Below are positions 1 to 64,000 of a DNA stretch of 64,000 nucleotides, one piece after another; positions within the stretch are counted from its first letter, which is position 1, and every line of letters starts with the position of its first letter. The translations under genes were made by a program, and so were the position numbers. The notes under the pieces were generated by a model, which saw only the letters and a list, made by a program, of their open reading frames with translations, had not been told where the DNA came from and did not search any database. Origin of the DNA: Terracoccus sp. 273MFTsu3.1 (GTDB taxonomy: Bacteria > Actinomycetota > Actinomycetes > Actinomycetales > Dermatophilaceae). The stretch spans positions 620,001 to 684,000 of the forward strand of contig NZ_KB911820.1 of NCBI RefSeq assembly GCF_000383675.1, written 5' to 3'.

Positions 1-797
1 AGGAGCGGCTCGATGACGTCACGGACGATCGGGTTGCGGTGCATCGGCAGGAGCACCTGCAGGTCGGGTCGGTCGAGCGCGAGGTGCCGGATCGCGGTCA
101 TCGTCTCGACCATCCGGGGCCCCCACGACTCACGGCGGTGGGAGGTGACGAGGAGCAGGTCGCGCCCACCCGCCGCGTCCTCGACGGCCTCGGCCACGCG
201 AGGGTCCTCGAACTCGACGGGCTGGGCGGTCGTCCACTGGAGCGCGTCGATGACGGTGTTGCCGGTGACGGGCACGCGGCCCGCGTCGATCGACTCGCGG
301 ACGAGGTTCACCTTCGATGTCGCCGTCGGGGCGAGGTGCAGGTCGGCGAGCGGCGCGGTGAGGCGTCGGTTGGCCTCCTCGGGGAAGGGCGATCGCACGT
401 CACCCGTGCGCAGTCCTGCCTCGAGGTGCACCACGGGGATGTGCTCGTAGAAGGCGGCGAGCCCCGTCGCGAGCACCGTCGTCGTGTCGCCCTGGACGAC
501 GACGACGTCGGGCCGCGTCTCCCGCAGGAGCGCGGACGTGGCGAGGACCGTGCGGGCCGTGATCTCGGCGAGCGTCGCTCCGGGGGCCATGAGGTCGAGG
601 TCGTGGGCCGGGCGGATCCCGAAGAGCGCGTTGACCTGGTCGAGCATCTCGCGGTGCTGGCCGGTCACGGCCACGACCGGCTCGATGCGGTCGTCGGCCT
701 CGAGGGCCGCGACGAGCGGCGCCATCTTGATCGCCTCCGGGCGGGTCCCGTAGACGGTCATGACGCGGTGACGGGCGGTGGACTGTGCAGTGGTCAT
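1..797 (-). CDS. wecB: UDP-N-acetylglucosamine 2-epimerase (non-hydrolysing), C-terminus cut by window edge
   Basis: Converts UDP-GlcNAc to UDP-ManNAc, the precursor of N-acetylmannosaminuronic acid for surface polysaccharide. The visible ~265 residues start MTTAQSTARHRVMTVYGTRP and contain the family signature TRPEAIKM near residue 18, GQHREML, a VQGDTTT segment, HLEAGLRTG, FPEEANRR and TSHRRE. These are the UDP-sugar 2-epimerase hallmarks. Normal length is about 370 residues, so roughly 100 C-terminal residues lie outside the window. The start at 797 has a GAAGGGG-like ribosome site upstream; a second Met at 761 is the alternative. It lies 14 nt downstream of wecC in the same direction and is the last visible gene of the operon. 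Confidence 0.93.
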   Translation of the reverse strand, partial: MTTAQSTARHRVMTVYGTRPEAIKMAPLVAALEADDRIEPVVAVTGQHREMLDQVNALFGIRPAHDLDLMAPGATLAEITARTVLATSALLRETRPDVVVVQGDTTTVLATGLAAFYEHIPVVHLEAGLRTGDVRSPFPEEANRRLTAPLADLHLAPTATSKVNLVRESIDAGRVPVTGNTVIDALQWTTAQPVEFEDPRVAEAVEDAAGGRDLLLVTSHRRESWGPRMVETMTAIRHLALDRPDLQVLLPMHRNPIVRDVIEPL

Positions 798-811
798 GGT
801 CCGGATCCCCT

Positions 812-2071
812 TCAGCGCCAGAGGCCGCGGGTGTCGACGAGCTCGCGACCGCGGAGGTCGCCGAGGCTGATGGACCGGAAGGCGGCGTGGTCGACGAGGA
901 GGACGACGACGTCCGCCTCGTCGATGGCGTCCGCGGTCGCAGCGAGCTCGACGTTCGGCCGGGCGGCCAGGGTCGGGGGCAACGCGTCGACATGAGGCTC
1001 GACGGCGAGGACCCGGGCCCCGGCGAGCTCGGCGGCGAGCGTCTCGGTGATGAGCAGGGCCGGCGACTCGCGCAGGTCGTCGATGTCCGCCTTGAACGCG
1101 AGGCCGAGGCAGGCGACGGTCGCGCCCTGTCCGTCCCCGCGGCCCGCGGCCACGAGGGCGTCGGACACCTTCCGGATGACGGTGCCCGGGCGGGCGTCGT
1201 TGGTCTCGCGGGCGGCGCGGATGATCCTCGCCTGCTCGGGCGCGGCCGAGACGATGAACCAGGGGTCGACGGCGATGCAGTGGCCGCCGACGCCGGGTCC
1301 GGGCTGGAGGATGTTGACCCGCGGGTGGTGGTTGGCCATCGAGATGACCTCCCAGACGTCGAGGCCGATGTGCTCGCAGATCTCGGCCAGCTCGTTGGCG
1401 AAGGCGATGTTGACGTCACGGAACGCGTTCTCGGTCAGCTTGGACATCTCGGCCGACTTCGCGTCGGTGAGGATGATCTCGCCGGTGACGAAGAGCCGGT
1501 AGACCTCGGCGGCGCGCAGCGCGCACTCGGGTGAGAGCCCGCCGACGATGCGGTCGTTGGAGAAGATCTCGACCATGATCCGGCCGGGCAGCACGCGCTC
1601 CGGGCAGTGTGCGAGGTGGACGTCCGACATGCCGCCCATGTGGGGCAGCTTGAGGTCGGGGCGCAGGTCCGAGATCCACTCGGAGATCAGCTCGGTCGTG
1701 CCGGGTGGCGACGTCGACTCGAGGATGACGACCTCCCCGCCACGGAGCATCGGCGCGATGGCCTCGGTCGCCGCGCGCACGTGCCGCAGGTCGGGCTCGT
1801 GGTCACCCGTGAACGGGGTCGGCACGGCGATGAGGTAGACGGACGCGTGGGGCATCGTCGTCGTCGCCGTGAGCAGGCCGTCGGCGACGGCCGAGGCGAT
1901 CGCCACGTCGAGGTTCGGCTCGACGATCGGGACGCGTCCGGCGTTGATCTCCGAGACGGTGCGCTCGTTGACGTCGACGCCCGTGACCCGTAGGCCGTGG
2001 CGGGTGAGGGCGGCGCAGGTGGGCAGGCCGATGTAGCCGAGGCCGATGACGGCGATTCCGTCCTCGAACAT
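812..2071 (-). CDS. wecC: UDP-N-acetyl-D-mannosaminuronic acid dehydrogenase
   Basis: Cytoplasmic NAD-dependent enzyme that oxidises UDP-ManNAc to UDP-ManNAcA in two steps. The 419-residue length is standard. An N-terminal Rossmann fold shows VIGLGYIGLP (glycines 10, 12 and 15). The catalytic cysteine lies in GVGGHCIAVDPWF (Cys265), and K212 in KLTEN matches the conserved catalytic lysine region. The C-terminal UDP-binding domain contains GLAFKADIDDLRESPA. It is followed 14 nt later by wecB, which supplies its substrate, and preceded by a glycosyltransferase. The presence of both wecB and wecC predicts a ManNAcA-containing glycan. WecC is preferred over UDP-glucose dehydrogenase because of the PHMGGMSDVHLAHCPERV region and the wecB neighbour. 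Confidence 0.93.
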   Translation of the reverse strand: MFEDGIAVIGLGYIGLPTCAALTRHGLRVTGVDVNERTVSEINAGRVPIVEPNLDVAIASAVADGLLTATTTMPHASVYLIAVPTPFTGDHEPDLRHVRAATEAIAPMLRGGEVVILESTSPPGTTELISEWISDLRPDLKLPHMGGMSDVHLAHCPERVLPGRIMVEIFSNDRIVGGLSPECALRAAEVYRLFVTGEIILTDAKSAEMSKLTENAFRDVNIAFANELAEICEHIGLDVWEVISMANHHPRVNILQPGPGVGGHCIAVDPWFIVSAAPEQARIIRAARETNDARPGTVIRKVSDALVAAGRGDGQGATVACLGLAFKADIDDLRESPALLITETLAAELAGARVLAVEPHVDALPPTLAARPNVELAATADAIDEADVVVLLVDHAAFRSISLGDLRGRELVDTRGLWR

Positions 2072-2089
2072 GTGGTTCTCCCTGTGCTG

Positions 2090-3292
2090 TCAGTGCTGCT
2101 GGTGAGTGGCGGGGTGGGCGTAGGTGCTGGGTCGCGCGGCGACGTCACGGGGCTCGTCCACTCCGCGGTGCCGCTGGGCGAGGTCGGTGACGTGGCGCAC
2201 GAAGTCGCGGCCGATGACGTTCCAGTCGTGGTGCTCGCGGGCGTATGCGTGTCCGGCGCGTCCGAGGGCGGCGCGCCGCTCCGGGTCGCGGGCCAGCTCG
2301 ATGAGGGCGGCGGCCGTGGCCTCGGCGTCGTCGAAGGGCACGACGATGCCGCAGCCCGACCGCTCGACGAGGTCCGCCGCGAGCGGCAGCGGCGTCGTGA
2401 TGACAGGAAGGCCGTGGGCCATGTACTCGATGACCTTCGTCGGCATCGAGTGGCGGTAGTTCGGGCGGTCCTCGAGCAGCGACAGGCCGGCGAGTGCGCC
2501 GTCGAGCATCGGCAGGGCCCGCGCGCTCGGCACGAAGCCGTGGTGCACGACGTGGCCGCACTTGACGCCCCAGTCGAGGGTGTCGGTGGTGCGGGCATCA
2601 CGGGCGCCGCCGATGATCTCGACCTTGACCTCGCCCCGGGTCGCGACCGTGAGCAGGCGTCCGGTCTGCAGGAGGGTCGCCGCCCCGCGGGCCATCGTCA
2701 GCGAGCCGAGGTAGACCGCTCGCGACGACCCCGGCGGGGGCGCCGTGGCGGGGACGCGCACCGTGTTGGGCACGACGACGTGGTCGCGCTCGAAGCGGTC
2801 GGAGTAGGCGTACTCGGCGAGGATCAGCTCGTGGTGCCGTTCGGCGTGCCGCTCGATGGCGCGAGCCGCGCGGGCCAGGGGAGCGCGGGCCCGCGCCGGC
2901 ACCCAGGGCTTGGCCTCGATGGCGGCAGCGGTGTCCTCGTGGACGTCCCACACGAGGTTGTCCAGACGCAGACCCGCTGCGGCGGCGACGATCTCGGGGT
3001 CGTGGACGAGCACGACGTCGTGGTCGCGGGCCTCGTGGGCGAGCAGGCGCCGGGCCGCGCGGAACGCCTCGCCGCGCGAGCGCCCGGTGGCGTGCGGGAG
3101 GTCGACCGGGCGCAGGCCGGCCACGTCGGGGAGGTCGACCCCGTGCGCGACGAAGGGGGCGGCATACGTGACCTGCACCCCGGCGTCGAGGAGCGCGCCG
3201 ATCTCGCGGTGCCGGATGCGGGCGTCCTCCGGGTGGTGCACGACGGTGACGACGAGGGCGCTCAGCGGGCGTGCGGGGGCACGGGGGCTCAC
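2090..3292 (-). CDS. GT-B glycosyltransferase (group 1/GT4-like)
   Basis: A 400-residue predicted cytoplasmic glycosyltransferase for the polysaccharide made by this operon. It opens with MSPRAPARPLSALVVTVVHH, followed by an HDPEIV segment. The C-terminal nucleotide-sugar domain has VYLGSLTMARG, the region around NYRHSMPTKVIEYMAHGLPV and TTPLPLA. This resembles the EX7E region of GT4 enzymes, with E at IEYMA. The GTG start at 3292 overlaps the ATPase stop as GTGA, which fixes the start and indicates translational coupling. An upstream ATG at 3394 would bury 100 nt inside the ATPase gene and was rejected. The sugar donor and acceptor cannot be read from the sequence. Confidence 0.85.
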   Translation of the reverse strand: MSPRAPARPLSALVVTVVHHPEDARIRHREIGALLDAGVQVTYAAPFVAHGVDLPDVAGLRPVDLPHATGRSRGEAFRAARRLLAHEARDHDVVLVHDPEIVAAAAGLRLDNLVWDVHEDTAAAIEAKPWVPARARAPLARAARAIERHAERHHELILAEYAYSDRFERDHVVVPNTVRVPATAPPPGSSRAVYLGSLTMARGAATLLQTGRLLTVATRGEVKVEIIGGARDARTTDTLDWGVKCGHVVHHGFVPSARALPMLDGALAGLSLLEDRPNYRHSMPTKVIEYMAHGLPVITTPLPLAADLVERSGCGIVVPFDDAEATAAALIELARDPERRAALGRAGHAYAREHHDWNVIGRDFVRHVTDLAQRHRGVDEPRDVAARPSTYAHPATHQQH

Positions 3293-4083
3293 GCGGTGGC
3301 CTTCCGGTGGGACTGCTCGTAGGCGCGGACGACCTCGTCGGTGGGGCCGTCCATGACGAGTCGGCCCTGCTCCATCCACAGCACGCGGTCGCACGACTCG
3401 CGGATCGCCGCGTTGCTGTGGCTGACGAGGAAGACGGTGCTCGCGTCGCGGCGGATCTCGGCGATGCGGTCGCGGCTGCGGGCCTGGAACTCGGCGTCGC
3501 CGGTCGCGAGCGCCTCGTCGATCATGAGGATGTCGGGGGCGGCAGCCGTCGAGATCGCGAAGCGCAGCCGCGCCCCCATGCCCGACGAGTAGGCGCTCAT
3601 CGGCAGGTTGACGAAGTCCCCGATGCCGCTGAAGTCGACGATGTCGTCGTAGCGCTCACGGACCTGGCGCGGCGTCAGGCCGAGCGCGAGACCGCCGATC
3701 ATGACGTTCTTCGCACCGGTCAGGCCCGTGAGCAGCACGGCGTTGACGCCGAGGAGCGACGGGCGCCCGGAGGCCCAGACGCGCCCGTTCGTCGGGGGCA
3801 TGAGCCCCGCGACGGCGCGCAGCAGCGTGCTCTTGCCTGACCCGTTGCGACCGATGATGCCGACGGCCTCGCCGTGGTTGACGACGAACGAGACGTCCTT
3901 GACGGCGTGCACCTTGCGCACCGAGCTGACCGGGTTGCGCTTCGTCAGCAGGCGCTCGACGAGCGGCAGCTCGCCGCCCGTGTCGGTGCCCTTCTGCTTG
4001 GCCCCGAAGACCGTGTAGACGATGTCGAGCCCCGAGCACACGACGCTCGGCGACGTCGTGTCGGCCACGTCAGCTGCTTCCAT
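3289..4083 (-). CDS. Polysaccharide ABC-2 exporter, ATP-binding subunit (Wzt/TagH/KpsT type)
   Basis: ATPase that powers export of a lipid-linked polysaccharide through the permease encoded just upstream. The 264 residues hold a single ABC domain with Walker A GRNGSGKST (78-86), a divergent signature YSSGM (165-169) and Walker B ILMIDE (185-190). The H-loop histidine is residue 222. The N-terminus has the extended loop (residues 25-55) typical of polysaccharide and teichoic acid exporters. It lacks the C-terminal carbohydrate-binding domain of long Wzt proteins, so it is the short type. The gene overlaps the permease gene by 14 nt and the downstream glycosyltransferase by 4 nt. Confidence 0.9.
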   Translation of the reverse strand: MEAADVADTTSPSVVCSGLDIVYTVFGAKQKGTDTGGELPLVERLLTKRNPVSSVRKVHAVKDVSFVVNHGEAVGIIGRNGSGKSTLLRAVAGLMPPTNGRVWASGRPSLLGVNAVLLTGLTGAKNVMIGGLALGLTPRQVRERYDDIVDFSGIGDFVNLPMSAYSSGMGARLRFAISTAAAPDILMIDEALATGDAEFQARSRDRIAEIRRDASTVFLVSHSNAAIRESCDRVLWMEQGRLVMDGPTDEVVRAYEQSHRKATA

Positions 4084-4993
4084 AGCGACCCTCCCCGCGC
4101 CAGAAGAAGACGATTCCCGTCACGCTGAGCGCGACGCCCCAGGCCGCGGCGGCGACCCAGCTGCCCCACGTCAGCGGGTACTGGTCCATCAGCGCCTCGC
4201 GGGCGGTCGTCATGCTGACGGCGAGCGGCTGGTAGAGCAGGACCGCGCTGAGCAGGCCGTGCCCCGCGTAGTGCGGGATCGAGAAGAAGACGCCGGAGAC
4301 GTACCGGGCGAGGCGCACGCCGACCGGCACGAGGTTGGCCGAGTCCCGGGCCGCGTTGACGACGCGGGCGAGGAAGAAGGCGAGGCCGAGGTTGATGAGG
4401 CTCTGGAAGACGAGCGCGACGGGGAACAGCAGCCAATGCGGCGAGAACGGCTCTCCCGTGAGCGGGATCATGACCATGAGCACGGCGAAGGCCGGGACGT
4501 TGACGAGGAACTGGGTCAGCGTCACGGAGATGGGCAGCACGGCCCGGGGGAAGCGCAATGCGCGCACGAGCCCGATCTGCCCGACGACCGCCCGCGAGCC
4601 GGCGATGATCGCGCTCGCGGAGTAGCCGAAGACGAAGATGCCGATGGTGAGGAACGCGATGTAGTTCGACGTGCCGCCGCGGGTCTTGAGCAGCAGGCCG
4701 AAGATCAGGTAGTAGGACCCGACGAGGAGCAGCGGGTTGAGGACCGCCCACAGCTGGCCGAGGTAGTTGTTCTGGTTCGTCGCCCAGGCCTGCGCCGACG
4801 ACAGGTGCCAGACGAGGTGGCGATAGCTCCACACCTCACGGGCGTAGCCGAGCAGGCCCGGTCGCACGCCCAGCTCCTCGAGACCGGCCCCGCGCGCCAG
4901 AGCCGCGGCCTCCTCGGGGGTGAGCCGTGCCGGCTCGGTCCGTGCCGCCGGCGCCTCGACGTCCTCCACCACGTTGCTGTGCCCGATCGTCAT
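4070..4993 (-). CDS. Polysaccharide ABC-2 exporter, membrane permease (Wzm/TagG type)
   Basis: Membrane half of the exporter. The 307 residues have about six transmembrane segments after a ~90-residue cytoplasmic N-terminus. Typical ABC-2 family features are the segment around NYLGQLWAVLNPLLLVGSYY, IFVFGYSASAI, RALRFPRAVLP and the late VFFSIPH...LYQPLAVSM region. The start codon at 4993 (MTIGHSNVVEDVE) forms an ATGA overlap with the stop of the upstream glycosyltransferase, which supports this start over the in-frame ATG at 5053. Glycan assembly and export are therefore encoded in one coupled transcript. The transported glycan probably contains ManNAcA, judging from wecB and wecC; this is an inference. 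Confidence 0.9.
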   Translation of the reverse strand: MTIGHSNVVEDVEAPAARTEPARLTPEEAAALARGAGLEELGVRPGLLGYAREVWSYRHLVWHLSSAQAWATNQNNYLGQLWAVLNPLLLVGSYYLIFGLLLKTRGGTSNYIAFLTIGIFVFGYSASAIIAGSRAVVGQIGLVRALRFPRAVLPISVTLTQFLVNVPAFAVLMVMIPLTGEPFSPHWLLFPVALVFQSLINLGLAFFLARVVNAARDSANLVPVGVRLARYVSGVFFSIPHYAGHGLLSAVLLYQPLAVSMTTAREALMDQYPLTWGSWVAAAAWGVALSVTGIVFFWRGEGRYGSS

Positions 4994-6825
4994 GCCGCCA
5001 CCGCCTGCACCTGCTCGTAGACCTGTCCGTATGCCGCCGCGGCCACCGACCACGTCCGCTCGCTCGCGACGTGGTCGCGTCCGTTCGCCCCGAGCCGGTG
5101 ACGACGGCCCGGGTCGGCGACGAGCTCGCCCAGCGCCTGCGCGAGCAGCTCAGGGTCGGCGCCGCTGACGACGACCCCGCGATCCGGTCCGACGAGCTCG
5201 CGCAGCGGCGGGAGGTCCGTGACGACGACAGGACGTCCGAGCGCCATCGCCTCGAAGGGCTTGAGGGGCGGCACGAGGGCGGTGACCGGCGTCGCCCGGC
5301 GGGGCACGCAGAAGACGTCGATGGCCGCGTGGTGCTCGTGGGTGCGGCCGTGCGGCACCCGTCCGGTGAGGACGAAGCGCGTCCTCGTGCCCGACCGGCG
5401 CAGCTCGGCGGCGCGGCGTGTCAGGCGCTCGCGGGCGGGACCGTCCCCGACGACGAGGACGACGAGCCGGGCGTCGTCGAGCAGGCCACCCGCGTCGAGG
5501 AGCACGTCGAGGCCCTCGTAGGCGTTGAGGGTCGACACCGTGCCGACGACGACGTCGGTGGGGCGGATGTCGAGGGCCTGGCGCACGGGCCCGCCGTCGA
5601 CGACGTCGGTGAGCAGGGCGTCGGGGACGCAGTTGCCGACGACGTGGACCCGTGACGGGTCGACGCCGCGCGCGACGACGTCGTCACGCATGCTCTGCGA
5701 GAGGGTGACGACGGCGTCGGCGAGCGAGAGGCAGCGCGTCTCGGTCCGGCGGGTCCAGCGGTAGAAGTCGCTGTCGGCGTCTCCGCCGCGTGTGCGCCAC
5801 GTGTCCTCGAGGAACCCACGGGCCTCGTAGACCACGGGCACCCCGAGGCGCCGACCGGCGAGCAGGGCGGCCTGTGCGTTGACGTGCTTCGAGTGGGCGT
5901 GGAGGACGTCGGCACCCACGGAGCGGGCGAGCGCGGCGACCGTGACGGCATACGCCTGCAGGTGGCGGTCCGGGAGGTCGAGCCGGCGTCCGGCCGCGAG
6001 GTCGCGGTGGTAGGGCACGCCTGCGAGCGTCGTGAACGGCGCGGCGCCGAGGTGTCCCTGAGCCACGGGGAAGCCCGGCGGGGTGCACACGTGGGCGTCG
6101 ATCCCGGCGGTGCGCTGCGCGGAGACGAGGCCCTGCGTGCGCACCGTATAGCCGGCCTGCACCTCGGGAAGCGAGTTCGTGACGACGTGGACGACGGAGG
6201 TGCGGCCGGCCGTGGCCAGAGCCCGGCGGGGACCGTCGGTCGCGGCGGGCAGTCCGTCGATGGCCGCGCCCGTCAGGACGGAGCGCTCGCCGACGAGCCA
6301 GCGGCGATGCGCTCGGGCGGCCGGGTTGCGCAGGCCCTCGAGGGCGCGCTGCGCACCGCCGACGTCGCCCGCGGCGTGCGCGAGGTAGGCGGCGGCAGAC
6401 CCGGTGGTCGCCTTCCTGAAATCGCTTGCGGGGCCGTCGATCCCGGCCAGCTGGCCCGTCGCGGCCGCAGCCGCGAGGAGGTGCTGTGCCCGGCGGGGAC
6501 CCGCGCCACGAAGCTCATCCGTGAGGCGGCGCCGGGCGAGCTCGCGCTGTCCGGAGGCCGCCGCGGCGATGACGGACAGCGGCCCGCGGCTGCGCCGGCT
6601 CAGCTCGCGCTGGGCGCCTGCCGGGAGCACCCGGGCGCCGACCCACACCGCCTGCCACGGGTTGCGGGCGAGGTGGGAGCGGGCCACGCACGCGGCGACG
6701 GGAAGGTTGGCGACGAGCAGTGCCGTCGTGGTCGGGACGTCACCAACTGTTCGACTCCCCGTTGCATCGCGTGGACCGGGGGCGCCGAGCGCGGATGCCA
6801 CACTGGCGCCGAGTCTGGAGGTCAC
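4990..6825 (-). CDS. Large GT4 glycosyltransferase with helical N-terminal extension
   Basis: First gene of the minus-strand polysaccharide operon, about 611 residues. Residues ~1-230 form an Ala/Arg-rich, probably alpha-helical region with no motif I recognise. Residues ~245-610 are a GT-B enzyme: SVVHVVTNSLPEVQAGYT, then VLHAHSKH and VVYEARGF in the N-lobe. The C-lobe has VGTVSTLNAYEGLDVLLDA, VVGDGPARE and PLKPFEAMALGRPVVVTDLP, the donor-binding motif. The start is uncertain. GTG at 6825 is chosen because earlier in-frame codons run into the divergent gene; there is no good Shine-Dalgarno site, but a CAACGT box lies 7 nt upstream. Polysaccharide assembly is the likely role. Confidence 0.8.
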   Translation of the reverse strand: MTSRLGASVASALGAPGPRDATGSRTVGDVPTTTALLVANLPVAACVARSHLARNPWQAVWVGARVLPAGAQRELSRRSRGPLSVIAAAASGQRELARRRLTDELRGAGPRRAQHLLAAAAATGQLAGIDGPASDFRKATTGSAAAYLAHAAGDVGGAQRALEGLRNPAARAHRRWLVGERSVLTGAAIDGLPAATDGPRRALATAGRTSVVHVVTNSLPEVQAGYTVRTQGLVSAQRTAGIDAHVCTPPGFPVAQGHLGAAPFTTLAGVPYHRDLAAGRRLDLPDRHLQAYAVTVAALARSVGADVLHAHSKHVNAQAALLAGRRLGVPVVYEARGFLEDTWRTRGGDADSDFYRWTRRTETRCLSLADAVVTLSQSMRDDVVARGVDPSRVHVVGNCVPDALLTDVVDGGPVRQALDIRPTDVVVGTVSTLNAYEGLDVLLDAGGLLDDARLVVLVVGDGPARERLTRRAAELRRSGTRTRFVLTGRVPHGRTHEHHAAIDVFCVPRRATPVTALVPPLKPFEAMALGRPVVVTDLPPLRELVGPDRGVVVSGADPELLAQALGELVADPGRRHRLGANGRDHVASERTWSVAAAAYGQVYEQVQAVAA

Positions 6826-6901
6826 GCACCGAACGTTGCAGTCCCACCCCCAACGGCGGACCGGCCCAGGCGGAACGTCAGTCGAACAGAGAGAGAAGTT
6901 T

Positions 6902-8785
6902 GTGGTGAACACGCGGCAGCGAGTGCTGTCCGACCTCGACCGGGCTCGGAGTGCAGCAGTGCGGGCGGCCCGGGATCCCCAAGCGCGACAGGCCCTTCCG
7001 CGCAAGGTGCGCACGGAGATCGAGCGGCGACTACCCCGGGTGAGGTCGGCGCGGTTGCGCGTCGACCTGCCGCGGCCCGAGCTCCCTCGTGGTCCGGTGG
7101 CACGTCCTGAGGTCGTCGCAGCGGTCGTCCTCGACGACTTCTCCCAGCTCGCCCTGGGCTACGAGTGGACCCAGGTCTGCGTCACGCCGCAGGACTGGCG
7201 CGCCCAGCTCGCGGCACGGTCGGTCGACCTCCTGTTCGTCGAGTCGGCGTGGGCGGGCAACGGTGGCACGTGGCGCCTCGCCATGACGACCGAGGCCGGC
7301 CCGTCCGCCGAGCTGCGCGCGCTCGTCGAGCACTGCCGGGCGACAGGGATCCCGACGGTCTTCTGGAACAAGGAGGATCCGCCCAACTACGACCTCTTCG
7401 TCGAGACGGCCCGCCCCTTCGACCACGTCTTCACCGTCGACGCGGGGCGCATCCCGGACTACGAACGCGACCTCGGCCACACCCGGATCGGCCTGCTGCC
7501 CTTCGGTGCCCAGCCCCGCATCCACACGCCGGTGCGGCACGGCGCCGGCCGCACCCGCGAGGTCGCCTTCGCCGGGAGCTACTTCGCCGACAAGCACGAC
7601 GAGCGCCGCGAGCAGATGGCCTACGTCCTCGAGCCCGCCCTGCCGCTCGGGCTCGAGGTCTTCTCCCGCCTCGCCGGGCGGGACCCGCGCTACCAGTTCC
7701 CGAGGGCGTATGCCGGAGCCCTCGTCGGGAGCCTGCCGTACCGTCGCATGCTCGGCGCCTACACGGCCTACAAGGTCTTCCTCAACGTCAACTCCGTCAC
7801 CGAGTCGCCGACGATGTGCGCCCGCCGGCTCTTCGAGCTGTCCGCCGCGCAGACGCCGGTGCTCTCCGGGCCGGCCGCCTCGGTCGAGCCGTTCTTCGGT
7901 GACACGGTCCGCGTCTCCCGCAGCGCCGAGGAGACGACGCGCGAGCTGCGGGCGCTCCTCCAGCACGAGGACTACCGCGACCGGCTCGGACTGCGTGCCC
8001 ACCGCCGGGTGCTCGACGCCCACACCTACGGGCACCGCGTCGACACCGTGCTGGCCGCCGTCGGCCTCGAGACGCCGGCCCGCGACCGCGGCATCTCGGC
8101 GGTCGTCCCGACGATGCGTTCCGGCCAGGTCGACCACGTGCTGGGTTTCGTCGCGGCCCAGGCCCATGCGGAGACCGAGCTCGTCCTCGTGACGCACGGT
8201 TTCGAGCTGGGTGGCGACGACGTGCGTCGTCGGGTCGAGGCCGCCGGGCTCGACCCGAGCCGTGTGGTCGTCGTCGCGCGGCCCTCCACCGACACCCTCG
8301 GGGCGTGCATGAACGCCGGCGTCGAGGCCGCGTCCGGGCGCTACGTCGCCAAGATGGACGACGACAACGTCTACGCCGAGCACTACCTCCGCGACCTCGT
8401 CCGCGCCTTCGACTACACCGACGCCGCCGTCGTCGGGAAGTGGGCGCACTACGCGCACCTCACCGCCACGGGGGCGACGCTGCTGCGCTTCCCCGACGCG
8501 GAGCACCGCTACGTCGACCTCGTCCAGGGCGGCACCCTGCTCCTCGAGCGCGACGTCGCCGCGCGGCTGCGGTTCGAGGACCTGCCGCGCCGGGTCGACA
8601 CGACGTTCCTCGACAAGGTGCGCGCCGAGGGCGGCCGCGTCTACTCGACGGACCGCTTCAACTTCGTGTCGGTGCGCGCGTCGACACCGGACGGCCACAC
8701 GTGGCCGATCTCGGACGTCGAGCTGCTCTCTCGCCGTGGGGTCCTCGCGTTCCACGGCGACCCCACCGTCCACGTCACCGTCTGA
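6902..8785 (+). CDS. Two-domain glycosyltransferase: CgeB-like domain plus GT2 domain
   Basis: About 627 residues. The first ~390 resemble the spore maturation protein CgeB/GT1 group: a DLLFVESAW element, VFWNKEDPPNYDLF, FDHVFTVDAG and VAFAGSYFADKH, then TAYKVFLNVNSVTES and SAAQTPVLSG. Residues ~395-625 are a family 2 glycosyltransferase with ISAVVPTMRS, NAGVEAASGRYVAKMDDDN (the DxD metal and sugar-nucleotide site near residue 485) and a late GGTLLLERD. Two transferases in one chain suggest sequential sugar additions. GTG codons at 6902 and 6905 are both possible; GAGAGAAG lies 5-8 nt upstream. The gene is divergent from the export operon and 10 nt upstream of the next gene. Confidence 0.82.
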   Translation: MVNTRQRVLSDLDRARSAAVRAARDPQARQALPRKVRTEIERRLPRVRSARLRVDLPRPELPRGPVARPEVVAAVVLDDFSQLALGYEWTQVCVTPQDWRAQLAARSVDLLFVESAWAGNGGTWRLAMTTEAGPSAELRALVEHCRATGIPTVFWNKEDPPNYDLFVETARPFDHVFTVDAGRIPDYERDLGHTRIGLLPFGAQPRIHTPVRHGAGRTREVAFAGSYFADKHDERREQMAYVLEPALPLGLEVFSRLAGRDPRYQFPRAYAGALVGSLPYRRMLGAYTAYKVFLNVNSVTESPTMCARRLFELSAAQTPVLSGPAASVEPFFGDTVRVSRSAEETTRELRALLQHEDYRDRLGLRAHRRVLDAHTYGHRVDTVLAAVGLETPARDRGISAVVPTMRSGQVDHVLGFVAAQAHAETELVLVTHGFELGGDDVRRRVEAAGLDPSRVVVVARPSTDTLGACMNAGVEAASGRYVAKMDDDNVYAEHYLRDLVRAFDYTDAAVVGKWAHYAHLTATGATLLRFPDAEHRYVDLVQGGTLLLERDVAARLRFEDLPRRVDTTFLDKVRAEGGRVYSTDRFNFVSVRASTPDGHTWPISDVELLSRRGVLAFHGDPTVHVTV

Positions 8786-8795
8786 GGGACCCACC

Positions 8796-10010
8796 ATGAA
8801 CGCACCCGCCCGTCGCCTCGTCGCGTCGTACTGCTTCCCGCCCTACAGCGACACCGCGGCGGTCGTCGCGGCCAAGCGCGTCCACGACCGCGGCGAGCCC
8901 GTCGACGTCATCTGCAACGCCATGGACTCGATCCGTCACCGGGACCCGGACCTCGTCCAGCTGTGCGGCGGTCTCGTCCGCCGTTTCGCGGCCGTGCCCT
9001 CGCGCACGGCCTTCAGCTCGTGGGGCTCGATCGTCGACTACCAGGAGCTCGGTCTCGAGACCTTCCTCCGCTGGGAGTCGCTGCAGGGCGAGTACGAGTC
9101 CGTCTACAGCAGAGCGCAGTTCGCCGCGTCGCACTTCCTCGCGGTCGCGCTCAAGTCCGCGCGCCCGGGGCTCCGGTGGGACGCCGAGTTCTCGGACCCG
9201 CTGTCGCACGACGTCCTCGGGCAGGTGCGGGCGGCGCCGGCCCACGACGACCGCACCCTCGCGAGACTGCGGTCGGCCGTCGAGGCGGCCGGCTTCCGCC
9301 CGCCGGCCGGTCTCAACGCGTTCGAGTGGTGCGAGGTCGCAGCCTTCGCCCTCGCCGACTCGGTGATGTTCACGAACTCGCGCCAACGCGACTTCATGCT
9401 CGAGGGCTGCCACGACCGCGAGCTCGCGGCCCGGGTGGAGCAGGTCGCCGTCGTGTCACCGCACCCGACCCCACCAGCCGAGCTCTACGACGCGAAACCG
9501 TCCACGCACCAGCTGGACCCGGGCCGGAGGCATATCGGCTACTTCGGCAACTTCTACGCCAACCGCGGCGTCTCGGGGGTGCTCGACGCCCTGACGCTGC
9601 TCCCTCGCGAGGCGCGTGACCGCGTCGTGCTCCACGTCTTCACCTCGAAGCCCGAGGAGCTGCACGACGTCGTCGTCGGTCGCGGACTCGCCGACTGCGT
9701 CCGCGTCGGGCCCTTCGTCGGCTACCTCGAGTTCCTCGCCCTGTCGCGCCGGATGGACTGCCTCCTCGTCAACGACGCCGTGAGCCCGCCGGGGGCGCCG
9801 AACCCCTTCCTGCCGTCGAAGTGGAGCGACTACCGAGGCAGCGGCACCCAGGTGTGGGGTGTCGTCGAGGAGGGCAGCGCGTTGGACGAGCAGCCGCTGG
9901 ACCACCGATCGCCCATCGAGCACGTCAGTGCGGCGGTGCAGGTGCTCCGTCGGATCAGCGCTCTCCCAGCACGATCCGGCGCAGCCGCTCTGCCGAGTCC
10001 GTCCCGCTGA
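8796..10010 (+). CDS. Putative GT-B glycosyltransferase
   Basis: A 404-residue protein placed with the surface-polysaccharide genes. The N-terminus (RRLVASYCFPPYSDTAAVVA) matches the opening strand of GT4-like enzymes. The C-half has IGYFGNFYANRGVSGVLDAL, VVLHVFTSKPEEL and VRVGPFVGYLEFL, typical of the donor-binding lobe. A canonical EX7E motif is not obvious; the equivalent region reads PFLPSKWSDYRGSGTQVWGV, so activity is likely but the subfamily is unclear. The ATG start follows a short GAGGGAC-like site, and the upstream gene ends 10 nt before. The last 56 nt overlap the 3' end of the convergent glycosyltransferase gene. Confidence 0.75.
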   Translation: MNAPARRLVASYCFPPYSDTAAVVAAKRVHDRGEPVDVICNAMDSIRHRDPDLVQLCGGLVRRFAAVPSRTAFSSWGSIVDYQELGLETFLRWESLQGEYESVYSRAQFAASHFLAVALKSARPGLRWDAEFSDPLSHDVLGQVRAAPAHDDRTLARLRSAVEAAGFRPPAGLNAFEWCEVAAFALADSVMFTNSRQRDFMLEGCHDRELAARVEQVAVVSPHPTPPAELYDAKPSTHQLDPGRRHIGYFGNFYANRGVSGVLDALTLLPREARDRVVLHVFTSKPEELHDVVVGRGLADCVRVGPFVGYLEFLALSRRMDCLLVNDAVSPPGAPNPFLPSKWSDYRGSGTQVWGVVEEGSALDEQPLDHRSPIEHVSAAVQVLRRISALPARSGAAALPSPSR

Positions 10011-12918
10011 AGCGGTCGCGCACCGTGTCGACGGTGCGCCCGCTCGCGTCGTCCCAGGTGCCGGAGCCGCTGACCCGCAGGATGCGCTCGGCGGCCTCGG
10101 CCGGAGTGGTCGAGACCCAGTCGGCGGGGAAGAGGCCCGTCGCACCGCCGATGCCGGCATACACCGGCCAGTCGCGCACGACGGGGACGGCGCCGCTCGC
10201 GGCCATCTCGACGAGGCCGATGTGGAAGCCCTCGCGGCGGCTCGAGCTGACGGCCCACCCGACCTCGCGAAGGTGCTCGGGCAGCCGCGTCGTGTAGCCG
10301 ACGAAGTCGACGCCGTCGGCGACGAGCGGGTCGGAGAGCCTGGCGTGGAAGGCGCGCGCAGCCTCGCGCTCGACGGGGTTGGGGTCGTCGACGGCGAAGT
10401 CCTTGCCGATGAGCCGCAGCCGCCAGCGCGGATCCTGCCGCCGCAGCGCGGCGAGCACGTCGAGGGTCCACAGCGGGTCCTTGACCTGCTGCGCCCAGCC
10501 GACCATGCCGAGCGTCGTGCGGGCGGCCTCGGTCTTGGGCAGGACGTAACGCTCGACGTCGACGGGGTTGGCGACGACGTGCTGGCGTATGCCGTCCAGA
10601 CGTCCTCCCAGCGCCGCCGCGGCCGCACGCCGCAGGTGGTCGCTCGGGAAGATCACGTCGTCGACCTTGTCCCACTCGGCCGTGTGCAGCCAGGCGCTCA
10701 GGGTGTCGACACCGTGGAGGCGCACGACGACGCGCGTCCCCTCCGGCACGACCTGCGTGAGCCACGTCAGCCCCTTGTCGGCCCAGTCGACGAAGACGAC
10801 GTCGGCCGAGAGCGCCTCCGCGGTGGCGAGGTCGAGCGCCGGAGGGTGGCCTGTCGCGGCGAGCAGCCGCTCGCGCACCGTCACCGGGTCGACGCCGGTG
10901 TTGGCGAAGCGCTTCTGCCGGGCCGAGAGGTCGAGCACCTCGACGTCGGCCCGGTCGCCGAGGCCGGCGACGACGGCCCCCGCGAACTTCGGGTAGGCGC
11001 CGGGCAGCACGGTGACGCGTGGGCGGTCCACGTCGGTCGGGTGCTGTCGCGACAGCCGCTGCGTCGGGCTGGTCGTGCGCCGGCCGAGCAGACGGCCGAC
11101 CTCGGTCTCGCGGAGGGGAGCGAGGAAGGTGTCGGGCTCGGACACGATGGCCGAGCGCGTCTCGGCGGTGTGGAGCCGGCGTGTGAAGAGCAGGTCGAGA
11201 GCGACGGTCGTGAGGAAGGCGGCGCGGTCGAGGTCGCCGTCGGCGAGCGCGTCGTCGGTGTGACGCAGCGTCACACGGGCGGCGTCGACGACGTCGACGG
11301 TCGACGGGTCGACTCCGGTGAGGACGGCGTGCAGCGCCCCGAGAGCCGGGTGGGGGAGCGAGCCGAAGAGGGCCTCCCGGTCATCGAGGAGGGCCGTGGC
11401 GGCCTCGAGACGTCCGGCCCGCAGCAGCCGGTAGATCACCATCGTCCACAGCTCGGGGTCGAGCTCGACCCGGGTGCGGACGGCCTCGCCGCGCAGGAGG
11501 CGCGATGCCGCGCGGGCAGCGTGCGCGTCGGCGAGAGACCCCCGCAGCTGGCTGGCCGCCGTGCTCAGCACGAGCCCGGCGAGCTCGTGCGCGCCGACGG
11601 CGGGGCTGTCGTCTCCCCACGCGCGCAGCAGGGTCGAGCCGGCGCGGTCGAGGACGACCCGCGTCCCCGGCTCGGCGAGCAGCGCGCCGGCGCGGGTGTC
11701 GACCCGGCCGAAGGCGGGTGCCGCGAGCCGTGCGGGCACGAGCTCGGGGATCGCACGCCGACCGAGGCGCAGGCCCTCCTGCGAGGCCCGGAGCGCAATC
11801 CGGCGGCGGCGTGGCGCGCCGGCGGTGACCCTGGCCTCGATCCAGCCGAGGGAGGCGGGCAGCACCTCGACGCGGTGCGTCTCGGGGAGCTTGCGCAGGC
11901 CGTGCTGGAGCCGCCCGCGGTAGTGCAGGACGCGGATGCCGTGGCCGCTCCGGGCGAGGAAGCCGAGCATCCGCGCGTGCTCGTTGACGGACCCGGCGCT
12001 GCCCGCGACGACGACGAGCGAGCGGGCGCCGGACGGGGGCGTGTGGAAGAGGCCGAAGCCGTCGGCGGTCCCGTCGACGTGAGTCGGCCCGAGCGAGGTG
12101 ATGCCGGGGATGCCGGCCCCACGGAGCGCGGCCTCGACGTGGGCTGGTCCGCCGGGATGGAGCTCGCCGACCTGCCGGAGGTCGGCGAGCTCGGCGGTCG
12201 TGAGGGCGTTGGTGACCGCGGTGCGGTCGGCCGGGTCGGCCTGGGTGCCGGTCGTCAGGGCGGTGAGGACGGACAGGTGGGCCCGGACGGCGGTGTCGGG
12301 GTCGATGGCGAGAGCGGCAGCGGGCGGATCCGCCTGTGCGGCGGGGGGACCGGGCGTCAGGTCGAGCTCGGTGAACTGGCGGTCGAACCGGCTGAGCAGC
12401 TGTCCGTGGAGCACCGTGTCCTCACTGCCGCACAGGTCCTCGACGAACGGGGTGTCGACGAGCCACCGGGTCGGGTAGAGCCTCCCGCCCCGCCCGCGCA
12501 ACGCCGCGGGCGCGAGGTGCGGCGCGACGTGCCGCGAGGCGTCGTCGCCCGCCGACGTCGTGCTGACGACGATGCGTTCGGGGTGGCGGACGGCATACAA
12601 CCTCTCGAGGTGCGTCGGCGCGACGACGTCCGTCCCGTCGACGAAGGTCGTCCACGGTGCCCGCGCGAGCCCGACGCCGCCGTTGCGGGCGGCGCCGGGT
12701 GAGTGGGCCACGGCGTCGACGAGCTCCACCTCGTGACCTGCCAGTGGTCCCCGGGCCACCCGCTCGACGGCGTCCCGGGCGCTCGACCCCGGCCCGTGCA
12801 GCACGACGACGACCTCGAACGCCTCGGCCGGGAGGGTCTGGGCCGCCAGCGCACCGAGGCACGCGGCCACCCGGTCGCAGGAGGCGTGGGCGGACACGAC
12901 GACGGAGAGGTCACGCAC
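9955..12918 (-). CDS. Giant two-domain glycosyltransferase (N-terminal GT2, C-terminal GT-B)
   Basis: About 987 residues from the GTG at 12918. Residues ~1-230 are a GT2 fold: DLSVVVSAHASCDRVAACL, AAQTLPAEAFEVVVV, SPGAARNGGVGLARAPW and TFVDGTDVV, where the DxD-like acid pair reads DGTD. Residues ~300-640 are a less conserved, partly helical spacer. Residues ~650-987 form a GT-B enzyme: VTVLPGAYPKFAGAVVAGL, VFVDWADKGLTWL, VVVRLHGVDTLS, TLGMVGWAQQVKDPLWTLDVL, VGYTTRLPEHL and SSSRREGFHIGLVEMAASG, the nucleotide-sugar loop. A TACCTT hexamer 6 nt before the start indicates a leaderless transcript. It probably adds two sugars of the polysaccharide repeat. Confidence 0.82.
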   Translation of the reverse strand: MRDLSVVVSAHASCDRVAACLGALAAQTLPAEAFEVVVVLHGPGSSARDAVERVARGPLAGHEVELVDAVAHSPGAARNGGVGLARAPWTTFVDGTDVVAPTHLERLYAVRHPERIVVSTTSAGDDASRHVAPHLAPAALRGRGGRLYPTRWLVDTPFVEDLCGSEDTVLHGQLLSRFDRQFTELDLTPGPPAAQADPPAAALAIDPDTAVRAHLSVLTALTTGTQADPADRTAVTNALTTAELADLRQVGELHPGGPAHVEAALRGAGIPGITSLGPTHVDGTADGFGLFHTPPSGARSLVVVAGSAGSVNEHARMLGFLARSGHGIRVLHYRGRLQHGLRKLPETHRVEVLPASLGWIEARVTAGAPRRRRIALRASQEGLRLGRRAIPELVPARLAAPAFGRVDTRAGALLAEPGTRVVLDRAGSTLLRAWGDDSPAVGAHELAGLVLSTAASQLRGSLADAHAARAASRLLRGEAVRTRVELDPELWTMVIYRLLRAGRLEAATALLDDREALFGSLPHPALGALHAVLTGVDPSTVDVVDAARVTLRHTDDALADGDLDRAAFLTTVALDLLFTRRLHTAETRSAIVSEPDTFLAPLRETEVGRLLGRRTTSPTQRLSRQHPTDVDRPRVTVLPGAYPKFAGAVVAGLGDRADVEVLDLSARQKRFANTGVDPVTVRERLLAATGHPPALDLATAEALSADVVFVDWADKGLTWLTQVVPEGTRVVVRLHGVDTLSAWLHTAEWDKVDDVIFPSDHLRRAAAAALGGRLDGIRQHVVANPVDVERYVLPKTEAARTTLGMVGWAQQVKDPLWTLDVLAALRRQDPRWRLRLIGKDFAVDDPNPVEREAARAFHARLSDPLVADGVDFVGYTTRLPEHLREVGWAVSSSRREGFHIGLVEMAASGAVPVVRDWPVYAGIGGATGLFPADWVSTTPAEAAERILRVSGSGTWDDASGRTVDTVRDRFSGTDSAERLRRIVLGER

Positions 12919-12924
12919 CCGGCG

Positions 12925-12930
12925 AAGGTA
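12925..12930 (-). promoter_or_regulatory. -10 element of a leaderless promoter for the 12918 glycosyltransferase
   Basis: TACCTT on the minus strand ends exactly 6 nt before the GTG start, which puts the transcription start at or next to the initiation codon. It matches the spacing seen at many other genes in this window. Confidence 0.5.
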
Positions 12931-13000
12931 GTCGCGCGATGTGAATAGGCTGGACGGGCGCGCGACCGCGCAGGTGAACGACCGGTGATCAGGAGGTGGC

Positions 13001-13873
13001 GTGCCCGAGGGAGACACCGTGTGGCGCACCGCCACCCGCCTCGACCAGGCCCTCGCCGGCCGCGAGATCGTCGAGTCCGACCTGCGCTGGCCGGGTGAGA
13101 TCGCCACGGCCGACCTCACGGGCCGCACGACGCTCGAGGTCGTCAGCCGCGGCAAGCACGTGCTGCACCGCATCGAGGGTGGCCTCACCCTCCATTCGCA
13201 CCTGCGGATGGAGGGTCAGTGGCGCGTCGAGGCGACGCCCGGGCTGCCCGCCCGGTGGCGGCGCAACCCGCAGCTGCGCGCCCTCGTCGCGGCCCCGGAC
13301 TGGACCGCGCTCGGGCTGCGACTCGGCATGCTCGACCTCGTGCCGACCGCGCGCGAGGGCGACCTCGTGGGCCACCTCGGGCCCGACGTGCTCGGTCCCG
13401 ACTGGGACCTCGGGCGAGCGGTCGCCAACGTGGCCGGTGCCCCCGTCCCCGTCGGTCAGGCGCTCCTGGACCAGCGCAACCTCGCGGGCGTCGGCACGAT
13501 GTGGTGCGCCGAGACGCTCTTCCTCGAGCGGGTGCCGCCGTGGAGCCGGGCCGACGAGCTCGGGCGCGAGACCGTCGAGCGGGTCGTGGCCCGGGCGCAC
13601 CGCCTCATCGACAACGGCCGGCGCCACGCGGTGCAGTCGAGCACCGGCAGCCAGCGCCTCGACGAGGCCCACTACGTCCACGCGCGCAGCGGTCGGCCCT
13701 GCCGGCGCTGTGGTGCCACGGTGCGCGTCGCGATGATCGGCGAGCCCACCCGCGAGCGCACGATGTTCTACTGCCCGGGCTGCCAGGGCGGTCTGGGACC
13801 GACCGACGACGGCCGGCCCCAGGTGCCCCTCGGCTCGAACCGGGGAGCAGCCCGGTCGCGACGCTCGTACTGA
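13001..13873 (+). CDS. nei: Fpg/Nei-family DNA glycosylase/AP lyase (endonuclease VIII type)
   Basis: Base-excision repair enzyme that removes oxidised bases and nicks abasic sites. It is 290 residues. After Met removal the N-terminal proline (PEGDT) is the catalytic nucleophile and the next Glu the general acid. RGKHVLHRIEG carries the conserved lysine. LLDQRNLAGVGTMWCAETL is the helix-two-turn-helix DNA-binding element, and the zinc finger is C234-x2-C237-x20-C258-x2-C261. PEGDTV rather than PELPEV places it with Nei rather than Fpg. The GTG start at 13001 is fixed by a perfect AGGAGG at 12991. The gene is unrelated to the glycan genes next to it. Confidence 0.93.
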   Translation: MPEGDTVWRTATRLDQALAGREIVESDLRWPGEIATADLTGRTTLEVVSRGKHVLHRIEGGLTLHSHLRMEGQWRVEATPGLPARWRRNPQLRALVAAPDWTALGLRLGMLDLVPTAREGDLVGHLGPDVLGPDWDLGRAVANVAGAPVPVGQALLDQRNLAGVGTMWCAETLFLERVPPWSRADELGRETVERVVARAHRLIDNGRRHAVQSSTGSQRLDEAHYVHARSGRPCRRCGATVRVAMIGEPTRERTMFYCPGCQGGLGPTDDGRPQVPLGSNRGAARSRRSY

Positions 13874-13876
13874 CCG

Positions 13877-14728
13877 TCACCAGCCCCGAGCCGCCCCGGG
13901 GTAGTCGGTGATGATGACGTTGGCGTGCAGGTCGTCGCGGAAGCGCGCGAAGGTCGACGCGCTGTTGACGGTCCAGACCGCGACCTGCATGCCCTTGCCG
14001 TGGATCGTCGCGTCGAGGCCGTCGCGCCAGTTCGCGTAGCTGTAGGACACGTCGTAGCAGCCCTTGGAGTCGGCGGTCGCGACCTCGGCGTCGGTGACCG
14101 AGGACTCGAGGCACGAGACCCGCATCGCCGACCGGGCGGCGTGGATCGTCGCGGCCGTGGTGCGCCAGTCGAAGTCCTGGATGATGCTGCGGCCGGCGAT
14201 CCCGCGGTCGACGAGACGCGAGACGAGCAGTCGCGCGTCGGCCTGCGCCGCCGCGGCCGTCTGGGAGGCGGGGTGCTTGAGCTCGACGCGCAGGACCGCG
14301 TTCGTGTTGGGCGAGGCGCGGAAGGCTGCCGCGACGTCGGTGAGCCGGGCGAGGGGCTCGCCGCTGCAGCGCACCTGGTCGATCTGCGCCCATGACGAGC
14401 CGGTGATCGTCCGGTTCAGGCCGCAGGCCGACAGCGAGTTGTCGTGGCGGAAGACGCCGACGTCGTCGGTGGTGAAGTAGACGTCGCCCTCGATGTCGTC
14501 GATGTTGGCCGCGAGCGCGCCCTTGAACGCCTTGAGCGAGTTGTCGGGACCCCAGCCGCCTCCGCGGTGGGCCGAGATCTTGCCGTACGTCGCTGCTTGC
14601 GCCGGCGCGGCGGTCGTCGTCACGACGGTCGCCGCGGTGGCTGCAGCCACGGCGAGAGTGGCGCCGACGGCGAGGACGCGTCGCCGCGACCTCGGCGATC
14701 GGGTGCGGACGTGCTGCTGCTGGGTCAT
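13877..14728 (-). CDS. Exported glycerophosphodiester phosphodiesterase family protein
   Basis: 283 residues. The N-terminus RSRRRVLAVGATLAVAAA, ending at APAQA, is a signal peptide with a twin-arginine pattern, so the protein probably acts outside the membrane. The GDPD fold is shown by ISAHRGGGWGPDNSLKAF (the usual HRG...PENT, here with Asp for Glu), DDIEGDVYFTTDDVGVFRHD (metal-binding acids and the HD pair), VELKHP and a late VWTVNSASTFARF. Family members hydrolyse glycerophosphodiesters to an alcohol and glycerol-3-phosphate; the exact substrate is unknown. The start at 14728 is preferred because CAGGGG lies 9 nt upstream; ATG at 14737 would leave no spacing. It is convergent with nei with a 3-nt gap. 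Confidence 0.85.
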   Translation of the reverse strand: MTQQQHVRTRSPRSRRRVLAVGATLAVAAATAATVVTTTAAPAQAATYGKISAHRGGGWGPDNSLKAFKGALAANIDDIEGDVYFTTDDVGVFRHDNSLSACGLNRTITGSSWAQIDQVRCSGEPLARLTDVAAAFRASPNTNAVLRVELKHPASQTAAAAQADARLLVSRLVDRGIAGRSIIQDFDWRTTAATIHAARSAMRVSCLESSVTDAEVATADSKGCYDVSYSYANWRDGLDATIHGKGMQVAVWTVNSASTFARFRDDLHANVIITDYPGAARGW

Positions 14729-14864
14729 GAAGACCATCCCCTGACGGTGTGTGCGGGCGGACCCGCTCTTCGTGGTGGGCGTCGGTGCCCACCGAAACGC
14801 AACCTACGTGTCGGTGCGCGGTCCTAGGGTGTTTGGGACCGCAGCAATCGAGAGGAGCACGGCC

Positions 14865-15293
14865 ATGGCATCCCGCCTCAACCCCTACATCGGTTTCAAG
14901 GACGACGCCCGAGCGGCGATGGAGTTCTACAGGTCCGTCTTCGGCGGCGAGCTGACGGTGTCGACGTTCGGCGAGTTCGGCGACAGCGGCCCCAACGCCG
15001 AGGGGGTCATGCACGCCCAGCTCGAGACCCCGAGCGGCTACACGATCATGGCGTCCGACACCCCCGAGGGGATGACCTACACGCCCGGCTCGGCCATCAC
15101 GGTCAGCCTCAGCGGCGACGACACCGACGAGCTCAAGCGCTACTGGGCCGGCCTCGCCGAGGGCGGCACCGTCTCGATGCCGCTCGAGAAGCAGGCGTGG
15201 GGCGACGAGTTCGGCATGCTGACCGACCGGTTCGGCATCGCCTGGATGGTCAACATCGGCAGCGGCACGTCGAGCGACGCGCCCACGGGGTGA
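14865..15293 (+). CDS. VOC family protein (PhnB/glyoxalase-like)
   Basis: 142 residues of the vicinal-oxygen-chelate fold. The opening RLNPYIGFKDDARAAMEFY and later FGGELTVSTFGEF, HAQLETPSGYTIMASDTP and FGMLTDRFGIAWMVNI are typical of the PhnB-like subgroup. Substrate and activity cannot be assigned, because this subgroup covers isomerases, dioxygenases and binding proteins. The ATG has AGAGGAGC 9-14 nt upstream. A TAGGGT hexamer at 14825-14830 may be its -10 element, giving a short leader. The gene is followed by a hairpin terminator shared with the convergent kinase. Confidence 0.85.
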   Translation: MASRLNPYIGFKDDARAAMEFYRSVFGGELTVSTFGEFGDSGPNAEGVMHAQLETPSGYTIMASDTPEGMTYTPGSAITVSLSGDDTDELKRYWAGLAEGGTVSMPLEKQAWGDEFGMLTDRFGIAWMVNIGSGTSSDAPTG

Positions 15294-15306
15294 GCGCCGA
15301 GGCGGT

Positions 15307-15331
15307 CCGGTCGGGCCTCAGTCCCGACCGG
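15307..15331. terminator. Bidirectional hairpin between convergent VOC and PfkB genes
   Basis: Perfect 9-bp stem CCGGTCGGG / CCCGACCGG with a 7-nt loop, centred in the 24-nt gap between the stop codons at 15293 and 15318. The kinase stop codon lies in the loop. There is no T-tract on either side. Confidence 0.65.
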
Positions 15332-16253
15332 CGCCGCCGTAGTGGCTCGCCAGCTGACGGGTGAGCTCGTCCGGGCCGATGAGGCTCGAGTGCGTGCCCG
15401 CGGTGCCGCACGCCCACGACCCCGCGACGGTCCCGGCCCGCGCTGCCGCGCGTGCGTCACCGCCGGCGAGCCACGCGTGCAGGAACGCCGAGACGTACGC
15501 GTCGCCGGCGCCGTTCGAGTCCACGGCCGGGCGGCCGTCGATGTCGACGGCGGCCACCGCGAACGACCCGCCTTCGCGCACCGTCACCCGGCTGCCGCGG
15601 GCGCCGTCCATGACGACGACGAGCCGGGCCCGCCCGCGGTCGAGCACGTCGGCAACGACGTCGTCCTCGACCCCGGTCAGCCGCGAGCCAGACACGAAGA
15701 CGAGGTCGGCGGCATACGCGAACGGACGGTGGTGGGGGTTGCGCCCGTCCCAGTCGTGCAGGTCCGTCGACGTCGTGGCGCCGGCGGCCGCGGCGTCCTC
15801 GAGGGCGCCGACGGTCCACGGCATGATCGAGGCGTGCACGTGCCGCGCCTGCTCGAGCGGGCCGCGCCAGAGCGTCGGGTCGGGGGCGAGGTCGTAGGGG
15901 TGGCGGGGGTCGTAGAACGACATCCGACGGCCCGTCGCGTCGACGAGGTTGACGGCGCGACGGGTGCCGCTGGCGTCGACGACATGGTCGAAGACGAGAC
16001 CCTCGGCCGCGAACCGGTCGAGGAGCATCCGGCCCTCGTGGTCGTCGCCGATGACGTCGACGAAACGCGTGGCGAGACCGAGGCGGTGGCAGCCGAGCGC
16101 GACGCCGCTGCCCGTGTGCCCGACGACCGTGTCGATGGGCGGGACGACGTGGGAGTCGGCGAAGGGGACGGGCAGGACCTCGACACGCACGATGGTGTCG
16201 ACGCCGGCACCGCCGACGACGAGGACGTCAGTCTTCACGGCCTCATTGTGCAC
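15318..16253 (-). CDS. PfkB-family carbohydrate/nucleoside kinase
   Basis: 311-residue ribokinase-fold kinase, probably phosphorylating a sugar or nucleoside in the cytoplasm. It has the N-terminal VLVVGGAGVDTIVRVEVLPVP, the HTGSGVALGCHRLGL substrate-side motif and the C-terminal DSNGAGDAYVSAFLHAW. Asp251 in NGAGD is the catalytic base. The substrate cannot be deduced. The start is uncertain: GTG at 16253 (used) or GTG at 16238, neither with an ideal ribosome site. It lies 12 nt downstream of the copper lipoprotein gene on the same strand and may share its promoter. Confidence 0.85.
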   Translation of the reverse strand: MHNEAVKTDVLVVGGAGVDTIVRVEVLPVPFADSHVVPPIDTVVGHTGSGVALGCHRLGLATRFVDVIGDDHEGRMLLDRFAAEGLVFDHVVDASGTRRAVNLVDATGRRMSFYDPRHPYDLAPDPTLWRGPLEQARHVHASIMPWTVGALEDAAAAGATTSTDLHDWDGRNPHHRPFAYAADLVFVSGSRLTGVEDDVVADVLDRGRARLVVVMDGARGSRVTVREGGSFAVAAVDIDGRPAVDSNGAGDAYVSAFLHAWLAGGDARAAARAGTVAGSWACGTAGTHSSLIGPDELTRQLASHYGGAGRD

Positions 16254-16265
16254 GGCCCCGCGCGG

Positions 16266-17507
16266 TCAGGGACGCGTGACGCTGAGCAGGCCGAGGCACA
16301 TCTCGTCGGTCGTGCCCTCGCCCCAGACGACGTAGCGCTCGGGAAGCCCCTGGAGGTCGGGCAGCTTGTCGCGCCAGGCCTGGTCGTGGGTGCAGCTGAC
16401 CCGGATCGAGTCGCCGGGGCGGATCGGCGTCGGCGGGATCGGGACCGAGCCCTGGTTGTCGAAGTCCCAGACCTTGATGTCGAGCAGCGTCCTGGCGCGC
16501 GCCGTGTCGGGGTTGAGGTCGATGCGCAGCGACGAACCGAGCAGGTGCATGTGGCCGGCCACGGCGCGGATCGTCGCGGCCTGCTCGACGCTGCGCGTGC
16601 AGGACTGGGTGGGGCCGGGGGTCGGGATGAGCGTCCCGTCGCAGACGAGGAGCAGGCCGTTGACGATGCGCGACGACATGGCGCCGAAGCGCTCGGTGAC
16701 GTCGGCGACTGCCGCGTTGCGGTCGCACAGCGGTCCTGACTTACCTGCGCGACAAGGCAGCTCGACGGGCGCTGGGTAGAGCATCGTCTCGAGGGGCGTG
16801 AGCTTCGACGAGGACGAGAGGCGCAGCTTCACCGAGGTGCGGTCGGGCGTCACGCCGTGCCGGAGGTTGTAGTGCACCTGCATGACGAGCAGGGATCCGC
16901 GCTCCATGGGGATGCCGACGTCGGCCGGCAGGACGTTCTCGCGCCCGCCCGGTGCCCAGGCTCCGACCCACGGGGCGTCGTCGAGGCTCGCGCCGCGCGA
17001 CCCGAGCCCGGTGCCGCCGAAGCAGGTCCAGCCGTTGCCGCCGGACTCGGCGTCGCGGGCGCGGGCCGCGGCGGCCGCCGACGGTGGCACGCGGAAGAGG
17101 ATGACGTGGTGCACCTCCTGTGGCTGGCCCGGTGCGATGTCGAAGCCGGTGACGAACGCGTCGCGTGTCACCTGCGGGTCGAGGACGAAGCACCGGTAGT
17201 CGTCGGTGCCGGTCGTCGGCGCCTTCGGCGTGTAGGAGACCGGGGACGTCACCGTCCGCATCGACTCGCCGGCCCGCAGCGCAGCCGGCTTGGCGGGAGC
17301 GACGGGCTTCGCCGCGTGACCGGTGGCGGCCGCCGTGCCCGCCGGCTCGCTCGTACCGTGACCCGCGGTGTGCGCGGTCGCGTGGCCCTCGAGCCGGGCC
17401 TGGGCGGTCGGGTCGGGCGTGCCGCAGCCCGCGACGAGCAGGGCGACCGCGGCGACGGCCGCCGCGACGGCAGCCCGCATCGCGGTCCGGCCGCGTCGAG
17501 TCCTCAT
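16266..17507 (-). CDS. Lipoprotein with PHM/dopamine beta-monooxygenase-type copper ligands
   Basis: 413 residues. The signal peptide ends in a lipobox (VAGC, Cys28), so the protein is anchored outside the membrane, followed by a His/Ala/Thr-rich linker to about residue 95. The rest matches the copper type II monooxygenase layout: EVHHVILFRV (H133, H134), a QVHYN motif (H212), AGHMHLLG (H319, H321) and GTTDEMCLG (M403). These correspond in order and spacing to the CuH (two His plus one His) and CuM (HxH plus Met) ligands of peptidylglycine and dopamine monooxygenases. Extra Cys pairs (106, 162, 252, 261, 289, 303, 372, 404) fit disulfides. The family is known; a bacterial substrate is not. 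Expression is probably leaderless. Confidence 0.8.
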   Translation of the reverse strand: MRTRRGRTAMRAAVAAAVAAVALLVAGCGTPDPTAQARLEGHATAHTAGHGTSEPAGTAAATGHAAKPVAPAKPAALRAGESMRTVTSPVSYTPKAPTTGTDDYRCFVLDPQVTRDAFVTGFDIAPGQPQEVHHVILFRVPPSAAAAARARDAESGGNGWTCFGGTGLGSRGASLDDAPWVGAWAPGGRENVLPADVGIPMERGSLLVMQVHYNLRHGVTPDRTSVKLRLSSSSKLTPLETMLYPAPVELPCRAGKSGPLCDRNAAVADVTERFGAMSSRIVNGLLLVCDGTLIPTPGPTQSCTRSVEQAATIRAVAGHMHLLGSSLRIDLNPDTARARTLLDIKVWDFDNQGSVPIPPTPIRPGDSIRVSCTHDQAWRDKLPDLQGLPERYVVWGEGTTDEMCLGLLSVTRP

Positions 17508-17513
17508 CCCGTC

Positions 17514-17519
17514 AGTCTA
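17514..17519 (-). promoter_or_regulatory. -10 element of a leaderless promoter for the copper lipoprotein
   Basis: TAGACT on the minus strand, followed by 6 nt (GACGGG) and the ATG at 17507. Confidence 0.55.
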
Positions 17520-17562
17520 GGAACGAGGCCGTCCCGCGGAGCCGTTGTCGAGCGTTTGGTCG

Positions 17563-19287
17563 TCAGGACTGCTCGGGCGCGCGGCTCACCGGGATGCGGC
17601 GCACGTCCGGGGCGCTGAGGCGCTCGGCGTTGGCCTCGGAGTCGGCGAGCTCCTTCTGCGACTCGAGCTCGGCCTCGACCCGGGCGATGTAGCCGGAGAC
17701 CTCGGCCTCGACCCGCTCGGGATCCCACCCGAGCACCGGCGCGACGATCTCGGCCACGGCGCGGGCGCTGTCGGCGCCACGGCTCGAGGTCTCGATGGAG
17801 ATGCGGGTGCGTCGCGCCAGCACGTCGTCGAGGTGCAGCGCGCCCTCGTGCGTGGCGGCGTACAACGCCTCGACCCGGAGGTACTCCTCCGCCCCGGGGA
17901 GCGGCTCGTAGAGCGAGCGGTCGTCCTCGGCGAGGGCGAAGAGCTCGTGGACGAGCGAGCCGTAGCGCTCGAGCAGGTGCGTGATGCGCCAGACCGGGAG
18001 GTCCTGGTGGCGCGCGAGGCGGTCGATCTGGTTGACGAGAGCGACGTAGCCCTCGGCGCCCGACAGCGGGATGAACTCGGTGACGCTGTCGGAGACGTCG
18101 CCGCCGATGTCCTCGCGTGCGGCGTCGACGGCGTCTGCGGCCATGACGCGGTAGGTCGTGTACTTGCCCCCGGCGATGGAGATGAGCCCGGGCTGCGGAC
18201 GGGCCACGGCGTGCTCGCGGGAGAGCTGGCTCGTGTCCTCGCTCTCGCCGGAGAGGAGCGGGCGCAGGCCGGCGTAGACACCCTGGATGTCCTCGTGGGT
18301 CAACGGCACCTTGAGCACGGTGTTGATGTGCTCGAGGATGTAGTCGATGTCGGCCCGCGTCGCTGCCGGGTGGGCGAGGTCGAGGTCCCAGTCGGTGTCG
18401 GTCGTGCCGATGATCCAGTGCGTGCCCCACGGGATGACGAAGAGGACCGACTTCTCCGTGCGCAGGATGAGGCCGGTCTCGGAGTTGATCCGGTCGCGGG
18501 CGACGACGATGTGCACCCCCTTGCTCGCGCGCACGTGGAAGCGCCCGCGGCCACCCGCCATCGTCTGGATGTCGTCGGTCCACACGCCGGTGCAGTTGAT
18601 GACCACGGAGGCCCGGACCTCGGTGCGCTCGCCCGTCTCGACGTCCTCGACGACGGCGCCGACGACCCGCTCGCCCGCGCGGAGCAGCTCGACGACGCGG
18701 GCCGAGGCGACGACGGTGGCGCCGTAGGCGGCGGCCGTGCGGACCGTCGTCAGCGTGTGGCGGGCGTCGTCGGCCTGGGCGTCGTAGTAGAGCAGCCCAC
18801 CGGTGAGGGCGTCGCGCTTGAGCGCCGGGGCCAGCTTGAGCGCTCCGGTGCGGGTCAGCTGCTTGTGGCGCGGGACCGAGCGTGCGCCGCCCATCGAGTC
18901 GTAGAGGGTCAGGCCCGCGGTGACGTAGGGACGCTCCCAGCCGCGGCTCGTGAGCGGGTAGAGGAAGGAGACCGGCTTGACGAGGTGGGGCGCGATGCGG
19001 CTCAGCATGAGCTCGCGCTCCTTGAGCGCCTCGCGGACGAGGTCGAAGTTCATCTGCTCGAGGTAGCGCAGGCCGCCGTGGAAGAGCTTGGACGACCGCG
19101 ACGAGGTGCCGGAGGCGAAGTCGCGCTGCTCGACGAGGGCGGTGGACAGGCCGCGGGTGGCCGCGTCGAGGGCCACCCCACCGCCGGTCACGCCACCGCC
19201 GACGACGAGCACGTCGAACTGCTTGGTGGCGAGGCGCTTCCACGCCCGTGCCCGGTAGTCCGTGTCCAGCCGCACTGGGCTCGTCAT
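17563..19287 (-). CDS. glpD: Aerobic glycerol-3-phosphate dehydrogenase
   Basis: FAD enzyme at the inner face of the membrane that oxidises glycerol-3-phosphate to dihydroxyacetone phosphate and passes electrons to quinone. It has 574 residues. FAD-binding GGGVTGG lies at residues 30-36. Then come DFASGTSSRSSKLFHGGLRY (GlpD signature), VINCTGVWTDDI, the FVIPWGTHWIIGTTDTDWD region, VYAGLRPLL and ISIAGGKYTTYRVMA. The C-terminal helical domain (~400-574) ends in a charged tail. The ATG at 19287 has AAGGGGA upstream, so this gene does have a leader. It works with glpK at 20140; the two are divergent with two unrelated small genes between. No glpF or glpR is visible here. Confidence 0.95.
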   Translation of the reverse strand: MTSPVRLDTDYRARAWKRLATKQFDVLVVGGGVTGGGVALDAATRGLSTALVEQRDFASGTSSRSSKLFHGGLRYLEQMNFDLVREALKERELMLSRIAPHLVKPVSFLYPLTSRGWERPYVTAGLTLYDSMGGARSVPRHKQLTRTGALKLAPALKRDALTGGLLYYDAQADDARHTLTTVRTAAAYGATVVASARVVELLRAGERVVGAVVEDVETGERTEVRASVVINCTGVWTDDIQTMAGGRGRFHVRASKGVHIVVARDRINSETGLILRTEKSVLFVIPWGTHWIIGTTDTDWDLDLAHPAATRADIDYILEHINTVLKVPLTHEDIQGVYAGLRPLLSGESEDTSQLSREHAVARPQPGLISIAGGKYTTYRVMAADAVDAAREDIGGDVSDSVTEFIPLSGAEGYVALVNQIDRLARHQDLPVWRITHLLERYGSLVHELFALAEDDRSLYEPLPGAEEYLRVEALYAATHEGALHLDDVLARRTRISIETSSRGADSARAVAEIVAPVLGWDPERVEAEVSGYIARVEAELESQKELADSEANAERLSAPDVRRIPVSRAPEQS

Positions 19288-19374
19288 CGGTTCCCCTTCA
19301 CGTCGGTGCCGAGAACGACACTCTAACGAGCCCGATCCGTGTCGAATGCGGCTGTTCGCGGGGCGGTCAGCCCG

Positions 19375-19380
19375 TACCCT
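19375..19380 (+). promoter_or_regulatory. -10 element of a leaderless promoter for the DUF1877 gene
   Basis: TACCCT followed by 7 nt and the ATG at 19388. Confidence 0.5.
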
Positions 19381-19387
19381 CGGCGGC

Positions 19388-19924
<537 letters not shown>

Positions 19925-19951
19925 ACGCCGGGCTGGGACGACACTGGGCTG

Positions 19952-20116
19952 GTGAGACTCATGTGGATCATCTGCCTGTTCGCCGGTCATGCGTGGCGCC
20001 GTGAGAGCCGCGGCGAGGAGACGATCATCGTGTGCGGACGGTGCGACGCGATCAGTGCCGTGGCCGAGGCGCGCGAGCGACACCGCCAGCTCGGACGAGA
20101 CCGCGGCGAGATGTAG
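19952..20116 (+). CDS. Small Cys/His protein, possible DUF1660-like zinc ribbon
   Basis: 54 residues from GTG at 19952, or 51 from the ATG at 19961. It reads [12 protein letters not shown], then a basic/acidic stretch and IIVCGRCDA, ending in a charged helix. The C-x4-H plus C-x2-C arrangement with a following aromatic resembles small zinc ribbons of the DUF1660 type, often found in actinobacteria and their phages. That assignment rests on pattern only. It sits alone in the 215-nt gap between the DUF1877 gene and glpK. No good Shine-Dalgarno site is visible. Whether it is translated is unproven, although base composition and the coherent metal-ligand pattern favour it. Confidence 0.5.
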
Positions 20117-20127
20117 GCGCGCGACGG

Positions 20128-20133
20128 TACGGT
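20128..20133 (+). promoter_or_regulatory. -10 element of a leaderless promoter for glpK
   Basis: TACGGT followed by 6 nt and the ATG at 20140. Confidence 0.55.
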
Positions 20134-20139
20134 CTGGAC

Positions 20140-21666
20140 ATGCCGACGGAGCAGCGCAGCCATGTCGTGTCGATCGACCAGGGGACGACGAGCACCCGGG
20201 CCATGGTCTTCGACCGGAGGGGCCGCGTCGTGGCCGTCGACCAGATGGAGCACCGCCAGATCTTCCCGCGCGCCGGGTGGGTCGAGCACGACCCGATGGA
20301 GATCTGGCAGAACACCCGCGTCGTCGTCGGCGGCGTGCTCGGCAAGGCCAACCTCAACGCCACCCACGTCGCCGCGGTCGGCATCACGAACCAGCGCGAG
20401 ACGACCGTCGTCTGGGAGCGGGCCACCGGCCGGCCGATCCACAACGCCATCGTCTGGCAGGACACCCGCACCCAGGCGATCTGCGACGAGCTGGCCCGCG
20501 ACGGCGGCATCGAGCGCTTCAAGGACGTCACGGGCCTGCCGCTCGCGACCTACTTCGCCGGACCCAAGGCGCGCTGGGTACTCGACCACGTCGACGGCGC
20601 CCGCGAGCGGGCCGAGGCGGGGGAGCTGCTCTTCGGCACCATCGACACGTGGCTGCTCTGGAACCTCACGGGCGGCGCCGACGACGGTGGGGTGCACCTC
20701 ACCGACGTCACGAACGCCTCGCGCACCCTCCTGATGGACCTGCGCACCCTCGACTGGGACGCGTCGGCCGCCGAGGCGATCGGGGTCCCGCTCGCGATGC
20801 TCCCCGAGATCCGCTCGTCGTCCGAGGTCTACGGCTCGTGCAAGCCGGGCATCCTCATCGACGTGCCGGTCGCCGGCATCCTCGGCGACCAGCAGGCGGC
20901 GACGTTCGGCCAGGCGTGCCTCGACGTCGGCACGGCCAAGAACACCTACGGCACCGGCAACTTCATGCTCCTCAACACGGGCGAGGAGATCGTCGCGTCG
21001 AAGAACGGCCTGCTGACGACGGTCTGCTACCAGCTCGGTGACGACCAGCCCGTCTACGCCCTCGAGGGCTCCATCGCCGTCACGGGGTCGCTCGTGCAGT
21101 GGCTGCGCGACAATCTCGGCCTCATCAAGGACGCCAAGGAGGTCGAGACGCTGGCCGCGAGCGTCGACGACAACGGTGGTGCCTACTTCGTCCCGGCCTT
21201 CTCGGGCCTCTTCGCCCCGCACTGGCGCCCCGACGCCCGCGGTGCGCTCGTCGGTCTGACCCGCTTCGTCAACAAGGGGCACATCGCCCGAGCAGCTTTG
21301 GAGGCCACGGCTTTCCAGACGCGCGAGGTGCTCGAGGCGATGAACGCCGACTCCGGAGTGCCGCTCACCGAGCTGCGGGTCGACGGCGGCATGGTCGTCA
21401 ACGAGACGCTCATGCAGTTCCAGGCCGACCTCCTCGGGGCCGACGTCGTGCGACCCGTCGTCGCCGAGACGACCGCTCTCGGCGCCGCGTATGCCGCCGG
21501 GCTCGCCGTCGGCTACTGGCAGAGCACCGACGAGATCCGTGAGAACTGGGGCGAGGACCGCCGGTGGACCCCCGCGATGGACGAGTCGGAGAGGGAGCGA
21601 CTCTTCCGCACGTGGAAGAAGGCCGTCGAGCGCACCCTCGACTGGGTCGACGCCGACACGCCCTGA
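20140..21666 (+). CDS. glpK: Glycerol kinase
   Basis: Phosphorylates glycerol with ATP to glycerol-3-phosphate, the substrate of the glpD product. 508 residues, standard length. The FGGY-kinase motifs are clear: [15 protein letters not shown] at the N-terminus, [44 protein letters not shown], the [19 protein letters not shown] region and [15 protein letters not shown] (residue ~385). [21 protein letters not shown] closes the ATP site. A leaderless start is predicted. It is convergent with the MarR gene, only 4 nt apart. Confidence 0.97.
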
Positions 21667-21670
21667 CGGC

Positions 21671-22177
21671 TCAGTCCTCGCCCTCGAGGTGGAGGACGAC
21701 CTTGCGCAGCAGGCCGTTGAGGGCGACGAGCTCCTTGGCGGTCAGCCCCGAGAAGGCCTCCTGCTCGCGAGCCATGCCGGCCTCGATCCCCTTCTCCCAC
21801 AGCGCCCGTCCCGACGGCGTCGGTCGGATGAGGATGCGACGCCGGTCGATGGGGTCGACCTCCCGCGTCACGTGCCCGCGCTGGACGAGCCGGTCGACGC
21901 GCGACGTCATCGCGGCGCGGGTCACGCCGCACGCGTCGGCGAGCTGGGCGGGGGTCGCCTCCTCGGGGAACGGCTGGATCATCAGCGCGTGGAGCGTGTG
22001 GTAGTCCTCGATCGTGTCGTCCGTCCCGGCGTAGCTCGCGTGGTCGGCGGCCTTGAGCCGCTTGGTGATCGCCTGCATGCGCGTGACGGCGCCCTCGACC
22101 TCGGGGTCCATGTCCTCGAGGAGGCCGCTCCAGCGTGCGACGTGCCGGTCGACCGAGTCCTGCCGTGCTCTCGCCAT
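21671..22177 (-). CDS. MarR-family transcriptional regulator
   Basis: 168 residues with an N-terminal helical dimerisation region and a winged helix: EEATPAQLADACGVTRAAMTSRVDRLVQRG is the recognition region and VDPIDRRRILIRPTPSG is the wing. It lies divergently from an MFS transporter with only 89 nt between them. That gap carries a 24-bp inverted repeat over the transporter promoter. By analogy with MarR/efflux pairs, it probably represses the transporter until a ligand binds. A GAGACT hexamer lies 6 nt before the ATG, a weaker match to the leaderless pattern. Confidence 0.88.
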   Translation of the reverse strand: MARARQDSVDRHVARWSGLLEDMDPEVEGAVTRMQAITKRLKAADHASYAGTDDTIEDYHTLHALMIQPFPEEATPAQLADACGVTRAAMTSRVDRLVQRGHVTREVDPIDRRRILIRPTPSGRALWEKGIEAGMAREQEAFSGLTAKELVALNGLLRKVVLHLEGED

Positions 22178-22220
22178 GGCGCCAGTCTCGCAGAGGTGTC
22201 GGACCCAGAGCGCTGATCCT

Positions 22221-22260
22221 TGACTATTCGTTGACAGATAGTCAGACGTCTAACTAATCT
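22221..22260 (+). promoter_or_regulatory. Promoter and candidate MarR operator for the MFS gene
   Basis: TTGACA at 22231-22236, an 18-nt spacer and TAATCT at 22255-22260, then 6 nt to the ATG at 22267: a near-consensus, leaderless sigma-70-type promoter. The inverted repeat TGACTAT-N10-ATAGTCA (22221-22244) flanks and covers the -35 box, a position suited to repression. Confidence 0.7.
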
Positions 22261-22266
22261 CGATGC

Positions 22267-23706
22267 ATGACCATGCGCGACCTGTTGCACCTCCGCGACG
22301 TCCGGCTCCTGCTCGCCGGTCAGGGACTCTCGTGGGTCGGTGACGCCTTCAACCCCATCGCCCTGTCCGTGGCCGTCGTCCTCGGTGGCGGCGGAGCGGG
22401 CGAGCTCGGTGTCGTCCTCGCGAGCGCCGTGGTGGCCCGCCTCCTGTGCAGCCTCGTCGGCGGCGTCTGGGCCGACCGCGTCACGCCGCACCGGATCATG
22501 GTCGGCGCCGACCTCACGCGGGCCGGTTCCGTCGCCGCCATGGCCCTCGCCTTCGCGCTCGGCGACCCACCGGTCGCCGTGCTCGCCGGTCTGGCCGCGG
22601 TCACAGCGGGTGCGGGCGCGTTCTTCTACCCGGCCTTCGTCTCGCTGAGGCCCCTCATCGTGCCGGTCTCGGCCCTGCAGACCGCCAACGGCGCGATCAG
22701 CTTCCTCCAGTCGAGCGCGCAGGTCGGCGGCCCGGTCCTCGCCGGCCTCGTCGTCGCCCGGTTCGGCCCGGTGGCCGGCTTCACGGTCAACGCGCTGACG
22801 TTCGCCTGGTCGGCGGTCTGCGTCGCACGGCTCCGGGCCCGCGCCGACCGCCTCGCCGAGCGCACCGGCATGCTGACCGAGATCCGCGAGGGCCTCGCCG
22901 AGATCCGCAGCCGGGACTGGCTCTGGTCCAGCCTCCTCGCGGCGGCGATGTTCCACGTCGCCAGCGGGGTCTTCATCGTCCTCGTCGAGGTGACGGCCGT
23001 GCGCGACCTCGGCGGCGCCCACGCCCTCGGCCTCATCACGGCGGCGCTCGGTGTGGGCGGCCTCGTCGGAGGGCTCGTCGGGATGCGGCTCCAGCCGCGC
23101 CGGATGCTGCTCTGGGCCTTCGCCGCCCTCGGGCTCTTCCCGCTCTTCCCGCTCGCGTTCGCCTGGCCCGGCGGCCTCGTGGCGATCATGGCGCTCGCCC
23201 TCGTCGGCCAGGCCGGCCTGCTCTACTTCGACGTCGGGTGGCAGACCGCCGTCCAGCAGGGCGTGCCCCACGACCGGCTGGCCCGTGTCGTCTCGTGGGA
23301 CGTGCTCATCTCGTTCGTCGCACTGCCCCTCGGCAACGTCCTCGCCGGCCCGCTCAGCGCGCACGTCGAGACGCCCGACCTCATGGTCGGCATCGCCGTC
23401 TGGATGCTCGTCGCCGGCTGCTGGCCGCTGCTGGTGCGCAGCGTCCGCGGCTTCACCCGCGCGTCAGCCCAGGGCGGCGATGGCGGCGTCGTAGTCGGGC
23501 TCCTGGCCGATGGCCGGGACGAGCTCGGTGTGGGCGACGGTGCCGTCCGCATCGATGACGACCACCGCACGCGCGAGGAGGCCGGCGAAGCCGCCGTTCT
23601 CCATCCGCACGCCGTAGTCGTAGCCGAAGCCGGAGCGGAACGACGACGCCACGACGACGTTCTCGATGCCCTCGGCGCCGCAGAACCGGTTCAACGCGAA
23701 CGGTAG
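22267..23706 (+). CDS. MFS transporter (DHA3/enterobactin-exporter-like) with a long convergent overlap
   Basis: About twelve membrane segments span residues ~10-395, with the MFS loop [19 protein letters not shown] after helix 2 and [36 protein letters not shown] typical of the DHA3/EntS group. It probably exports a small molecule under control of the divergent MarR. The membrane domain ends at [10 protein letters not shown] (about nt 23460). No stop codon occurs until 23706, so the annotated protein has an ~80-residue Arg/Gly/Glu-rich tail read from the antisense strand of tpx. Either the tail is real or a stop codon has been lost. The start at 22267 is set by the leaderless promoter; ATG at 22273 is the alternative. 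Confidence 0.85.
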
Positions 23707-23958
23707 GTCGGCCGACACGCAGACGACCGCCGCGTTGTCGAGGCCGGCGGCGATCTCGTTGAAGCGGCGCACGCTCGCCGCGCAGACGCCGGTGTCGACG
23801 CTCGGGAAGATGTTGAGGACGACGCGGCTGCCGTCGGGCAGCGTCACGTCGTCGCGAAGGTTCGTGCCGGTCAGCGTGTACGCCGGGGCGGGGGCGCCCA
23901 CGGCCGGCAGGTCGCCGACGGTGTGGACGGTGGTGTCTCCGAGGGAGGTGGTGGCCAT
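23464..23958 (-). CDS. tpx: Thiol peroxidase (atypical 2-Cys peroxiredoxin)
   Basis: 164-residue cytoplasmic peroxidase that reduces hydroperoxides with thioredoxin. It opens with the sequence from MATTSLG. The peroxidatic Cys59 lies in [16 protein letters not shown] and the resolving Cys93 in LNRFCGAEG, the Tpx spacing. The following [19 protein letters not shown] is also Tpx-like. ATG at 23958 is preferred over an upstream in-frame codon at 23973 because TTAGAT lies 6 nt before it, giving a leaderless start. Its 3' half (243 nt) overlaps the extended 3' end of the convergent MFS gene. Confidence 0.94.
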
Positions 23959-23987
23959 GGACGTATCTAACACGGGCAGCCTGGGGC

Positions 23988-23993
23988 TACCGT
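23988..23993 (+). promoter_or_regulatory. -10 element of a leaderless promoter for the ceramidase-like operon
   Basis: TACCGT followed by 6 nt and the ATG at 24000. It lies in the 41-nt gap divergent from tpx. Confidence 0.5.
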
Positions 23994-23999
23994 CGCGGC

Positions 24000-24665
24000 A
24001 TGCCCGCTGACGGCGCGACGTGCCTCGCGACCCGCTGCTTCTGCGAGCTCGCCCGCCCCGACGGCATCGCCCAGCCGGCCGACGCGTGGTCGTCCCTGGC
24101 CTTCGTCGTGGCAGGGGTCGCCGCAGCCGCGGTCCTGCGTCCCGCCGCGCGTCCGGAGCGCGTCCTCGTCCCGCTCCTCGCGGTCGCGCTCGTCGCCGTC
24201 GGGATCGGCAGCTTCGCCTTCCACGCGACCCTGACGCTCTGGGGGCAGTTCGTCGACGTCCTCCCGATGTATGCCGTGGGGTGCGTCCTGCTCGCCGGTG
24301 CCCTGGTGCGCCTGCGCCGCGTCACGCCGCGCGTGGCCGTCCTCGGCGGGGTCGCCCTCCTCGCGGCCCTCGGCGTCCTGCTCTGGCTGTGGCCCGAGTC
24401 GCGACGGGTGCTCTTCGCCGCGGTCCTGCTCCCCGGCATCGTCCTCGAGCTGGTGGCCGCCCCGGGCCGTGACGGCGGAGCGCGCTGGCTGCGCGTCGGG
24501 CTGGGACTGCTCGTGACGGCATACGCGCTCTGGCTCCTCGACCAGGCGGGTCTGCTCTGCGACCCGACGAGTCCGCTGCAGGGGCACGCGGCGTGGCACG
24601 TCCTCGGCGCCGGCGCCGGGTGGTGCCTCGCGCGGCACTGGGCGACCCGTAGGTTGGTGGCATGA
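24000..24665 (+). CDS. Ceramidase-like (CREST superfamily) membrane protein
   Basis: 221 residues with about seven hydrophobic segments. It matches the alkaline ceramidase pattern: an early [20 protein letters not shown], the serine and histidine in [11 protein letters not shown] (about residues 69-75), an aspartate in the segment [11 protein letters not shown], and a final [11 protein letters not shown] with two histidines four apart. In the superfamily these Ser, Asp and three His residues form a zinc hydrolase site, and all are present. The lipid amide cleaved in a bacterium that probably lacks sphingolipids is unknown. It is first in a three-gene coupled set; its stop overlaps the ankyrin gene start as ATGA. 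Confidence 0.75.
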
Positions 24666-25060
24666 CGGAGTCGCCGCTCATGCCGGAGCAGCAGGGGCAG
24701 ATCGTGGCGGTCGCGATGGACATGGCACGCGACGGGCGCACGGCCGACCTCGTCGAGTTCCTCGACCACGGCTTCCCGCTCGACCAGCAGGACCCCGCCG
24801 GCAACACGCTCGTCATGCTCGCGGCCTACCACGGTCACCTCGACACGGTCACGACCCTCGTGGACCGCGGCGCCGACGTCGACCGCCGCAACGACCGGGA
24901 CCAGTCCCCGGTGGCCGGTGCGATGTTCAAGGGCGAGGACGAGGTCGTCAAGGTCCTCGTCGCGGCGGGCGCCGACCTCGACGCCGGCTCGCCGACCGCG
25001 CGTGCCACGGCCCAGCTGTTCGGGCAGCAGCACCTCATCGACGGAGAGGACCGACCGTGA
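24662..25060 (+). CDS. Small ankyrin-repeat protein
   Basis: 132 residues, no signal peptide, with about three ankyrin repeats. LVEFLDHGFPLDQQDPAGNT, LVMLAAYHGHLDTVTTLVDRG and VVKVLVAAGADLDAGSP show the repeated helix-turn-helix and the GADVD-type loops. Ankyrin domains bind proteins; the partner may be one of the two membrane proteins co-translated with it (4-nt overlaps on both sides). Similar short ankyrin proteins are common in actinobacteria and their function is not established. Confidence 0.82.
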   Translation: MTESPLMPEQQGQIVAVAMDMARDGRTADLVEFLDHGFPLDQQDPAGNTLVMLAAYHGHLDTVTTLVDRGADVDRRNDRDQSPVAGAMFKGEDEVVKVLVAAGADLDAGSPTARATAQLFGQQHLIDGEDRP

Positions 25061-25305
25061 CCGACCCGCAGGACACCGGGGCGCGCTCGCGCTTCGTCAT
25101 CAACCTCGTCGGCGTCATCGGCATCGTCTTCGGCGTGCTCCCGATCGTGCGCTACCTGCTCGACCTGTCGCTCTTCGAGTTCACCGTCGCGCCGTACGAG
25201 TGGCTCCAGCTCGAGGGGGCGGCACGGTTCATCCCGCCCGGGATGGTCCTCGTCGCGTGCATCGTCCTGGCCTACGTCCTCGAGCAGCGGCTCTCCCGCG
25301 ACTGA
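25057..25305 (+). CDS. Small two-helix membrane protein of unknown function
   Basis: 82 residues starting at a GTG that forms a GTGA overlap with the ankyrin gene stop, which fixes the start. Two hydrophobic segments (about 13-35 and 60-77) flank a short acidic/aromatic loop (FEFTVAPYEWLQLEGAARF). No motif is recognised. Translational coupling to the ankyrin and ceramidase-like genes suggests a shared role in the membrane. Confidence 0.7.
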   Translation: MTDPQDTGARSRFVINLVGVIGIVFGVLPIVRYLLDLSLFEFTVAPYEWLQLEGAARFIPPGMVLVACIVLAYVLEQRLSRD

Positions 25306-25321
25306 CCCCGGCCAACCCTCG

Positions 25322-25336
25322 ACGGTCGGTGACCGT
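25322..25336 (+). promoter_or_regulatory. Inverted repeat upstream of the hydrolase-ABC fusion
   Basis: ACGGTC-GGT-GACCGT, perfect 6-bp arms with a 3-nt spacer, 30 nt before the start. It could be an operator or the end of the preceding operon's transcript; no clear -10 element is seen with it. Confidence 0.35.
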
Positions 25337-25366
25337 TCAACGACCAGCCCGTGATGTGATGTGGTC

Positions 25367-28159
25367 ATGTCGGTCCGGGCCTCCCTCCTCGCCGCGCTCG
25401 TCCTCGGGTCGAGCCTGGCGATCGCGCCCGCGCCGACCGCCCGCGCCGATCCGGTGGCTCCCGAGGTCACGACGGTGCCCGTCGGCGCCGAGCCCGACGG
25501 CACGGCCGTGCGCCTCGACGTCTCCGTGTGGCCGCAGTCGAGCGGCAAGCACCCGGTCGTGCTGCTCGCCCACGGCTTCGGCGGCACCAAGGACTCGGTG
25601 ACGAGCCAGGCCAACGACCTGCACGACCGCGGCTACGTCGTCATCGCGTGGAGCGCTCGTGGACACGGCGCGTCCGGCGGTCGCATCCACCTCAACGACC
25701 CGGCCTACGAGATCGCTGACGCGAGAACGCTGCTCGACCTCGCGGCCAAGCGATCCGACGTCGAGCTCGACGGCCCGGGAGACCCCCGCGCCGGGGTCAT
25801 GGGGGCCTCCTACGGCGGCGCCCTCGCCCTCATGCTGGCAGGCTCCGACCGGCGGGTCGACGGCGTCGTCTCGGCCATCACGTGGAACGACCTCGCCGAC
25901 GCCTTCTTCCCGCAGGCCGCCGTGACGAAGCCGGCGACCACCGCTGCCGGGCGCTCGCCGATCGACGTCGCCGGACCCTTCAAGCAGGTCTGGGCGACGA
26001 ACTTCTTCCTCTCGGCGCTCCGGGGAGGCCAGGGTGCGGGTGCCGGCTCCTCCGACTGCGGCCGCTTCGACCCGACGATCTGCCGCCTCTTCGTCCAGGC
26101 CTCCGAGACCGGCACCGCCTCGCCCCAGCTGACGACGCTGCTGCGTGCCCACAGCCCCAAGCCGACGATGAACGCCGTCACCGCGCCGACCTTCCTCGTC
26201 CAGGGGGTCGGCGACTCGCTCTTCGGGCTCGACCAGGCCGACGCCACGGCGTCGGCGCTCGCCGCCTCCGGCACGCCGTATGCCGTCCGCTGGAGCGACG
26301 GCGGCCACGACGCCCCGAGCACGCACGAGGCGGAGGAGGTCGAGGCCTCCTACACGTGGCTCGACCACTACGTCCGCGACAAGGGCGCGCGCGGACCGGC
26401 CCTGCCCACAGCGGCCTTCACGTACGGCACTCCCGCCGGGCGGCCGGGTCAGCCGACGACGCTCCACACCCTCACGGCATACCCGGGGCTGTCGGGCGCG
26501 GCGCTCCGGACGCGCGAGCTGCCACTGACGACGACCTCCGGGACGCTGCTGCACCCGCCCGGAGGGCAGCCCGCGTCCCTCATCGCCGTACCCGGCCTCG
26601 CGGCGCTCGGCATCAGCCTCTCGACCTACCAGATCGCGGCGCTGCCCGGTCAGTCGACGGCCCTCGACACCCAGCCCGTCGCCGAGGCCGCGACCGTGGT
26701 CGGGTCGCCGTCGATGCGACTGACCGTCACGTCCGACGCTCCCGACGTCACGCTCTTCGCGTCGGTGTGGCGCGTCACCGGTGGCTCGGTGACGCTGACC
26801 AACCCGCTCGTCGCACCCGTGCGCCTCGCCGTGACGCCCGGCCGGCCCACCCCCGTGACGATCTCGCTCCCGGCCGCGACCTACGACCTGCCGGCCGGCA
26901 CCCGGTGGCGCGTCCTGCTGACGAGCACCGAGTCGACGTACTCCAACTCGCGGACCCCGAGCGGCATCCGCATCTCGGGGGCCTCGGCGCTCACCCTCCC
27001 GGTCGCGGCCGGTGCCGCGGTCGACGGGGCCGTGGCCGGCGGCGTCGACACCGAGACCCTGCTCGCGTCCGGCGCCCTGGCCGTCCTGCTCCTCGCGGCG
27101 CTCGTCGGCTGGGTCGTGCGCCGTCGCCGCCGGATGCACCGCCCGGCGCGGCCCGACCTCGCCGACGTCCCACTCGTCATCGAGGGACTCGTCAAGACGT
27201 ACGCCGACGGCCACCGCGCCGTCGACGACGTGTCGTGGCGGGCCGAGAAGGGTCAGGTCGTCGGTCTGCTCGGGCCCAACGGGGCCGGCAAGACGACGAC
27301 CATGCGGATGGTCATGGGACTCATCTCCTCCGACGCCGGCAGCGTCCACGTGCTCGGCGAGCCCGTCTCCGCCGGCTCGCGGGTGCTCGCCCGGGTCGGC
27401 GCGCTCATCGAGGGTCCCGGCTTCCTGCCGCACCTCACCGGGCGCCAGAACCTCGAGGCCTACTGGTCCGCCACGGGCCGGGACCCGGAGGACGCCCACA
27501 TCGCCGAGGCGCTCGACGTCGCGGCCCTCGGCGGCGCCGTCGACCGGCCGGTCAAGTCCTACAGCCACGGCATGAAGCAGCGGCTCGGCATCGCCCAGGC
27601 CATGCTCGGGCTGCCCGAGCTGCTCATCCTCGACGAGCCGACCAACGGCCTCGACCCGCCCCAGATCGCGGCGATGCGTCCGATCCTGCGCCGCTACGCC
27701 GAGACCGGGCGCACCGTCGTCGTGTCGAGCCACCTCCTCGCCGAGGTCGAGATGACGTGCACCCACGTCGTCGTCATGCACGCCGGTCGGGTCATCACGC
27801 AGGGGCCCGTCGCCGAGCTCGTCGACAGCGACGACACGACGATCCTCGACCTGCCCGAGCACGTCGCCCACGACGTCGTCAGCGCCGGCGTGCACGCGCT
27901 CGAGGCCGCGGGTGGGGTCACCGAGGTGCGGGTCGACACGCCCACGAGGATCGTCGTCGTGGGCGACCGCGGCCGGGCCGAGGTCGTCGCGGCCGCCGTG
28001 TCGGCGGGGCTGCCCGTCGTCGGCGTCAGCAGCCGCCGGCACCTCGAGGAGGTCTTCCTCGGCGCCATCTCGTCGGCGTCCGCACCGGGTGCGGCCGGCG
28101 AGCCCGGAGACGAGGGCGCGTCCCTCGTCGAGCGATTGAGGCAGGTGAGGGCGCGATGA
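25367..28159 (+). CDS. Secreted S15-like alpha/beta-hydrolase fused via one TM helix to an ABC ATPase
   Basis: 930 residues in three parts. Residues ~1-28 are a signal peptide ending at TARA. Residues ~30-540 are an X-prolyl dipeptidyl peptidase/CocE-type hydrolase with catalytic triad Ser148 (GASYGG), Asp283 (GVGDSLFG) and His314 (DGGHDAP), plus a C-terminal beta domain. A single helix (about 565-585, LLASGALAVLLLAALVGWVV) followed by an Arg stretch puts the rest in the cytoplasm. Residues ~603-880 are a full ABC ATPase: Walker A GPNGAGKTT (636-644), a divergent signature SHGMKQ, Walker B LLILDEP (752-758) and H-loop His789. It overlaps the downstream permease gene by 4 nt (ATGA). ATG at 25367 is used; GTG at 25361 is possible. 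Confidence 0.88.
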   Translation: MSVRASLLAALVLGSSLAIAPAPTARADPVAPEVTTVPVGAEPDGTAVRLDVSVWPQSSGKHPVVLLAHGFGGTKDSVTSQANDLHDRGYVVIAWSARGHGASGGRIHLNDPAYEIADARTLLDLAAKRSDVELDGPGDPRAGVMGASYGGALALMLAGSDRRVDGVVSAITWNDLADAFFPQAAVTKPATTAAGRSPIDVAGPFKQVWATNFFLSALRGGQGAGAGSSDCGRFDPTICRLFVQASETGTASPQLTTLLRAHSPKPTMNAVTAPTFLVQGVGDSLFGLDQADATASALAASGTPYAVRWSDGGHDAPSTHEAEEVEASYTWLDHYVRDKGARGPALPTAAFTYGTPAGRPGQPTTLHTLTAYPGLSGAALRTRELPLTTTSGTLLHPPGGQPASLIAVPGLAALGISLSTYQIAALPGQSTALDTQPVAEAATVVGSPSMRLTVTSDAPDVTLFASVWRVTGGSVTLTNPLVAPVRLAVTPGRPTPVTISLPAATYDLPAGTRWRVLLTSTESTYSNSRTPSGIRISGASALTLPVAAGAAVDGAVAGGVDTETLLASGALAVLLLAALVGWVVRRRRRMHRPARPDLADVPLVIEGLVKTYADGHRAVDDVSWRAEKGQVVGLLGPNGAGKTTTMRMVMGLISSDAGSVHVLGEPVSAGSRVLARVGALIEGPGFLPHLTGRQNLEAYWSATGRDPEDAHIAEALDVAALGGAVDRPVKSYSHGMKQRLGIAQAMLGLPELLILDEPTNGLDPPQIAAMRPILRRYAETGRTVVVSSHLLAEVEMTCTHVVVMHAGRVITQGPVAELVDSDDTTILDLPEHVAHDVVSAGVHALEAAGGVTEVRVDTPTRIVVVGDRGRAEVVAAAVSAGLPVVGVSSRRHLEEVFLGAISSASAPGAAGEPGDEGASLVERLRQVRAR

Positions 28160-29082
28160 GCGAGACCCGTCCAGAGAGCCCGGACGTGAGCCCCGGGGAC
28201 GCGCTGCTCGACGTCATCGAGCCGGCTCCGACAGCAGGGAGCGGCGAGATCCACCAGGTGCGCGACCCGCTCTCGTGGCGGTCCGAGCTGCGCCGGCAGT
28301 GGGGCCGGCGACGCACCATCTGGGCCTTCGGGCTGCTCCTCGCGCTGCCGCTCGTCCTCGTCGGGTCCTTCGCCTTCGGCCAACGGTCGAGCAACAGCCG
28401 CGGCGGCGCCTCGACCAGGATCTTCGACCTCGCCCAGAGCGGGGCCGCCAACTTCAGCCTCGTGCTCGTCTTCCTCGCCTCGGAGCTGCTCCTCGTCCTC
28501 CTCGCCGCCCTCTTCTGCGGCGACGCCGTGCCGTCCGAGGCGTCGTGGTCGTCGTTGCGCTACCTGCTCATCGCGCCGGTCCAGCGGGCTCGTCTGCTCA
28601 CGAGCAAGCTCGCGATCGGGATCGCCTCCACGCTCGTCGCGACGGTCCTGCTGCCGGCGTGGGGCCTGCTCGTCGGCGGCGTCGCCTACGGCTGGGACCC
28701 GCTGACCAACCCGCTCGGCGAGAACCTCTCGTGGAGCCAGTTCCTGCCCCGCCTGGCCCTCGCGATGGCCTACATCTTCGTGACGCTGCTGCCCATCGCC
28801 GCCATCGCCTTCTGGCTCGGGACCCGCTCCGACGCGCCGCTCGCGGCGGTCGGCGGCGCCGTGCTCGTCAGCATCCTGCTCAACATCCTCGACCAGCTCG
28901 ACGCGCTCGACCCCTACCGCAACGCCTTCCCCGGCCACTACTCGCGGGCCTGGCAGGACGCCCTAGCCGTGTCTCCGGACTACACCGACATGGTGCACGG
29001 CGCCCTGTGGGCGCTCGTGTGGGCCGTCGCCTTCACGATGCTCGCCTACCGTCGCTTCCGGCGCAGCGACATCCTCAGCTGA
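28156..29082 (+). CDS. ABC-2 type permease partner of the hydrolase-ATPase fusion
   Basis: 308 residues. After a ~50-residue cytoplasmic N-terminus there are about six membrane segments, with the ABC-2 signature region GDAVPSEASWSSLRYLLIAP and RARLLTSKL, and a later VTLLPIAAIAFWLGTRSDA. A Ser/Arg/Gly-rich external loop (SSNSRGGASTR) follows helix 1. The start codon overlaps the stop of the fusion gene, so the two are translated together. Together they would make one ABC transporter whose ATPase carries an external hydrolase. Direction and substrate are unknown; ABC-2 systems of this type usually export. Confidence 0.87.
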   Translation: MSETRPESPDVSPGDALLDVIEPAPTAGSGEIHQVRDPLSWRSELRRQWGRRRTIWAFGLLLALPLVLVGSFAFGQRSSNSRGGASTRIFDLAQSGAANFSLVLVFLASELLLVLLAALFCGDAVPSEASWSSLRYLLIAPVQRARLLTSKLAIGIASTLVATVLLPAWGLLVGGVAYGWDPLTNPLGENLSWSQFLPRLALAMAYIFVTLLPIAAIAFWLGTRSDAPLAAVGGAVLVSILLNILDQLDALDPYRNAFPGHYSRAWQDALAVSPDYTDMVHGALWALVWAVAFTMLAYRRFRRSDILS

Positions 29083-29098
29083 CGCCGCGCAGCCTTGC

Positions 29099-29971
29099 TC
29101 AGAACCGCGCGGCCTCGGGGATGATGCGCTCGCCGATGAGCTCGAGCACGTCGGTCCTGGAGCCGTCACCGATGCCGAGCTGCACATGCGTCACGCCCAG
29201 CCCGGCGAGGTCGCGCAGGTGCTCGAGCGTGGCGTCGACGTTCGCGCCGTCGGGGCCGGGGTCGACCGGTCCCATGACGGTCTTCTCGATCTCGTCGTAG
29301 TCGCGGCCGAGAGCCTCGCAGTGGCCGCGGAGGACCTCCAGCTTGTGGGCGAGGTCGGGGCTGTCGAAGAGGTTGCAGGCCTGGGCGTACTGCGCCACCA
29401 TCCGCAGCGTCTTCTTCTCGCCACCGCCGCCGATGAGGATCGGCGGGCGCGGGCGCTGCACGGACTGCGGGGAGTTGAGGGTGCTCCCGAGCCGGTAGTG
29501 CTTGCCGGTGTACGGCTCGACGCTGTCACCCCACATCTGGAGGCAGATCTGCAGCGTCTCCTCGAGGCGCTCGAAGCGCTCGGCAGTGGCGGGGAACGGC
29601 AGGCCGAGTCCGACGCACTCCTCCTCGTTCCAGGCCGCGCCGATGCCGAGCATGGCGCGACCCTTCGACAGCACGTCGAGGGTCGTCACCGCCTTGGCGA
29701 GCAGCCCGGGCTCCCGGTAGACGGCGGCCGTGACCCACGCGAGCAGCTGGACCTTCTCGGTGACGGCGGCGAGGAAGCCGAGCGCCGTGTAGGCCTCGAG
29801 CATCTCGTGCTCCTTGGGCCCGACCATGCCGATCTGCCAGACGTGGTCCATGACCGAGAGCCTGGTGAAACCGACGTCCTCGGCGGTCCGCGCCGTGCGG
29901 ACGAGGTCGTCGACGAAGGTGGAGGAGCCACCGCTCCACGTGAAGTTGGCCAGGTGCAGTCCGAGATGCAT
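29099..29971 (-). CDS. LLM-class, F420-dependent-type oxidoreductase
   Basis: 290 residues of the luciferase-like TIM barrel. LGLHLANFTWSGG at the N-terminus, SVMDHVWQIGMVG, KAVTTLDVLSKGRAMLGIGA and PPILIGGGGEKKTLRMVAQYA are typical of the actinobacterial F420 subgroup (TIGR03560-like). It probably uses reduced F420 or FMN to act on a small organic substrate, which cannot be named. The ATG at 29971 is preceded by CGGAGG and by TAGTGT, so it may have its own leaderless promoter even though the phosphoribosyltransferase gene ends 9 nt upstream. Confidence 0.88.
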   Translation of the reverse strand: MHLGLHLANFTWSGGSSTFVDDLVRTARTAEDVGFTRLSVMDHVWQIGMVGPKEHEMLEAYTALGFLAAVTEKVQLLAWVTAAVYREPGLLAKAVTTLDVLSKGRAMLGIGAAWNEEECVGLGLPFPATAERFERLEETLQICLQMWGDSVEPYTGKHYRLGSTLNSPQSVQRPRPPILIGGGGEKKTLRMVAQYAQACNLFDSPDLAHKLEVLRGHCEALGRDYDEIEKTVMGPVDPGPDGANVDATLEHLRDLAGLGVTHVQLGIGDGSRTDVLELIGERIIPEAARF

Positions 29972-29977
29972 CCTCCG

Positions 29978-29983
29978 ACACTA
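29978..29983 (-). promoter_or_regulatory. -10 element of the LLM oxidoreductase, overlapping the upstream stop codon
   Basis: TAGTGT on the minus strand, 6 nt before the ATG at 29971. Its TAG is also the stop codon of the upstream phosphoribosyltransferase reading frame. Confidence 0.5.
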
Positions 29984-30540
29984 CGTCCGCTCGCTGGGAG
30001 CGGACCCTCCGTGGACGTCCGGATCTGCGGTGACCTCGGAGCCGGAGACGGGCGGCTCGGCCGACCACGGGAAGACGATCCACTGGTCGGTCTGGCGCCA
30101 GACGTAGTCGGGCGTCACGACCGATCCGGGCTTGCCGTAGAGGACCGCGCTGCGTGCCTCGGCGCCGTGCTCCTGGAGCAGGTCGAGCACCAGGGAGAGG
30201 GTGCGGCCCGAGTCGGCGACGTCGTCGACGACGAGGATCCGGCGGCCCGCGAGGCTCTCGGTGTCGAGGTGCGGGGCCAGCAGCACCGGGTCGGGCAGCG
30301 TCTGCTCGACGTCGGTGTAGAACTCGACGTTGATGGCATCGGTCAGCTTGATGCCGAGCGCGTAGGAGAGTCCGCCACCGGGGATGAGCCCACCTCGCGC
30401 CACCGCCACGAGCACCTCCGGGCGGAAGCCGAGTCGGCGACGAGGGTCGCCAGCTCGCGGATCGCGACGCCGAACCGCTCCCACGTCAGCACCTCCTTGT
30501 CGACGAGCGTGGAGGCGTCTGCGTGGTGGGCGATCGTCAT
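29981..30540 (-). pseudogene. Phosphoribosyltransferase gene with a single-base frameshift
   Basis: Read from the ATG at 30540, the protein begins MTIAHHADASTLVDKEVLTW and runs to LATLVADS, then goes out of frame. In the next frame it continues as FRPEVLVAVARGGLIPGGG, through VEFYTDVEQTL and the PRPP-binding loop ILVVDDVADSGRTLSLVL, to the stop at 29981. Restoring one G in the GG of the codons after GACTC (plus-strand CC at 30429-30430) rejoins the frames as LVADSGFRPEVL, giving 186 residues, a normal length for a xanthine/hypoxanthine PRTase-like protein. All catalytic motifs remain intact, so this is a recent inactivation or a sequencing error. A leaderless -10 (TAGCCT) lies 7 nt upstream. 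Confidence 0.85.
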
Positions 30541-30547
30541 GCGAGGA

Positions 30548-30553
30548 AGGCTA
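30548..30553 (-). promoter_or_regulatory. -10 element of a leaderless promoter for the phosphoribosyltransferase
   Basis: TAGCCT on the minus strand followed by 7 nt and the ATG at 30540. Confidence 0.45.
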
Positions 30554-30609
30554 GTCACGTCAGGTGAACGGCGTGTTTCGGGTGTCGAGGGTTCGGGCAG
30601 ACTGGCCGG

Positions 30610-31830
30610 GTGACCCCCGACCCGACCAGCCTGACCCGACCGCTCCAGCCCTCCCGGCGCTCGCAGGTGCCCCCGTTCGAGGTCATGGACGTGCTCGACC
30701 GGGTGGCCGTGCTCCGGGCCGAGGGCCGCGACATCGTGTCCCTCTGTGCCGGTGAGCCGTCGGGAGGTGCGCCGAGCCTGGTCTCGGAAGCCGCGGCGCG
30801 GATCCACGGCTCGGGGCGTGCCCTGACCTACACCTCGGCGCTCGGCATCCGTGAGCTGCGGTCCGAGATCGCCGCCCACTACGGGCGGTGGTACGGCCTC
30901 GACGTCGACCCCGCCCGCGTCGCGATCACGACGGGCTCGTCCGGTGGCTTCGTCCTCGCCTTCCTCGCCGCCTTCGAGGCGGGTGACCGCGTCGCCCTCG
31001 CCCGCCCCGGCTACCCGGCCTACCGCAACATCCTCGCCTCGCTCGGGTGCGAGGTGGTCGAGATCGACTGCGGCCCGGAGACGCGCTACCAGCCGACGCC
31101 CGAGCTGCTCGACGCCGCACAGGCCGACGGTGAGCTCGCGGGACTCATCGTCGCCTCGCCCGCCAACCCGACCGGCACGATGGTCGACCGCGCCGAGCTC
31201 GCGGCCATCACCGACTGGTGCGCCGCCCACCGCGTGCGCCTGGTCAGCGACGAGATCTACCACGGCGTCACCTACCCGGACCCCGGCGCCGCCGACCCCC
31301 GTGGTGTCTGCGCGTGGGAGACCGACGACACGTCGCTCGTCATCTCCTCCTTCAGCAAGTACTGGGGGATGACGGGCTGGCGCCTGGGCTGGATGCTGCT
31401 CCCCGACGACCTCGTGCGCCCCGTCGACGCGCTGGCCGGCAACGTCGCGCTCTGCCCCCCGGCGCCGGCGCAGTATGCCGCCGTGTCGGCCTTCGCGGAG
31501 GAGTCCTACCGCGAGTGCGACGCTGCCGTGGCCGAGTTCGCCCGGACGCGAAAGCTCTTGCTGGACAACGCCTCCCGGCTCGGCTGGGGCGAGTCCGCGC
31601 CGCCGGACGGCGCGTTCTACTACTGGGCCGACCTCGGGCCGCAGCTCGCCCGATGGGGCGGCGCGGCGGCATACGCGCGCGCCCTGCTCGAGGAGGTCGG
31701 CGTCGCGATCACCCCGGGCGGCGACTTCGACGACCGGGCCGGCCGGCGCTCCGTGCGGCTCAGCTTCGCCGCGGGCGCGACCGCGGTCGGGGAGGCGATC
31801 GAGCGGATCGAGGCGTTCAACGCACGCTGA
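30610..31830 (+). CDS. PLP-dependent class I/II aminotransferase
   Basis: 406-residue cytoplasmic fold-type I aminotransferase. It has VSLCAGEPSGGAPSLV, YTSALGIRELRSEIAAHYGRW, TTGSSGGFVLAF (phosphate-binding loop region), ARPGYPAYRNIL, SPANPTGT, VSDEIYHGVTY (Asp and Tyr contacting PLP) and SSFSKYWGMTGWRLGW with the Schiff-base Lys250. The subgroup is aspartate/aromatic-like, but the amino donor is not clear. The GTG at 30610 is preceded by CAGACT with 6 nt spacing, a near match to the leaderless pattern. It is followed by a strong hairpin terminator. Confidence 0.93.
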   Translation: MTPDPTSLTRPLQPSRRSQVPPFEVMDVLDRVAVLRAEGRDIVSLCAGEPSGGAPSLVSEAAARIHGSGRALTYTSALGIRELRSEIAAHYGRWYGLDVDPARVAITTGSSGGFVLAFLAAFEAGDRVALARPGYPAYRNILASLGCEVVEIDCGPETRYQPTPELLDAAQADGELAGLIVASPANPTGTMVDRAELAAITDWCAAHRVRLVSDEIYHGVTYPDPGAADPRGVCAWETDDTSLVISSFSKYWGMTGWRLGWMLLPDDLVRPVDALAGNVALCPPAPAQYAAVSAFAEESYRECDAAVAEFARTRKLLLDNASRLGWGESAPPDGAFYYWADLGPQLARWGGAAAYARALLEEVGVAITPGGDFDDRAGRRSVRLSFAAGATAVGEAIERIEAFNAR

Positions 31831-31866
31831 TCGGCCGGCCCACCGCGCTGACTCGCCGGACCCGCA

Positions 31867-31896
31867 TCGAAGCCCCCACCTCTGCGGGGGCTTCGA
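31867..31896 (+). terminator. Intrinsic-type terminator hairpin after the aminotransferase
   Basis: Perfect 11-bp stem TCGAAGCCCCC / GGGGGCTTCGA with an 8-nt loop, 36 nt after the stop codon, between convergent genes. There is no long T-tract, as is usual in actinobacteria. Confidence 0.8.
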
Positions 31897-31921
31897 CCCT
31901 GCTTCACCTCTTCCCAGGTCG

Positions 31922-32269
31922 TCAGAGGATGAGCACCACTGCAGCGGCGACCGCCCCGGCCAGAGCCAGAGCGCCGAGCACGAAGCTCATGACGGAGTCG
32001 TAGGTCCAGTGACCTTCACGGTCACGGACACTGGCGCCGAGCATGCCGAAGCCTGCGGTGAGCAGGACTCCACCAGCGATCCAGCTGCCGAGGTACCAGG
32101 CCTCGCTCAGGCCCGCCAGGATCCAGCCGGCCGGCACGAAGTATGCATACGCGCCGAAGGCTGCGACCAGGAGACCGATGGTGATGAGCGTGTAGTCCAA
32201 CGTGCGGTTGCGGAACAACCGCGGAAGACGTTCGGTCCCCACACGTTCCTTCTCAAGGAGCTGTGACAT
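31922..32269 (-). CDS. Small three-helix membrane protein of unknown function
   Basis: 115 residues starting MSQLLEKERVGTERLPRLF, with an amphipathic, charged N-terminus of about 24 residues and three hydrophobic segments (about 25-46, 55-78, 92-115). Between helices 2 and 3 is a polar loop, RDREGHWTYDSV. I recognise no family motif. The start at 32269 has GAGGTGAGGAC just upstream; an upstream ATG at 32296 is less likely. It is expressed separately from its neighbours and sits opposite the aminotransferase terminator. Confidence 0.7.
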   Translation of the reverse strand: MSQLLEKERVGTERLPRLFRNRTLDYTLITIGLLVAAFGAYAYFVPAGWILAGLSEAWYLGSWIAGGVLLTAGFGMLGASVRDREGHWTYDSVMSFVLGALALAGAVAAAVVLIL

Positions 32270-32413
32270 TGTCCTCACCTCCTCTCCATGCCTCACCTCC
32301 AGCGTCGCTCGTCTGCCGCGTGAGCGTCAGAGGCCTTGGTCCTGTCCTTGCCGACCCGGGTCGTTCGGCGAGGACGATCGCGCGGATCGAGGACCTCGAC
32401 GCGCGCCGAGCGC

Positions 32414-32419
32414 TAGCGT
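32414..32419 (+). promoter_or_regulatory. -10 element of a leaderless promoter for the DUF5995 gene
   Basis: TAGCGT followed by 6 nt and the ATG at 32426. Confidence 0.5.
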
Positions 32420-32425
32420 CGGCCC

Positions 32426-33202
32426 ATGGGGTGGTTCACCGACGCAGTGGCGTGGGTCCGCTCGCGGATCGGAGGTGCGCCGCGACCGGACCCCCCGGCG
32501 CCCGTCCAACCGGCGCCCGGCCAACCGGCGACGGTCGACGCGCTCGTCGAGCGGATGCACGAGATCGACCGCGCCCTGCCGGGCAACGACGGTGTCGCGG
32601 CCTTCAACCGGATGTACCTCCGCGTCACCGGGCTCGTCCGGGACCGGCTCGTCGAGGGATGGTTCGGCAGCCCGGCGTTCGTGACCCGGCTCGACCTCGT
32701 CTTCGCCGGGCTCTACCTCGACGCGGTCGGAGCGGGCTCGCCCGACCCGTCCTGGCAGCCGCTCTTCACGTGCCGGCTCGAGCCGGGTCGCGTGCCGATC
32801 CAGTTCGCGCTCGCCGGGATGAACGCCCATATCAACCACGACCTGCCGCTGGCCGTCGTGACGACGTGCCGCCAGCTCGGCCTGACGCCGGACAGCCCAG
32901 GGGTCGAGGCCGACTACCACCGGGTCAACGACCTGCTCGCCGCCGTGCAGGAGGACGTGCGCCGATCCTTCCTCGACGGCATCGCCCTCGCCGTCGACGA
33001 GCAGTACGCCGGCCCGGTCGCCAACCTCGTGAGCGGCTGGAGCATCGCGCGCGCCCGCGACGCCGCGTGGACGAACGCCCGCGTGCTGTGGTCGCTCGAG
33101 GGCGTCGAGCCGCTGCGCACCGACTTCCTCGCCACCCTCTCCCGCAGCGTCGGGATGGCCGGGCGCTACCTGTTGACGCCGGTCGCCGACCTCGCCCCCT
33201 GA
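32426..33202 (+). CDS. DUF5995 family protein
   Basis: 258 residues. After a short Pro/Ala-rich linker (PPAPVQPAPGQPA) the conserved region runs from VDALVERMHEIDRALPGNDG through FNRMYLRVTGLV, DLVFAGLYLDAV, PIQFALAGMNAHINHDLPLAV and YHRVNDLLAAVQ. The AGMNAHINHDL motif with its two histidines, together with the late ARARDAAWTNARVLW, is diagnostic of this actinobacterial family. No biochemical function is established. The His-rich core suggests a metal site, which is an inference. Confidence 0.82.
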   Translation: MGWFTDAVAWVRSRIGGAPRPDPPAPVQPAPGQPATVDALVERMHEIDRALPGNDGVAAFNRMYLRVTGLVRDRLVEGWFGSPAFVTRLDLVFAGLYLDAVGAGSPDPSWQPLFTCRLEPGRVPIQFALAGMNAHINHDLPLAVVTTCRQLGLTPDSPGVEADYHRVNDLLAAVQEDVRRSFLDGIALAVDEQYAGPVANLVSGWSIARARDAAWTNARVLWSLEGVEPLRTDFLATLSRSVGMAGRYLLTPVADLAP

Positions 33203-33220
33203 GGAGCGAGGCCGGAGAGG

Positions 33221-34522
33221 TCAGGCGGCGACCGGCGCCGGGGCCGCCTCGAGCGGCCGCTCGGCGACGGCCCGCTCCGCGGCGACGCGGTCCGCGGCGG
33301 CGCGACGCTCGTCGACCCGACGGTCGCGGAGCGCGGCGCGCAGACGCCACGCGCCGTAGACGGCGACGAGGCTGATGACGAGGTGCAGGCCGAGGAAGCC
33401 GTTCGCCAGCCCCATCCCGAGCAGGGCGCCGGCGACGAGCGGCCCGACGGCCGAGAAGGTCGTCTGGATCGCCGTGAAGGTGCCGAGCGTCGTGCCGACG
33501 AGCCCGCGGGGAGCGAGGCTCGCGGTGAGCGGGTTGAGGACGGGGGCGTACATCGTCTCGCCGACGGCGAAGATGCCGAACGTCGTGACGAAGAGAGCCG
33601 AGGCGACCTCCGGCGTGAGCTGCGCGACCGAGAGGACGACCCACGACAGGGTCCAGATGGCACCGACGACCATGAGCAGGCTCGCCGCGTTGCGTCGCGC
33701 GGTGACGCGCACGACGACGACCTGCAGGGCCACGATGACGACGCAGTTGACGGCAGCCGCGAGGCCGATGGCGGACTCGTCGACGTCGAGGACCGTGAGG
33801 GCGTACGCCGGCAGGCCGGACTCGAACTGGGCGTAGAAGCCGAGGGCCAGGGCCACCGCGACGACCGCGGTCCAGCGCAGGGCGGGCACGGCGAAGATGC
33901 GGCGCAGGGCCTCCATCGTGCCGAGCTGCGTCTCCGCCTCGCCGGCGGCGAGGTCCGGGGCGACCTCGCTCGGGGCGCCGATGCCCGCGACGTGGATGAG
34001 GACGGCCGAGATCGCGAAGCCCGCACCCGCCGCGATGAACGCGAACGTCATGCCGTCGGCGCGCGAGAGGTCGACGAACTGGCCGGCGACGAAGGCGCCG
34101 AGGGCCATGCCGATGGCCTCGGCCGTGAACTTGTAGGCGAAGACCTTGCGGCGGTCGTCGCTCCCGGCCCAGCGCAGCACGAGCACCGAGGCGGCCGGAC
34201 CTGCCGCGGTCAGGCCGAACCCGAAGACGAACATGCCGACGAGGAAGGCCGGGGCCGACCCGGCCCAGACGAGGCTGCCGACGCCGACGGCGGCGAGCAG
34301 CTTGGCCACGACGGCGACGGCGACCGGGTTGTAGCGGTCGCTGAGGCGCCCGGCGAAGGGTGCGGCGACGAGCGCGCCGACCGAGAAGAGCGTGCTGGCC
34401 AGGGCGGCGGCGAGCGCTCCCCAGCCGCGGGTGTTGGCCGCATACGCGTACTGGTAGGGCAGCACGGTGCCCCATCCGAGCATGCCGATGGACGACGCGA
34501 GGATGAGCAGCTTGGTGCGCAT
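33221..34522 (-). CDS. MFS transporter controlled by a divergent MarR
   Basis: 433 residues with twelve predicted membrane helices and the MFS loop AGRLSDRYNPVAVAVVAKLL after helix 2. The C-terminal ~35 residues are a cytoplasmic Arg/Ala/Glu-rich tail. It resembles drug-efflux members. The substrate is unknown. The start at 34522 (MRTKLLILASS) is preferred over an in-frame ATG at 34636, which would run into the operator region. The divergent MarR gene and the palindromes between them indicate repression released by the transported compound or a relative. Confidence 0.87.
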   Translation of the reverse strand: MRTKLLILASSIGMLGWGTVLPYQYAYAANTRGWGALAAALASTLFSVGALVAAPFAGRLSDRYNPVAVAVVAKLLAAVGVGSLVWAGSAPAFLVGMFVFGFGLTAAGPAASVLVLRWAGSDDRRKVFAYKFTAEAIGMALGAFVAGQFVDLSRADGMTFAFIAAGAGFAISAVLIHVAGIGAPSEVAPDLAAGEAETQLGTMEALRRIFAVPALRWTAVVAVALALGFYAQFESGLPAYALTVLDVDESAIGLAAAVNCVVIVALQVVVVRVTARRNAASLLMVVGAIWTLSWVVLSVAQLTPEVASALFVTTFGIFAVGETMYAPVLNPLTASLAPRGLVGTTLGTFTAIQTTFSAVGPLVAGALLGMGLANGFLGLHLVISLVAVYGAWRLRAALRDRRVDERRAAADRVAAERAVAERPLEAAPAPVAA

Positions 34523-34584
34523 GGGTTTCACACCCTTTCGGGGACGGGGGAGGCGGACTTCGGGAGTCAACGCAGCTTCGGCAT

Positions 34585-34615
34585 CGAATATTTCGTCATC
34601 GAAGTTCGACTTCGA
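34585..34615. promoter_or_regulatory. MarR operator pair between MFS and MarR genes
   Basis: A perfect palindrome TCGAAGT-TCG-ACTTCGA (34599-34615) and, just upstream, CGAA-TAT-TTCG (34585-34595). Both lie in the 134-nt divergent spacer, whose AT content is well above the surroundings. Two sites sharing CGAA/TTCG half-sites fit binding of two MarR dimers controlling both genes. Confidence 0.7.
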
Positions 34616-34656
34616 AAGAGTAGCACCAGCTCCCACGGGTGCGACAATGCGTTTCC

Positions 34657-35169
34657 ATGGCAGCGAAGCGACGACAGACCGCCCAGCAGGAGCACGCCGC
34701 GGACGTCGCGACCTACGTGGCGGCTGGTGGCGAGGAGTCCGTGCAGCGGGTCATCACCGCGGTGTTCTCGGTGACGAAGAAGCTCGACCAGTGGTACGTC
34801 CGCCAGTTCGCCGACCTCGACCTGACCCAGGGTGAGTGGTCGGTCCTCGCGTCCCTGGCCCGCGCGGGCGACACGTGCCTCACCCCGAGCCAGCTCGCCG
34901 ACCTCTCCAACGTCGCCCCCTCCTCGATGACGCACCGCCTCGACAAGATGGCCGGCCGCGGCCTGCTCCAGCGCCGCCCCGACGAGTCCAACCGCACCCG
35001 CACCCTCGTCTCCCTGACGAAGGACGGGTGGGCCCTGTTCAGCGCCGCGGTCCGCGAGTCCAACGTCGTCGAGAGCGACACCCTGCGCGGCCTGTCCGAC
35101 TCGGAGCGGCACGAGCTGGCCCGGCTCCTCGAGATCGTCATCGCGGGCCTCGACGACATCGACGCGTAG
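34657..35169 (+). CDS. MarR-family transcriptional regulator
   Basis: 170 residues. Helical N-terminus, then QGEWSVLASLARAGDTCLTPSQLADLSNVAPSSMTHRLDKMAGRG (helix-turn-helix) and RRPDESNRTRTLVSLTKDG (wing), with C-terminal dimerisation helices. It is divergent from the MFS gene with palindromic operators in between, so it probably represses both the transporter and itself. ATG at 34657 is chosen; GACAAT lies 9 nt before it and there is no Shine-Dalgarno site. Confidence 0.9.
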   Translation: MAAKRRQTAQQEHAADVATYVAAGGEESVQRVITAVFSVTKKLDQWYVRQFADLDLTQGEWSVLASLARAGDTCLTPSQLADLSNVAPSSMTHRLDKMAGRGLLQRRPDESNRTRTLVSLTKDGWALFSAAVRESNVVESDTLRGLSDSERHELARLLEIVIAGLDDIDA

Positions 35170-35190
35170 CCCGGGCCGGCGTCGCGGGCG

Positions 35191-35196
35191 TAGCGT
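35191..35196 (+). promoter_or_regulatory. -10 element of a leaderless promoter for the SDR gene
   Basis: TAGCGT followed by 7 nt and the ATG at 35204. Confidence 0.5.
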
Positions 35197-35203
35197 CGCC
35201 CGC

Positions 35204-36055
35204 ATGAACGCCAACGGGCAGCCGGTCGCCCTCGTCACCGGAACCTCCTCGGGCATGGGCCTGCACACCGCCGTCGAGCTGGCCCGCCGCGGCCTCACCG
35301 TCGTCGCGACGATGCGCGACACGAGCCGGTCCGCGGCGCTGACCGATGCCGCGACCGAGGCCGGCGTCGAGGTCGACGTGCGAGCCCTCGACGTCACCGA
35401 CCACGAGGCCGCCCGCGCCTGCGTCGACGGGGTGCTCGCCGACCATGGCCGCCTCGACGTCCTCGTCAACAACGCCGGCCGGGGCGCCGTCGCCACCGCC
35501 GAACAGCTGAGCCTCGACGAGATCCGCGACCAGCTCGAGGTCAACTACCTCGGACCCGTCGCCCTGACCAAGCTCGTGCTGCCCCACATGCGGTCGGCCG
35601 GGTCCGGCACGGTGCTCACCGTGACGAGCGTGGGCGGCGCCGTCGGGCAGCCGTTCGCCGACGCCTACTGCGGCGCGAAGTTCGCCGTCGAGGGCTTCAT
35701 GCAGTCGCTCGCCGTCGTCATGCTCGCCCACGGCGTGCACGTCTCGGTCATCGAGCCCGCGGCCGTCGCGAGCGACTTCGTCGGCAACGTGGCCCGTCCC
35801 GAGGGCGACCCCGCCGACCCGTATGCCGCCCAGCTCGACGCCTATCTCGCGCGGTCCGCGGGCGCCTTCGCCAGTGCGCAGTCCTCCCGGGACGCCGCGG
35901 TCGCCATCGCCGACGCCGCGACGTCGGCCGAGCACCGCTTCCGCTGGCAGACCTCGGAGGGTGCGACCGCCTTCGTCGGGATGTCGCTCGCCGACACCGA
36001 CGGCAGCCGCGTGCTCGGCGTGACCCGGTCCTGGATCGAGTCGGCTCCTCGTTAG
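35204..36055 (+). CDS. Short-chain dehydrogenase/reductase (classical SDR)
   Basis: 283-residue NAD(P)-dependent oxidoreductase. The cofactor loop TGTSSGMG (residues 12-19) is followed by NNAG (89-92) and the catalytic residues Asn114, Ser142, Tyr155 and Lys159 (YCGAK). ATMRD after strand 2 suggests NADP preference. The substrate is unknown; the C-terminal region resembles oxidoreductases acting on hydrophobic alcohols or ketones. It has its own leaderless -10 and lies 34 nt after the MarR gene, so co-regulation with MarR is possible but not shown. Confidence 0.9.
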   Translation: MNANGQPVALVTGTSSGMGLHTAVELARRGLTVVATMRDTSRSAALTDAATEAGVEVDVRALDVTDHEAARACVDGVLADHGRLDVLVNNAGRGAVATAEQLSLDEIRDQLEVNYLGPVALTKLVLPHMRSAGSGTVLTVTSVGGAVGQPFADAYCGAKFAVEGFMQSLAVVMLAHGVHVSVIEPAAVASDFVGNVARPEGDPADPYAAQLDAYLARSAGAFASAQSSRDAAVAIADAATSAEHRFRWQTSEGATAFVGMSLADTDGSRVLGVTRSWIESAPR

Positions 36056-36058
36056 AGT
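36053..36058 (+). promoter_or_regulatory. -10 element of the BluB-CobT gene, overlapping the SDR stop codon
   Basis: TAGAGT followed by 6 nt and the GTG at 36065. The TAG at its 5' end is the stop codon of the SDR gene. Confidence 0.55.
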
Positions 36059-36064
36059 CGGCCC

Positions 36065-37735
36065 GTGAGCTACCGCAGGCCCGTCCCGACGATCGGCGAC
36101 CCGTCGTCGGCCGCCGAGCGGGCCCAGGCGCCCGACGCGTGGGCCCTGCGCGACGACCTCGCCTCGCTCGAGCGGGTCGTCGGCGCTCGCCGCGACATCC
36201 GCCGCTTCCGCCCCGACCCGGTGCCCGACGACGTGCTCACCGCGGTGCTCACGGCCGGTCACCGAGGTCCGTCGGTCGGGCACAGCCAGCCGTGGCGCTT
36301 CGTGGTCGTCACCGAGGCCGCGACCCGTGACGCCGCCGCCCTCATGGCCGACCGGTGCCGCCTGCGCCAGGCCACCGCGATGACGGAGGAGTCGGCCCGC
36401 GGCCTGCTCGACCTGCGCCTCGAGGGCATCCGCGAGGCACCTGTCGGGGTCGTCGTCGCGTGCGACCGCCGCACCCCCGCCGCCGGGGTGCTCGGTCGGG
36501 CCACGTTCCCCGACGCCGACCTCTGGTCGTGCGCCGCGGCCATCGAGAACATCTGGCTGACGGCCCGTGCCCACGGTCTCGGCCTCGGCTGGGTCACCCT
36601 CTTCGAGCCGGCCGAGCTCGCCGACCTCCTCGGTCTGCCCGACGGCGTCGAGACCCTCGGCTGGCTCTGCCTCGGCTGGCCCGACGAGCGCCCGCCCGAG
36701 CCCGGCCTCGAGCGCGCCGGGTGGTCCCGCCGGCTGCCGCTCGAGCAGGTCGTCATGCGTGAGCGCTGGACCGAGCGCGACGCCCCGCCCTCCCACCTGC
36801 GTGCGCCCGAGCCGGCCGACGTCGTGGCCGCCCGCGACCGCTCCGACGACCTCCTCACGGTGCCGGGCTCGCTCGGGGTCCTCGACACGGTGCTCGACCG
36901 CGTCACCGCGCTCGCGGCCGTCGACGGTCGGGGCACTCTGGTCGTCGCGGCCGCCGACCATGCCGTGACGGCATACGGCATCTCGGCCTTCGACCCCACG
37001 GTGACGGCCGACGTCGCCCGCGCGACCCGCGAGGGCACGTCGATGGGAGCCGTGGCGGCGCGCGCTGCGGGCCTCGACGTCGAGCTCATCGATGCCGGGA
37101 TCGGTTGCAGCAGAGGTGATCTCGTCACCTCTGACGCGCTCGACGAGACGGTGTATGCCGCCTTGCTCACTCTCGGTCGGGACCGCGGTCGCGTGCTCGC
37201 GGGTTCCGGTCCCGTGGCGCTCGGCGAGGTCGGCGTCGGCAACACGACCGTGGCGGCCGCACTCGCCGCGGCCCTGCTCGACGTGCCGGCCGACGACGTC
37301 GTCGGCCGCGGGTCGTCCGCCGACGCCGCGATGCTCGACCGGAAGCGCGACGTCGTGGCGCAGGCGCTCGCCCGGGTGGGGAGCGTCGGTCCCGACGAGG
37401 CCGTCCGTCGCCTCGGTGGGGGAGAGCTCGCCGTCCTCACCGGGATCGTGCTCGGAGTGGCCGAGTCCGGAGGGGTCGTGGTGCTCGACGGCCTCGCGAC
37501 GTCGGTGTGTGCGCTCGCCGCCGTGCGTCTCGAGCCGGCGGTCGCGGCGCACCTCGTCGCCGGCCAGCGGTCACGTGAGAAGGCCCACGCCCTCGTGCTC
37601 CGCGAGCTGGGTCTCGAGCCCCTCCTCGACCTGCGGATCCGTGCGGGCGAGGGCGTCGGCGCGGCCCTCGCGACCGGCCTCGTCAAGGACGCGCTGGCCC
37701 TGCGGACGGGCGTCGCGCGCACCTCCACGGTTTGA
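36065..37735 (+). CDS. bluB-cobT: BluB-CobT fusion: 5,6-dimethylbenzimidazole synthase and its phosphoribosyltransferase
   Basis: 556-residue bifunctional enzyme for the lower ligand of vitamin B12. Residues ~30-235 are BluB, a flavin-destructase nitroreductase-fold enzyme that turns FMN into DMB: RRDIRRFRPDPVPDDVL, GHRGPSVGHSQPWRFVVV, DLWSCAAAIENIWLTARAHG. Residues ~255-556 are CobT, which attaches DMB to nicotinate mononucleotide to give alpha-ribazole phosphate. It shows VPGSLGVLD, VVAAADHAVTAYGIS, IGVGNTT-like GVGNTTVAAAL, GLATSVCALAAV and the catalytic Glu529 in RAGEGVGAALA. Fusion would channel DMB between the sites. No other cobalamin gene is nearby. Leaderless GTG start. Confidence 0.92.
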   Translation: MSYRRPVPTIGDPSSAAERAQAPDAWALRDDLASLERVVGARRDIRRFRPDPVPDDVLTAVLTAGHRGPSVGHSQPWRFVVVTEAATRDAAALMADRCRLRQATAMTEESARGLLDLRLEGIREAPVGVVVACDRRTPAAGVLGRATFPDADLWSCAAAIENIWLTARAHGLGLGWVTLFEPAELADLLGLPDGVETLGWLCLGWPDERPPEPGLERAGWSRRLPLEQVVMRERWTERDAPPSHLRAPEPADVVAARDRSDDLLTVPGSLGVLDTVLDRVTALAAVDGRGTLVVAAADHAVTAYGISAFDPTVTADVARATREGTSMGAVAARAAGLDVELIDAGIGCSRGDLVTSDALDETVYAALLTLGRDRGRVLAGSGPVALGEVGVGNTTVAAALAAALLDVPADDVVGRGSSADAAMLDRKRDVVAQALARVGSVGPDEAVRRLGGGELAVLTGIVLGVAESGGVVVLDGLATSVCALAAVRLEPAVAAHLVAGQRSREKAHALVLRELGLEPLLDLRIRAGEGVGAALATGLVKDALALRTGVARTSTV

Positions 37736-37761
37736 GTCCGACGGCGGGACCCCTCTAGTTT
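37732..37761 (+). promoter_or_regulatory. Promoter of the peptide transporter gene
   Basis: TTGAGT at 37732-37737, 18-nt spacer, TAGTTT at 37756-37761. The predicted leader of ~45 nt contains a small GGTTG-TC-CAACC hairpin (37768-37779) before the ribosome site. Confidence 0.5.
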
Positions 37762-37813
37762 TGTGTGGTTGTCCAACCATCGAACTGCCCTCACGAGGGG
37801 CTGGGAGACTCGC

Positions 37814-39379
37814 ATGACCACACAGACCCAGGACCGACCACCGACTCCCGAGTCGGGCGCCAGCGCCGACGACCGGGCCTTCCTCGGGCACCCCAAGGGA
37901 CTGTCGACCCTCTTCTTCGTCGAGCTGTGGGAGCGCTTCTCCTACTACGGGATGCGCGCCATCCTGCTCTACTTCCTCATCGACACCGTGGCCAACGGCG
38001 GCCTCGGCATCGACGAGACCACCGGCACCGCCGTCGTCGCGATCTACGGAGCGTCCGTCTACCTCCTGTCGATCATCGGCGGCTTCACCGCCGACCGGCT
38101 CTTCGGCGCCCGCCGCTCGACGCTCTACGGCGCCGTCGTCATCATGGCCGGCCACGTCTGCCTCGCCGTCCCGGCCGCGGCGACCGCCTGGCTCGGCATC
38201 GCGCTCGTCGCCCTCGGCACCGGCCTGCTCAAGCCCAACGTCTCCGCCATGGTGGGCACGCTCTACAAGCCCGAGGACGCGCGTCGCGACGGCGGCTTCT
38301 CGATCTTCTACATGTCGATCAACATCGGCTCGTTCTTCTCGCCGCTCGTCGTCGGCTGGCTGCGTGAGCACTACGGCTACCACGCCGGGTTCTCGGCCGC
38401 CGCGGTCGGCATGGCCATCGCCATCGCCTGGTTCGTCCTCGGTCGCAAGGCCCTCGGCCCCGCCGTCGACGACGTGCCCAACCCGCTCTCGCCCGAGGAG
38501 CGCGGTCGCGTGTCGGCCCTCGCCGTCGGAGCGGTCGTCGCCTTCGCGGTCATCGTCGTGCTCGCCGGCCTGTGGCGCGACACGGTCCTCGACCAGGTCA
38601 TCGACGCGATCTCGATCGTCGCGGTCCTGACGCCCATCGCCTACTTCACGATGATGTTCCGCAGCCCCAAGGTCGAGCGCGAGGAGAGGTCGCACCTCGC
38701 CGCCTACCTCCCGCTGTGGATCGGCGCGATGCTCTTCTGGATGATCTTCGAGCAGGCCGCCGGCAAGATGGCGATCTTCGCTGCCGAGAACACCGTCACG
38801 GAGACGGCGGGCATCAGCATCAACCCCGAGTGGTTCCAGTCGATCAACCCGCTCGCCATCGTCCTGCTCGCGCCGATCTTCGGCTGGATCTGGACCAAGC
38901 GTGCCGGGCGCTTCCCGTCGACCCCGATGAAGTTCGTCCTCGGTGTCACGATCATCGGCCTGTCGGCCCTCGCCATGTCGTGGGCCTTCGCGACGTTCCA
39001 GGGCAACACGGCGCCGGTCTACATCCTCGGTGGCATCTTCGTCATGCAGACCGTCGCCGAGCTGTGCCTCTCGCCGGTCGGCCTGTCGGCCACGACCCGT
39101 CTCGCCCCCCGCGCCTTCGCGAGCCAGGCCATGGCGCTGTGGTTCCTCGGCAGCGCAGCGGGCCAGGCGATCGCCGCCCAGCTCATCCAGGCGATGGGCG
39201 GCCTCAGCGACGCGGTGTACTACCTCGTCAACGGCGTCATCACCCTCGTCGTCGCCGGGGTGCTCCTCGCGCTCGTGCCGTGGATCCGTCGCAAGATGTC
39301 GACGGCCGAGCTGCACGCCACCGGCCGCCCCGAGAGCACCGGCAGCACCGACCGCACCGCCGGCGTCTCGGCGCACTGA
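37814..39379 (+). CDS. Proton-dependent oligopeptide transporter (POT/PTR2 family)
   Basis: 521 residues, about 14 membrane helices. The POT signatures are clear: ELWERFSYYGMRAILLYF (ExxER-type motif in helix 1), GGFTADRLFGARRSTLYG, GLLKPNVSAMVGTLY and FSIFYMSINIGSFFSPL. It imports di- and tripeptides using the proton gradient. The ATG at 37814 follows GAGGGGCTGGGAG. The gamma-carbonic anhydrase gene begins 2 nt after its stop and is probably co-transcribed. Confidence 0.94.
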   Translation: MTTQTQDRPPTPESGASADDRAFLGHPKGLSTLFFVELWERFSYYGMRAILLYFLIDTVANGGLGIDETTGTAVVAIYGASVYLLSIIGGFTADRLFGARRSTLYGAVVIMAGHVCLAVPAAATAWLGIALVALGTGLLKPNVSAMVGTLYKPEDARRDGGFSIFYMSINIGSFFSPLVVGWLREHYGYHAGFSAAAVGMAIAIAWFVLGRKALGPAVDDVPNPLSPEERGRVSALAVGAVVAFAVIVVLAGLWRDTVLDQVIDAISIVAVLTPIAYFTMMFRSPKVEREERSHLAAYLPLWIGAMLFWMIFEQAAGKMAIFAAENTVTETAGISINPEWFQSINPLAIVLLAPIFGWIWTKRAGRFPSTPMKFVLGVTIIGLSALAMSWAFATFQGNTAPVYILGGIFVMQTVAELCLSPVGLSATTRLAPRAFASQAMALWFLGSAAGQAIAAQLIQAMGGLSDAVYYLVNGVITLVVAGVLLALVPWIRRKMSTAELHATGRPESTGSTDRTAGVSAH

Positions 39380-39380
39380 C

Positions 39381-39896
39381 GTGATCGTCAGCCTCGACGG
39401 CGTCACCCCGGTGGTCCACGAGACCGCCTGGGTGGCGCCGAGCGCCGACCTCGTCGGGGCCGTCGACCTCCGGGCGGGCTCGAGCGTCTGGTACACCGCC
39501 GTGCTCCGCGCCGACGTCGACCCCATCGTCCTCGGTGAGGGCAGCAACCTGCAGGACGGCGTCGTCGTGCACACCGACGCCGGGCACCCGACGAGCATCG
39601 GCGCGGGCGTGTCCGTCGGCCACCGCGCCGTCCTCCACGGCTGCACCGTCGAGGACGACTGCCTCGTCGGGATGGGTGCGATCGTGCTCAACGGGGCCCG
39701 CATCGGGGCGGGAAGCCTCATCGCCGCCGGCGCGGTCGTGCCCGAGGGAGCCGTCATCCCGCCCCGGTCGCTCGTCGCCGGGGTCCCCGGCAGGATCCGT
39801 CGCGAGATCGACGAGCCGGGTCTCGCGCGCATCCGCGCCAACGCCGAGGTCTACGTCGCGCTCGCCCGCCGGCACCGTGAGGCCACGGCGCACTGA
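39381..39896 (+). CDS. Gamma-class carbonic anhydrase-like protein (left-handed beta-helix)
   Basis: 171 residues of hexapeptide repeats. VIVSLDGVTPVVHETAWVAP, AVLRADVDPIVLGEGSNLQDG, VVVHTDAGHP, SVGHRAVLHGCTVEDDCLVGMGA form the trimeric beta-helix. His64, His81 and His86 match the three zinc ligands. Family members are gamma-carbonic anhydrases or related CaiE/PaaY-type proteins; which one applies is open. The GTG start lies one base after the transporter stop codon. Confidence 0.88.
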   Translation: MIVSLDGVTPVVHETAWVAPSADLVGAVDLRAGSSVWYTAVLRADVDPIVLGEGSNLQDGVVVHTDAGHPTSIGAGVSVGHRAVLHGCTVEDDCLVGMGAIVLNGARIGAGSLIAAGAVVPEGAVIPPRSLVAGVPGRIRREIDEPGLARIRANAEVYVALARRHREATAH

Positions 39897-39930
39897 GACC
39901 CGGCCACCCGGCATACGCCGGCTCGTCTCA
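39894..39930. terminator. Bidirectional terminator-like hairpin between convergent genes
   Basis: Inner stem CCGGC-ATAC-GCCGG (39908-39921) flanked by outer arms TGAGAC (39894-39899) and GTCTCA (39925-39930). The outer arms contain the stop codons of both convergent genes. Confidence 0.55.
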
Positions 39931-40689
39931 GCGGAGCAGCAGGACCGCGGCGACGATGCCTGCGACGACGACGAGCACGCGGAAGAGCGTCGGCGGCAGG
40001 CGGCGGCCGACGCGCGCACCCACGTAGCCGCCGACGACCGAGCCGGCCGCGAGCAGCCCGATGGCCTGCCAGTCGAGGTCCGCGACGGCGACGAAGATGA
40101 GCCCGGCGACGACGTTGCCGGCGAAGATCGCGAGGGTCTTCAGGGCGTTGACGACCCGCAGGTCGATGTCGAGCCCGAGTCCGAGGACGGCGACCATCAT
40201 GACGCCCGACCCGGCGCCGAAGTAGCCGCCGTAGACGCCGGTCAGCAGGGCGAAGAAGGTCGTCACCGGCCCCATCCGGGTGCGTGGCCCGACGTCCTCG
40301 CCGCCGCGCGACCGGAGCCAGCGCGCGACCCAGGGCTGCACGCCGACGAGCAGGCAGGTGAAGAGGATGAGCCACGGCACGACGGCCTCGAAGACGCTGG
40401 ACGGCAGGGCCAGCAGCAGCACCGCGCCGCCGACCGCGCCGAGCGCGCACGTGACGACGACGGTCCACGTGATGCGCGGGTGCTCGCGCAGCTCGGCCCG
40501 GTAGCCGAACGACCCGCTGACGCCTGCGGGGACGAGGCCGACGGTGTTCGAGGCGTTGGCCACGACGGGTGGCAGCCCGACGGCGAGCAGGACCGGGAAG
40601 CTGAGGAGCGAGGCCACCCCGACCGTCGAGGTGAGGACGCCGGCGCCGAGACCTGCGCCGAGGACGGCGAGCATCTCGAGCGGGGTCAC
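39928..40689 (-). CDS. TauE/SafE-family membrane exporter
   Basis: 253 residues, about eight helices. The duplicated family motif is visible: GAGVLTSTVGVASLLSFPVLL...ANASNTVGLVPAGVSG in the N-half and GVYGGYFGAGSGVMMVAVLG...VNALKTLAIFAGNVVAGLIF in the C-half. TauE/SafE proteins export small organosulfur or other organic anions. The GTG start overlaps the stop of the FadR-type regulator gene as GTGA, so it belongs to the regulator's transcript. It may export an anion related to the dicarboxylate handled by the divergent operon. Confidence 0.9.
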   Translation of the reverse strand: MTPLEMLAVLGAGLGAGVLTSTVGVASLLSFPVLLAVGLPPVVANASNTVGLVPAGVSGSFGYRAELREHPRITWTVVVTCALGAVGGAVLLLALPSSVFEAVVPWLILFTCLLVGVQPWVARWLRSRGGEDVGPRTRMGPVTTFFALLTGVYGGYFGAGSGVMMVAVLGLGLDIDLRVVNALKTLAIFAGNVVAGLIFVAVADLDWQAIGLLAAGSVVGGYVGARVGRRLPPTLFRVLVVVAGIVAAVLLLR

Positions 40690-41384
40690 GACCCGTCTCG
40701 CAGCACCGCCACGTCACTGACCATGACGACGTGTGCGTGCATGGCGTCGGCTGCCGCCTCGGGGTCGCCGGAGCGGATGGCGTCGGCGATGGCGCGGTGC
40801 CCGACGAGCGAGTCGGCAGGGCGGCCCGGCTGGCTCAGCGACTCGATGCGGGTCTCGCGGACGAGGTCGCGGATCTCGTCCATCAGCCTGGCGAGCAGCA
40901 GCGAGTGGGCGGCGGCGGTCACGGCGCCGTGGAAGCGCTCGTCGCCCTCGACCCCACGCCCGCCGGCCTCGACGTCGCGGGCCATCTCGGCGATGGCCTC
41001 GTCGATGCGGGCGAGGTCGTCGGCCGTGCGCCGGGCCGCCGCGAGGGCGGCGATCTTCGTCTCGAGGGCGTCGCGGGTGTCGATGATCTCGGGCAGCCGG
41101 TGGGCGTGCGCGCGGATCGCCTCGACGATCCGGCGCGGGCCGGGGGCGTCCGACAGGACCGTGCCGTCGCCGTGCCGGACCGTCACGACACCGATGACCT
41201 CGAGCGCGACGAGGGCCTGGCTGAGCGTGGCGCGGCTGACGCCGAGACGCTGCGCGAGCTCGCGCTCGGGAGGCAGGCGGTCACCCGTCGTGAGACCGTT
41301 CGACTCGATCCACCCGGTGATCTGCTCGGCCACCTGCTCGTAGAGCCGCGTGCGCGTGAGGCGGGACATGCCCGATGTCGACAT
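40686..41384 (-). CDS. GntR-family (FadR subfamily) regulator
   Basis: 232 residues. N-terminal winged helix: RLYEQVAEQITGWIESNGLTTGDRLPPERELAQRLGVSRATLSQAL. The C-terminal ligand-binding FCD domain (about 85-225) includes the metal-ligating ERFHGAVTAAAHS and later GHRAIADAI histidines. FCD members sense organic acids, often malonate, lactate or gluconate. It is divergent from the transporter/CoA-transferase/carboxyltransferase operon with 119 nt in between and probably represses it. ATG at 41384 fits a leaderless -10 (TAGAGT, 6 nt). Confidence 0.9.
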   Translation of the reverse strand: MSTSGMSRLTRTRLYEQVAEQITGWIESNGLTTGDRLPPERELAQRLGVSRATLSQALVALEVIGVVTVRHGDGTVLSDAPGPRRIVEAIRAHAHRLPEIIDTRDALETKIAALAAARRTADDLARIDEAIAEMARDVEAGGRGVEGDERFHGAVTAAAHSLLLARLMDEIRDLVRETRIESLSQPGRPADSLVGHRAIADAIRSGDPEAAADAMHAHVVMVSDVAVLRDGS

Positions 41385-41390
41385 GGGGTC

Positions 41391-41435
41391 ACTCTATTGA
41401 CAGTCGGCCCACTGACCTATTGGCTAGGCCACTGA
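41391..41435. promoter_or_regulatory. Divergent control region of the dicarboxylate module
   Basis: TAGAGT (41391-41396, minus strand) serves the regulator. Beside it are two copies of CCACTGA exactly 20 bp apart (41409-41415, 41429-41435) and a short inverted repeat TGGC-TAG-GCCA (41421-41431). These are candidate FadR-type operators; which one is bound is not determined. Confidence 0.5.
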
Positions 41436-41503
41436 GCCAGCCATGAGCCTCGTCACAAGGGCGTGGAACCAGGCGCGCTGGCCGCGACCGACGGAGGACA
41501 CGC

Positions 41504-42844
41504 ATGGGACCGGAATGGGTCTCGATCATCGCGCTCGTCGCACTCTTCGTGATCGGCACGCTGCTGCCGATCAACATGGGAGCCCTCGCCTACGTGGCGG
41601 CCTGGCTCGTCGGGGTCTACTCGCTCGGCCTCAGCGAGAAGGAGATCCTCGGCGGCGTCAGCGGTGACCTCATCCTCACCCTGATCGGGGTCACGTACCT
41701 CTTCGCCATCGCCAAGAACAACGGCACCGTCGACCTCATCGTCAGATCCGCGGTCAAGGCGGTCGGGGGACGGGTGGCGCTCATCCCGTGGGTGATGTTC
41801 TTCGTGACGGCGCTGCTCACCGCCATCGGCGCGGCCAGCCCCGCCGCGTGCGCCATCATCGGCCCGATCGCCCTCGGTTTCGCCGGGCGCTACAAGATCA
41901 ACCCGCTCCTCATGGGCATGTTCGTCGTGCACGGCGCCCAGGGCGGCGGCTTCTCCCCGATCAGCATCTACGGCACCATCACGAACTCCGTCATGAAGGA
42001 CAACGGCCTCCCGTCGAGCGAGATGACCGTCTTCCTCGCGAGCCTCGCGGTCAACCTCCTCATGGCCGTCATCCTCTTCCTCGTCCTCGGCGGCCGCCGA
42101 CTCATGAACCAGCGCGCCGACGACCTCGGCGACGTCGACGGGCCGATGGGCGGCGACTCGATCGCCGAGGACCTCCACCGCGGCGGCGTCGGCGTCGCCA
42201 CGCGCGGTACCGGCACGATGACCGCGACCCGCACCCAGGCGCTCGGCGTCAAGCGCGACCAGGTGCTGACGCTCGTCGCCTTCACGCTCGTGGCCGTCAT
42301 CGCGCTGGCCTTCGACAAGAACATCGGCTTCGTCTCGATCACGGCCGCCGTCGTCCTCGCGATGTTCGCGCCGACCCAGCACAAGGACGCCATCAAGCAG
42401 GTCGCGTGGCCGACCGTCCTCCTCGTGGCGGGCGTGAGCACGTATGCCGCCGTGCTGACCGAGGCGAAGGCCCCCGAGTTCGTCGGCAACTGGGCGGCCG
42501 GCCTCGGCGCCGCGGTCATCGGGGCGCTCGTGCTCTGCTACGTCGGCGGTGTCGTCTCGGCGTTCGCGTCCTCGACGGCCCTGCTGCCCGTCATCATCCC
42601 GATCGCCGTGCCGCTCATCGCCAACGGCGGCATCGGCGCCGCGGCGTTCGTCGCGGCGCTCGCGATCAGCTCGACGATCGTCGACGTGAGCCCGTTCTCG
42701 ACGAACGGCGCCCTGATGCTGGCCAACCGGCCCGACACCATCAGCGAACCGGTGTACTACAAGCAGATCCTCACCTACAGCGTCATCGTGGTCGTCGCCG
42801 GCCCGTTGCTCGTGTGGGCCGCCCTGATCCTCCCCGGATGGTGA
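41504..42844 (+). CDS. Dicarboxylate transporter, MatC/SLC13-like
   Basis: 446 residues, about twelve helices. The N-half (IIALVALFVIGTLLPINMGALAYVA, VSGDLILTLIGVTYLFAIAKNNGTVDLI, GAASPAACAIIGPIALGFA) matches the MatC N-terminal domain of malonate carriers. The C-half ends in a duplicated SSTALLPVIIPIAVP...STIVDVSPFSTNGAL ion-transporter motif. It is the first gene of the FadR-controlled operon, with GGAGGAC 6 nt before the ATG. The neighbouring CoA-transferase and carboxyltransferase suggest malonate or a similar C3-C4 diacid as substrate. Confidence 0.85.
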   Translation: MGPEWVSIIALVALFVIGTLLPINMGALAYVAAWLVGVYSLGLSEKEILGGVSGDLILTLIGVTYLFAIAKNNGTVDLIVRSAVKAVGGRVALIPWVMFFVTALLTAIGAASPAACAIIGPIALGFAGRYKINPLLMGMFVVHGAQGGGFSPISIYGTITNSVMKDNGLPSSEMTVFLASLAVNLLMAVILFLVLGGRRLMNQRADDLGDVDGPMGGDSIAEDLHRGGVGVATRGTGTMTATRTQALGVKRDQVLTLVAFTLVAVIALAFDKNIGFVSITAAVVLAMFAPTQHKDAIKQVAWPTVLLVAGVSTYAAVLTEAKAPEFVGNWAAGLGAAVIGALVLCYVGGVVSAFASSTALLPVIIPIAVPLIANGGIGAAAFVAALAISSTIVDVSPFSTNGALMLANRPDTISEPVYYKQILTYSVIVVVAGPLLVWAALILPGW

Positions 42845-42848
42845 CCGA

Positions 42849-44024
42849 ATGACCGCTCATGGACCCCTCTCCGACATCGTCGTCGTCGACCTCTCCCGTG
42901 CCCTCGCGGGACCGCACGCGACGATGATGCTGGCCGACCAGGGCGCGCGCGTCATCAAGGTCGAGGCCCCCGGCCGCGGGGACGACACCCGCGGCTGGGG
43001 CCCGCCCTTCGTCGGCGAGGAGGGTCGGCGCGAGTCGACGTACTTCCTGTCGGCCAACCGCAACAAGGAGTCGATCACCCTCGACCTCAAGGACGAGGCG
43101 GACCGCGACGTGCTGCTCGCGCTCGTCGACCGGGCCGACGTGCTCGTCGAGAACTTCCGCACCGGGGTGCTCGAGCGCCTCGGCCTCGGCATCGACTCGC
43201 TCATGGAGCGCAACCCGCGGCTCGTCGTGCTGTCGATCACCGGCTTCGGCCATGACGGGCCCGAGGGCGGCCGCGCCGGCTACGACCAGATCGCCCAGGG
43301 CGAGGCCGGCGTCATGTCGCTGACCGGCTCCGGACCGGACGACCCACAGCGCGTCGGCGTGCCCATCGCCGACCTGTTGTCCGGGATGTACGGCGCCTAC
43401 GGCGTCGTCGCCGCCCTCAACGAGCGGCACCGCACCGGCCGCGGCTCCGTCGTGCGCACCTCGCTGCTCGCAGCGGTCGTCGGCGTGCACGCCTTCCAGG
43501 GCACGCGCTGGACGGTGGCCGGAGAGGTCGGCAGGTCGGCCGGGAACCACCACCCGTCGATCAGCCCCTACGGCCTCTTCCACTGCCGCGACGGCTTCGT
43601 GCAGATCGCCGTCGGCAGCGAGGGCCTCTGGCAGCGGCTGTGCGCCGCGTTCGGCCTCGACCCGGCCGCCGAGGGGCTCGCGACGAACGCCGAGCGCGTC
43701 GCCGAGCGCGAGCGGGTCATCGAGGTCGTCGAGGCGGCCTTCGCCGACTGGGACGCCGAGCCGCTGCTCGCCCGGCTCGCCGAGGTGGGCGTGCCCGCCG
43801 GCAAGGTGCGCAGCCTCGACGAGGTGTACGCGTGGGACCAGACCGCGAGCCAGGGCCTGCTCGTCGAGGTCGAGCACCCGACCCTCGGGCCGCTGACCCT
43901 GCCGGGTCCGCCGCTGCGGTTCTTCGACGGCGACGGCACCGAGGTGACGCGCCGTGACCACGACGCGCCGCCGACGCTCGACGAGGACGGCGCGGCCATC
44001 CGCGCCTGGCTGAAGGAGGAGTGA
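42849..44024 (+). CDS. Class III CoA-transferase (CaiB/BaiF family)
   Basis: 391-residue cytoplasmic enzyme moving CoA between carboxylic acids. It has VVVDLSRALAGPHATMMLADQGARVIKVE, FLSANRNKESITLDLK, VENFRTGVLERLGLG, GYDQIAQGEAGVMS and VPIADLLSGMYGAYGV, with the catalytic Asp175. It lies 4 nt after the transporter gene and its stop overlaps the next start. In context it would activate the imported acid as its CoA thioester at the expense of acetyl-CoA or succinyl-CoA. The donor and acceptor are inferred, not seen. Confidence 0.93.
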   Translation: MTAHGPLSDIVVVDLSRALAGPHATMMLADQGARVIKVEAPGRGDDTRGWGPPFVGEEGRRESTYFLSANRNKESITLDLKDEADRDVLLALVDRADVLVENFRTGVLERLGLGIDSLMERNPRLVVLSITGFGHDGPEGGRAGYDQIAQGEAGVMSLTGSGPDDPQRVGVPIADLLSGMYGAYGVVAALNERHRTGRGSVVRTSLLAAVVGVHAFQGTRWTVAGEVGRSAGNHHPSISPYGLFHCRDGFVQIAVGSEGLWQRLCAAFGLDPAAEGLATNAERVAERERVIEVVEAAFADWDAEPLLARLAEVGVPAGKVRSLDEVYAWDQTASQGLLVEVEHPTLGPLTLPGPPLRFFDGDGTEVTRRDHDAPPTLDEDGAAIRAWLKEE

Positions 44025-45475
44025 TGGCGCGCCGACCGTGGACCGCGCACGAGCTGCTCGACCTCGTGCTCGACTCCGGCTCCTTCGAGTCGTGGGACGA
44101 GCCCATCGACATCAGCGGCCAGCCCGAGGACTACCGCCTCCAGCTCGAGGCGGCGGCGGCCAGAGCCGGGACCGACGAGTCCGTGCTCACCGGGCGCGGC
44201 CTCGTCCGTGGTCGCCCCGTGGCTGTCGTCGTCAACGAGTTCCGGTTCCTCGCCGGCTCGATCGGCCGGGCCGCGGCCCAGCGGATCACGGCCGCCGTGC
44301 GGCGCGCGACCGCCGAGGGGCTGCCCGTGCTCGCCTCGACGGCCTCCGGCGGCACCCGCATGCAGGAGGGGACACCGGCGTTCATCGAGATGGTCGAGAT
44401 CTCCCGGGCACTCATGGCACACCGCGCCGCCCGGCTGCCCTACCTCGTGCACCTGCGGCACCCGACGACCGGAGGGGTGTACGCGTCGTGGGGGTCCCTC
44501 GGGCACGTGACCGTCGCCGAGCCAGGGGCGCTCGTCGGCTTCCTCGGACCCAAGGTCTACGAGGCGCTCAACGGCGTGCCCTTCCCGGCCGGCGTGCAGA
44601 CCGCCGAGAACCTCGCCGCCAAGGGGGTGCTCGACGCCGTCGTGGCCGCCGAGGACCTGCCGATGCTCGTCGACCGGGCGCTGGGCGTCCTCGTCGACGG
44701 ACCGACCCTGCCGCGTCTCGACCCCCGTGCGGGCGAGCCGAGCCGGCACCTGTCCGCCTGGCAGTCCATCGAGGTCACACGCCGTCCGGATCGCGCCGGC
44801 GTTCGTGAGCTGCTGCGCTACGGCGCGACCGGCACCTTGCGGCTGCGGGGCACCGACGAGGGGGAGCGGGACTCCACGATGCTCGTCGCGCTGACACGCC
44901 TCGACGGCCAGCCCTGCGTCCTCGTCGGCCAGGACCGCGCGCGGCAGTCGCCGACGTCGCCGATGGGGCCGGGCGCGCTGCGTGAGGCGCGGCGCGCCAT
45001 GCGTCTCGCGGAAGAGCTGGGTATGCCGCTCGTCACCGTCATCGACACCCCCGGCGCCGAGCTGTCGCCGCACGCCGAGGAGGGCGCGATCGCGGGCGAG
45101 ATCGCCCGGTGCATCGCGACCCTGACGACGATGACCGTGCCGACGGTGTCGGTCGTCCTCGGGCAGGGCTGTGGCGGAGGGGCGCTCGCGCTGCTGCCGG
45201 CCCGCGAGGTCATCGCCGCCGAGCATGCCTGGCTCTCGCCGCTCCCGCCCGAGGGTGCGAGCGCCATCGTCCACGGCGACGTGTCGCACGCCGCCGAGAT
45301 GGCCGAGCTCCAGCAGGTGGGCGTCCTCGATCTCGCCGCGCGGGGGATCGTCAGCCGCATCGTGCCCGAGCCCGTCGACGACACCGCCGCGTCGCTGGCG
45401 CTCGCGGTCGTCGCCGAGTGCGCGGCCGCGCTGCGCCGCCAGACCCATGGCGAGGCGCACGTCCTGGCGAGCTAG
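44024..45475 (+). CDS. Fused beta-alpha carboxyltransferase (AccD-AccA / MdcDE-like)
   Basis: 483 residues. The N-half (about 1-235) is a beta-type crotonase-fold carboxyltransferase (GRPVAVVVNEFRFLAGSIG, STASGGTRMQEGTPAF, YASWGSLGHVTVAEPGALVGFLGP) but lacks the N-terminal zinc ribbon of E. coli AccD. The C-half (about 255-483) is alpha-type: SPMGPGALREARRAMRLAEE, TVIDTPGAELSPHAEEGAIAGEIAR, VLGQGCGGGALALLPA. No biotin carboxylase or biotin carrier gene lies in the window. It could therefore decarboxylate an acyl-CoA such as malonyl-CoA, or serve an acetyl-CoA carboxylase encoded elsewhere. AAGGAGGA precedes ATG 44024 by 4 nt. Confidence 0.85.
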   Translation: MARRPWTAHELLDLVLDSGSFESWDEPIDISGQPEDYRLQLEAAAARAGTDESVLTGRGLVRGRPVAVVVNEFRFLAGSIGRAAAQRITAAVRRATAEGLPVLASTASGGTRMQEGTPAFIEMVEISRALMAHRAARLPYLVHLRHPTTGGVYASWGSLGHVTVAEPGALVGFLGPKVYEALNGVPFPAGVQTAENLAAKGVLDAVVAAEDLPMLVDRALGVLVDGPTLPRLDPRAGEPSRHLSAWQSIEVTRRPDRAGVRELLRYGATGTLRLRGTDEGERDSTMLVALTRLDGQPCVLVGQDRARQSPTSPMGPGALREARRAMRLAEELGMPLVTVIDTPGAELSPHAEEGAIAGEIARCIATLTTMTVPTVSVVLGQGCGGGALALLPAREVIAAEHAWLSPLPPEGASAIVHGDVSHAAEMAELQQVGVLDLAARGIVSRIVPEPVDDTAASLALAVVAECAAALRRQTHGEAHVLAS

Positions 45476-46494
45476 GGCACCCGGAGCGACGTCGGCGAGA
45501 GGAACGGGCGGAGGGGGCTCGCGTCGCCCAGGTCGGGCCACCGTCGGGCGACGCCGGCCAGCAGGTCGGCGACCTGGACCCGCGCGTCGTCGCGGGAGTC
45601 GACCGTGACGAGCCCGGCGAGCGGCGAGACGCCGTGGTCGGCCTCGCCGTCGGTGCCATGGCCGGTGCCGTCCGACAGGGCCTGCTGGAGGCGGCGGAGC
45701 CGGTCGGCGGTCAGGGCGCTCTGCTCGTCGTGGACGACGAGCACCTGCCGTCGACCCTCGCTCCACGTGAGCACGGTCTCGGCGAGAGCCGTCAGCAGGG
45801 GCTCGAGCGGTGGCGGGATCGTCCGGTCGTCGTGGACGAGGCGCGTCACGACGCCGCGGACCCTGGTCCGGGTCAGTGCCGCGAGCACGTCCCGGGCCTC
45901 GGGGTCCACCCCGAGCGCGAGAGCGTCCCTGGCGTGGAAGAACGTCTCGAGCACCCGGCGGTCGACATGGTGTCGGCGCTTGGTGCGGACGAGGTCGACG
46001 AAGGCCGAGAGAAAGGCCAGCCGCTCCGGCGCCCGTGACCGGCCGCACCGGTGGAGCGCGATGGCGGCGGGTCGTTGGTCCGCCGTCAGCCGGGTGCCGG
46101 CCGCCCACGAGGGCTCCGAGATGAAGAGGTCGACGACGCGGGTCGCGAGGAAGTACTCCTTGTCGACGACCTCGACGTGGGCACGGCCCTCGAGCCGCGA
46201 CAGCAACCACACGAGGGCCTCGTCCGCGTGCCGGCCGCGCAGCAGCTGTCCGGACTTGAGCTCGTCGAGGGACCAGCGTGAGTCGCTCCTGAGCGCCTCG
46301 ACGAGCTCGGTCGCCTCGGTGAGGCTGAGGTCGGTGCTGGCGTGCGTGAACACCGGGGTGGCGGGGTCGAGCAGGTTGCTCCCCGAGAAGCCCGACTCGT
46401 CGCAGCCGATCTCGACGACGGCGCCGGCGACATCGCCCGAGGGCGGCAGGCCGCCCTGCAGGGGAGGTCTCGATGCGCCGGCCACGCGGCCCAT
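45472..46494 (-). CDS. DUF3800-type (RNase H-like fold) protein
   Basis: 340 residues. The core begins VEIGCDESGFSGSNLLDP with the first acidic residue, followed by PVFTHASTDLSLTEATELV and SLDELKSGQLLR. It continues with VHDEQSALT and ends with SRDDARVQVADLLAGVARR. These acidic residues (Asp in CDESG, Glu in ELKS, Asp in VHDEQ and in DDARVQVADL) resemble the active-site layout of DUF3800, an RNase H-like group often found with defence or mobile genes. Function unknown. Its stop codon shares the bases CTAG with the convergent carboxyltransferase. The N-terminal ~25 residues are poorly conserved, so the start is uncertain. Confidence 0.65.
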   Translation of the reverse strand: MGRVAGASRPPLQGGLPPSGDVAGAVVEIGCDESGFSGSNLLDPATPVFTHASTDLSLTEATELVEALRSDSRWSLDELKSGQLLRGRHADEALVWLLSRLEGRAHVEVVDKEYFLATRVVDLFISEPSWAAGTRLTADQRPAAIALHRCGRSRAPERLAFLSAFVDLVRTKRRHHVDRRVLETFFHARDALALGVDPEARDVLAALTRTRVRGVVTRLVHDDRTIPPPLEPLLTALAETVLTWSEGRRQVLVVHDEQSALTADRLRRLQQALSDGTGHGTDGEADHGVSPLAGLVTVDSRDDARVQVADLLAGVARRWPDLGDASPLRPFLSPTSLRVP

Positions 46495-46651
46495 GCTCGT
46501 CCGGATGGGCCGGCCGCACCAGTGAATAGAACCGGGGCCCTCACCCGGGACGTGGCTCGGCTCGCCTACGGTGGAAGGGCCCGTCGGATCGACGGGTCCC
46601 GTGGGCGGGCTGCGACACGTCGCCGGGAGCGGGAGAGACCAGGAGGTGACG

Positions 46652-47425
46652 GTGCGCGGCGACAGGGAGCGGCAGCCGTCGGCCGACGCCGGGCTCGACC
46701 TCTACGCGGCGGCTGCCGATCTCGCCCAGCTCGTGAGCGGCCACGTCGTCGAGCTGCTGGCCGGCCGTCCGACTCCCGGCTTCCGCCGGCTCGGCGTCGG
46801 CATCGACCAGATCGACAAGGGGCTCAGGGCCCTCGAGCCTGCGGCACAGCGCAGCGTCTGGACGATGCACCCGATCCTCAGCTACGACCGGGCGAACGAG
46901 ATGACGCGGCTCGACGACCGCACCCGAAGCCGTGGCGTCGACATGCGGTGCATCACGACCGAACGCAGCCTGAACCTCTACCCCCTGCTCACCTCGGAGA
47001 TCCCGCACGTCCACTTCGGCCCGGCCCGATCGCAGTTCATCCTCGTCGACGAGTCCGTCGCTGTCGTCGGTGGGCCGCACAGCGAGGAGGGCTACCCGAC
47101 GGCGTGGCTCACGACCCGGACCGACGTGCTCACGCTGGTCCGCGCCATCTGGGACCTGACCTGGCAGCTGTCGCACCCCGGTGTCCCCGACGGCCGGAAG
47201 CCGCCCTTCACCGCCCGCCAGTGCGAGGTCGCCCGGAGGCTCGTCCTCGGAGTCAAGGACTCGGCGATCGCCCGCGACCTCGACGTGTCGCTGCGGACCG
47301 TCGCCGCCGAGGTCGCGGTGCTCATGCACACGCTCGGTGCCGTGTCCCGAGCCGAGACGGCGCACCTGCTCGCGGGTGGGAGCCATCGTCTCGACGCGGC
47401 CCGACTCCGACCGAAGGTGGAATAA
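46652..47425 (+). CDS. LuxR-type HTH regulator with a PLD-like sensor domain
   Basis: 257 residues. The C-terminal ~65 residues hold a LuxR-class helix-turn-helix (PPFTARQCEVARRLVLGVKDSAIARDLDVSLRTVAAEV). The N-terminal part (ALEPAAQRSVWTMHPILSYDRA, GVDMRCITTERSLNLYPLL, FILVDESVAVVGG) resembles the phospholipase D-like/TrmB-type sensor fold of actinobacterial LuxR proteins. The GTG at 46652 is fixed by AGGAGG at 46641-46646. A 5' leader hairpin CCCGTC-GGATC-GACGGG sits at 46580-46596. It is divergent from the DUF3800 gene; targets unknown. Confidence 0.8.
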   Translation: MRGDRERQPSADAGLDLYAAAADLAQLVSGHVVELLAGRPTPGFRRLGVGIDQIDKGLRALEPAAQRSVWTMHPILSYDRANEMTRLDDRTRSRGVDMRCITTERSLNLYPLLTSEIPHVHFGPARSQFILVDESVAVVGGPHSEEGYPTAWLTTRTDVLTLVRAIWDLTWQLSHPGVPDGRKPPFTARQCEVARRLVLGVKDSAIARDLDVSLRTVAAEVAVLMHTLGAVSRAETAHLLAGGSHRLDAARLRPKVE

Positions 47426-47449
47426 CCGAGCGGCACGCGCTGGAGGCCT

Positions 47450-48982
47450 TCAGGTCGGGGTGAAGTCGACGAGGTGCAGGTGCAGGGTACCGCCGGTGGG
47501 GGCGGGGTAGCGCCGGCCGAGTCGGGCGGGTGGTCTGCGCCGGTCCGGCTGTTCTGGCGGCTTCTGCTCGTCGGGGTCGGGGGCCGGGGCGAGTCGGGGT
47601 GCTTGTCGGGGTGGTCTCTGGGGTGGGCCGATGAGCAGGCCGGTGTCGGTGTGGAAGGTCAGCCCGTCGGGGCGGGTGGGGTCGCCGGTGAGGGTGAACT
47701 CGCCGCGGTGGTGTCCGTCGTGGTGGAACGGGCAGAGGGCGAGCAGGTTGTCGGTGTCGGTGGGTCCGCCGTCGCGCCAGTGGGTCACGTGGTGGATCTC
47801 GAGGTGGTGGGTCGATCCGCAGCCGGGGAAGCGGCAGCCGCGGTCGCGGTCGAGGACCAGGACGCGGGTGCGGTGCGGGACGACGCGCTGGGTGCGGCCC
47901 ACGTTGACGGGGTGCCCGTCGGTCTCCCAGACGGGGGTCAGGGTGCCGTCGCAGGTCAGGCCGTTCACGATCGTCTGGGGGAGGCGGGGTCGTCCGGTGA
48001 GCCAGCCGCCGTCGGTGTCGAGGTGGACCTGAACCCGGTATCTGGCGGCCCTTGCCCGACCTGCCGAGCCACCCACTGCGACAGCACGACCAGCATCACC
48101 ACCGCCGCCAGCCCCTTCTGCGCCGTGGGCATCCGTCGTGGTGGCGGCGTCGAGGGAGCGGGTGGCGAGCACGACCATGGCGTCGGCCCAGGTGATGCGG
48201 GGCCGGCCGCCGTCGGTCTCGGTCCACGTCGGGTGCAGCACGTCGCCGTTGAGCAGCTGACGGTCGGGCTCCTGCCCGTCGGGGGTCAGGGTGTGGAAGA
48301 GGTGGTCCCTGGCCTCGGCGAGCGCGGCCTCGACGAGGGCGCCGACCTCGGCCGGGGCGTCGTAGCGCAGCCGGAACCGTCCGTCGGCGTCGAGGCCCAT
48401 GCTCAGGTGCGCCGGCTCGACCGGCACCCGCTCGCACCCGACCACGACCCTGCCCGCAGCATCCTCACCGCCCGCAGCTTCCTGCGCACCCGGACCGTCC
48501 GCGCTGCCGCCACTGCTTTCGTCGGCAGGCATCTCGCCGGGCAGGCCGCGGCCGCGGTCGTCGACGCTGTCGGTCTGCAGGGTGAAGTCGTAGCGGGTGA
48601 CGGTGCGCTGCAGCTGGGTCACCGTCGCGTGCTCGGCGAACTGGGCCACGCTGGTGTCGAACGCGGCCGGGGTGTGCCGGGCCACGACCGCGGCCTGGTC
48701 CAGGCTGATCCGCCCCTCCCGCAACGCCGCGACGGTGTCGGGCAGCTCCTGGGCCCGGCGGGCGAGCAGCACGATGGAGGCCGCCTGGCCCCGCGACAGC
48801 CCCGCCCGGAGCATCAGCCAGTGCTCCGGCGAGCGCAGCCCCGCCGCCTGCCACGACCCGTCGGCCAGGACCGCGACGAGGAGGTCGACGAGCCGGGCGT
48901 GCGCGTCGTGCAGGTCGGCGCCCAGGGACGCGACGTGGTCCCAGTCCCGCTCGATCTGCTGCACGCTCCGGCTCTGCTCCAT
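47450..48982 (-). CDS. DUF222 (13E12 repeat family) HNH endonuclease-domain protein
   Basis: 510 residues. The N-terminal DUF222 domain (about 20-350, with SPEHWLMLRAGLSRGQAASIV and ISLDQAAVVARHTP) is followed by a Gly/Ala/Asp-rich variable insert (about 148-178). An HNH domain lies near residues 381-429: C383 and C388 in CRFPGC, LEIHHVTHW, GGPTDTDNLLALC, FHHDGHH. The tail is Pro/Arg-rich. This family is repeated many times in actinobacterial genomes and is linked to DNA damage responses and 13E12 elements. Nuclease activity is probable but its target is unknown. A LexA-type box overlaps its promoter, and the mRNA is predicted to be leaderless. Confidence 0.9.
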   Translation of the reverse strand: MEQSRSVQQIERDWDHVASLGADLHDAHARLVDLLVAVLADGSWQAAGLRSPEHWLMLRAGLSRGQAASIVLLARRAQELPDTVAALREGRISLDQAAVVARHTPAAFDTSVAQFAEHATVTQLQRTVTRYDFTLQTDSVDDRGRGLPGEMPADESSGGSADGPGAQEAAGGEDAAGRVVVGCERVPVEPAHLSMGLDADGRFRLRYDAPAEVGALVEAALAEARDHLFHTLTPDGQEPDRQLLNGDVLHPTWTETDGGRPRITWADAMVVLATRSLDAATTTDAHGAEGAGGGGDAGRAVAVGGSAGRARAARYRVQVHLDTDGGWLTGRPRLPQTIVNGLTCDGTLTPVWETDGHPVNVGRTQRVVPHRTRVLVLDRDRGCRFPGCGSTHHLEIHHVTHWRDGGPTDTDNLLALCPFHHDGHHRGEFTLTGDPTRPDGLTFHTDTGLLIGPPQRPPRQAPRLAPAPDPDEQKPPEQPDRRRPPARLGRRYPAPTGGTLHLHLVDFTPT

Positions 48983-48989
48983 ACCCTCA

Positions 48990-49006
48990 ATCGTACACGT
49001 GTTCGA
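48990..49006 (-). promoter_or_regulatory. SOS (LexA) box overlapping the promoter of the DUF222-HNH gene
   Basis: TCGTAC-ACGT-GTTCGA at 48991-49006 matches the actinobacterial/mycobacterial SOS consensus TCGAAC-N4-GTTCGA at 11 of 12 positions. On the minus strand the -10 hexamer TACGAT (48990-48995) lies inside the box, 7 nt before the ATG at 48982. LexA bound here would block the promoter. Confidence 0.8.
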
Positions 49007-49066
49007 ATGGAGCAGCCAGTGTTGTCCACACCGAAAGCTCTGTGCTGCAGACGAATTGGGCCAGCG

Positions 49067-49909
49067 TCACCTGAAGCGCGAGGCGAACTCGCCGGGCGTC
49101 ATGCCGGTCGCCTTGCGGAAGTCGCGGGTGAAGTGGGCCTGGTCGGCGTAGCCGAGCTCGGCCGCGATGCCGGCCAGCTCCGCGTCGGAGTCCCGCAGCC
49201 GGTCGGCCGCCTCCTGGAGCCTCCGGCGGCGGATGAGCCACTTGGGTCCGAGCCCGATCCGCTTGTGCAGCAGGCGTTGCAACGTCCGCTCGCTGATGTC
49301 GAAGCGCGCACACAGGTCATCGACCCGCAGCAGCTCGGGAGAGGTCTCGACGTCCTCGATGATGGCGTTGACGAGCAGCCCCTCGTCGTCGACCGGGAGG
49401 AGCGGCCGCAGCGCGTCCTCGACCACCTCGCGCGCCTCGGCCTGCGCCTCCGCCGAGGTCGGGTCGGGTCGCATCGCCGAACGCACCCGCCGGCTCAGAC
49501 CGATGCCGTCGAGGGTCGTCAGCGTCGACAGGTCGACGTAGCGGTCGGTCATCCGGCGCACCGGCTCGCGCGTCACGAGATGGCCCGCGGCCGGCTGCAA
49601 CATGACGCCGACGGCCCAGCCGCGCCCCGTGAGCATCTGGTGCGAGAGTCCGGACACGACGCCGTAGAAACGCGCGTAGCTGTCGGACACGACGACGAGG
49701 CAGACGGGGTACTGCAGGACCCGCTGCACCGAGTCGCGCCCCGCGGGCACGTCCCACACCGGGATCCAGAACCGTCGGGCGAGGTCTGCGAGGTCCGGCG
49801 AGACGGAGCTGCGGGCGATCGACCACGTGTGGTCCGTGGGGTCGACGAGATGGGCCCGTTCGATGTCGTCGCGGGCCGCTGTCCGTCCTGCCCCGGCAGG
49901 CGTCGTCAC
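49067..49909 (-). CDS. AraC-family transcriptional regulator
   Basis: 280 residues. The C-terminal AraC domain (about 185-280) has LRVDDLCARFDISERTLQRLLHKRIGLGPKWLIRRRRLQEA and IAAELGYADQAHFTRDFRKATGMTPGEF. The N-terminal region (RFWIPVWDVPAGRDSVQRVLQYPVCLVVV) is the DUF6597-type sensing domain common in actinobacteria. Divergent from the DinB-like gene, with a 51-nt spacer. GTG at 49909 is used; GATACT lies 9 nt upstream. The ligand is unknown. Confidence 0.88.
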   Translation of the reverse strand: MTTPAGAGRTAARDDIERAHLVDPTDHTWSIARSSVSPDLADLARRFWIPVWDVPAGRDSVQRVLQYPVCLVVVSDSYARFYGVVSGLSHQMLTGRGWAVGVMLQPAAGHLVTREPVRRMTDRYVDLSTLTTLDGIGLSRRVRSAMRPDPTSAEAQAEAREVVEDALRPLLPVDDEGLLVNAIIEDVETSPELLRVDDLCARFDISERTLQRLLHKRIGLGPKWLIRRRRLQEAADRLRDSDAELAGIAAELGYADQAHFTRDFRKATGMTPGEFASRFR

Positions 49910-49948
49910 GTGTCGGAAAGTATCAAGACCCACCGACGCCCGGCTTCC

Positions 49949-49954
49949 TACGGT
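49949..49954 (+). promoter_or_regulatory. -10 element of a leaderless promoter for the TIGR03086-like gene
   Basis: TACGGT followed by 6 nt and the ATG at 49961. Confidence 0.5.
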
Positions 49955-49960
49955 GACGGC

Positions 49961-50530
49961 ATGACCTCACCGAGCCCCGACGTCCTCGCCTCCTACCTCC
50001 GTCTCGCCGAACCCTTCGCCTCCGTCGTCGACCGCGTGCCGAACGATGCCTGGGACAGCTCGAGTCCCTGCAAGGGCTGGAGCGCCCGCGACGTGCTCAC
50101 CCACGTCGTCACGACCCAGCGTGACTTCCTCGAGCAGCGCGGCGTCGATGCCGCGACCGCGGCCGACGGGAGCGACCCCCGCGCGGTCTGGCAGGCCCAC
50201 GACGAGCGAATGCGCGAGCTGCTCGCCGACCCGGACGTCGCCGGCCAGGAGTACGACGGTGTCTTCGGCCGCACGACCGTGGGCGCGTCGATCGTCACGT
50301 TCTACGGGTTCGACCTCGTCGTCCACCGCTGGGACATCGCCGTGGCCGCCGGCCTCGACGAGCACCTGTCGGACGAGGAGCTCGAGATGCTCGACCGTTC
50401 GGCCGACGGGTTCGGCGACCACCTCTACGACGACGGCGTCTGCAAGCCGGCCGTGCCCGTCCGGGACGGCGCCGACCGTCAGGAGCGCGTGCTCGCCCGG
50501 CTCGGCCGACCGACACCGGCGCACGCCTGA
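49961..50530 (+). CDS. TIGR03086/DinB-like (mycothiol-type maleylpyruvate isomerase N-terminal) protein
   Basis: 189 residues of a four-helix bundle. LRLAEPFASVVDRVPNDAWDSSSPCKGWSARDVLTHVV contains the metal-ligand His typical of the DinB_2/MDMPI superfamily. DLVVHRWDIAVAAGLDEHLSDEELEML contains the second histidine (VHRWD) of this actinobacterial TIGR03086 group. Members are thought to be mycothiol-dependent transferases or isomerases, but none has a firm substrate here. It is divergent from the AraC regulator, which may control it. Confidence 0.85.
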   Translation: MTSPSPDVLASYLRLAEPFASVVDRVPNDAWDSSSPCKGWSARDVLTHVVTTQRDFLEQRGVDAATAADGSDPRAVWQAHDERMRELLADPDVAGQEYDGVFGRTTVGASIVTFYGFDLVVHRWDIAVAAGLDEHLSDEELEMLDRSADGFGDHLYDDGVCKPAVPVRDGADRQERVLARLGRPTPAHA

Positions 50531-50534
50531 GCCG

Positions 50535-51218
50535 TCACCGCGCCCAGAGGTACTCGACCTCGGGACGCCCGGCGCCGGCATACCTCGACCGTCGCACGAC
50601 GACCTTTGTCTCGCAGAGGTACTCGGCGTACCGACGCGCGGTGACCCGACTGACGCCGAGCTCGTCGCCGAGCTCGGACGCGGAGCGTCCGCCGTCCGCC
50701 TCGCGGAGCAGTCGTGAGACGCGGGCGAGCAGCTCCTCGCCCATCCCCTTCGGGAGCCGCGCCTCGGCTGCGACCCGTGCGCCGGCAAAGACCTCGTCGA
50801 CCTCGGCCTGGGTGCCGACCTCGGCCCCGGTCGTCACCTGGTCGCGGTAGGCGCGGTAGGCGAGCAGCCGCTCCCGCAGCGTCGCGAAGACGAAGGGCTT
50901 GAGGACGTACTGCACGATCCCGAGCGACACGGCGGCGCGGACGACGTCGAGGTCGCGCGCGGACGTGACGGCGATGACGTCGGCGCGGTGGCCGGCCGCC
51001 CGCATGGCGCGCACGACATCGAGCCCGTGCCGGTCGGGCAGGTTCATGTCGAGCAGCACGACGTCGATCTCCCTGTCGTGCAACGTCTTCAGCGCCGCCT
51101 GCGACGTGCCCACCGTCGCCACGACCTCGAACCCGTCGACCCGGCCGACGTAGGCCGTGTGGGCCTCCGCCGCGATCGGCTCGTCCTCGACGACGAGCAC
51201 GCGCAGGACCTCAGTCAT
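50535..51218 (-). CDS. Response regulator of a CitB/DcuR-type two-component system
   Basis: 227 residues. The receiver domain VLRVLVVEDEPIAAEAH...VVLLDMNLPDRHG carries the phospho-acceptor Asp57, conserved Thr in VIAVTSARD and Lys in YVLKPF. The C-terminal half (about 165-227) is a winged helix, GGRSASELGDELGVSRVTARRYAEYL, as in DcuR, CitB and MalR. Its start overlaps the end of the sensor kinase gene by 8 nt. With the divergent dctA gene, it probably turns on dicarboxylate uptake when an external C4-diacid or citrate is sensed. Confidence 0.93.
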   Translation of the reverse strand: MTEVLRVLVVEDEPIAAEAHTAYVGRVDGFEVVATVGTSQAALKTLHDREIDVVLLDMNLPDRHGLDVVRAMRAAGHRADVIAVTSARDLDVVRAAVSLGIVQYVLKPFVFATLRERLLAYRAYRDQVTTGAEVGTQAEVDEVFAGARVAAEARLPKGMGEELLARVSRLLREADGGRSASELGDELGVSRVTARRYAEYLCETKVVVRRSRYAGAGRPEVEYLWAR

Positions 51219-52857
51219 CGTCGCTCCCGCCACCGTCGACCGCTCCACCGGCGGGCAGACGCACGGTGAACGTCGCGCCCGGTGGCCCCGACACCGCCAG
51301 CGTCCCGCCGAGCCGGTCGACCGTCTGGGCCACGAGGGCCAGCCCGATGCCGCGGCGACCCGCACTGCCCTGGTCCTTCGTCGACCACCCACGCCGGAAG
51401 GCGTCCTCGACGGCACCCGGCGGCAGACCGGGCCCGTCGTCGGCGACCTCGAGGACGGCATACGCCTCCTCGACCCTCGAGTCGAAGCGCACGTGCCGCT
51501 CGGGGCGGGGCGTACCGGGCTCGCCGGCCACGGCATCGAGGGCGTTGTCGATGAGGTTGCCGACGATCGTCACGACGTCACGGGTGGGCGCGACATCGCG
51601 CGGCCAGTGCGCGCCCGGTTCGATCTCGAAGGCGATGCCGCGCTCGTGCGCCTCGGCCGCCTTGCCGAGCAGCAGCGCCGTCAGGGCCGGCTCGTCGACC
51701 GAGCCGACGACGCGGTCGGTGAGCAGCTGTGAGACCTGCAGCTCGTCGGTGGCGAAGTCCAGCGCCCGGTCGCTGTGCCCGAGCTCGATGAGGCTGACGA
51801 TCGTGTGGAGCCGGTTGGCCGACTCGTGGGCCTGCGAGCGGAGCGCCTCGGTCAGGCCCCGGGCCGAGTCGAGCTCTCCCGTCAGGGCTTCCAGGTCGGT
51901 GCGGTCGCGCAGCGTCGCGACGTGGCCGAGCAGGCGTCCCTGCCAGCGGGCCGGCCCGCGGTTGAGCACGAGGACCCTCGCGGACGTCACGTGCAGCTCG
52001 TCCTCGTGCACGGCGTCGTCGGTGAGCGCGGCAGTCAGGGACGGGGTGAGCCCCAGCTCGGCGACCGGGCGTCCCACGGCGTCGGCGGGCAGGGCGAGCA
52101 GCCGGGTGGCCTCGTCGTTCGCGAGCCGGAGGTGACCGTCGAGGTCGGTGATGACGAGGCCCTCGGTGACGGCGTGCAGGACGGCGTCGTAGTACTCGTA
52201 CATCTCGCGCAGCTGCTGCTCCCCGAGGCCGTGGGTCTGTCGCCGGATCCGGCGCGACACGAGTCCCGTCCCGAGGCCCGACAGCAGCGCGGCCACGAGC
52301 CCGGCGAGGAGCAGCCCCGGCAGTTGGGCGCGCACCCGCTCGCCGACGGCCGACTTCCGGATGCCGACCGAGACGAGCGCGACGACCTTCCCCCGGTCGG
52401 TGACGGGCACGACGACGCGGGACGACGGCCCGAGCGTGCCCGTGTAGTCCTCCTCGACGACGCCACCCGCAAGCGCGTCCTCCGTGTGCCCGAGGAACTT
52501 CTTCCCGATCTGCGTCGGGTCCGGATGGGTGTAGCGGATCGCGTCGCGGCTCATGACGACGACGAAGTCGGTCCCGGACTCGACCCGCACGCGCTCGGCG
52601 TACGGCTGGAGCACCGTCGACGGGTCGGGACCCTGGACGCCGGCGACGACGTCGGGCGTCGCCGCCATCGTCTCGGCGACCGCGAGGGCCCGGGCGATCG
52701 CCTCCTGGTCCCCGGCGCGCTGCGCCTGGCCGTACGCCCCGGCGAGCCCGGCGGCGACGACGAGCACCGCGATGAGCACCTGGAGCGCGAAGGTCTGACC
52801 CGCCACGCTCCATCGCCCCGGGGCCGTCAGCACCCGACGCGAGAACTCAATGAACAC
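51211..52857 (-). CDS. Sensor histidine kinase, CitA/DcuS family
   Basis: 548 residues. TM1 (about 22-43) and TM2 (about 181-201) flank an extracytoplasmic PAS-like domain with GTDFVVVMSRDAIRYTHPDPTQIGKKF, the CitA/DcuS ligand pocket segment. A cytoplasmic PAS (about 225-320) leads to the phospho-acceptor His344 in RSQAHESANRLHTIVSLIELG and an HATPase domain (VGNLIDNALDAVAG, DDGPGLPPG, RRGIGLALV). It senses C4-dicarboxylates or citrate. GTG at 52857 is preferred because TAGGGT lies exactly 7 nt upstream. Confidence 0.92.
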   Translation of the reverse strand: MFIEFSRRVLTAPGRWSVAGQTFALQVLIAVLVVAAGLAGAYGQAQRAGDQEAIARALAVAETMAATPDVVAGVQGPDPSTVLQPYAERVRVESGTDFVVVMSRDAIRYTHPDPTQIGKKFLGHTEDALAGGVVEEDYTGTLGPSSRVVVPVTDRGKVVALVSVGIRKSAVGERVRAQLPGLLLAGLVAALLSGLGTGLVSRRIRRQTHGLGEQQLREMYEYYDAVLHAVTEGLVITDLDGHLRLANDEATRLLALPADAVGRPVAELGLTPSLTAALTDDAVHEDELHVTSARVLVLNRGPARWQGRLLGHVATLRDRTDLEALTGELDSARGLTEALRSQAHESANRLHTIVSLIELGHSDRALDFATDELQVSQLLTDRVVGSVDEPALTALLLGKAAEAHERGIAFEIEPGAHWPRDVAPTRDVVTIVGNLIDNALDAVAGEPGTPRPERHVRFDSRVEEAYAVLEVADDGPGLPPGAVEDAFRRGWSTKDQGSAGRRGIGLALVAQTVDRLGGTLAVSGPPGATFTVRLPAGGAVDGGGSDDD

Positions 52858-52861
52858 AACC

Positions 52862-52875
52862 GTGACCCTAGTCAC
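52862..52875. promoter_or_regulatory. Palindrome overlapping the kinase promoter, upstream of dctA
   Basis: GTGAC-CCTA-GTCAC, perfect 5-bp arms. The minus-strand -10 hexamer TAGGGT (52865-52870) lies inside it, 7 nt before the kinase GTG. The response regulator may bind here to control both divergent transcripts. Confidence 0.5.
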
Positions 52876-52944
52876 TGGCCGCGGGAGCCTCGTCACATTC
52901 ACCGGTCCCGCGCCCAGCACGGGACCCAGCCAACGGAGGTCACC

Positions 52945-54348
52945 GTGAGTTCCACCGCCGACAGCGCCGTCGACGCCCAGCCAGGCTCGGCCCCGAAGCG
53001 CGACCGCACCCACTATCTCTACATCGCCGTCATCGTCGCCATGGTGGCGGGCATCCTCGTGGGATGGGCCTTCCCCGAGGTGGGCAAGAGCCTCAAGCCC
53101 CTCGGCACCGGCTTCGTCAACCTCATCAAGATGATGATCACGCCCATCATCTTCTGCACGATCGTGCTCGGCATCGGCTCGGTCCGGAAGGCCGCCCAGG
53201 TCGGCAAGGTCGGCGGTCTCGCCCTCGGCTACTTCGTCACGATGTCCACCGTCGCCCTCGGCATCGGGCTCGTCGTCGGCAACATCATCAAGCCCGGTGA
53301 CAGCCTCAACCTCACCGCCGCCGTCGCCGAGACGGGCGCGTCGCAGGTCGACGCCAAGGCGGAGGGGTCGGTCGAGTTCCTGCTCGGGCTCATCCCGGAC
53401 ACGCTCGTCTCCGCGCTGACCTCGGGATCGGTGCTCCAGGCCCTGCTCATCGCGCTCCTCGTCGGCTTCGCGATCCAGAAGATGGGCAAGCAGGGCGAGC
53501 CGATCCTTGGCGCGATCAAGCACCTCGAGCGCCTCGTCTTCCGCCTCATGGCGATGATCATGTGGGCCGCCCCGATCGGCGCCTTCGGCGCGATGGCCGC
53601 CCTCGTCGGTGCGACCGGCATCGGTTCCCTCAAGAGCCTCGGCCTGCTCATGCTCGCCTTCTACGCGACGTGCGCGATCTTCGTCTTCGCCTTCCTCGGC
53701 AGCATCCTCAAGGTCGTCACCGGGATCAACGTCTTCTCGCTCTTCCGCTACCTCGGCCGCGAGTTCCTCCTCATCCTCTCGACGTCGTCGTCGGAGTCCG
53801 CCCTGCCGCGCCTCATCGCCAAGATGGAGCACCTCGGGGTCTCCCGCCCGGTCGTCGGCATCACCGTGCCGACGGGCTACTCCTTCAACCTCGACGGCAC
53901 CGCGATCTACCTGACGATGGCGAGCCTCTTCATCGCCGAGGCGATGGACAAGCCGTTCAGCATCGGCGAGCAGATCAGCCTCCTCGTCTTCATGATCATC
54001 GCGAGCAAGGGCGCCGCGGGCGTCAGCGGTGCGGGTCTCGCGACCCTGGCCGGCGGCCTGCAGTCGCACCGCCCCGACCTCGTGCCGGGCGTCGGCTTCA
54101 TCGTCGGCATCGACCGGCTCATGAGCGAGGCCCGCGCGCTGACGAACTTCGCCGGCAACGCCATCGCGACCGTCCTCATCGGCACGTGGGTCGGCGAGAT
54201 CGACCGCGACAAGGCGACGCGCGTCCTCGCCGGCCAGGACCGCTTCGACGAGGCGAGCATGCTCGACCACGACGACGAGGTCGTCCCGGACGACCACGCC
54301 CCCGGCGCCCGTGGCCACGAGCCGGAGCTCGTCGGCTCGAGCCGCTGA
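52945..54348 (+). CDS. dctA: C4-dicarboxylate:cation symporter (DAACS family)
   Basis: 467 residues, eight helices plus two re-entrant loops. MMITPIIFCTIVLGIGSV, STSSSESALPRLIAKME (serine-rich re-entrant loop), PTGYSFNLDGTAIYLTMASLFIAEA and the SKGAAGVSGAGLATLAG loop are the DctA signatures; the last fits dicarboxylate rather than glutamate carriers. It imports succinate, fumarate or malate with protons or sodium. GTG at 52945 has GGAGGT 5 nt upstream. It is divergent from, and probably controlled by, the CitA/DcuS-type two-component system. Confidence 0.93.
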   Translation: MSSTADSAVDAQPGSAPKRDRTHYLYIAVIVAMVAGILVGWAFPEVGKSLKPLGTGFVNLIKMMITPIIFCTIVLGIGSVRKAAQVGKVGGLALGYFVTMSTVALGIGLVVGNIIKPGDSLNLTAAVAETGASQVDAKAEGSVEFLLGLIPDTLVSALTSGSVLQALLIALLVGFAIQKMGKQGEPILGAIKHLERLVFRLMAMIMWAAPIGAFGAMAALVGATGIGSLKSLGLLMLAFYATCAIFVFAFLGSILKVVTGINVFSLFRYLGREFLLILSTSSSESALPRLIAKMEHLGVSRPVVGITVPTGYSFNLDGTAIYLTMASLFIAEAMDKPFSIGEQISLLVFMIIASKGAAGVSGAGLATLAGGLQSHRPDLVPGVGFIVGIDRLMSEARALTNFAGNAIATVLIGTWVGEIDRDKATRVLAGQDRFDEASMLDHDDEVVPDDHAPGARGHEPELVGSSR

Positions 54349-54361
54349 CCCACCCATCGAC

Positions 54362-54391
54362 GGGGCCGCGAACCACCGGGTTCGCGGCCCC
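54362..54391 (+). terminator. Strong hairpin terminator after dctA
   Basis: Perfect 13-bp stem GGGGCCGCGAACC / GGTTCGCGGCCCC with a 4-nt loop, 13 nt after the dctA stop codon, followed by TTC. Confidence 0.85.
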
Positions 54392-54581
54392 TTCGCCGTC
54401 GTCGTGGCCCATCTCACTCCGCACGGTCGGCGCCTCGGGAACCTTTGGCAATCAAAAGGATTCACGCCTGCGTATGCCGTCCGCAGCCTCCCTGCGACAC
54501 CCTCGTTTGCGCTCGTCCCCCCATCTTCGACACAGTGGTCGCTTCATCGAGACATCTGTGACACGTAACTGTGAGGAGACA

Positions 54582-54622
54582 GACGGCACCTCGTCGGGGT
54601 GCCGTCCATGACGTATGAGTGA
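54582..54622 (+). promoter_or_regulatory. Leader hairpin and overlapping mini-ORF at the BCCT start
   Basis: A 9-bp stem GACGGCACC / GGTGCCGTC (54582-54590 and 54598-54606) ends 8 nt before the BCCT ATG. The only purine-rich ribosome-site candidate (GGGGTG, 54596-54601) lies in its right arm. A four-codon frame starts at 54608 (ATG ACG TAT GAG TGA) and ends inside the BCCT start region. The rest of the spacer, 54392-54581, shows no gene and is AT-richer around 54440-54470. Confidence 0.45.
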
Positions 54623-56435
54623 ACTGACCAAGAGTCCCGACGACGCGCTGCACCCGGCGCTCGAGCCACCACCGGTGAACCACGAGGAGGCCGCGCCCTC
54701 CCGGGTCGACAAGGTCGTCTTCGGCGTCGCCGCCGCCGTGGCGATCGCCTTCGTCCTCTGGGGCGCGCTCAGCACCGAGAGCCTCAGCACGAGCGCCTCC
54801 GCCGGCCTCGACTTCGTCGTCCACAACACCGGCTGGCTCTTCTCGCTCGTCGCCTCCGGCTTCGTCGTCTTCGTCATCTGGCTGGCCGCGAGCAAGTTCG
54901 GCAACATCCCGCTCGGCGGTGACGGCGAGGCTCCCGAGTTCCGCACGTCGTCGTGGGTGGCGATGATGTTCTCCGCCGGCATGGGCATCGGCCTGATGTT
55001 CTACGGCGTGACCGAGCCGCTGACCCACCTCGTGACCCCGCCGCCCGGCACGGGGGCCAAGGGCAACCCCGAGGCCGTCCAGACGGCGATGGCGACGACG
55101 ATGTTCCACTGGTCGCTGCACCCCTGGGCCATCTACGCGGTCGTCGGCCTGGCCGTCGCGTACGGCGTCTTCCGCAAGGGTCGCTCGCTGCTCATCAGCT
55201 CGGCCTTCGCCCCGCTCTTCGGTGAGAAGCGCGCCAACGGGCCGGCCGGCAAGGTCATCGACATCTTCGCGATCTTCGCGACGCTCTTCGGCTCCGCCAC
55301 GTCGCTCGGCCTCGGTGCCCTGCAGATCGGCTCCGGCCTCGAGATCGTCGGCGGCATCGGCAAGGTCGGCAACGGCGTGCTCATCGGCATCATCGCCGTC
55401 CTGACCGTCTGCTTCATCCTCTCGGCCGTCTCCGGCATCGAGAAGGGCATCCAGTGGCTCTCGAACATCAACATGGTGCTCGCGCTCGCCCTGGCGTTCT
55501 TCGTCTTCGTCGTCGGCCCGACGGTCTTCATCCTCAACCTCGTCCCGACGACCATCGGCTCCTACTTCAAGGACCTCGCGATGATGTCCGCCCGCACCGA
55601 CGCCGCGGGCGGCGACGGCATGAAGGACTGGCTCGCCGGCTGGACGATCTTCTACTGGGCCTGGTGGGTCAGCTGGACGCCGTTCGTCGGCATGTTCATC
55701 GCCCGCATCTCGCGCGGCCGCACGATCCGCCAGTTCGTCTCGGGCGTCCTGCTCGTGCCGTCGGTCGTCTCGCTCATCTGGTTCGCCATCTTCGGCGGCG
55801 CCGGCATCGACCAGCAGCAGCACGGCCAGGACATCGCCGGCCAGTCGACTCCCGAGGGATCGCTCTTCGCGATGCTCGGCAACCTGCCGTGGCCGACCGT
55901 GACCGCGATCGTCGTCATGCTCCTCGTCGCGATCTTCTTCGTGTCGGGCGCCGATGCCGCGTCGATCGTCATGGGCACGCTCTCCGAGAAGGGCACGCTC
56001 GAGCCGTCGAAGAAGACCGTGGTCTTCTGGGGCGCGGCCACCGGCGCCGTCGCCGCGATCATGCTGCTCATCGGCGGTGAGGACGCCTTGTCGGGCCTCC
56101 AGAACGTCACGATCGTCGCGGCCCTGCCCTTCCTCGTCATCATGATCGGGCTGGCCGTCGCGCTCGTGAAGGACCTGTCGCGCGACCCGCAGGTGGTCCG
56201 CCGGCAGTATGCGGTCGCGGCCGTCGAGCATGCGGTCGTCGCCGGCGTCAGCGAGCACGGCGACGACTTCTCGCTGACGGTCCAGGAGACCGCGCCCGGC
56301 GAGGGCGTCGGCGAGATGGTCCAGACCGACCCCGTCGCGGAGCCCGTCGGGGCGAAGGACGTCGAGGTCGAGGACGGGCTCGGCGGTCACGTCGACGAGC
56401 AGACCGACAAGGTCGGCGCCTCGATGCGCCTCTGA
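54615..56435 (+). CDS. BCCT-family transporter (betaine/choline/carnitine)
   Basis: 606 residues, twelve helices. It shows MMFSAGMGIGLMFYGVTEPLTHLV (the Gly-rich helix of the sodium-coupled BetP type, with GMGIGLMF), ATTMFHWSLHPWAIYAVVGL and the tryptophan-rich FYWAWWVSWTPFVGMFIARISRGRTIRQF, which forms the substrate box. The C-terminal ~75 residues are a cytoplasmic acidic tail, as in osmosensing members. It probably imports a compatible solute such as glycine betaine. A hairpin and mini-ORF precede the start, and a shared terminator follows. Confidence 0.93.
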   Translation: MSELTKSPDDALHPALEPPPVNHEEAAPSRVDKVVFGVAAAVAIAFVLWGALSTESLSTSASAGLDFVVHNTGWLFSLVASGFVVFVIWLAASKFGNIPLGGDGEAPEFRTSSWVAMMFSAGMGIGLMFYGVTEPLTHLVTPPPGTGAKGNPEAVQTAMATTMFHWSLHPWAIYAVVGLAVAYGVFRKGRSLLISSAFAPLFGEKRANGPAGKVIDIFAIFATLFGSATSLGLGALQIGSGLEIVGGIGKVGNGVLIGIIAVLTVCFILSAVSGIEKGIQWLSNINMVLALALAFFVFVVGPTVFILNLVPTTIGSYFKDLAMMSARTDAAGGDGMKDWLAGWTIFYWAWWVSWTPFVGMFIARISRGRTIRQFVSGVLLVPSVVSLIWFAIFGGAGIDQQQHGQDIAGQSTPEGSLFAMLGNLPWPTVTAIVVMLLVAIFFVSGADAASIVMGTLSEKGTLEPSKKTVVFWGAATGAVAAIMLLIGGEDALSGLQNVTIVAALPFLVIMIGLAVALVKDLSRDPQVVRRQYAVAAVEHAVVAGVSEHGDDFSLTVQETAPGEGVGEMVQTDPVAEPVGAKDVEVEDGLGGHVDEQTDKVGASMRL

Positions 56436-56468
56436 CCGAGGTCGAGTCGACCCGTCACGGCAGTCACC

Positions 56469-56512
56469 TCGAGCGCCGCATCACCCGCCTGGGCGGATGA
56501 TGCGGCGCTCGA
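56469..56512. terminator. Bidirectional terminator inside the 3' end of the LuxR response-regulator gene
   Basis: Perfect 15-bp stem TCGAGCGCCGCATCA / TGATGCGGCGCTCGA (56469-56483 and 56498-56512) with a 14-nt loop. The right arm encodes the last residues of the response regulator, and the regulator's stop codon lies in the left arm. Confidence 0.8.
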
Positions 56513-57128
56513 TCGCTGCCGCGACCGCTCCGGCCCGGGTGTCGACGCCGAGCTTGGTGTAGACGTGCGAGAGGTGCGACTTCACGGTCGCCTCGGAGAC
56601 GAGCAGCTCGCGTGCCATCTCGCGGTTGCCGAGCCCGCGCGACAGCAGCTCGAGCACCTCCACCTCGCGCTCGGTGACGACCGGGCCGGGTGACGCCGCC
56701 CGCCGCACGAGACGCGCTGCGACCGACGGGGCGAGCACCGTCTCGCCCCGCGCCGTGGCCCGGATGCCGGCGAAGAGCTGCTCGGCCGGGGCGTCCTTGA
56801 GCAGGTAGCCGAGCGCGCCCGCGTCGAGTGCCCGCAGGATGTCGGCCTCGGTGTCGTAGGTCGTCAGGACGAGGACGTGCGGCGGCTCCGGCAGGGCGCG
56901 CAGCCGCGCCGTGACCTCGGCCCCGCCCGGTCCGTCACCGAGGTTGAGGTCCATGAGCACCACGTCCGGCCGTTCGCTGGCGACGACCCGCTCGGCTCCC
57001 GCGAGGTCGCTCGCCTCACCGACGACCTCGATGCCGTCCTGCCCGTCGACGAGGGCGCGCAGCCCCGCGCGGACGACGGGGTGGTCGTCGACGAGGACGA
57101 CGCGCACGGCGCGGGGTCCGTCAGCCAC
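56481..57128 (-). CDS. NarL/LuxR-family response regulator
   Basis: 215 residues. Receiver domain VRVVLVDDHPVVRAGLRALVDG with phospho-acceptor Asp60 (PDVVLMDLNL), Thr in VLVLTTYD and Lys in YLLKDA. C-terminal LuxR helix-turn-helix: VTEREVEVLELLSRGLGNREMARELLVSEATVKSHLSHVYTKLGV. Its start overlaps the kinase stop region by 8 nt. It pairs with that kinase; the divergent secreted propeller protein is a candidate target. Confidence 0.93.
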   Translation of the reverse strand: MADGPRAVRVVLVDDHPVVRAGLRALVDGQDGIEVVGEASDLAGAERVVASERPDVVLMDLNLGDGPGGAEVTARLRALPEPPHVLVLTTYDTEADILRALDAGALGYLLKDAPAEQLFAGIRATARGETVLAPSVAARLVRRAASPGPVVTEREVEVLELLSRGLGNREMARELLVSEATVKSHLSHVYTKLGVDTRAGAVAAAIERRIIRPGG

Positions 57129-58317
57129 GGGGTACCCCCGCGGTGATCGGGAAGCGGACCGACACGGTCGTGCCCTCGCCCGGCGCGCTCTCGACGTCGG
57201 CGCTGCCGCCGAGCGCGTCGGCCCGATGGCGTATGCCGTCCAGTCCGCGCCCGCGGTCACCGCGCACGTCCGGCCGGTCGGGTCGCGTCGGGTCGAAGCC
57301 GCGGCCGTCGTCCCGGACGTCGAGCAGCACCTCGTCGGAGAGGTACGTCAGGCTGACGTCGGCACGGGTGGCGTGGGCGTGCTCGACGACGTTGGCCAGG
57401 GCTCCTCGGGTGGACCGGACGAGAGCGCTCGCCACGTCGGCCGGCACGGCGACGGGGTCGCCGTGGACGCGGACCCTGACGTCGAGGCCGTGGGAGGCGG
57501 CCGTGGCGCCCGCGCGCTCGAGCGCGGCCGGGAGCGCGTCGCCCGTCGTGTCGTCCGCGAGGTCAGCCGGGGCGAGGTCGCGCACGACGCGGCGTACCTC
57601 GTCGAGACCCTCGCGGGCGGCCGACCCTGCGGCCACGACGTGCTGGCGGGCGACGAGCGGCCTGCGGTCCCAGTCCTGCTCTGCCGCGCCGAGGAGCAGG
57701 GTGATGCTCGAGAGGCCCTGGCCGACGGAGTCGTGGATCTCGCGCGACAGGCGGGTCCGCTCGGCGAGGGCACCGGCGCGGTGCTGGGCGGCGGCGAGGT
57801 CGGCCTGCGCCTCGGTCAGCTCGTCGATGAGGGCCTGCCGGGTCCGGGACTCCCGCTCCAGCGCTCGGTAGGACAGCACGGTGACGAGGGCGATGCCGAC
57901 CGGCCCCACGAGCACCGTCGGGTCGAGGTCGTCGGTGAGGCGGCTCCACGCCACGCTGACGACCGCGGTCATGACGACGACGACCGTGACGGCATACGCG
58001 AAGGGGAGGACCTGGAGCACGGCGAAGGCCACGGGCACGGCCGTCCACGCGAAGGACGGGGCGACGAGCGTCAGCGTCACCCAGAGCACGACGACGACCG
58101 CGATCCACACGGAGGACCATGCGGCGCGGTCGGCGACGAGGTGGCGCGTGAGGTAGGCGGCGCCGAGGACCGCAGCACCCGCGAGGACGATGAGTGCGGT
58201 GCCGTCGAGGTCGTGGCGCAGCAGGTAACGCGCCGAGCACGTCACGAGGAGCACGACGAGGACGGCGTCGAGCCAGCGGTCGAGTCGCGCCACCGGCGCG
58301 AGGATGCCCTCCTCCAT
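57121..58317 (-). CDS. Sensor histidine kinase (HisKA_3 type)
   Basis: 398 residues. Four or five membrane helices (about 15-150) form the sensor with almost no external domain, so it probably senses a membrane or intramembrane signal. A short coiled coil (about 150-185) leads to the HisKA_3 motif LSREIHDSVGQGLSSITLLL with His195. The ATPase domain is the N-, G1- and G2-box type (NVVEHAHATRADVSL, DDGRGFDPTR, GRGLDGIRHRADALGG). Leaderless ATG (TAGGCT, 7 nt). The companion response regulator follows with an overlap. Confidence 0.92.
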   Translation of the reverse strand: MEEGILAPVARLDRWLDAVLVVLLVTCSARYLLRHDLDGTALIVLAGAAVLGAAYLTRHLVADRAAWSSVWIAVVVVLWVTLTLVAPSFAWTAVPVAFAVLQVLPFAYAVTVVVVMTAVVSVAWSRLTDDLDPTVLVGPVGIALVTVLSYRALERESRTRQALIDELTEAQADLAAAQHRAGALAERTRLSREIHDSVGQGLSSITLLLGAAEQDWDRRPLVARQHVVAAGSAAREGLDEVRRVVRDLAPADLADDTTGDALPAALERAGATAASHGLDVRVRVHGDPVAVPADVASALVRSTRGALANVVEHAHATRADVSLTYLSDEVLLDVRDDGRGFDPTRPDRPDVRGDRGRGLDGIRHRADALGGSADVESAPGEGTTVSVRFPITAGVPRG

Positions 58318-58324
58318 GACCGGC

Positions 58325-58330
58325 AGCCTA
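58325..58330 (-). promoter_or_regulatory. -10 element of a leaderless promoter for the HisKA_3 kinase
   Basis: TAGGCT on the minus strand followed by 7 nt and the ATG at 58317. Confidence 0.5.
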
Positions 58331-58468
58331 GGGACGTCGGCGGGCCGCCGGCATCATCCGATCGGCTAGTCCGGTGTGGCCGGTTGCCCGACGCGGCGGG
58401 TGGGTCGGAGCAGCGACGGTGGTGGGGACCGCACCGACCACCCTCGTCCTCACCTCGGGAGCCCCACC

Positions 58469-59428
58469 ATGAAGCGCACGCTCGCCGCCGTCCTCGCCCT
58501 CGCCGCCGCACCCCTGCTGGTCGCCGCCCCGGCGCAGGCCAAGCCGTCCGACCACGGTCGCCCCGACACCTACGTGCTGACCGGCGATGCCGGCGGCTCG
58601 AAGTTCGAGGGCATCGGCGCCGACGAGCGGCGTGGCGTCTTCTACGTCAGCGAGGTGACGGGCGGGGAGATCCACCGCGGATCGGCCGGGACGGCAGAGG
58701 CCGAGCAGTGGCTCGGCGGCGACGGCACCGACGGACGGTTCACGGCACGTGGGATCACGACCGACGCGGCCGGTCGGGTCTACGTGGCGGGTGGGCCGAA
58801 CGGCATCGGCACCGGCCGTCCCGACCTCTGGGTCTACGCGCCGGACGGCCGCCTGCTGGCCGCGCTGCGAGCGCCGGGAGAGAACGTCTTCCTCAACGAC
58901 GTGGCCATCGGTCCGGACGGCGCGGCCTACTTCACGAACTCGAACGCGCCGCAGGTCTACCGCGTCGCCCTCGACGACGGCCGGTGGGGCGTCACGCGGT
59001 GGGCGGACGCGACCGGGACCGTCGAGCAGCGGGCCGGCTTCAACCTCGGGGGCGTCGTCGTCAGCGCCGACCGCTCCGCCCTCGTCGTCGCACAGGGCAA
59101 CGCCGGTCTGCTGTGGCGCTTCGACCTGGGCACGGCCGCGGTGTCGCTCGTGGAGACCGGCCTGGTGCCGCTCGCCGACGCCGACGGCCTCGTGCGACAG
59201 GGCTCGCGCCTGACCGTCGTGCGCAACTTCGCCCGGATGATCGCAACGCTCGAGCTCACGGCCGACGGCAGGCGCGCGCGGCTCGTGTCCGAGGTCGCCA
59301 CCGACCCGACGCGCGTGCTGACGACGGCGAAGGTGCTCCGGGGCCGGATGCTCTTCGTCGACAGCAAGTTCGACGAGACCGTCGCCTCCGGGCCCTACGA
59401 GGTCGTCACCGACCCGCTGGCACGATGA
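58469..59428 (+). CDS. Secreted SMP-30/NHL-like beta-propeller protein
   Basis: 319 residues. A cleavable signal peptide (MKRTLAAVLALAAAPLLVAA, ending APAQA) precedes a six-bladed propeller with repeated blade signatures: FEGIGADERRGVFYVSEVTGGEI, ARGITTDAAGRVYVAGG, LNDVAIGPDGAAYFTNSNAPQVY and GGVVVSADRSALVVAQGNAG. These match the SMP-30/gluconolactonase-like superfamily. The NDVAIGPDG segment is where gluconolactonases bind calcium. Enzymatic activity is not assured. It is divergent from a two-component system and coupled by ATGA to the next gene. Confidence 0.8.
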   Translation: MKRTLAAVLALAAAPLLVAAPAQAKPSDHGRPDTYVLTGDAGGSKFEGIGADERRGVFYVSEVTGGEIHRGSAGTAEAEQWLGGDGTDGRFTARGITTDAAGRVYVAGGPNGIGTGRPDLWVYAPDGRLLAALRAPGENVFLNDVAIGPDGAAYFTNSNAPQVYRVALDDGRWGVTRWADATGTVEQRAGFNLGGVVVSADRSALVVAQGNAGLLWRFDLGTAAVSLVETGLVPLADADGLVRQGSRLTVVRNFARMIATLELTADGRRARLVSEVATDPTRVLTTAKVLRGRMLFVDSKFDETVASGPYEVVTDPLAR

Positions 59429-60762
59429 GGACCATGCGACGGGGCAGCAGGACGAGGGCCGTGGTCGCGGCGGCCGCCTTGGCCGCGGCGACCGTCCTCG
59501 CCGCCTGCACCTCGAGTGGCCCCGCAGCCACTCGGACCACTCCGGCCGCTCCTGTGGTCACGACGCGTGGGACGACGGGGCCACTCGACGGGGGAACGAG
59601 CCGAACGGGAGGGGCTGCCGTGACGACGAGGCCAGTCGAAGGGACGACGCCGACGGCGGCGGAGCAGGCACGGCTCGACGCCGCGCTGCGCGACGCGGCG
59701 TGGAAGGACGACCTGCCGCGCGCGACGGCTCTCGTCGGCCGGGGCGCGGACGTCAACGCCAAGGACGAGACCCAGCAGTCGGCATACCTCGTCGCCGCGA
59801 GCGAGGGCCGGCTCGGCCTGCTGCGCCTCGCGCTCGCCCACGGCGCCCGCGTCGACGACAAGGACAGCTGGAACGGCACCGCCCTCATCCGGGCGGCCGA
59901 GCGCGGACACGCGCTCGTCGTCGGCGAGCTGCTGCAGGCCGGCATCGCCCGCGACCACGTCAACCGGATCGGCTACCAGGCGATCCACGAGGCCGTGTGG
60001 CTCGGCCGCGACACGTCCACCTACGTCGACACCGTGCGCGTCCTCGTCGCCGGCGGTGTCCAGCTGACCCGACCCTCTCGCGATGAGGGACTCACCCCGC
60101 TGCGCATGGCCCGTGAGCGCGAATTCGACCGACTGACAGGAGTTCTCGTGACCGCAACCACGGCCGACCGTGTGGACGACCCTGACGTGGCACTGCTCTC
60201 GGCCGCTGAGCGGGGCGACGCCGACGCCGTGGCGCTGGCCCTGCGCGCCGGAGCCGACATCGAGGCCCGCGACGCCAAGCGGCGCACGTCCCTGCTGCTC
60301 GCCGTCACCGGCGACCACGTCGACGCCGCAAGGGTGCTCGTCGCGATGGGCGCCGACCCCGACGCCCTCGACGACCGCCACGACACCCCGTGGCTGGTCA
60401 CCGGGGTGACTGGCAGCGTCGCGATGCTCGAGACGCTGCTGCCCGCCGGTCCCGACCTCACGATCCGCAACCGGTTCGGCGGGGTCTCGGTCATCCCGGC
60501 CAGCGAGCGCGGGCACGTCGACTACGTGCGTCGCGTCGCCCAGACCGGCATCGACGTGAACCACGTCAACGACCTCGGCTGGACGGCCCTGCTCGAAGCC
60601 GTGGTCCTCGGCGACGGCGGCGACCGTCACCAGCAGATCGTGCGCCTTCTCCTCGATGCCGGCGCCGACCGGTCGATCGCCGACAAGGAGGGCGTCACCG
60701 CGCTCGAGCACGCCCGCGAGAAGGGCTATGCCGCCATCGCCCGGATCCTCGAGCAGTCCTAG
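59425..60762 (+). CDS. Ankyrin-repeat lipoprotein
   Basis: 445 residues. The signal peptide ends in lipobox LAAC with Cys28, so the protein is lipid-anchored outside. A Thr/Ser/Pro-rich linker (about 30-75) leads to roughly nine ankyrin repeats: RATALVGRGADVNAKDETQQ, LAHGARVDDKDSWNGTALIRAAERGHALVV, VALALRAGADIEARD, LLLDAGADRSIADKEGVTALEHAREKG. Coupled to the propeller protein by an ATGA overlap, it may bind it or another surface protein. Its stop codon shares CTAG with the convergent MarR gene. Confidence 0.88.
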   Translation: MRTMRRGSRTRAVVAAAALAAATVLAACTSSGPAATRTTPAAPVVTTRGTTGPLDGGTSRTGGAAVTTRPVEGTTPTAAEQARLDAALRDAAWKDDLPRATALVGRGADVNAKDETQQSAYLVAASEGRLGLLRLALAHGARVDDKDSWNGTALIRAAERGHALVVGELLQAGIARDHVNRIGYQAIHEAVWLGRDTSTYVDTVRVLVAGGVQLTRPSRDEGLTPLRMAREREFDRLTGVLVTATTADRVDDPDVALLSAAERGDADAVALALRAGADIEARDAKRRTSLLLAVTGDHVDAARVLVAMGADPDALDDRHDTPWLVTGVTGSVAMLETLLPAGPDLTIRNRFGGVSVIPASERGHVDYVRRVAQTGIDVNHVNDLGWTALLEAVVLGDGGDRHQQIVRLLLDAGADRSIADKEGVTALEHAREKGYAAIARILEQS

Positions 60763-61217
60763 GCGCTGCCCGGGGTGTCGCGGAGGGCGACGACCATGCC
60801 GCGCAGGATGCGGAAGGCGGCCTTCTGCTCGGCATCGCTCAAGCCGGCCAGCATCCTGACCTCGACGCCCCGCACCGCCGCGCTCGCCGTCTCCAGGCTC
60901 CGTCGGCCGCGAGGCGTGAGGCGGGTCGGAAGGGCCTTGCCGACCGGTGCCTCTGCTGGGCGCGTGACGAAGCCGTCCCGTTCGAGGGCCTGGAGCAGCA
61001 CGTTCATCGACTGTCGGGTCACGAAGGCCCCGCGCGCCAGCTCGGAGTTCGACAGTCCCGGTCGCTGCGCGAGCAGCTCGAGGCACGAGTAGTGCGTGAC
61101 CGTCATCCCGAGCGGTCGCAGCACGTCCTCCATGGCGGCGCGCAGAGCGCTCGACGCCTCCTTGAGCAGGTAACCCAGGGACGTCTCGAGATCGACGCCG
61201 GCATCGTCTTGACTCAT
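60759..61217 (-). CDS. MarR-family transcriptional regulator
   Basis: 152 residues. TVTHYSCLELLAQRPGLSNSELARGAFVTRQSMNVLLQALERDGFV is the winged helix and GKALPTRLTPRGRR the wing. N- and C-terminal helices form the dimer. It is divergent from a VOC-family gene, and two perfect palindromes with the same half-site lie in the 61-nt spacer, one touching its own start. It probably represses itself and the VOC gene. ATG at 61217 is used; an upstream in-frame codon at 61304 would cross the operators. Confidence 0.9.
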   Translation of the reverse strand: MSQDDAGVDLETSLGYLLKEASSALRAAMEDVLRPLGMTVTHYSCLELLAQRPGLSNSELARGAFVTRQSMNVLLQALERDGFVTRPAEAPVGKALPTRLTPRGRRSLETASAAVRGVEVRMLAGLSDAEQKAAFRILRGMVVALRDTPGSA

Positions 61218-61261
61218 GTCAGTATTCTGACATATGGTCAGTCGTGTCAGATAACTGACAC
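61217..61261. promoter_or_regulatory. Paired MarR operators
   Basis: TGTCAG-TATT-CTGACA (61217-61232) and GTGTCAG-ATAA-CTGACAC (61244-61261), both perfect, sharing the half-site TGTCAG and the 4-nt AT spacer, with centres 28 bp apart. They lie between the divergent MarR and VOC genes. Confidence 0.85.
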
Positions 61262-61278
61262 GAACCAAGGAGGCCACC

Positions 61279-61647
61279 GTGCCCGTCACCGGTCCCGACT
61301 TCATCTCGCTCCAGGCAACCGACCTCGACGCCTCACGGGTGTTCTACGAGCAGTACCTCGGTCTCGTGCGATCCCAGGCCGGGCCACCGCACGCCGTCGT
61401 CTTCGAGACGACGCCGATCGCCTTCGCGCTGCGCGACGTGGTGCCCGGCACCGATCTCGCGTCGGCCGCCCGTCCGGGCATCGGCGCCGCGATCTGGCTC
61501 CATGCCACCGACGTCCAGTCCATCCACGACGCCCTGCTCGCAGACGGTCACACCATCGTCTCCGCGCCGGTCGACGGTCCGTTCGGTCGGACGTTCACCT
61601 TCGCGGATCCCGACGGCTACCACGTCACCCTCCACGACCGCTCCTGA
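61279..61647 (+). CDS. VOC-family protein (glyoxalase/bleomycin-resistance type)
   Basis: 122 residues. FISLQATDLDASRVFYEQYLGLV, AVVFETTPIAFALRDVV and FTFADPDGYHVTLHDRS show the paired beta-alpha-beta modules with the metal-binding Glu/His pattern (His at YHVTLHD). The GTG at 61279 has AAGGAGG 5 nt upstream. Control by the adjacent MarR through the paired operators suggests a role in stress or resistance to a small electrophile or drug. That role is an inference. Confidence 0.88.
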   Translation: MPVTGPDFISLQATDLDASRVFYEQYLGLVRSQAGPPHAVVFETTPIAFALRDVVPGTDLASAARPGIGAAIWLHATDVQSIHDALLADGHTIVSAPVDGPFGRTFTFADPDGYHVTLHDRS

Positions 61648-61691
61648 GTCGGCCGAGGCTCCGGTCCGCGGCCGTGTGGCAGGATCTCCGG

Positions 61692-62102
61692 GTGCTACGA
61701 CTGACCGATGTCATCATCGACTGCCCGGACACGATGCAGCTGGCAGCCTTCTACTCGGACGTGACGGGTCTTCCCGTCAAGGCCGGCAGCCACGCGAACT
61801 GGGCCGGCATCCAGGTGGGTGAGATCGAGGTGGCCTTCACGCCGGTCGAGGACTACCGCGCCCCGCAGTGGCCCGACAGTGAACACCCCAAGCAGTTCCA
61901 CCTCGACTTCGAGGTCGACGACATCGAGGCCGAGCACCGCCGCGTCGTGGCCCTGGGCGCGACCCTGCACCAGGACTCCACCCGCCCCGACGGCTTCGGC
62001 TGGCGCGTCTACACCGACCCCGTCGGTCACCCGTTCTGCCTCTGCCGCAACAAGGGCGTCACGTGGACCGACGACGGCCCCACCTGGCCGACGAGCGACT
62101 AG
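61692..62102 (+). CDS. VOC-family protein
   Basis: 136 residues. LTDVIIDCPDTMQLAAFYSDVTGLPVKAGSH and QFHLDFEVDDIEAEHRRVVALGATLHQDS, then YTDPVGHPFCLCR, match the actinobacterial glyoxalase-like group, with His in FHLDF and in GHPFC as candidate metal ligands. It starts at a GTG preceded by CAGGAT and 6 nt. The start is 44 nt after the previous VOC gene, which is not closely similar, so the pair is not a recent duplication. Confidence 0.87.
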   Translation: MLRLTDVIIDCPDTMQLAAFYSDVTGLPVKAGSHANWAGIQVGEIEVAFTPVEDYRAPQWPDSEHPKQFHLDFEVDDIEAEHRRVVALGATLHQDSTRPDGFGWRVYTDPVGHPFCLCRNKGVTWTDDGPTWPTSD

Positions 62103-62170
62103 AGCGCGAGCCGGCCCCGCCCTCGAACCGGTGGCTTCATCCGACGGGGCCACGTGACGACCGTTGCGTG

Positions 62171-63661
62171 TCAGGCGAACTCGGCGATGAGGTCGGGGCT
62201 GACCTCCGCCAGCACGGCATACGCCATCTCGACGGGGACGTCGACGACGTCGTAGTGCTGGGCTCCGCCAGCCGTGGTGGCGACGAGCGTCGCGACGCCG
62301 ACGCGTCGCTGGAAGAAGGACTGCTCGACCTTCCAACCGATGATGCCGTCGCGGTCGAGGACGACGCGCTGCCGGTCGAGCGAGCCGTGTCGCGTCACGA
62401 GGTGGTCGGGGGTCACGCTGTGCCCCAGCGCGCGGTAACGGTCGCGGCCCAGGGCGACGGCACCGACGAGCAGGAGCGGTACGAGGACGAGCAGTGAGCC
62501 GTGCCAGCCCCAGAGCAGCCGGGCCACGACGAGGAGTGCCGCCACGATCACCGCCGGCACGACGGCGCGCGTGAGCCGACGGCGCCGGGCTGCGGGGCCG
62601 TGTGGCGTGAGCGGCCCTGAGACCGCGGTCTCGTCGGGGCGGATGCGGAGCGCGAGGGGCGTCACGACGCCGGACGGTGCGGGCGGGCACAGCCAGTCGG
62701 AGCCGCCCTGCTCGCGGAGCAGCCCCGAGGTGACGACCTTGAGCCGGCTGGCACCGGCGAGACGGAGCCCGAGAGGCTCGTCGAGCCGGATGCCACGCAC
62801 CCGGGCAGCGTCGATGCTCGTCTCCCGGTTCGTCAGCAGGCCACGGCGCGTGTGCAGGGTGCCGAGCCGGTTGCGGGTCAGTCGGAAGCCCCAGAAGGTC
62901 AGCACGTAGGCGCCGACCGCGAGGAGCGACACGACACCGAGCAGGAGCAGCACGTCGACCCACCAGGCCAGCCGCGAGACGAAGGTGGCGCCGTCGCGGA
63001 AGACCGACCGCTCCTGCGAGAAGCGCGAGAAGCCCTGCGACGCGAAGCCGACGATCGCCGCGGCGCTGGCGAGCCCCGTCACGGTGAGCGGCGCGTAGCG
63101 GATCCATGACGGGTCGAGGCGCACGAGCACCTCGTCGTCGACGGGCGGTGGTGCGTCGTCGGGCACGTCGTCGAGGGTCAGCGGCGCGCCCGTCGGAGCG
63201 GGCAGACCTGTGACGGCCGGGTCGACGCGGTGCAGCAGCTCGGCCCGCAGGCGCCGAGCTGCATCGACGCCCAGCGAGTCGAGGACGAGTCGGTCGTGCT
63301 GGCCGCCGGCCGTCGAGATCTCGACCTTCGCCAGACCGAGGACGCGGTGGTAGACCCGCGCCGTCAGGTCGATGGTGCGCACCTTGTCGAGCCGCGCCGT
63401 CGTCGTCTGCTTCGTGAAGAGTCCGCGCCGCAGCTCGATCTGGCCGTCGGCGATGCGGTAGCGGGTCGTGACCCACCGCAGCACGCCGAACGCGATGATG
63501 AGCGGAACGGCATACAGCTCCCACCGGTCGTTGTCCTCGGATCCGGCGCGGAAGACGACGAGCGCGAGCAGCGCGGGCAGGAAGCGGATCAGCGTCTCGA
63601 GCGGGTGGACGAGGAGCATCCGGGCGTCGAGTCGGCGCCAGCCCTCCGCGTCCTCGGTCAC
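62171..63661 (-). CDS. Membrane protein with three bacterial PH (bPH2/DUF304) domains, YdbT-like
   Basis: 496 residues. Three bPH2 modules each follow a membrane-helix pair: VTTRYRIADGQIELRRGLFTKQTTT (from about residue 55), LTRNRLGTLHTRRGLLTNRETSI (from about 245) and VTPDHLVTRHGSLDRQRVVLDRDG (from about 400). This is the YdbT layout. In Bacillus, YdbS/YdbT-type pairs are linked to envelope stress and antimicrobial resistance. It overlaps the upstream PH gene by GTGA, so the two are made together. The function in this organism is unknown. Confidence 0.88.
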   Translation of the reverse strand: MTEDAEGWRRLDARMLLVHPLETLIRFLPALLALVVFRAGSEDNDRWELYAVPLIIAFGVLRWVTTRYRIADGQIELRRGLFTKQTTTARLDKVRTIDLTARVYHRVLGLAKVEISTAGGQHDRLVLDSLGVDAARRLRAELLHRVDPAVTGLPAPTGAPLTLDDVPDDAPPPVDDEVLVRLDPSWIRYAPLTVTGLASAAAIVGFASQGFSRFSQERSVFRDGATFVSRLAWWVDVLLLLGVVSLLAVGAYVLTFWGFRLTRNRLGTLHTRRGLLTNRETSIDAARVRGIRLDEPLGLRLAGASRLKVVTSGLLREQGGSDWLCPPAPSGVVTPLALRIRPDETAVSGPLTPHGPAARRRRLTRAVVPAVIVAALLVVARLLWGWHGSLLVLVPLLLVGAVALGRDRYRALGHSVTPDHLVTRHGSLDRQRVVLDRDGIIGWKVEQSFFQRRVGVATLVATTAGGAQHYDVVDVPVEMAYAVLAEVSPDLIAEFA

Positions 63662-64000
63662 GTCGCGTCGCCCGTCTCGGCCACGGCCGCTGCCGTCAGG
63701 GCGTCGACGAGCTCGTGGGCGACCGACAGGTCGAGACCGTGGATGGTGACGGGCCCCGCAGCCGATGCCGTCGTGATCGTGACGGCGGCCAGGCCGAGCA
63801 GCTGGGCGACCGGGCCGCGTTCGAGGTCGACGGTCTGCACGCGGCCGAGCGGTGCGATGCGACGCTCCTGCCACAGCCAGCCGCTCTGCGTGTAGATCGC
63901 GTGGGGTGTCGCCTCCCAGCGGTGCACGCGGTAGCGCCACTGCGGCATCGCGACGGCGTACGCGGCGCCGACGACGAGCCACACGGCGCCGACGACCCAG
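63658..64000 (-). CDS. Bacterial PH-domain membrane protein (YdbS-like), N-terminus beyond window
   Basis: At least 113 residues are visible, reading into the window end as WVVGAVWLVVGAAYAVA. The bPH2 core is QWRYRVHRWEATPHAIYTQSG...ERRIAPLGRVQTVDLERGPVAQLLGLAAVTITTAS, followed by HGLDLSVAHELVDALTAA. GTG at 63984 is a possible start, but the frame is open beyond it and the first helix would be incomplete, so the true start probably lies outside. It forms a coupled YdbS/YdbT-like pair with the next gene. Confidence 0.82.
   Translation of the reverse strand, partial: WVVGAVWLVVGAAYAVAMPQWRYRVHRWEATPHAIYTQSGWLWQERRIAPLGRVQTVDLERGPVAQLLGLAAVTITTASAAGPVTIHGLDLSVAHELVDALTAAAVAETGDAT

Follow-up and report, generated by a model that had tools for sequence, protein, structure and literature searches.

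A single gene at positions 25,367 to 28,159 of the window (the whole stretch of 64,000 nucleotides analysed here, forward strand) from Terracoccus sp. 273MFTsu3.1 encodes, with near certainty, one chain that joins a hydrolase, a transmembrane (TM) helix and an ABC ATPase. This fusion is old and conserved, and is carried by many actinobacteria. Together with the permease gene that follows it, the fusion is tentatively read, at a probability of about 45%, as an ABC machine of two genes that includes its own outside esterase or lipase, in which a membrane ester would be delivered to the tethered hydrolases in an ATP-driven manner.

The open reading frame runs from an ATG at 25,367 to a TGA at 28,157-28,159 (window coordinates) and specifies 930 amino acids. 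Its N-terminus (residues ~1-28; 25,367-25,450) is a hydrophobic, signal peptide-like stretch; most homologues also possess a hydrophobic N-terminus, and two of them (L047 and L052) exhibit a lipobox-like LAAC at this position. The α/β hydrolase domain (residues ~44-340; 25,496-26,386) matches Peptidase_S15 (PF02129) over residues 44-290 with 57.9 bits against a curated Pfam cut-off of 23, and is followed by a PepX_C-like β jelly roll (residues ~345-548; 26,399-27,010), which is β-rich in the structural model and matches PepX_C (PF08530) over residues 426-533 with 45 bits against a curated cut-off of 22.5. The AlphaFold2 model places a single TM helix at residues ~562-590 (27,050-27,136), continuing into an Arg-rich stretch. 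The nucleotide-binding domain (NBD; residues ~600-830; 27,164-27,856) matches ABC_tran over residues 620-760 with 100.3 bits against a curated cut-off of 25. The preliminary description, which had proposed a signal peptide, a hydrolase, one TM helix and a complete ABC ATPase on one polypeptide, is thus borne out.

The catalytic triad named there, Ser148 (25,808-25,810), Asp283 (26,213-26,215) and His314 (26,306-26,308), is located at exactly the positions given and is retained in all 104 distinct fused hydrolases. Cys231 and Cys239 (26,057-26,083), which may form a disulfide, are each present in 103 of the 104, the sole exception lacking both. The description of the hydrolase as ‘S15-type’ holds for its fold and Pfam assignment, but not for one hallmark of the family, the ‘SPY’ segment preceding the nucleophile, whose Tyr has an oxyanion role. 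S15 proteins bear this segment at the end of a strand, and the fusion has His69-Gly70-Phe71 (25,571-25,579) there, a motif found in 56/56 aligned proteins and, among the 104 fused hydrolases, with His in 103 and both Gly and Phe in 104. At sequence level, hhalign indicates that SPY with its conserved Tyr is absent from the fusion family, with a gap opposite the SPYYLS of an S15 protein from the same genome (L001) and HGFGG adjoining it, while the ASPYY of the latter protein aligns with the ASPYF of the X-Pro peptidase 6nff; in the alignment the solved PaL lipase has neither SPY nor HGF. Foldseek searches with the hydrolase returned PaL lipase and cocaine esterase as the top folds (E 4.9e-29 and 2.8e-24), followed closely by X-prolyl peptidases (E 4.2e-21), and the domain is therefore somewhat nearer to the two enzymes labelled lipase and esterase. 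Esterase rather than peptidase chemistry is inferred, and peptidase chemistry may still apply, since the X-prolyl peptidases are not far behind in the fold search. Cocaine esterase, PaL lipase and PepX share the α/β hydrolase fold, jelly roll and triad with the fusion, yet their solved members bear no fused ATPase, and the fusion lacks the S15 Tyr segment.

All elements of a complete ABC ATPase are conserved among relatives: Walker A (GPNGAGKTT, residues 636-644; 27,272-27,298; Lys642 in 56/56), the signature region (SHGMKQRLG, residues 733-741; 27,563-27,589), Walker B (LLILDE, residues 752-757; 27,620-27,637; Asp756 and Glu757 in all 55 rows with letters) and the H-loop His789 (27,731-27,733; all 54 rows with letters). 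Conservation of both the triad and the ATPase motifs indicates that both enzymes are under selection. The nearest folds to the NBD are NosF and the lipid-moving ABCA ATPases. NosF/NosY, ABCA and ABCG share the class of ATPase fold and, on a weak match, may share that of the permease; their ATPase carries no enzyme domain.

The hydrolase is predicted from sequence to lie outside the membrane and the ATPase inside, based on the signal-like N-termini, the two lipobox-like variants, the Cys pair and a positive-inside bias, in that Lys and Arg are more frequent after the TM helix than before it in 56/56 aligned proteins (means of 5.1 versus 0.3 per 15 residues). At the level of sequence topology this supports the earlier proposal of an outer hydrolase and an inner ATPase tied to one transporter, the permease of which is adjacent. 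This ABC-2 permease (308 residues; 28,156-29,082, forward strand), likewise predicted earlier, matches ABC2_membrane_2 (PF12679) from its ATG at 28,156 with 44.6 bits against a cut-off of 27.2; of its four Pfam matches, three are to ABC2 families and the fourth, a weak one, is to YbjO, with no FtsX family among them. The best matches of its model to solved permeases include NosY and ABCG2, all of them weak (best E 2.1e-3, TM score ~0.5). The permease start overlaps the fusion stop (ATGA), and the same 4-nt overlap is seen in 40 of the 43 permeases with an assigned start (52 examined), which suggests coupled synthesis of the two proteins. Whether the permease always adjoins the fusion had been put forward as a point to check across genomes, and it does so in 106/106 loci with at least 400 nt available downstream, near-duplicates included.

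The fusion is genuine. A single clade (FastTree support 0.93) unites the 104 distinct fused hydrolases, and scanning genomes with the entire fusion as query left 76 distinct loci, 59 of which match the hydrolase and have the ATPase in the same open frame (59/59); the whole-fusion query is biased toward fused forms, and a search with the hydrolase profile only, which is free of this bias, agrees. A lost stop codon or an assembly join, the former raised in the preliminary description along with possible non-conservation of triad or Walker residues, is ruled out by the 59 same-frame loci and the single clade of 104. No split homologues were seen. One member of the fused clade, L120, consists of hydrolase and TM helix without ATPase, any other member that lacks the ATPase being truncated where its contig ends; this lineage indicates that the hydrolase can exist apart from the ATPase. 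Of 16 unfused hydrolase loci with flanking sequence, 14 show no ORF that hits the profile of either the ATPase or the permease, and the remaining two (L155 and L158) contain one low-scoring ABC ORF each. The second copy in genome G433 is fused and accompanied by a permease, G893 and G894 are fused, and G781 is cut by a contig end.

The fusion was found in Actinomycetes and in one or more further classes of Actinomycetota. In a Streptomyces-like genus 57 of 61 genomes match, each of them once at E 1e-150; in a small-genome family 12 of 61 genomes match, and the fusion is present in genomes of 1.3-1.9 Mb; in the host family the figure at E 1e-40 is 52 of 99, a count that takes in weak unfused matches. 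The patchy distribution in the latter two families implies that the task performed is dispensable. The hydrolase profile at E 1e-60 gave no match in 249, 299 and 149 genomes of three other phyla, namely those of loci titled Syntrophomonas, Alphaproteobacteria and Acidobacteria; such an empty answer alone proves nothing, and the same query does return matches in other searches. One locus (L054) is titled Rubrivirga, and a mislabelled bin is suspected. A viral origin was considered and rejected, as the 17 loci from a scan of viral_contigs all match only within residues 585-832, on the ATPase side (the scan used two ATPase-motif patterns and is blind to the hydrolase alone). A mobile-element origin was likewise rejected: tblastn of a plasmid collection at E 1e-60 returned two records, one of which, at 11.85 Mb, is chromosome-like. 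A Tsukamurella record annotates the fusion only as ‘alpha/beta fold hydrolase’.

When the surroundings of 29 diverse loci were compared, the permease was the only neighbour to recur widely, the others being shared with at most four other loci, mainly close kin. One ORF of locus L032 has matches at 28 other loci; it probably encodes another ABC ATPase, which would match the ATPase of the fusions themselves. A Pfam scan of ten neighbours gave Aldedh, VWA, MFS, TerC and others, and an isochorismatase adjoins the pair in both Actinomadura loci. With the TetR regulator of L061 as the single query, which other regulators could escape, a similar one is seen upstream of 2 of 72 loci. A dedicated cluster or regulator was rejected on these results, and, given that no neighbour recurs widely, an adjacent cluster is unlikely to make the substrate.

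Linkage of hydrolases to ABC transporters already has precedents in ZmaM, a Myxococcus M1 fusion and YbbAP-TesA; the first and last are comparable to the present fusion, and neither is a relative. YbbAP-TesA of E. coli is proposed to extract hydrophobic membrane compounds for cleavage by an outside hydrolase (PMC12646458), and likewise joins an ABC transporter to an extracytoplasmic ester hydrolase; however, it is of type VII (FtsX-like) with a separate TesA on the permease, whereas the fusion employs another hydrolase family, covalently linked to the ATPase, and an ABC-2 permease. The ZmaM/EdeA/PamJ-type prodrug peptidases also fuse an extracytoplasmic serine hydrolase to ABC parts in one chain (PMC9889268), but theirs is an S12 peptidase with an ABC half-transporter, encoded within biosynthetic clusters; the Pfam search at E 0.1 listed 17 families, none of them a β-lactamase family, and hence no S12 domain as in ClbP and ZmaM. 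The Myxococcus protein (TC 3.A.1.145.1; PMC3924187) is similarly a peptidase fused to an ABC-2 system, although its zinc peptidase is C-terminal on a permease domain with 13 putative TMSs, unlike the ATPase link seen here. Searches of an open-access library yielded no description of an S15-like hydrolase/ABC ATPase fusion, and the accessible parts of PMC11878206 and PMC6593405 do not mention it.

In the favoured reading, two fusion chains and two ABC-2 permeases would assemble, as is established for ABC transporters, each chain adding one TM helix. Driven by ATP turnover, the permease would act on a hydrophobic compound of the cytoplasmic membrane that bears an ester, flipping, exporting or extracting it, and the two tethered outside hydrolases would cleave it as it emerges. 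The 2+2 assembly, the membrane-derived substrate and the coupling of ATP use to hydrolysis are all inferred.

It is unlikely, though deserving of consideration, that the ABC-2 part transports nothing and that ATP cycling instead opens or positions the outside hydrolase, comparable to FtsEX and MacB. The enzyme is attached to the ATPase and not to the permease, so that NBD motion could act on it directly, and the permease, albeit weakly, comes nearest to NosY, a component of NosDFY, a complex with a periplasmic partner. FtsEX and MacB are described, in the text available, as mechanotransmission systems; yet the mechanotransmitters described there are type VII, a class whose FtsX family is missing from the four Pfam matches of the permease, and a single TM helix would be a poor lever. 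Rather less probable is the export of an acyl- or peptidyl-masked natural product that the hydrolase would unmask outside, as by ClbP or ZmaM, the latter being a serine peptidase and ABC half-transporter in one chain. Against this, neighbours are not widely shared (29 loci compared), and a single match per genome in 57 of 61 genomes as well as presence in genomes of 1.3-1.9 Mb fit a more general role better.

Self-defence, in which ester drugs, whether foreign or the cell's own, would be inactivated at the surface by the hydrolase and expelled by the transporter, finds some support in the best NCBIfam relatives of the ATPase, a lantibiotic-protection family (176.1 against a cut-off of 309.75 bits) and DrrA (168.6 against 312.45 bits), both far under cut-off, and in the two upstream TetR regulators; the rarity of the latter, gauged with one query sequence, makes this explanation less probable still. 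Least probable is scavenging, in which outside esters or peptides would be cut and the product imported: import is known for some type V transporters (PMC8386196), but no further transport gene recurs beside the pair. ABC-2 permeases are, besides, mostly exporters.

A more specific proposal is doubtful: an old, Actinomycetota-specific machine for membrane-ester clearance, arisen independently of YbbAP-TesA, in which the ATPase, through the one covalent chain, would directly pace or gate an outside lipase and feed it membrane lipids or lipid-like compounds. It is unusual for an outside enzyme to be tied to the ATPase and not to the permease, and a reading by gene name hides the ABC ATPase in an old fusion that is nearly universal in the sampled genomes of the Streptomyces-like genus. 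This arrangement also poses a question that two point mutants could answer, namely whether an outside enzyme is driven by ATP turnover within the cell. Should the substrate be a membrane lipid, the fusion and its permease would represent a second, independent solution to the task proposed for YbbAP-TesA.

The fusion gene runs on the forward strand from an ATG at 25367 to a TGA at 28157–28159, and the open reading frame of the ABC-2 permease follows on the same strand, from an ATG at 28156 to 29082. Pfam matches above cut-off were obtained for Peptidase_S15 (residues 44–290), PepX_C (residues 426–533) and ABC_tran (residues 620–760) on the fusion, and for ABC2_membrane_2 on the permease. The AlphaFold2 model of the fusion (alignment of 47 sequences; mean pLDDT 86.1) comprises an α/β domain, a β domain, a single long helix (residues 562–590) and the ATPase, with a pTM of 0.63, at which the mutual placement of the domains is not to be interpreted; the permease model (alignment of 37 sequences) has a mean pLDDT of 79.3 and a pTM of 0.77. 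Just upstream lies a gene for a Pfam Ceramidase-family membrane protein (24000–24662, forward strand), followed by genes for an ankyrin-repeat protein (24662–25057) and a small hydrophobic protein (25057–25302) for which no Pfam match was found.

The preliminary description had placed the hydrolase and the ATPase in one chain and had called for a search across genomes as to whether the permease is always next to this domain pair; the single chain was confirmed, and the permease adjoins it in every locus that extends far enough downstream. Searching genome contigs with the entire fusion yielded 139 confirmed relatives, of which the best 80, representing 76 distinct loci, were kept, the nearest being two Terrabacter records (L005 and L010) at 97% identity. 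Among these best 80, the hydrolase was matched in 59 of the 76 loci (L005–L063), in all 59 of which the ATPase occupies the same open frame, while the remaining 17 match the ATPase alone; the permease is visible in 56 of the 59, the other three loci ending 2, 81 and 1 nt past the fusion frame. A whole-fusion query is biased toward fused forms, a bias from which a hydrolase-only profile is free. This profile matched 148 of 394 genomes of a class-wide sample at E 1e-40, and 102 places among the matches listed score 3e-134 or better: 99 have an open frame of at least 793 aa, enough for the fusion as judged by length, with the ATPase checked in some of them, and the other three sit at contig ends. 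Weaker matches in this sample mostly correspond to shorter frames of roughly 600 aa. In two genomes, at L161 (genome G232) and on contig G420:C180, the match to the hydrolase passes from one frame to another at profile position about 170–178, near a variable Gly/Ala-rich loop.

The permease was looked for in 125 fused loci, which include genes fetched twice and reduce to 109 when told apart by their last 300 residues; it adjoins the fusion in all 106 that extend at least 400 nt downstream. A start was assigned in 43 of 52 permeases examined, by a rule that favours starts near the fusion stop, and in 40 of these 43 it overlaps that stop by 4 nt. Beyond the permease, neighbours in 29 diverse loci are shared with at most four other loci, with the exception of one recurring ORF of locus L032, probably a further ABC ATPase; a TetR regulator lies upstream of the fusion in two of 72 loci. 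The pair of fusion and permease looks self-contained.

The proposed topology of an outside hydrolase and an inside ATPase agrees with the sequence evidence, and the catalytic residues of both are conserved. The hydrolase is predicted to lie outside and the ATPase inside because the N-terminus of most homologues is hydrophobic and signal-like (start codons being picked by rule), because Lys and Arg are more numerous in the 15 residues after the linker helix (mean hydropathy 2.5) than in those before it in 56 of 56 cases (means 5.1 vs 0.3), and because the unfused hydrolase of locus L156 (1742–3538, forward strand) carries at its C-terminus an LPATG followed by a hydrophobic segment and Arg residues, resembling a sortase cell-wall sorting signal. 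Another unfused form, L159, has a hydrophobic tail with Arg residues but lacks the LPATG. The N-termini of L047 and L052 carry a lipobox-like LAAC, which points the same way, and their hydrolases may be lipid-anchored in addition to being membrane-anchored by the helix. In an alignment of 56 fusions, from which the partial loci L020, L025, L058 and L062 were excluded, Ser148, Asp283, His314 and the Walker A segment from Gly636 to Thr643 are invariant, as are Asp756 and Glu757 in the 55 rows with letters there. In the wider set the Ser-Asp-His triad is kept in 104/104 fused and 17/17 unfused forms. Both Cys231 and Cys239 occur in 103 of the 104 fused forms and neither in the remaining one (L129), a pattern as would be expected of an extracellular disulfide.

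Both domains align, in a profile comparison, with the S15 protein that the host genome itself encodes (L001; probability 96.6, 450 columns). This S15 protein in turn matches Xaa-Pro dipeptidyl-peptidases and reads ASPYY at a strand end, whereas the fusion family shows a gap against SPYYLS, with HGFGG beside it; the Tyr of the SPY segment has an oxyanion-hole role in cocaine esterase. Residue 69 is His in nine and Asn in eight unfused relatives. Foldseek searches with the predicted hydrolase structure ranked PaL lipase (8yzo, E 4.9e-29) first and cocaine esterase (E 2.8e-24) second, followed by X-prolyl peptidase 6nff (E 4.2e-21) and α-amino acid ester hydrolases, a modest distance between the esterases or lipase and the peptidase in this model-based ranking. 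The best solved relatives by sequence are PaL lipase, an MHETase and other α/β hydrolases, including monoacylglycerol lipases. The fold and sequence rankings, together with the missing S15 Tyr segment, favour esterase or lipase activity over Xaa-Pro peptidase activity as the likelier function.

The phylogenetic analysis took in frames aligned to the hydrolase profile over 380 or more positions; 120 fused and 17 unfused frames gave 121 distinct sequences (104 fused, 17 unfused). In the FastTree tree, midpoint-rooted with no outgroup, a single clade (support 0.93) holds all 104 fused tips. Just two unfused tips fall inside it: L110, cut by a contig end, and L120 (G433:C11:676000-690000), whose gene at 5946–7805 on the minus strand encodes a signal-like N-terminus, the hydrolase and a transmembrane helix, and ends where the ATPase would start. 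Searching all frames across the 14 kb of L120 turned up neither ATPase nor permease; its genome has a second, fused copy with a permease (L183). The single clade and the ATPase-less L120 are consistent with one ancient fusion and at least one later loss.

ABC transporters function with a pair of ATPases and a pair of permease halves, so that two hydrolases would stand outside, each tethered beside the transporter exit. On the simplest reading, the transporter would flip, export or extract an ester-bearing hydrophobic compound, which the hydrolases would cut. The nearest described mode of action is that of YbbAP-TesA, in which the ABC transporter has been proposed to hand extracted hydrophobic compounds to an extracytoplasmic hydrolase (PMC12646458); YbbAP-TesA is unrelated to the fusion, its transporter being of type VII and its TesA a separate protein. 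ZmaM unites a serine peptidase and ABC parts in one chain for prodrug activation (PMC9889268), and Myxococcus has a protein that joins an M1 peptidase to the permease domain of an ABC-2 system (PMC3924187). The fusion ties an enzyme across the membrane to an ATPase alone, an arrangement that none of these three systems has. A description of this fusion was not found among the top-ranked matches in open-access full-text literature, and a Tsukamurella record labels it ‘alpha/beta fold hydrolase’, beside ‘ABC transporter permease’. Hydrolase-coupled ABC systems as such are known; no description of this particular layout and lineage came up in that literature.

Within the host family, 52 of 99 genomes match the hydrolase profile at E 1e-40, weak matches counted in. 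In a phylum-wide sample 48 of 396 genomes match it, and no match was found in genome samples of three other phyla. The fusion is also present in at least one further class of the phylum, since 11 of 17 loci fetched from genomes of the phylum-wide sample outside the class (L143–L153) have hydrolase and ATPase in one frame together with the permease; the other six (L154–L159) are unfused, and an eighteenth (L186) is cut by a contig end. One fusion locus (L054) comes from a record that bears the title Rubrivirga sp. NP52 (2.0 Mb genome), a title that may be wrong. In a genus that we take for Streptomyces by its size and abundance (g37), a search with the fusion profile at E 1e-150 gave a match in 57 of 61 genomes, one per genome, and 54 of the 57 matches listed span both halves; the loci fetched from G893 and G894 are fused, and in G850 the second half alone is visible, in a 505-aa frame. 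In family f33 (genomes of 0.9–2.2 Mb), which we take for relatives of the Nanopelagicales on account of Nanopelagicales-titled loci among the relatives from the fusion scan, 12 of 61 genomes are matched, two of them partially. The fusion gene is clearly dispensable, but its distribution suits a part in common physiology better than a tie to a single natural product.
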